A DNA stretch of 21,099 bases from Chrysochromulina tobinii (Eukaryota > Haptophyta > Prymnesiales > Chrysochromulinaceae). Made by a program: the position numbers and the translations under genes. Under the pieces are notes generated by a model that ran no database searches, was not told the DNA's origin, and saw only the letters and a list, made by a program, of their open reading frames with translations. Within the stretch, counting starts at the first letter, position 1, and each line of letters opens with the position of its first letter. Positions 1 to 21,099 of this stretch are shown here, in pieces. The stretch is from assembly GCA_001275005.1 (NCBI GenBank), contig JWZX01003088.1, forward strand, positions 1 through 21,099, given 5' to 3'.

Positions 1-420
1 CGTACCGCTCTGGATACATTCAAGAGGTAAGTATTTCAGACAATGTATCCCATATGTATCCCGCATATGTATCTTGATGTATCGTGATCTTGTATCGTGA
101 AGAAGAGTCCAAGATACACGTATCTTGATGTATCCTAACATGTATCCAGTGTGACACCAAGGAAGCGTCCAAGATACATGTATCGTGATGTATCTGATGT
201 GTATCCCAAAATGTATCTTGGACTCGTTTGGGATACGTGTGAAATACATGCAAAATGTCAAGATACATGTATTCTCTTGAAATGTAACAGAGTATGTAAA
301 TACATTTGAGATACACCAGGATACATTCGGGATACATGTATCCTTCAGAATACATACAGGATACATGCAGGATACATGCAGGATATATGCAGGATACATT
401 AGGATACGTATTGTATAGGA
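1..420. repeat. Degenerate ATGTATCC/GGATACAT repeat array
   Basis: Short words built on TGTATC and its complement GATACA recur every 8-20 bases throughout. The left part (about 45-225) is mostly in the GTATC orientation and the right part (about 228-410) mostly in the GATAC orientation, so the array is a loose inverted repeat. Within it, a block reading GTCCAAGATACA at 107 recurs at 167 (60-bp period). GAGTCCAAGATACA at 105-118 has a perfect inverted copy at 212-225. An 11-bp unit, GGATACATGCA, is repeated in tandem at 359-391 with degenerate flanking copies. Reading frames across it are repeat artefacts. It looks like a decayed minisatellite; it could also be the edge of a larger element cut by the window. 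Confidence 0.8.
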
Positions 421-455
421 ACCCCCCCCCCAATTTGTATAGGAAACCCCCCCGC
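411..455. repeat. Tandem pair TTGTATAGGAA + C-run
   Basis: TTGTATAGGAA followed by a run of Cs occurs twice, at 411-431 and 435-453, about 24 bp apart. The second copy has one extra A and a shorter C-run. It joins the ATAC-rich array on its left to the C/G-homopolymer zone on its right. Confidence 0.7.
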
Positions 456-473
456 ACCCGGGTTGGATGTGTC

Positions 474-501
474 GGGAGGGGGGGGGTAAGGGGTCACCGG
501 G
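474..501 (+). other. G-run cluster with G-quadruplex potential
   Basis: Four G-runs of three or more (474-476, 478-486, 490-494, 499-501) are separated by loops of 1 to 5 bases, which meets the usual intramolecular quadruplex pattern. C-runs at 421-431 and 446-453 just upstream could instead pair with these G-runs as a hairpin. There is no evidence of function. Confidence 0.5.
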
Positions 502-1128
502 TGTCATCACACTGATGAACCCCGGGCCGTATAGGCCGTTATACTTGTGGGGGTGGCACGTAGGGGGGTCGCAAACGATCCGCCCCCTGCCAAGGGGGGG
601 ATCTAGCCGCCCGATGGTCGCCCGCCTCGTTAGGTACGGTCCGGTGAGACAAAAGAAAAACTTTATACTTTTCTAAAATACATGAATGGAATAGACGATT
701 TACGATCGTCGAGCCGGACCCCCGCCCCCGGACCGGCCGCGCCCGCGGCGCGACCCGAGACGGAATCGGCGAGAATCGTTTCTCTCTCCATGGAACCGAA
801 CGCTAATTCATTGGCACCAGATCCATCGCATCAAGCATCATGATCATCAGCCCAATCCCCGATCTGGCACGATCTGTCAGCGCACAGCGGATCCTGCGCT
901 GCTCGAGTCTCTAGAACGAGCGTCTCCGTAGCCGTTGCGACATACTCTCCGCGATCTGATGAGTGATGGCTGATGCCGGCTGCAAAAGCCATTCTTGATC
1001 AAGTGGCTTCTCGAGCAGGGCTACTGGTGGGCGTTTTGCAGTCACGGCCCACCGCACCCGCCCCACAGCGGCCACGCGACGCGCCCCAGCCCACGTGCCC
1101 AAGAGGCGCCCAGTAGAGGCCATACAGC
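502..1128. other. Non-coding stretch, no gene seen
   Basis: Up to about 610 there are further homopolymeric G and C blocks, including AGGGGGG at 562-568 facing CCCCCT at 583-588, which could form a stem. From 610 to 1128 the DNA is ordinary GC-rich sequence. The frames across it have no recognisable protein features and arginine-rich, shadow-like composition. The last part, next to 1129, is presumably the 3' UTR of the minus-strand dehydrogenase gene. Confidence 0.5.
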
Positions 1129-2373
1129 CTACGACTTCTCGCCGCCCAAAGCATCGCGAGGCAGCCACGGTGCGAGGAGCTGGTCGCTCAGCTCCCAAAC
1201 TTGTCGCCCGACGGCCTCGTCCTCAGCGTCCGCATGTGGCTGTGCCACCAGGCAGCGCTCGAGATACGCGCCGCGCAGTGTCGCGGCGTCGTCCGAGGCG
1301 GCAGCATACACGGTCGTCGCGGCGCCGTCATACAGGCTGGGCGCACCGAAGCGGATGAGCGGCCCTGCGGCTTGGTAGGCAAGGCGCACGGCGTACGGCA
1401 TCTCGCGCGTCACCTCGGTGATCACGTTGCCCGGGTGCAAGCTCACGCACACAACGCCGCTGCCCCGTGCGCTCTCGCGCCGCTGCTGCTCGGCACTCAG
1501 CGCCACTTGCGCCAACTTCGAGCGGCCGTACGCGCCGAACATGGTGTAGCCGCGCTCGCTCATCGGGTCGGCGAGCAGGTCGGCGGCGCTCGCGACCTTG
1601 TGCAGCGTCGATGCGACCGACACGACGCGTCCGCCCGCTGGGCTCTGTCGCAGCAGCGGCAAGAGCAGCCGTGCGAGCAGCTGGTGGCCGAGCACGTGGC
1701 ATGCGAGGTTGGCCTCCCAGCCATCGGCAGTGAGCGTGCGCTGCGGGTGCAACAGGCCCGCGTTGCACACGAGCGCGTCGCACCGGCCGCACGCGCTACG
1801 CACGTGCGACGCGCACTCACTGATGGAGTCACAGCTGGCGAGGTCGAGAGGCACAAAGATGGCGCGATCCGAGGGCGCGCCGCTCTGCTCGCACGCGGCG
1901 TCCATGGCAGCGCGCGCGCGGCTCTCGGAACGGCAGGCGAAGACCACTGTCGCACCAAGCTCGAGCAGCTGCGTCGCCGTCTCTGCTCCGAGGCCAGCGG
2001 AGCTGCCAGTGACCACGACGACCTGCCCACCGAGCTGTGGCAGCAGTGGCCGCCACACGCGGACGAGCGACGCGTACGTGCGCGCACATAAGGCGAACGA
2101 TGCACTCACTAGGACCCAGGTGGGCGCGCGGCCGGGTAGTAGCTGCAGCGCGACTGCCGCCACGTAGCAAAGGCACGCTTCCACCGAGAGTCCGTGCTCC
2201 TCTCGTGAGCCGATGGCAAAGGCACCAAAGAGCGCGACCTCCGCGCCGGCGAGCAGCGTGGCTGCACGCTCGACGGGTAGCAGCACGACGAGCAAGGCCG
2301 TGAGTGCCGCGAGCTGCGCGTACGAGGCGAGCGTTGGACCGCCGCGATGCGGGCGCGTCTGTTCATGTGCCAT
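1129..2373 (-). CDS. Membrane-anchored short-chain dehydrogenase/reductase (RDH/WWOX-like)
   Basis: This 414-residue protein is an NAD(P)-dependent oxidoreductase of the classical short-chain dehydrogenase fold. Hydrophobic stretches near residues 18-50, 62-80 and 84-100 suggest two or three membrane passes before the catalytic domain. The Rossmann motif TGSSAGLG is at 122-129, the LDL adenine-side motif at 176-178 and NAG at 204-206. The catalytic Ser is 255, and the YxxxK pair is Tyr282 and Lys286. HPG is at 313-315. The stretch around GAATTVYAAAS (350-360) and the closing WELSDQLL resemble the C-terminal part of retinol dehydrogenases and of the SDR domain of WWOX. No WW domains are present. 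The substrate is unknown; a lipid, retinoid or sterol-type alcohol or ketone is plausible for this subfamily (inference). I chose the ATG at 2373, which has A at -3 and G at +4; upstream in-frame codons are not ATG. It is divergent from the glycosyltransferase gene. Confidence 0.88.
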   Translation of the reverse strand: MAHEQTRPHRGGPTLASYAQLAALTALLVVLLPVERAATLLAGAEVALFGAFAIGSREEHGLSVEACLCYVAAVALQLLPGRAPTWVLVSASFALCARTYASLVRVWRPLLPQLGGQVVVVTGSSAGLGAETATQLLELGATVVFACRSESRARAAMDAACEQSGAPSDRAIFVPLDLASCDSISECASHVRSACGRCDALVCNAGLLHPQRTLTADGWEANLACHVLGHQLLARLLLPLLRQSPAGGRVVSVASTLHKVASAADLLADPMSERGYTMFGAYGRSKLAQVALSAEQQRRESARGSGVVCVSLHPGNVITEVTREMPYAVRLAYQAAGPLIRFGAPSLYDGAATTVYAAASDDAATLRGAYLERCLVAQPHADAEDEAVGRQVWELSDQLLAPWLPRDALGGEKS

Positions 2374-2613
2374 TTTACGTTTGTGCTTGCACGTGCTCAA
2401 CAAGCCGCTTTTCTATGGAAACGGACTTTGAACCTGTTAGTATGCAAGCAAGGGCACTCCACGATGTTACATGTAGGTCAAGGGTCACTGGATAAAACGC
2501 TGATAAAACGGATTCTCTCGGCGATGCCGACACATCCCTTGTCGGAGCGCTTGGATACCTGGGATTTCTGCGCCCGCCCGTCGCTGCATTCTTGATCTGT
2601 CTGTCAATCGCAG
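2374..2613. promoter_or_regulatory. Divergent intergenic region between dehydrogenase and glycosyltransferase
   Basis: This 240-bp gap must hold the promoters of both flanking genes. It is more AT-rich than the coding DNA. The clearest structure is a direct repeat of GATAAAACG at 2491-2499 and 2502-2510, one helical turn apart (11 bp). These A-rich copies could be a core-promoter or factor site, but no such element is known to me. The last bases before the plus-strand ATG (pyrimidine-rich, ending CAG) also look like a splice acceptor, so a 5' UTR intron ending at 2613 is possible. Confidence 0.45.
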
Positions 2614-4077
2614 ATGTTCCACGCGGGCAGCGGGCAGCAGCACGATGGCCGAATGCATCGGCGCAATCTGTCGGCGCCGCCGAATTCACCCTCGTCGGTA
2701 CACCAGTTGGAGCTTCCGCCGCAGCACTTGCGCCCGCGCCACTTGATTGCTGAGCAGAGGAGGCACCAGTTGGCCAAGCTGCTCTGCTTCGCACTGTTGG
2801 CACTGCTCGTGACTTGCAGCACGTCTGTGCTCGCGGCCATGTGCGGCGTCGCCGCGGAGCTCTCGCCCTCGTTGAGAGCCGATGACGCCCGCGACGGCGA
2901 GCCTCAGCAGCTGCTGCGTTGGCCCATGGTGCTGCACCAGACGGTGCCCACGCTCAACCTGACCGCGCAGCAGGCCGAGTGGCAGCGCACGTGGACGCGC
3001 CTCGGCGTGAAGGTGCGCCTTGCGGATGACGCGCGCTGCCGCGACGACATCATCGCCCTTGGGCGCGCGACGGGCGAGCGTGCCTTCCTGCGCGCGTACG
3101 ATGCGCTCGAGACAGGCGTGCAGCGCTCCGACATGTGGCGGTACGCGGTGCTCTTCCTGCACGGCGGCGTGTACGCGGACATCGACGTGGTCGCGCGGCC
3201 GGCGATGGCCGCGCTGCTCAGCGCGCCCTCGGCCAACCAGTCGGCCATAGTCTTCGTGGAGTCGCTGCCGTCGCCACGGCTCGTCGGCTGGGCGATCATG
3301 CAGCTCGGCCTCACCGACATGGTGCGCATCCCGCAGTACCGCAACTGCCTGATGGTGAGCCGGCGTGGGCACCCGGCGATGCGCGCGTCGCTCGACACCA
3401 TCGTCGCGCAGGTGCTCAACGGTCCGATGGCTGCGCCAGTGCCCGTGCTCGAGCCTGCACATACGCTCGAGCTCACGGGTCCGGGCGTGTACACCGACGC
3501 CGTGCGCGCGGTACACGAGCAGCGCGCCGGCGGTGACGACAGCGGCAGCCGGAGGAGTGGCGAGAGCGGCGATGGGGAGCGCTGGAGCAGCAACGATCGC
3601 AGCCAAAGCAGCGGTCGCAGGGGCAACGGCACTGAGACCTACGGCGCAGCTGGCCGCGCCGACGATGGCGAGCCTCCAATGCTGTTCGTCTCTCGGCGGG
3701 CGGGCTTCCAGTACTTTGAGCACATCGGGCTCGGCTCATGGAAGACATACCGGGAGGGCGGCCCGGGTGGCAGCAGCCAGCTGTGGGGCAGCCATCTGGG
3801 ACACAGCGGCAGCGGCGGCCTCGTCGGCGGCCTTGGCAGTGGCACTGGCGGAGGGCGCCCACTGGATGAGCACGAGGTGCGGCTGCTACTCCTCGCCTTG
3901 CTCGTGGGTCTCTCGCCAGCGGCGGTCGTGGTGCGCGCGCTCCTCGCTCGCCCCGCTCGGACCGGCCTCTGGCAGTGGCTGATGCACGCGAGGCGCAGCG
4001 GAATGAAGCGCCGCCACGGCTCATGGCCGCAGATGCTGCAAAGGCCTGTGGGCGGTGGGCCCTGTTTGTTTGTGTGA
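2614..4077 (+). CDS. Type II membrane glycosyltransferase, GT32 / Gly_transf_sug (DXD) type
   Basis: This 487-residue protein is predicted to transfer sugar from a nucleotide-sugar donor in the Golgi or ER lumen. A basic cytosolic tail (residues 1-53) precedes one hydrophobic anchor near 54-78. The catalytic region starts with MVLHQTVPT (105-113), the counterpart of the IIHQTW block of OCH1-like enzymes. It continues with RSDMWRY (171-177), FLHGGVYADIDV (181-192, containing the DXD metal/nucleotide motif D189-I-D191), LTGPGVYTDAV (287-297) and a late GLGSW (372-376). A Gly/Ser/Arg-rich insert of about 50 residues (303-353) separates the last two blocks. A Gly-rich stretch follows (381-415), then a second hydrophobic segment near 422-444, which is unusual for this family. 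The start ATG has C at -3; an in-frame ATG at 2653 would keep the anchor. The acceptor substrate cannot be told. Confidence 0.85.
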   Translation: MFHAGSGQQHDGRMHRRNLSAPPNSPSSVHQLELPPQHLRPRHLIAEQRRHQLAKLLCFALLALLVTCSTSVLAAMCGVAAELSPSLRADDARDGEPQQLLRWPMVLHQTVPTLNLTAQQAEWQRTWTRLGVKVRLADDARCRDDIIALGRATGERAFLRAYDALETGVQRSDMWRYAVLFLHGGVYADIDVVARPAMAALLSAPSANQSAIVFVESLPSPRLVGWAIMQLGLTDMVRIPQYRNCLMVSRRGHPAMRASLDTIVAQVLNGPMAAPVPVLEPAHTLELTGPGVYTDAVRAVHEQRAGGDDSGSRRSGESGDGERWSSNDRSQSSGRRGNGTETYGAAGRADDGEPPMLFVSRRAGFQYFEHIGLGSWKTYREGGPGGSSQLWGSHLGHSGSGGLVGGLGSGTGGGRPLDEHEVRLLLLALLVGLSPAAVVVRALLARPARTGLWQWLMHARRSGMKRRHGSWPQMLQRPVGGGPCLFV

Positions 4078-4230
4078 TTTTTCTTTTTCGCCACGAAAGA
4101 CGATTTCAAGATTCGAACCGAATGATCAAAGGCGCTGCATCGGGCGTCCCTCTCCCCGCTTTTTGACGTCAACGTTCGATTGCCGCTCTGGTCCAACCTG
4201 CTTGCGCTTTGGCGACCGACTGCCAGCGCA
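4078..4230 (+). promoter_or_regulatory. Short gap upstream of the fusion gene
   Basis: Only 153 bp separate the glycosyltransferase stop from the first ATG of the next gene. The gap must contain the 3' end of one transcript and the promoter or 5' UTR of the next. It opens with a T-rich run and carries a perfect TGACGTCA palindrome. Confidence 0.5.
4164..4171. promoter_or_regulatory. CRE-type palindrome TGACGTCA
   Basis: A perfect 8-bp TGACGTCA lies 60 bp upstream of the ATG at 4231. This is the consensus full site for CREB/ATF and plant TGA-type bZIP factors, which occur across eukaryotes. Chance occurrence in 21 kb of GC-rich DNA is possible, but its position in a short promoter is suggestive. 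Confidence 0.4.
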
Positions 4231-6726
4231 ATGTCCGTAAAAGCGCCGGTGCTCAACACGCTCACGAACACGCAGCAGCCGCGGCGCGGCGTCAAGTCGC
4301 CATGCACGCGCTCGCAGACCCGCCGCGCACAGGAGTCCAGTCCTCAGGCGACCACATCAGCTAATGCAGAGCCAGTGGCCCGCTTCGAGGAGCTGCCTGA
4401 TGAGCTGCTGCTGCACATGCTCAGCCTCGCCGCATGCGATGAGACGGTGCCAGGCTATGACGGCGAGTTCCAGTGCCCCACCTTCGTCGCTGGCCGCGAC
4501 GCTCTCGTGCTCGGCCCGACGTCCCGAGCCGCCCGCGCCTGGCAGATAGTGCACAGTGTGAGCCGCCGCTGGAGCTCGCTCGCGAACCAGGTCGAGCCGT
4601 GGCAGCAGCTGCGCAGCATGGACGACTGGTCCAACAATGACCTCAACTGGGCCGTGCTGCGCAAGGAGCCCGACGACCCGGGCCATTTGGTGTGGGCCGC
4701 AAGCTCCACCAGCCGCGAGGAGGGCAAGAAGGACAAGTGGCATTCGGTGCGGGCGCCGGGCGGCGACGTGTGCGTGGTGCTCGTGCGCGAATGCAACGAG
4801 GAGGGCGTCTCGTACGACGTCGTGCGCTGGATGGGCTGCCTGCAGGCGATGCATCACCCGTGCATCGCGTCGCTGAAGCTCGTTCGCGCGTTCAACACGG
4901 GCAAAGAGGGCGAGCACACGGCGGTGCACGCGGGCATGGACTTCGTGGACACGTCGGTGCAGAAGATCGTCTACGGCACGCTCGAGCGCACCTCGCACAC
5001 CGTCATCGGCCGGCCTCTGCCGCCCGTCATGCTGCGCTCCTTCCTGTACCAGCTGCTCTCGGCGCTCGCGTGGTCGCATGCGCGCGGCGTCGCCCATGGC
5101 AACCTCGCGCCGTACCGCGTGCTCGCCAAGACGCTCGACGCTGCCAAGGACCAGTACCTGCTCAAGCTCGGCGATTTTGGCTTCTCGCCGCCACACGCTG
5201 CGCTCTGCAACGAGGAGCTGCCCATTCGGCCGAGCCGCGCGTCGCCCGAGCTCCAAGCTGACAACAAGCACAAGCACTACGGGCCGGCCAACGATCTGTG
5301 GGCGCTCGGCACCGTCTTCGCCGAGATGGCGTGCGGTAACCGCGACCCGCAGGTGTACATGATGATCCAAGACCTCGACATGACGCCCGAAGGCCAGCTC
5401 GAGTCCAGCCTGCATATGCTCTGCGACGACGGGCGCAACCTGCTGCGAAAGATGCTGAAGAAAGAGTGGAAGGAGCGCATCACCGCGGCCGACGCGCTGT
5501 GCCATCCGTACTTCGACGGGCTGCACGATCAGTGCGAGGTGGTCGCGCGCTACCTGCCGCAGTCGATGCCCGCGCCCACGCGCTTCCTCGACCTGCGCGT
5601 GCCCCAGCAGTGGACGCCGGGCCTCGACTTCCTCGCGAAGCAGCCGCACTTGAACGCGCGCATGTGGACCATCCTGTACGACTGGCTCGCGGTGGTGAGC
5701 TTCAAGTTCAAGTTCGTGTCGCGCTCGCTCCAGGTGGCGGGCGACTTCATGATGCGCTACATGAGCCAGGTACAGGTTGAGCGCAAGGAGCTGCAGCTCG
5801 TGGGCATCGGCGCGCTCTGCCTCGCGTGCAAGCACGAGGAGGTGATGATCCCGAACATGAACGACTTCATCTTCATTTGCGACTCGGCGTACACGCTGCC
5901 TCAGCTGATGGTGATGGAGGTGAAGATCCTCACCACGCTGCAACTGCAGCTGCATGTGCCCACCGCGCACGACATGCTGCTGCCTTACCTCGTCGAGCTC
6001 GGCGAGGCGCCCGAGGACCCGTCGCAGGAGCCGTACTCGCCGCTGCGCGCGTGGTGCGAGTGCCTGCTGCTGCTCGGGCAGGCGGCCTACCCGGTCGTAA
6101 TGTACGACCCGGCGGTGCTCGCGCGCTGCGTGGCCACGCTCGGCGGGCTGCTCTCGCGCGGCGTGCACAGCCTGGTGACGCGCCCCGACGGTTCGGTACA
6201 CGAGGGCCACCGCTCGCCGCAGCTGCACGAGCGCGTGTGCTGGCTCAAGCCGGGCGCCGACTGGGAATGCCTGCGCAAGCTGATCGACGCGGTGGAGCAG
6301 GCGGCAAAGGACCAGCGCGAGATGCTAGTCAAGTGCCACCACAAGTTCCTCGATCTGTGCAAGCTCGAGGGGCGTCAGGGCCTGCTTGAAAAGTACCGCA
6401 AGGGCGACCGCAAGCAGACGCACCTGACGCCGCAGGAGGTGCGCCCGCTGCTTGAGGACCACTTGCCGATCGACATGTGCAAGAGCCACGGCGTCTTCCA
6501 GCCTCGGGCGAGCAAGGGCGCCGTCGACGACGAGGGCGCCGCCACCGAGGAGGAGACTGCCGAGACCAAGCCCAAGAAGATGGCCTACCTTCGCGGCGTC
6601 AACCCCAAGGACGGCGCCGACGTGTACTCGATCGTGGGCGTCACCTGCGCACTGGGGAAGCAGCTGCTCAAGGAGCACGACAGGTTCAAGGCGGGCACGG
6701 CGCCCACGTCGCCGGTCGGCGCCTGA
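4231..6726 (+). CDS. F-box / CDK-like pseudokinase / cyclin fusion protein
   Basis: One intronless frame of 831 residues carries three cell-cycle modules. (1) An F-box starts at about 51 (RFEELPDELLLHML) and resumes after an insert at VSRRWSSLA, ending near 115; F-boxes bind Skp1 of SCF ubiquitin ligases. (2) A protein-kinase fold spans about 150-428 with CDK-type landmarks: EGV at 191-193 aligned with the PSTAIRE helix, LYQLLSALAWSHARGVAHG (ending at 290), DFG at 315-317, SPE at 338-340 and DLWALGTVFAEM from 355. Catalytic residues are lost: no glycine loop or beta-3 lysine, Trp200 in place of the helix-C Glu, and HRDLKPxN reads HGNLAPYR (289-296). (3) A cyclin A/B-like core follows, with MWTILYDWL (478-486, the MRAIL patch), LQLVGIGALCLACKHEE and DFIFICDSAYT, then a second cyclin fold at about 575-645. 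The tail is charged (acidic near 765-783). I chose the ATG at 4231 because the in-frame codon at 4180 is TTG. It is probably a regulatory scaffold, as cyclin F also joins F-box and cyclin (inference). Confidence 0.88.
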   Translation: MSVKAPVLNTLTNTQQPRRGVKSPCTRSQTRRAQESSPQATTSANAEPVARFEELPDELLLHMLSLAACDETVPGYDGEFQCPTFVAGRDALVLGPTSRAARAWQIVHSVSRRWSSLANQVEPWQQLRSMDDWSNNDLNWAVLRKEPDDPGHLVWAASSTSREEGKKDKWHSVRAPGGDVCVVLVRECNEEGVSYDVVRWMGCLQAMHHPCIASLKLVRAFNTGKEGEHTAVHAGMDFVDTSVQKIVYGTLERTSHTVIGRPLPPVMLRSFLYQLLSALAWSHARGVAHGNLAPYRVLAKTLDAAKDQYLLKLGDFGFSPPHAALCNEELPIRPSRASPELQADNKHKHYGPANDLWALGTVFAEMACGNRDPQVYMMIQDLDMTPEGQLESSLHMLCDDGRNLLRKMLKKEWKERITAADALCHPYFDGLHDQCEVVARYLPQSMPAPTRFLDLRVPQQWTPGLDFLAKQPHLNARMWTILYDWLAVVSFKFKFVSRSLQVAGDFMMRYMSQVQVERKELQLVGIGALCLACKHEEVMIPNMNDFIFICDSAYTLPQLMVMEVKILTTLQLQLHVPTAHDMLLPYLVELGEAPEDPSQEPYSPLRAWCECLLLLGQAAYPVVMYDPAVLARCVATLGGLLSRGVHSLVTRPDGSVHEGHRSPQLHERVCWLKPGADWECLRKLIDAVEQAAKDQREMLVKCHHKFLDLCKLEGRQGLLEKYRKGDRKQTHLTPQEVRPLLEDHLPIDMCKSHGVFQPRASKGAVDDEGAATEEETAETKPKKMAYLRGVNPKDGADVYSIVGVTCALGKQLLKEHDRFKAGTAPTSPVGA

Positions 6727-7315
6727 GTGGGACGGCAAGGCGGATGAGGAGGTGGAGGCGCCGCAAGGCATGGAGTCTGGCGGCGACAGCGGCGGCGGCG
6801 GCGGCGCAGTATCGGCGACTGGGGGCACACGGCAGCAGCGACTGAGCCTCGATGCTCTCCTCGCGCCGCTACCCAACCGCGCTTGAGTATGACACATAGG
6901 GACGGCGGGCTCGGGTCGGGCACGCGATGTGGGCACGATTGCCAGGCGCGCGGTTTGGCGGCTCGCGGGGCGGCGGGGGAGAGCGCGAGACTGGTCACTG
7001 CACTCTGCACACCGGCGGGCACACTGGGCGAGACAGTGGTTCAGTAAATGATACAGAGAGAGTCTCGCGTGGGCAATAACGGAAGGGCCAGCCGCGCCTG
7101 AGAGCTTGGGGCCCCTAGCCGTTGGCGCGTTACCGCTTACCAGTTCTTGTACCTGAGGTCGAGATGCAATGTGTGTGATCTCCCAACAAGGGGCCTCCAC
7201 AAGCCAACTTCATTACTAACGAAATTCGAATTGACGAAGCTAATAAGTTTTGCATTTGAAGCGGTTCAGACTGTCCTCATGGAAGAGTTTGCGGGCCGCC
7301 CTTGTGAGGCACGCG
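6727..7315. other. Intergenic region, no gene seen
   Basis: These 589 bp contain a GGC-triplet run (about 6781-6806) just after the fusion-gene stop, then GC-rich sequence. From about 7140 to 7260 the DNA is more AT-rich, which could be the promoter of the next gene. An ATG at 7280 opens a short frame that runs past 7316 in another phase, so it could act as an overlapping upstream ORF. I found no tRNA, hairpin terminator or conserved protein segment. Confidence 0.5.
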
Positions 7316-8992
7316 ATGACTCGTCGCAATGGCACGCGATGGCTGGACGATGCAAGCAAGAGTAAGGGGTCGATGGAGCATCTGATGAGGCGTGTGCACA
7401 CTGGTAATACCGGCAGTCCGCTGGATATCAGGCAAGTGGTTACGGCCATCCACCTTCCTGGTGACGTGAGGCCAGATCCGCCGCTGTGTGCGGACCCTCA
7501 GTACCGTGTCCTCGGCCGCGCGAACGTTATGAGGCTAGGCGCGGACGACGAGGCCGCGTTTGAGCACCTCGATAGGCTCCTGCAGCCGATAGAAGAAAAG
7601 GCCGACTTTCGGCCGGCGTCGGCCTCGAGGAGCCAGACTTCCGTGGGCCACGTCAGCCCGCCTGCGGCTGTCAGCGAGGGCGTCGAGCGCCCTCCGTCGG
7701 CCACGGTGCCCGAGGGTGTCAACGAAATTGACGAGTCACACGCCCTCGCTCCCATCGCCGCCGCGGCCACTGCGAGTGGCCCGCCATCGGCAGGCCCGCC
7801 GTCATCGCAGCCTGCGAGCGACCGTCGTCGAAGGCCCCAGCCGCGTGGTTCATCTGCCCCCTATGCGTCGAGCGGTTCGATGGACCGCTTCGCACCACTC
7901 TCGACGCGAGGAGATGCGCCGCAGGCTACCTCGCGCTCAGGCAGCCGGCCGCGCCGGCGCCGGCCGGCCTCGGGCCCTCTCATGCATCGGCAGCTGGCAG
8001 ATCTCTACCTGCCCGACTCCAACCTGCTGCCCGGCGGCATCCCTGCCTACGCGTACCCGGCCTCGGCCGCTGGCTACGCCTCGTGCTCCAGCTTGGCCGG
8101 CTCTTACCCGTGCACGCCCGGCTCGGGCTTCGGCTCGCGACCGTCGACGGCGCCCACTGCGGGCGTCACTGCGCGCTCTGCCGCGCCCAGCAGCCGCGGC
8201 TCCCACCCGGTGACGCCACAGACGCTCCGCTCGCCCGAGAAACTCGTCAACTTTGGCAAGAGCTTCGTCAACCTCGGCAAGAGCTTCGCCGGCGAGACGG
8301 GCACCAAAGCTGGTGACCCCCGAGCGAGCTCGGCTCCGGCGCTGCACCCGTCGCGCAGCGCACTTTTGGCTCGGCCCATGTCCGGCGGCTCCCTGTGGAA
8401 GGAGGACGAGGGCCTTCCTTCACCCATGTACGGTTCTCGGCCTCCAGGAGCCTGGGCCGACGAGCGCCCTCCTGGGCCGCCGCTGCACCGGCTGCCCGCC
8501 TCGGCGCTCGTCTCGTCGACGTCGATTGTCACGAGTCGCACGCGCTCAGCGCAGGTGCAGCGGCGACCGTTTCGTCACACGGCGAGCTCGGGCGCGAGCT
8601 CGCCCGATCCCCTCGGCCTCATCACTCCAGTGCCCGCGCCCATCTTCGACAAGCGGAGCTACGCCCGCGGCCTAGGGCGTGAGGATGTGGCCATCTCGGA
8701 CGCTCGGATGGGGCTCTTTGCCGGCGGGCCTGCCATGCACTCGAGTGTGATGACCAAGAACGCGCTGTCCGCCTCGGAGAGCGTGCGCCGCCTGATCGCC
8801 GGCATGATGCTGGGCCTCCCACCGCCGCTGCAGCAGGGCTCCGTTGCCGTGCGCTCCGCTTCGATGGGTGTGCTTCCGAGGCCCAAAACGCCCCACCCAA
8901 CCGGCGGAGCTACGAAGACTTACCAGGAGGAGGCGAGCAATCAGATGGCGCTCAAGTTCGAGTTCGAGGTTCTGGTTCCGACCCGGGACTAA
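7316..8992 (+). CDS. Unrecognised Pro/Ser/Arg-rich protein
   Basis: This 558-residue frame matches no family I know. The first 90 residues are mixed and could fold (IHLPGDVRPDPPLCADP, then YRVLGRANVMRL and an acidic AFEHLDRLLQP). After that the chain is mostly disordered, rich in Ser, Pro, Ala and Arg. RP-[ASPM]-[ST] motifs recur (RPASAS, RPPSAT, RPASGP, RPSTAP, RPMSGG). A short internal duplication, NFGKSF then NLGKSF, sits near 311-323. A basic cluster near 210-217 (RPRRRRP) could be a nuclear signal. Near the C-terminus, RSYARGLGREDVAISDARM and the final ALKFEFEVLVPTRD look more ordered. Strict GC preference at third codon positions supports coding. I took the ATG at 7316 because the upstream in-frame codon at 7250 is TTG; a 5' intron cannot be excluded. 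It converges on the armadillo gene. Confidence 0.7.
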   Translation: MTRRNGTRWLDDASKSKGSMEHLMRRVHTGNTGSPLDIRQVVTAIHLPGDVRPDPPLCADPQYRVLGRANVMRLGADDEAAFEHLDRLLQPIEEKADFRPASASRSQTSVGHVSPPAAVSEGVERPPSATVPEGVNEIDESHALAPIAAAATASGPPSAGPPSSQPASDRRRRPQPRGSSAPYASSGSMDRFAPLSTRGDAPQATSRSGSRPRRRRPASGPLMHRQLADLYLPDSNLLPGGIPAYAYPASAAGYASCSSLAGSYPCTPGSGFGSRPSTAPTAGVTARSAAPSSRGSHPVTPQTLRSPEKLVNFGKSFVNLGKSFAGETGTKAGDPRASSAPALHPSRSALLARPMSGGSLWKEDEGLPSPMYGSRPPGAWADERPPGPPLHRLPASALVSSTSIVTSRTRSAQVQRRPFRHTASSGASSPDPLGLITPVPAPIFDKRSYARGLGREDVAISDARMGLFAGGPAMHSSVMTKNALSASESVRRLIAGMMLGLPPPLQQGSVAVRSASMGVLPRPKTPHPTGGATKTYQEEASNQMALKFEFEVLVPTRD

Positions 8993-9315
8993 ACTCAAAC
9001 ACGGAAATTTAGTAACAGTATCAGCCTTGTTGACTTTGTGTTCGAGAGTAAAATCAAGAGTAAAATTTCGTAGATGGGAGATGAACTGTAGCAAAGGAAA
9101 GCCCATGCAAAACGCCCAACAGCTGCGACGCGTGTAACCGATACCCCGGTCCGCTCGCCGCGCGATCGCGCCGTGCGATGGAACCCGCTCGCGTACTACA
9201 CGAACACACGTGGACCGGTGGATCATGTTGGTTGTGATGTCATGGGTCGCGGTGTTCCTCTTCTGGCGTACATGTCCCTGCAGCTACTGTACGAGTGGTG
9301 CCAGCTGCCAGGCGG
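8993..9315. other. Convergent 3' intergenic region
   Basis: These 323 bp lie between two converging genes and must hold both 3' ends. GAGTAAAAT is directly repeated at 9046-9054 and 9058-9066 (12-bp period) in the AT-rich left part. I see no canonical AATAAA signal and no gene. Confidence 0.5.
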
Positions 9316-12300
9316 TTAGCTTTTGGGCGATTTCTTTCCACCCTTGCCCCCCTTGGGGCTGCCCTTGCCCTTGGGACTCTTCTTCCCCCTCTTGCCGCTG
9401 CCCTTCTCGTCCGCCTGAGCTTCTTGCTCGAAAGCCTGGGCAGCCTTGGCGGCCTGTTGAGATTTATGTTTTGCTAGGGCTTCCGCCACGCCAGGGCCGG
9501 GCATGTCGAAGTCAAGCGGACCGGAGGGCTCGGCGGGTACGATGCCTGCCGGGGCCCTCCTTTTTGTCTCCTGCTTGTATGAATTCTTGACCATGCGCGG
9601 CGACATCAGAAGGTGATCGAACTCTCCAGTCTCCGACTCAAAGCGGGGGTTGCCAGTGGTCGAGTCCCAGCCTCGATGCACTAGGTTCTTCTGCTCCTCG
9701 GGGGCGAGTGTCATGTAATAAGGTTTGATCTCCGCGAACTTGAGGGCCACTGCCTTGGCAATCGAAAGCGCCGCTGGCGCTTCGATGTTGAGCCTCTGCA
9801 AGATGCCCACAGCTTGCGTGCGCAGCCAAGATTCAGGGCCATGCGAGATGGCCGTCAACGGGTCCACGCCGCCTTGTTCGATCAGCTCGTTTCTGGCATC
9901 GGCCTCATTGGCGAGGTTGCACAGAGCGGCGGCGGCGTATCCTTGGGCCTTGGGATTGCTCGTCAGCAGCTCGATGAGCGGTAGCACCGCGCCGGCTTTG
10001 ACGACCGCCTTTTGGTACGACGGTTCTGACGAGATGCCCCACAAAGCGCACGAGGCATGCTTCTGCGCAATGGCGCTGCCAGTCTTCAGCAGAGTCACGA
10101 GGTGGTCGATGCCGCCACTGCTGACGATGGATGACTTGACTGGCCCTGCTTTCTCCCTGGCCAAGTCCGACAGGAGAGCTGAAATAGCGTCCTGTGTATC
10201 TTGATGCTCGGTCCTTTTAAGCAGTTTGACGAGGAGAGGGATGCCCCCCGCCTCGATGATGACCCCCTTGCTGGAATTGAGGGCTGTGAGATGCCAAAGC
10301 GCGCATGCAGCGTGGTTCGCCACTGCGATATGCGTGTGAGGGAGGAGCTTCACCAGCAAGGGGATACCATCGTGATCAGCAATCAGCTGTTGGGCACTAT
10401 TGCTCGCCGAGAGCTGCCACACCGCCGCTGATGCCTTGGCTTGCGCCTCAACGCTGGAAGAGGTGAGCATAATCACCAGCGGCTCGATGCCACCCGCGTT
10501 GACGATCGCCTGCTTATTCTCGCTCACTCGGGCCAGGTCGCCGAGAGCCGCTGCTGCTCGCACTTGCGATTCGTTGGCGTTGCGACCGTCACCGAGAAGC
10601 CTCACAAGAGAGGGAATGGCGCCTGCCGCCGCGATAGTGTTGCGGTTCTCTAGGGAGCTGGCTGCAAGCTTTGCAAGAGATTCGGCAGCCTTCATCTGAG
10701 CCGTGGCATTGCGTACCTCCAGCAGACTAACAAGAGGGTTGACAACGCTGGTACGGTTGTCCTGGTTTGGTTCGGAGATGTTGATCAGCGCTGCCTGCGC
10801 GTACAGCTGTGTCTGGGCGTCTTCGCTCCCAAGGAGCACCACGAGAGCAGGGATTGCGCCTACGCGTGCCAGAGCAAGCTGGTTCTCCATGCAATCTTTA
10901 GAGAGCGATTGCAACGCGGCGGCGGCGCACATCTTCGTTCGATCGGACTCTGAGTTCAGGAGTGCCACGAGAGGAGGCAGGCTGCCTTCGGCCGCGATGC
11001 TCAGCTGATTTTCGCGCTGCTGGTGCGAGAGGTGCCACAAGGCGCGTGTGGCATTTTCATGCGGTCCTTTTCCTTCAGGCCCGTTTTCCTTCTTTAGGAG
11101 CGCGACAAGCGGCGGGATGCCACCCTCCTCGGCAACGACGATCTGATTGGTGAGATTGCCTTCGGCGATCGACGCAATCGCAGCAGCCGCCCACTTCTGC
11201 GACTCAACATTGTCCTTGATCATCATCTCGATCAGTGGCCGAATTGCACCAGCCTCGAAGATGGTTGATTGCGTGTCTAAATTGAGACGCCCAAGATCGG
11301 CCAGCGTGCGCGCGGCGACCGCCGGATGCCCAAGAGACGGGTCACTGAGCCATCCGACGAGCGACGAGATCGCGCCTGCATTAGCGATAGAAAATTGAGT
11401 TTGTGCGTGCGAGGCCTCCGACCTGCGCGTAAGCTGCGCGAGAGCCGTGGCTGCATGCTTCTTGGCATTCATCGAGCCATGCTGCAGCAACTTGACGAGC
11501 GGCACAACGCCGCCCGTCGAAATTATGGCTTCCTTATTCATCGTGCGTACCTCGTCATTGACGGCAACTAGGTCGTCAGAGGTCGACCCGGAGAGAACCG
11601 CAGCCGCGTGCTCTTTCGCCACCTCGCTGAGGTTACCTTTATTGAGAAGGGCAACGATGGGTTTCGCGCTGCCAGCCGTCGCAATCGACTTCTTAGAGGC
11701 CAAGTCGTTCGACTGCCAGAGGAGCCAGAGAGCGTACTCCTGCGCCTCGAGGGTGCCATCCTTAAGCAGCGCAACGAAGCGATCGATACCACCGGCCATC
11801 TGAACGGTCATGCGGTTATCGGAGCCACCTTCTGCCGCCATGTCCTTCAGAGCGTTCCATGCGCGCTGACGCACCTCTGCCTCCGATGCGCCGAGAAGCG
11901 CAATGAGCTGGGCAGTCACCTGGACACGGTGCTGCGGCGACTTGAGCGCGATCTGAGACATTGCAAGCGCAGCATTCAGCTGGGCTGAGGTCGTGCCGGC
12001 GCGAAGCTGTTTGGCGAGTTGATTAATTGCTCCCCACTTTGAGAGGGCAGCACGATTCTCATGGTCAAGAGACAGGTTGTAGATCAGCTGTGTCGCATGC
12101 GTTTGCGCTTCGGATGATGCGGTCTCGCTGCTCAGCAGACCAACCACGCAATTCGCAACGGTCGACTGATTCTCCGGGTTCTTGACGACCAACACCGACA
12201 GTGCGCCAGCGGCCTGTACCTTAGCATCGGCAGTTCCTACTTCAAAGAGGGCAACAAGTGCTGGAACTCCACCTGCTTCAGCGATGAGCCTGCGATTGTC

Positions 12301-15300
12301 TGGCAGAGCCGCTAAGGTGTGTAGCGCTCCAGCCGCCGTCTCTTGAGCTCCAGGACTACCTTCGGTAAGCAGCGAGACAAGTGGGTTGATGCCATCGCTC
12401 TGCGCGATCAACTCCTGATTGGTGGGCGACGCACCAAGTGCCCAGAGCGCACCAGCAGCATCCCGATGCACTCCTACCAGTGTTGAGGACGCCAATGCTA
12501 TGAGAGATGGGAGGCCTCCATATTCTGCAATCGCGGCCTGGTTGTCCTCGTTGTCCATGGACATTGCCCACAATGCCGAAGCGACGTCCTGTTGGAGGGC
12601 GACGTAAATCTGGATGGAAGCTTTGTCCTTCTTCTCGATGTACGTCTTCTCCTCGCTTTCATCCCAAAGTCCTGTACGTCTGTCGCCGTACGTGTACAGA
12701 TCTTTGGCGACCATTTCCACAAGCGGTTTGATGCCACCCACATCAGCAATGGCGGTCTGGTTCGAGCGGTGCGCTCGGGCGAGGCGCGAAATGGCACGAG
12801 CAGCCTTGGTGCACGTTTGCATGGCATCAGAACTCAGCAGACCAACGAGCATGGTAGAGATTTCGTTCTGGTTCGACGGATTGTCGAGTCCAATGGCAGC
12901 AAGAGCCCCAGCGGCCTCGTGCTGTGTCTCGGTATTGCCCATTCCGAGAAGAGCCACGAGCGGTGCAAGACCACCCGCCTTCGCGATGTTCGTTTGATTC
13001 TTCGGATGATTGGATGTCAAGGACCATAGCGCACTTGCGGCGCACTTTTTGGTCTTCTCGGGGCTGTTACCTTGCAGCAGCGTAACAAGGAGTTTGATGC
13101 CACCAGCCTCGGCGATCGCCGTCTGGTTGGCAGGATGGTTGCGCCCGAGCTCAGAAAGCGAGATCGCCGCATGTGCTGGCACAGTGTCATCGGACACCAC
13201 TTCTGGCACCACCTCCTCCTCCTCCTTCTTTTCTTTCTTCTTCTTGTCTTTCTTCGGAGTCTTGCCAAGCTCTTCCTTCTTCTCTTCCTTCTTGACTAGC
13301 TCGACTGGCTTGAGCATATCGACAAGCGGAGTGATGCCTTGCGCTTTCGCAATCGAATCCTGAATCTCTTTGGAGCCAACTGCCAAGCTTCCGAGGGCAT
13401 CTGCACCGTTTTTTTGAGCATCTGGGCTTTGCTCGCGCAGAAGTTTGACAAGCGGTCCGATAGCATTCATCTCGTAAATCTTGGTCGTCGTCTCCTTGTT
13501 GTTCATTGATATGGAGTAGAGAGCCCTCGCGGCTTCCAAGCGCCCATCGAGGGTGCCTCCAGTCGCCACCTCTTCCACGGGCTGAAGCAAGTTGACCAGA
13601 AATTCGAGGGCACCCTCCTTCGCGACGGTGTTCTGGATCTCCTTTGACGAGCGCGCCATGTAGGACAATGCACACGCAGCGCGTGCCTGTGCGGCGCCAC
13701 TCTGGCAGGCTAGAAGACTGACGAGAGGCTTGATGCCACCAAATTGGTTCACCTGCTTCACGTTATTCTCGGAATCACCCGCCAGAATCGCGATCACTGA
13801 GGCTGCGAGTTCTTGGGCCTTGAGGCTGGTGTCGCCGCTACCACGAACCTGCATGACAAGGCGCTCGATGGCGCCTGCCTCCACGATGGCCGTGATGTTG
13901 TCCGAATGCGAAGCAAACTTAATGAGCATCTGAGTGACCTGCTCTTGAGCCTCTGCCGTGCCCGTGCCCAGGAGGCCAACTAGACCCGTGGCAATGGCAA
14001 GCTGATTGGCAGGGTTATTGTGAGCAAGGCAGGTGAGTGCGTTCACAGCCTCTTCCTTTGCTTCGATCGTGCCGGTGCCTAGCAGCGCAACCAATGGTGA
14101 GATGCCCCCAGCGTTCACAATGCGCACTGGCGCACCCGGATTATTGGCTGCAAGTTGCCATAGCACATGAGCCGAACGGCGCTGAGCCCCTGGATTTTGA
14201 CTGTTCAGGAGACCGACCAGCTTCTTGGCGATCTGCGCCTGGTTGTCTGGGTTGTCGAGGGCGAGGCGTGCCAAGCAAGCGATGGCGTGCTCATGGGCCT
14301 GCTGAGTGCCATCATCCAGCAGCTGCACGATCGGGGGAATGCCGCCTGTTTTGGCAATGGCCACTTGGTTGACTGCATCGACAGAAAGATGCCATAGGGC
14401 TGAAGCCGCGCGCTCCTTACCCATCTCGTTGCCATTGGTGACGAGGCCAACGAGTGGGATCACGCCTCCAGCCGCTGCGATTGCACTCAGCCGATCGCCG
14501 TCGTCAACTTCAGATTCAGGTGGAGCAGGAGCCGCGTCGTTTTGAACCGAGTCGCCGGGTTCTCGGACAATGAAGGATTCATCCGAATTGCGTCGGGCCA
14601 TGAAGGATTCTTCTCCTGAAGTCAGATTCAAATCATCGAGAGAAGGCGCTCTGGCAGCACGTAGTAGAGCTTTCGCTTTCTGTTTCTCTGCCATGACCCT
14701 CTCACGCTCTGCAATGGCACCCTTGGCAAGATCGGAGATGACGGCAGCGGCAAGCTCTTGAGCTCGAGCACTTCCGACCTTAGAAAGCGCCACAAGCTCC
14801 GTGATCGCGCCGCAGTCGACGATATATCCTTGGTTGTCGGTCGCTGCGCACAAGTGCCAGATACAACGAGACGAGTTTTCTTGCGAGATTTGCGAACCCG
14901 TGCGGATTGCAGAGAGCAGCGGTGGTACGCCCTTTTCATTGATGATCGCATCCTGCATGTCTGAATCTCCGTAGGCCAGGTCCGACAGCGTCGCTGCTGC
15001 TTGTTCCTGCACACCAATCATCTGCTCCAGGTTTTTGTTTGTCTTCTCGTCTGCAGCTGCTATGCTCGCTGCTCCTGCCTTCCCCTTCGTTGTGTGTACC
15101 TCTTTTTCCTTAACTCCCTCCTCCTCGGGGCTGGAACCGATGACCTTCGAGACGAGCTCCCAGATCTTCTTTGCGGTGACAGCTCCACTCAGCGAAACTG
15201 ACTGGAGCATCTGAATCAGCCGTTTGATGCCGCCCACTTGCTGAATCTCCCGTCGTCGAGCTCGGCCGCCTTCATCCTCCTTCCAGCCGTCAGCAGCACG

Positions 15301-18300
15301 GTCAGCAAGGGTTTCGGCGCTGCCACCGTCATCAGGCGTGACGTAGCTATCACGGGCGAGGTTGCCAAGCGCGCGAGCGGCAGCCTCTGGCGTGCCGACG
15401 ACATTAGACGTGAGCAGGGCACCAAGGCACTGGATGCCTCCCGCATCGGCGACGAGAGGGCGATTCTTTGGCTCCATTGCAACCTCGCAAATTGCCAACA
15501 CGGCTTGCTGCTGGGCCAAGGGCGATCCCTGCCTGAGCAAGCTCACGAGCGGAACGATGCCGCCGACGTTCGCAACGATCAGCGACGCATTCGCACAGGT
15601 TTTGAGAATGCGGGATATGGCGATTGCAGCGAGCTCCTGTGCGTGCACGTCGGACGATGAGAGCATGCTGCAGAGTGGTGGGATGCCTCCAGACGACGCG
15701 ATCAAAGCGCTGCTATCCGGGTTGCCTGCTATGTGCCAAAGCGTACGCACCGCAGCCGCCTGCGTAGACAAGCTTCCGCTCGTAAGCAGATCAATGAGCG
15801 GCGGGATGCCGTGCGAGCGAACAATCAGGCTCTGCAGTGGGTCGTTGCCTGTCGCCATGGACAGCAGCGCTTGTGCAGCCTCGCACTGAGCCTTCGCGTC
15901 GACGGGCCCCTTGGTGCCTTCGAAGCTGCCCGAAAGCCACGTGATCACGGCTGGCACGCCACCCGCCTTGGCGATGGCAACCTGATTCGCTGAGCTGGAA
16001 AGGCACAGCTTAGACACAGATGATAGAATCCGTACGGCTCCATTTTGTGTCTGAACCGTAGCGATCCGCGAACCCAGGCGCCCAATGATCAACTTTGCGA
16101 TGTTTTCTCGATTTTCCGCGTGCTTGGAGCACAACGAGCAAAGTGCGCCGACCGACATCTCCCAGGAGTTATCGGAGCCTCCACCCACGAGCAAGATGAC
16201 GAGCGGCTCGATGCCGCCCAGCTTGGCGATAGTGGCCTTGTTGCCACTGTTTTCGTAGCTGAGCGCCCACAGAGCTGCAGCAGACTGCTCTTTGACTTCG
16301 GCTGTCCCTTCGCGTACCAGGGCAGTGAGAGGAGTTATCGCACCCGTTCGAGCGATTGCGGCCTGGTTCTCAGGGCTGTTGAGCGACAGTTGCGCTATTG
16401 CACCCGCAGCTTCGGACTGCAGCTCCACACTGGACGAGCCTAGCATTAGAACAAGAGGCTGTACGGCACCGGCTTCCGCGAGCGCGAGCGCGATCTCTTT
16501 GTTTCCCTCTGACAGCTGCGAGACCGCGTTCGCAGCTAGCGCGCACAGGGTTGCCGCCTGCATCATCTCCTTGACGTTCGCTGAACACGATAGGAGCACA
16601 TTGGCTATTAGCGGAACGCCTCCCGCCTTTTGGATCGCCGTCTGAATATCTTTCGACTTGTACGCCAGCTTGGCGATGGCTTTGACGGAGTTCTCCTTGG
16701 CCTTTGACGATGGGCTTTCTAACAGCGCCAGCAGCGGCTCGATTCCACCGGCATCCACAATCGAGTTACGGTTCTCGGCAGAGTCGGAGGCGAGGTTCGC
16801 CAGGGCAGCTGCGGCTTGCTCTTGACGGTTGTCGGCTTTATCCACGCTCTTGACCTTCAACATTCCCACAAGCTTCTCGATGATGATCACACGATTTGCG
16901 GCCTCGATAGACAGACGCACGAGCGCTGCCTCAGCGTGCCGACGAGCTTGCAAGTTCTTACTGCCCAGCATCATCACGAGTGGGCCGATGCCGCCTGCCT
17001 CGGTGATGGATGTCCGGTTTCCGTCGTCATCTGCCAGTGCAAAGAGCGCTCCAGCAGACTCTTCCTGAGCTGCATCGCCACTGAGCCCTTCTAAAAGGGT
17101 GACGAGCGAGGGGATGGCTCCAGCCTTTGCGATGGTACGCGCGTTCACCTTGGCGAACGGATCCTTGTCTCCGATTGCAGTGGCCAGGCGCGCGAGAGCG
17201 GCAGCGGCAAACTTCTGGGTCATCGGGTCAGTGCTGTTGAGCAGCATGACGAGCGGTTCGATGCCGTCGCCATCGACAATCGAATCTCGGTTCTTGGCCA
17301 CACATGCTAATTGAGCCAGGGCCGCCGCTGCGTGCTCTTTCGCCGTGATTGCTTGCTCTTTGACGATGCTGGGGATTGTTAAGCTCACAAATGGCTCGTC
17401 GCCATGTGTTGACTTGATGATGGCAATCAATGGCTTGATGCCTCCCTTAGCAGCGATCGCCTCCTGTGCCTTGGTGTTGCGAAGCGCGAGCCGGGCCAGA
17501 GCAGCTGCCGCCTGCTGACGTGTGATTGATTTCGTCGACGAGAGGCAACTGACGAGGGGGTCGACGCCCTCGTCTTCGAGTACCGTTTTCTGATTTCCCT
17601 CGGTGATGCATAGACTGAGTGACCACAGCGCATATGCATGGGCCTCTTCGGTACCGTTCTTGAGCAACGAAATGAGGTCAGAGGTTGGACCTGACCTGGC
17701 CACCACGGCTTGGTCGGTCGGGTTCTCGTGCACGAGACGCCAGAGCGAAGCAGCTGCATTCAACTTGGCCTTGGGCGTGCCCGCTCCGAGCATGGCCACG
17801 AGCAGGCCCGTGATCTGCTCCTGGTTCTTGGTATTCTTAAAGCCAAGGGATGCGAGAGCATTTGCAGCATGATTCTCAGCTCGCTCGTAGCCGCTTGCCA
17901 GCAAGGCCACCGTGGGGGGAATGCCACGCGCTTCCTCGACTGCGAGCTTGTTGCTCTCGTGTTCGTGCGATATGACCCAAATCGCTCCTGCAGCCTCGGC
18001 CTTGACCGCGTTTGCGGCTTGCGTTGCCGTGACGCCAGAGCGTGGAGATGACGTCATCTTGGCGTCTTTGCTGGTTTTCATCAGCTCGACCAATAAAGCG
18101 ATCGAGCCCAAGGTTGCCGCCGCTGTCTGGTTCGCGTTATTGTCGCGGCAGAGCTCCGTGATGGCAAGCGCTGCGTACTCTTGGACCTCCAGTGGGCAGG
18201 TGTGGTCGAGGAGGTCGACGAGCGGCTTCATGGCATTGGTAGATGCAATTTTGTCCTGGTTTTCGCGGTTGTAGCGCGCAAGATGCGCCAGGATGCCGGC

Positions 18301-19206
18301 CGCCTGGGCCTGGGCCTGGGGGCTCTTGCTCGTGAGCATCTGCAGAGGAGGCAGAATGCCGCCCGCCATCACAATCTGGTTCTGGATATCCAGGTTGCCG
18401 CGTGCGAGATTGGCGAGAGCTGCGGCAGCATGGACCTGTCCTTGAACGTTCATGCCATTAAGCAGTGCAAGCAGCAGTGGAATTCCGCCTTCTTTTGAGA
18501 TGCTTTCCTGAAGGAGCGTATTGGCTGGCGTGATGTCCGGCGGATACGCGCTGATCAAGTTGCCTGGGCTCATGAGCTTTCCGAGCGCATTTGCGGCCGC
18601 GACCTGAGCCTTGCCATTCTTAAGCAATTCAAGAAGTAACGGGACGGCTCCCGCTGCGTGCAGGGCGTTCTGGGCTTCAAGGTATGACGACGAGAGATTG
18701 GAGATTGCATCGGAAGCGTAGACCTGTGCATCCGCGGCGACGTCAGCTTTGACCAGGCGGACCAAGGACGGCACAACACCCGCCTTGAGCATCTCTCTTT
18801 TCTGGTCTGTCTCAGTAGAGATAGATGCGACCGCGGCAGCAGCGTAGACTTGCGCCTTCTGGCTGCCGCCGCTCAGCAACTTGACCAGAGGAGCGACTGC
18901 GCCCGATTCCACCGTCTGATGGAGCAAGTCTGCATTCGTTGCGGCGATTGTGGCGATCGTGGAGGCCGCATGGATCTGACCGCCGTCGGTGCCCACCCTG
19001 ACGACTTCGATCAGGTGAACAAGGCCACCCCCTTTTGCGATCGCCACCGCGCATTCCGTATCCTTGCTGGCAAGGACGTCGAGGAGATGAGCGCACTCCT
19101 CCTTTTTCTCATTCGGCGAATTCTTCAGCTCTTTGATGATGCTAGGGATGTCTGCGACGGTCTTTTCCGCCGCCAGCTTCTTGATTCGGCCTTCGCCGAC
19201 CCCCAT
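9316..19206 (-). CDS. Giant armadillo-repeat protein (3296 residues)
   Basis: A single uninterrupted frame encodes about 67 armadillo units (my count by eye), each about 41 residues. The pattern is NQxxIAxAGGIxPLVxLL, a short turn, then an Ala-rich AAAALxxLA helix, as in beta-catenin, Vac8 and plant ARM proteins. The expected fold is a very long right-handed superhelix that binds extended partners. Non-repeat linkers interrupt it near residues 1289-1319 (charged), 1356-1383, 1500-1572 (SFMARRNSDESFIVREP and acidic), 1965-2010 (KKEEKKEELGKTPKKDKKKK then Glu-rich) and 2172-2205. After the last repeat (about 3140) comes a unique segment containing AEIKPYYMTLAPEEQKNLVH and RGWDSTTGNPRFESETGEF. 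The chain ends in a Lys/Gly/Ser tail (about 3262-3296) with repeated SPK motifs. No signal peptide or membrane segment is visible. The ATG at 19206 has G at -3 and G at +4. The gene is less GC-rich than its neighbours. Its function is unknown. Confidence 0.92.
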   Translation of the reverse strand: MGVGEGRIKKLAAEKTVADIPSIIKELKNSPNEKKEECAHLLDVLASKDTECAVAIAKGGGLVHLIEVVRVGTDGGQIHAASTIATIAATNADLLHQTVESGAVAPLVKLLSGGSQKAQVYAAAAVASISTETDQKREMLKAGVVPSLVRLVKADVAADAQVYASDAISNLSSSYLEAQNALHAAGAVPLLLELLKNGKAQVAAANALGKLMSPGNLISAYPPDITPANTLLQESISKEGGIPLLLALLNGMNVQGQVHAAAALANLARGNLDIQNQIVMAGGILPPLQMLTSKSPQAQAQAAGILAHLARYNRENQDKIASTNAMKPLVDLLDHTCPLEVQEYAALAITELCRDNNANQTAAATLGSIALLVELMKTSKDAKMTSSPRSGVTATQAANAVKAEAAGAIWVISHEHESNKLAVEEARGIPPTVALLASGYERAENHAANALASLGFKNTKNQEQITGLLVAMLGAGTPKAKLNAAASLWRLVHENPTDQAVVARSGPTSDLISLLKNGTEEAHAYALWSLSLCITEGNQKTVLEDEGVDPLVSCLSSTKSITRQQAAAALARLALRNTKAQEAIAAKGGIKPLIAIIKSTHGDEPFVSLTIPSIVKEQAITAKEHAAAALAQLACVAKNRDSIVDGDGIEPLVMLLNSTDPMTQKFAAAALARLATAIGDKDPFAKVNARTIAKAGAIPSLVTLLEGLSGDAAQEESAGALFALADDDGNRTSITEAGGIGPLVMMLGSKNLQARRHAEAALVRLSIEAANRVIIIEKLVGMLKVKSVDKADNRQEQAAAALANLASDSAENRNSIVDAGGIEPLLALLESPSSKAKENSVKAIAKLAYKSKDIQTAIQKAGGVPLIANVLLSCSANVKEMMQAATLCALAANAVSQLSEGNKEIALALAEAGAVQPLVLMLGSSSVELQSEAAGAIAQLSLNSPENQAAIARTGAITPLTALVREGTAEVKEQSAAALWALSYENSGNKATIAKLGGIEPLVILLVGGGSDNSWEMSVGALCSLCSKHAENRENIAKLIIGRLGSRIATVQTQNGAVRILSSVSKLCLSSSANQVAIAKAGGVPAVITWLSGSFEGTKGPVDAKAQCEAAQALLSMATGNDPLQSLIVRSHGIPPLIDLLTSGSLSTQAAAVRTLWHIAGNPDSSALIASSGGIPPLCSMLSSSDVHAQELAAIAISRILKTCANASLIVANVGGIVPLVSLLRQGSPLAQQQAVLAICEVAMEPKNRPLVADAGGIQCLGALLTSNVVGTPEAAARALGNLARDSYVTPDDGGSAETLADRAADGWKEDEGGRARRREIQQVGGIKRLIQMLQSVSLSGAVTAKKIWELVSKVIGSSPEEEGVKEKEVHTTKGKAGAASIAAADEKTNKNLEQMIGVQEQAAATLSDLAYGDSDMQDAIINEKGVPPLLSAIRTGSQISQENSSRCIWHLCAATDNQGYIVDCGAITELVALSKVGSARAQELAAAVISDLAKGAIAERERVMAEKQKAKALLRAARAPSLDDLNLTSGEESFMARRNSDESFIVREPGDSVQNDAAPAPPESEVDDGDRLSAIAAAGGVIPLVGLVTNGNEMGKERAASALWHLSVDAVNQVAIAKTGGIPPIVQLLDDGTQQAHEHAIACLARLALDNPDNQAQIAKKLVGLLNSQNPGAQRRSAHVLWQLAANNPGAPVRIVNAGGISPLVALLGTGTIEAKEEAVNALTCLAHNNPANQLAIATGLVGLLGTGTAEAQEQVTQMLIKFASHSDNITAIVEAGAIERLVMQVRGSGDTSLKAQELAASVIAILAGDSENNVKQVNQFGGIKPLVSLLACQSGAAQARAACALSYMARSSKEIQNTVAKEGALEFLVNLLQPVEEVATGGTLDGRLEAARALYSISMNNKETTTKIYEMNAIGPLVKLLREQSPDAQKNGADALGSLAVGSKEIQDSIAKAQGITPLVDMLKPVELVKKEEKKEELGKTPKKDKKKKEKKEEEEVVPEVVSDDTVPAHAAISLSELGRNHPANQTAIAEAGGIKLLVTLLQGNSPEKTKKCAASALWSLTSNHPKNQTNIAKAGGLAPLVALLGMGNTETQHEAAGALAAIGLDNPSNQNEISTMLVGLLSSDAMQTCTKAARAISRLARAHRSNQTAIADVGGIKPLVEMVAKDLYTYGDRRTGLWDESEEKTYIEKKDKASIQIYVALQQDVASALWAMSMDNEDNQAAIAEYGGLPSLIALASSTLVGVHRDAAGALWALGASPTNQELIAQSDGINPLVSLLTEGSPGAQETAAGALHTLAALPDNRRLIAEAGGVPALVALFEVGTADAKVQAAGALSVLVVKNPENQSTVANCVVGLLSSETASSEAQTHATQLIYNLSLDHENRAALSKWGAINQLAKQLRAGTTSAQLNAALAMSQIALKSPQHRVQVTAQLIALLGASEAEVRQRAWNALKDMAAEGGSDNRMTVQMAGGIDRFVALLKDGTLEAQEYALWLLWQSNDLASKKSIATAGSAKPIVALLNKGNLSEVAKEHAAAVLSGSTSDDLVAVNDEVRTMNKEAIISTGGVVPLVKLLQHGSMNAKKHAATALAQLTRRSEASHAQTQFSIANAGAISSLVGWLSDPSLGHPAVAARTLADLGRLNLDTQSTIFEAGAIRPLIEMMIKDNVESQKWAAAAIASIAEGNLTNQIVVAEEGGIPPLVALLKKENGPEGKGPHENATRALWHLSHQQRENQLSIAAEGSLPPLVALLNSESDRTKMCAAAALQSLSKDCMENQLALARVGAIPALVVLLGSEDAQTQLYAQAALINISEPNQDNRTSVVNPLVSLLEVRNATAQMKAAESLAKLAASSLENRNTIAAAGAIPSLVRLLGDGRNANESQVRAAAALGDLARVSENKQAIVNAGGIEPLVIMLTSSSVEAQAKASAAVWQLSASNSAQQLIADHDGIPLLVKLLPHTHIAVANHAACALWHLTALNSSKGVIIEAGGIPLLVKLLKRTEHQDTQDAISALLSDLAREKAGPVKSSIVSSGGIDHLVTLLKTGSAIAQKHASCALWGISSEPSYQKAVVKAGAVLPLIELLTSNPKAQGYAAAALCNLANEADARNELIEQGGVDPLTAISHGPESWLRTQAVGILQRLNIEAPAALSIAKAVALKFAEIKPYYMTLAPEEQKNLVHRGWDSTTGNPRFESETGEFDHLLMSPRMVKNSYKQETKRRAPAGIVPAEPSGPLDFDMPGPGVAEALAKHKSQQAAKAAQAFEQEAQADEKGSGKRGKKSPKGKGSPKGGKGGKKSPKS

Positions 19207-19439
19207 GACACCGCGGGTCTCCTCGAGGGCGGCGGCCAGAAGATTGCCCTTTTCCCAAAGGCCCGGGAGGGAGTTCCCAAACTAATGTCACGTCGGTTTC
19301 GGATGAGTTTCGAATTTCTCAATTCGCGACGCGGGCGTACTGTTACGCTATACGTCACACGACTCTGTTCGAGCGCGCGCCGTCGTTCCTCAGGTGACGA
19401 AACATTGCGTGAATCCGAGCTGTGGGAATTTCTTATACG
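19207..19439. promoter_or_regulatory. Divergent promoter between armadillo gene and MIS12
   Basis: A 233-bp head-to-head gap must drive both genes. It contains two ACGTC cores, one in TGTCACGTCGG near 19287 and one in ATACGTCACACG near 19351, which resemble half-sites for bZIP factors. The middle part (about 19300-19350) is more AT-rich. No TATA box is evident. Confidence 0.45.
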
Positions 19440-20327
19440 ATGGCGAGTACATCGACGGGTGGCGGCGCCAGCGATGTGCTGGGCTTCAAGCCAACCGCCC
19501 TGATCGACGAGGTCTTCAACATCGTCCGCTTCAGTGCGCGAGCTCCCTCTCACCTGGCGAAACCTTGGTGCCCGCTCGTCCTCTCTCTGCTCCCGAGGCC
19601 GTGATTTTGACCGTCGCCGTCGGTGCCCAAACTGCTCCACAGGCATCCAACAAAGTACTGATGCCTTGGAGGAAGCATTGCGGCAGCATCCGGAGCTCGG
19701 GCAGCAGCCCAAGGTCGTCCGCGAGGTGCGCGGCCGCCGCCGTCCGATGTAAGGCCTTCCACCTGAGCTGACTGAGGCGTGCTCCCGTGTCGTTTGCAGG
19801 GTGTGATACATTGGGAGGATAGCATGCTTCGCGTGGCCGACCAGAATCTGGACAAGTTCGAGCTCTACACGCTTAAGAACGTCTTCGCCGTCCCCGATGA
19901 TCTGCAGCTCGCCTCGCCTCAGCCAATGGTGACCGAGGAAGAATCGCAGCTGGATGCCGAGACGGAGGCGCTCTGGGCGCAGCTGCAGCGGTCGCTTGCG
20001 ACGAAGCGTGAGCTGCAGCGCAAGCTGACCGCGGCGCAGAGGACGACCGAACTGTGGGCCGCGCACAGGGAGAGCGTCCACAAGCTCGCCGCCTCGCAGC
20101 AGGCCAGCAACGTCCAGGGCACGCTGCAAGGGCTGCAGCGGCTCTCTGACACGCTGCAAGACGGATGGCACCTGCTGCGCTCCTCGGACGGTGTGGGAGG
20201 CGACAGCGGGTCGCTCGTGCCGGGGCCGCGCGGCGCGGCGCAACGTTACGCGCAGCGCCGCGGGCAGATCAGCACTGCGGAGCCATCAGATCTGCTCAAA
20301 CTAAGCTCGATGCTGGCGGCGAGCTGA
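19440..20327 (+). CDS. MIS12: MIS12/Mtw1-type kinetochore protein, three exons
   Basis: Spliced exons 19440-19533, 19643-19725 and 19800-20327 give 234 residues. MIS12 is a subunit of the four-protein complex that links the inner centromere to the KNL1 and NDC80 arms of the kinetochore. The N-terminus LGFKPTALIDEVFNIV (14-29) matches the family's opening block. The middle exon supplies STDALEEAL, the usual helix that follows. Exon 3 has NLDKFELYTLKNVFAVPDDL (75-94), the most diagnostic MIS12 block, followed by a coiled coil (about 106-165, ETEALWAQLQRSLATKRELQ and on). The length is normal for the family. Both junctions are phase-consistent (phase 1, then phase 0) and GT-AG, and unspliced frames break the homology. 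The ATG at 19440 has A at -3 and G at +4. The gene is head-to-head with the giant armadillo gene. Confidence 0.8.
19534..19642 (+). other. Intron 1 of MIS12
   Basis: This 109-nt intron has donor GTGCGCGAG and acceptor CTCCACAG. It is a phase-1 intron: exon 1 ends with A and exon 2 begins with GC, giving AGC (Ser32). The join restores the DEVFNIVRFS-IQQSTDALEE reading expected for the family. Read through, the exon-1 frame loses all similarity. Confidence 0.7.
19726..19799 (+). other. Intron 2 of MIS12
   Basis: This 74-nt intron has donor GTGCGCGGC and acceptor CGTTTGCAG, preceded by pyrimidine-rich sequence. It is phase 0, joining VVRE to GVIHWEDS. An in-frame stop (TAA at 19750-19752) ends the exon-2 frame if it is not removed. 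The donor begins with the same GTGCGCG as intron 1. Confidence 0.75.
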
Positions 20328-20861
20328 GGGCGCTCTCTCCTATGAAACCCAGGTGCCAGGTCAGGCCCCGTCGGAGGCAGCGTAGCCCACGCTCGTACTA
20401 GTTGGGCTGCAGTCGGCGGTCGGCTGGGCGCGAGAAGCGTGTGCTGGCGACATGGTGGAGGCGTGTTAGAGGCGTGGCGGGCTGCGAGGCTCCGTGTGCG
20501 TTACGCACGGATCCCAACACGAGAGGACGGCGGCGCAGTGCCAGACGAGGCCCGCGGGGGCATCTCGGGTCGACATGTTTACAAGTAATACGTGCGCTTG
20601 GCCTGATCGTTCCACGTGCGCGCGCGTCCGCGTGTCTCGAGCGTCGACGACTGATTGCCCCCCGCGATAGGCCGATAGCTCGCCAGCCCGCGGAGCCCGG
20701 CGCGCGTTGCAAGGCGCGCGCGCGGCGTGTGCCCTGCCGTGCGTAACGTGTGCGTACGAATATGCAAAATAGAAAGCAATGTTGAATGTAGTACCTGCAC
20801 ATCGCGCACAGGCACATTATTGTCGATTGTGGTCCCGCCCCGTCCGCTCGTCCACGTGGGT
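20328..20861. other. 3' flank of MIS12, no gene seen
   Basis: This stretch is GC-rich at first and becomes more AT-rich after about 20755. The frames here are arginine-rich, low-complexity shadows without recognisable segments. It presumably holds the MIS12 3' UTR and spacer. Confidence 0.5.
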
Positions 20862-20928
20862 CTGATTCAAGTTCAAGTAACTTGAACTTGGGAGAATAGC
20901 ATACTTCCCTGTACTCCAATTGAATCAG
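20862..20928. repeat. Nested inverted repeats
   Basis: The inner palindrome is CAAGTTCAAGT (20868-20878), a single A, then ACTTGAACTTG (20880-20890), perfect over 11 bp per arm. An outer pair, CTGATTCAA (20862-20870) and TTGAATCAG (20920-20928), is also perfect over 9 bp and overlaps the inner left arm by 3 bases. The DNA or RNA could therefore switch between two stems. It may be a protein-binding palindrome, a 3'-end structure or the remnant of a small inverted-repeat element. Confidence 0.7.
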
Positions 20929-21023
20929 CTAACTGACGGAGGTCCGGCCACGACACGCCCCTTGCCAGTTTTGGGTTCCGGCAGTTTCGTCTGCCCACTT
21001 GGCAGGAAATATGGCGGCGTTTT

Positions 21024-21033
21024 TCTAACGGTT
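21024..21033 (+). promoter_or_regulatory. MSA-like MYB site TCTAACGGTT
   Basis: The motif agrees with the plant mitosis-specific activator core YCYAACGGYY, bound by three-repeat MYB factors. It lies far downstream of MIS12, so it would serve a gene beyond the window, if any. A 10-bp match may be chance. Confidence 0.25.
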
Positions 21034-21041
21034 GGAGAAAT

Positions 21042-21091
21042 AAAAGAAAAAAAGGAGAAGGGAAAGGAAGGAGAAGGAGAGAAGAGGGGAG
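21042..21091 (+). repeat. Polypurine tract
   Basis: Fifty consecutive purines (A-rich, then mixed AAGG/GAGAAGG words) reach almost to the window edge. Such tracts can form triplex DNA and often sit near promoters; here only the composition is visible. Confidence 0.75.
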
Positions 21092-21099
21092 TCTGTAGG

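Follow-up and report, generated by a model that had tools for sequence, protein, structure and literature searches.

A haptophyte protein family joins an F-box, a predicted CDK-like pseudokinase and a cyclin on a single chain

A gene of Chrysochromulina tobinii encodes, in one intron-free frame from ATG to stop, an 831-residue protein whose three modules are, in order, a split F-box, then a CDK-like kinase fold, and lastly an A-type-like cyclin; "the window" below is the whole stretch of DNA that was analysed, 21,099 nucleotides long. An earlier, sequence-only reading had placed the three modules in this order on one polypeptide, and the single frame and the relatives of the whole protein bear it out. 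We propose, at a probability of roughly one half, that in haptophytes the fusion serves as substrate receptor in an SCF-type ubiquitin ligase, with a built-in pseudo-CDK/cyclin dimer as its receiving surface; the receptor role, also suggested by that earlier reading, remains the best one, with Skp1 binding read from the fold. The features of the gene are as follows.

4231..6726, + strand: whole gene of the F-box/predicted pseudo-CDK/cyclin fusion, 831 aa, no intron
4231..4374, + strand: predicted disordered N-terminal tail, residues 1-48 (pLDDT <50), with conserved LxxLTN and KSPCTRSQxRR tracts
4384..4623, + strand: split F-box, residues 52-131; helix 1 LPDELLLHML (57-68), further helices at 99-108, 112-118 and 122-130 (VSRRWSSLA..PW)
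4642..5541, + strand: CDK-like, predicted pseudokinase domain, residues 138-437
4786..4788, + strand: R186 at the position of the beta3 Lys (CDK2 K33), Arg in 36 of the 37 rows with a letter
4801..4845, + strand: PSTAIRE-equivalent alphaC helix EGVSYDVVRWMGCLQ, residues 191-205, placed by alignment
5095..5103, + strand: HGN in place of HRD, residues 289-291, with Asn for the catalytic Asp in 39 of 39 rows
5173..5181, + strand: DFG kept, residues 315-317 (D and F in 39 of 39 rows, G in 38 of 39)
5614..5952, + strand: cyclin fold 1, residues 462-574, A-type like (Cyclin_N 2.2e-27; cyclin A2 1.1e-31 by profile)
5662..5685, + strand: MRAIL-equivalent patch MWTILYDW, residues 478-485 (M, L and W in 38 of 38 rows, I in 37 of 38)
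5830..5832, + strand: K534, equivalent of cyclin A K266, presumed CDK contact (38 of 38 rows)
5917..5919, + strand: E563, equivalent of cyclin A E295, presumed CDK contact (37 of 38 rows)
5965..6360, + strand: helical region of about residues 579-710, read as a second, degenerate cyclin fold from model helices and a whole-model match to presumed cyclin A
6361..6723, + strand: family-specific C-terminal extension, predicted last helix at residues 801-820

The protein belongs to a family. A search of 5.8 billion proteins returned 41 matches at E<=0.001, of which three were ordinary kinases and 38 (P0002-P0039, at 42-99% identity) relatives of the whole protein, and a profile search (profile of 16 of the 39 aligned rows) added eight shorter pieces (P0043-P0050). 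By motif test, the kinase C-lobe is present in all 39 rows, the cyclin in 38 and the full set of three modules in 28; the rows without all three are mostly N-terminally cut or divergent. Organism names are attached to two of the 38 relatives, both haptophytes: P0006 (taxid 156173, Haptolina brevifila, a genus placed in the Prymnesiales) has an identifier of MMETSP, a transcriptome project, and P0019 comes from Prymnesium parvum, also of the Prymnesiales, on a contig of 1,438,636 bases. The most divergent family member as query yielded no additional fusion among proteins; outside the family, the three protein searches, each confined to scoring the roughly 8,000 candidates with the most shared words, gave ordinary cyclins and kinases, and no oomycete or ciliate fusion appeared by name among their matches. 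Viral relatives were absent from a pattern scan of IMG/VR (16 stretches matched a pattern, none was confirmed) and from 50,697 phage records, results that leave a viral origin possible. In the 53.15 Mb genome itself, the sole full-length match among the 36 reported was the gene under study, the others covering cyclin or kinase parts only.

Opposite the gene runs an antisense frame of 623 residues, most simply explained by high G+C content: the Pfam matches and the protein relatives belong to the sense frame. The window also holds a 3296-residue intron-free frame of Armadillo repeats at 9316-19206 on the minus strand (Arm 1.1e-217) and a 580-residue frame at 7250-8992 on the plus strand with zero Pfam matches at E<=0.5; a DXD-motif glycosyltransferase (2614-4077, plus strand; Gly_transf_sug 1.1e-9) and a short-chain dehydrogenase (1129-2403, minus strand; adh_short 1.1e-26) are without evident link to the fusion.

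The F-box is interrupted between helix 1 and helix 2 by about 30 residues (69-98; 4435-4524), an insert with conserved residues of its own (consensus VPG......P.F..G.DA.VLG). For the 831-residue protein alone (P0001), the Pfam F-box profile gives E 0.2, under the cut-off, and a genome-wide F-box profile search missed it; that this F-box stays under all thresholds applied counts against the receptor reading. Among ten relatives scanned singly, two (P0030 and P0031) exceed the curated cut-off, and 28 of the 39 rows have an F-box-like match at E<=10; of the modules named by the sequence-only reading, profiles detect the cyclin strongly (Cyclin_N), the kinase as CDK-like and the F-box, by this measure, at the level of the family only. 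A separate model of the F-box has the three-helix fold and matches F-box and SCF structures, among them six Skp2 entries, five of which align over 41-48 residues at 35-37% identity; Foldseek with the F-box model alone gave zero matches at E<=0.001. In the tail that precedes the F-box, KSPCTR lies at 4294-4311 (plus strand), and a KSPCTR-like tract occurs in at least 19 of 39 rows by a pattern count that missed the KRSPCTR of P0003 and included several cut rows. LxxLTN looks like a destruction box that lacks its Arg, and KSPCTRSQxRR like a CDK site or nuclear signal.

The kinase fold appears to be derived from a CDK: the nearest kinases among the best 60 of 1195 matches are CDKs, and the PSTAIRE-like helix is in register with them, the EGVPSTAIRE region aligning gap-free. 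With a seven-row kinase profile, the first 52 of those best 60 matches were CDK1 or CDK2, many of them variants of one protein, and the first non-CDK kinase in this ranking was ULK3 at 80.4 vs 87.1 bits; a search with the single sequence gave no separation (CDK2 55.4, a GSK-like kinase 55.2, ULK3 54.8 bits). The CDK-type assignment made earlier thus holds and can be narrowed to CDK1/2-like by profile, while the loss of catalytic residues had gone unstated. Four of the five catalytic elements are replaced practically family-wide and DFG alone is kept, so that the middle domain is, by its residues, a pseudokinase and not an active CDK: besides the Arg at the beta3 Lys position and the Asn of HGN, the catalytic alphaC Glu (E51) has become Trp in 37 of 37 rows and the catalytic-loop Asn has become Arg in 39 of 39. 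The alignment, judged by eye, has no recognisable glycine loop. The cyclin-facing residues of the PSTAIRE-like helix are kept while the catalytic ones are replaced nearly invariantly; the E42 position is Glu in 36 of 37 rows, I49 is Val in 37 of 37 and R50 is Arg in 37 of 37.

The cyclin resembles A-type cyclins most. Against solved cyclins, a profile of six of the 39 rows gave cyclin A2 1.1e-31, B1 6.3e-24, E1 5.5e-20, cyclin F 3.8e-18 and D1 5.3e-17. Both the Lys and the Glu that contact the CDK in cyclin A (K266 and E295) have their equivalents in K534 and E563, as would be expected of a CDK-binding cyclin. The hydrophobic patch residues M478, I481, L482, W485 and Q522 are kept in 37 or 38 of 38 rows, so the claim that the MRAIL-equivalent patch is retained largely stands. 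In cyclin A, E220 is the residue whose acidic side chain partners the Arg of RxL; 37 of 38 rows have Val at its equivalent, and because of this exchange docking specificity is probably altered, which weakens both the expectation that docking persists and the receptor reading. Pfam finds no Cyclin_C in the 831-residue protein, and mean pairwise identity falls from 0.71 in fold 1 to 0.48 in fold 2 (27 rows) and is 0.32 over residues 711-831 (27 rows compared). A second cyclin fold is nevertheless likely rather than proved, since the model is helical here and, taken whole, aligns with three listed chains presumed by length to be cyclin A (TMt 0.69-0.73, rmsd 5.9-6.7 A).

In the mechanism that we propose, the N-terminal F-box would bind Skp1 and hence a cullin, and the pseudo-CDK, its catalytic residues lost but the cyclin-facing side of its helix kept, would most likely pair in cis with the C-terminal cyclin. 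The pair would form a permanently assembled, catalytically silent platform of CDK-cyclin shape, which through the cyclin hydrophobic patch, and probably through the pseudo-CDK surface, may recruit CDK-cyclin binders for ubiquitination; candidate clients are substrates with RxL-like motifs, CDK inhibitors and Cks. The genome contains three strong cullin loci, at least 37 F-box-like matches and one CKS match; two family searches (PF01466, PF03931), weakened by introns, gaps and a silent control, did not find Skp1 in the assembly. By analogy, the fusion would correspond, on a single chain, to the human Skp1-Skp2-Cks1-CDK2-cyclin A assembly, which has been described as a SKP1-SKP2-CKS1-CDK2-cyclin A-p27 complex (PMC10318019). 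The two share an F-box protein, a CDK and an A-type cyclin in one assembly; the human complex consists of separate chains and includes a CDK with catalytic residues, whereas the haptophyte protein is one chain with a predicted pseudo-CDK and no LRRs found (PMC10318019).

It is also conceivable, if unlikely, that the cyclin's partner is an active CDK in trans and not the internal pseudo-CDK, the protein then serving as an F-box adaptor that brings a CDK-cyclin or a CDK to the ligase, or as an alternative cyclin with its level under the control of auto-ubiquitination. The K266 and E295 equivalents and an EE(I/V) stretch are kept as in CDK-binding cyclins, and the genome has 12 other Cyclin_N matches (13 with the fusion's own); however, the chain itself supplies a partner with a conserved PSTAIRE-like helix at high local concentration, and that helix and the cyclin face are conserved together. 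Retention of the dimer surfaces with erasure of the catalytic residues would suit a decoy that raises CDK activity by sequestering CDK inhibitors or Cks, with an F-box that controls the decoy's turnover or has the captured inhibitor degraded, and the Phytophthora fusions share the Asp-to-Asn change with no F-box mentioned (PMC3019232); we consider this quite improbable, as 28 of 39 rows retain F-box motifs, for which a pure decoy would have no need. A kinase that its own cyclin activates and that works, like atypical kinases, by an unusual chemistry would account for the DFG Asp kept in 39 of 39 rows and is very improbable in view of the four replacements (36/37, 37/37, 39/39 and 39/39) and the lack of a recognisable glycine loop. 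Finally, the genome is fragmented (2253 contigs), yet an assembly or gene model that fused neighbouring genes is untenable given the uninterrupted frame, the 38 relatives of the whole protein and an architecture that recurs in 28 of 39 rows, P0006 and P0019 included; the assembly join that the sequence-only reading had itself named as a danger is ruled out by these relatives.

Proteins of related layout are known. Cyclin F (FBXO1) is an SCF receptor with an N-terminal F-box, a C-terminal cyclin and a hydrophobic patch; it shares F-box and cyclin on one chain with the haptophyte protein and is not known to have a kinase domain between them. The haptophyte cyclin scores better with cyclins A2, B1 and E1, in that order, than with cyclin F, which is not its closest solved cyclin, and a cyclin F ortholog with an insert is thereby made unlikely. 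Single-chain cyclin-CDK fusions have reportedly been engineered in fission yeast and are said to be active and to lack an F-box; the haptophyte fusion, which likewise has cyclin and CDK on one chain, is natural and has an F-box. The closest precedent is a 2010 report, in which four Phytophthora infestans CDKs (PITG_21617 and three others) carry C-terminal Cyclin_N and Cyclin_C domains, confirmed by RT-PCR, and are all perhaps inactive through an Asp-to-Asn change in subdomain VIb (PMC3019232). According to the same report, related genes with this change occur in other oomycetes, two ciliates and Theileria annulata and were not found in two diatoms and two other apicomplexans, and the cyclin part of the Phytophthora fusions was suggested as a possible regulator of protein stability, a suggestion that stands against our preferred reading (PMC3019232). 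Compared by description, these proteins and ours have a CDK-like kinase followed by a cyclin on one chain, with Asn for the HRD Asp; unlike in ours, Cyclin_C is detected in them, the word F-box is absent from the main text on them, and the passages that list the holders do not include haptophytes (PMC3019232). The earlier statement that no described protein adds a CDK-derived domain is accordingly wrong for the kinase-cyclin half (PMC3019232). Open-access PMC full text, which leaves out most subscription papers, yielded no account of a protein that combines F-box, kinase and cyclin. The kinase-cyclin half being of a known kind, the present analysis contributes the added F-box, the family in haptophytes, the other replaced catalytic residues and a second fusion.

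That second fusion is a 1382-residue frame on contig C1977 of the same genome (L030, 1074-5222, minus strand), which has a Skp2-like layout of F-box and LRRs joined to a cyclin (F-box-like 1.2e-6, over the cut-off; LRR_6 5e-22; Cyclin_N 1.9e-28; Cyclin_C 7.2e-5). A cyclin tree of 26 rows comprised ten of the 39 fusion rows, 11 cyclins of the same genome (C497 left out) and five of the 22 cyclins P0051-P0072; it is unstable, with 11 of 23 inner branches open and several long branches. All ten pseudo-CDK fusion rows used sit on one branch (99/100), to which the C1977 cyclin does not belong; that branch also takes in C283 and C1149, and because these long own-genome rows fall among them the fusion rows do not form one clade. 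If the position of C1977 is right, a cyclin was joined to F-box receptors twice.

Together, these observations lead us to a broader and tentative suggestion, to which we would give slightly short of even odds: that haptophytes made a ubiquitin-ligase receptor out of the CDK-cyclin complex itself, in which a dead CDK and its cyclin, tied in cis to an F-box, display the CDK-docking surface and CDK clients are destroyed instead of phosphorylated, the F-box-LRR-cyclin protein being an independent second instance. If true, one recognition surface would here have naturally changed its outcome, the clients of CDK-cyclin being ubiquitinated and not phosphorylated, and the family-wide catalytic loss alongside the kept cyclin-facing helix makes the scaffold idea directly testable. 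Further, the F-box may offer a functional clue to the still unexplained pseudo-CDK-cyclin fusions that were reported from oomycetes and ciliates in 2010 (PMC3019232).
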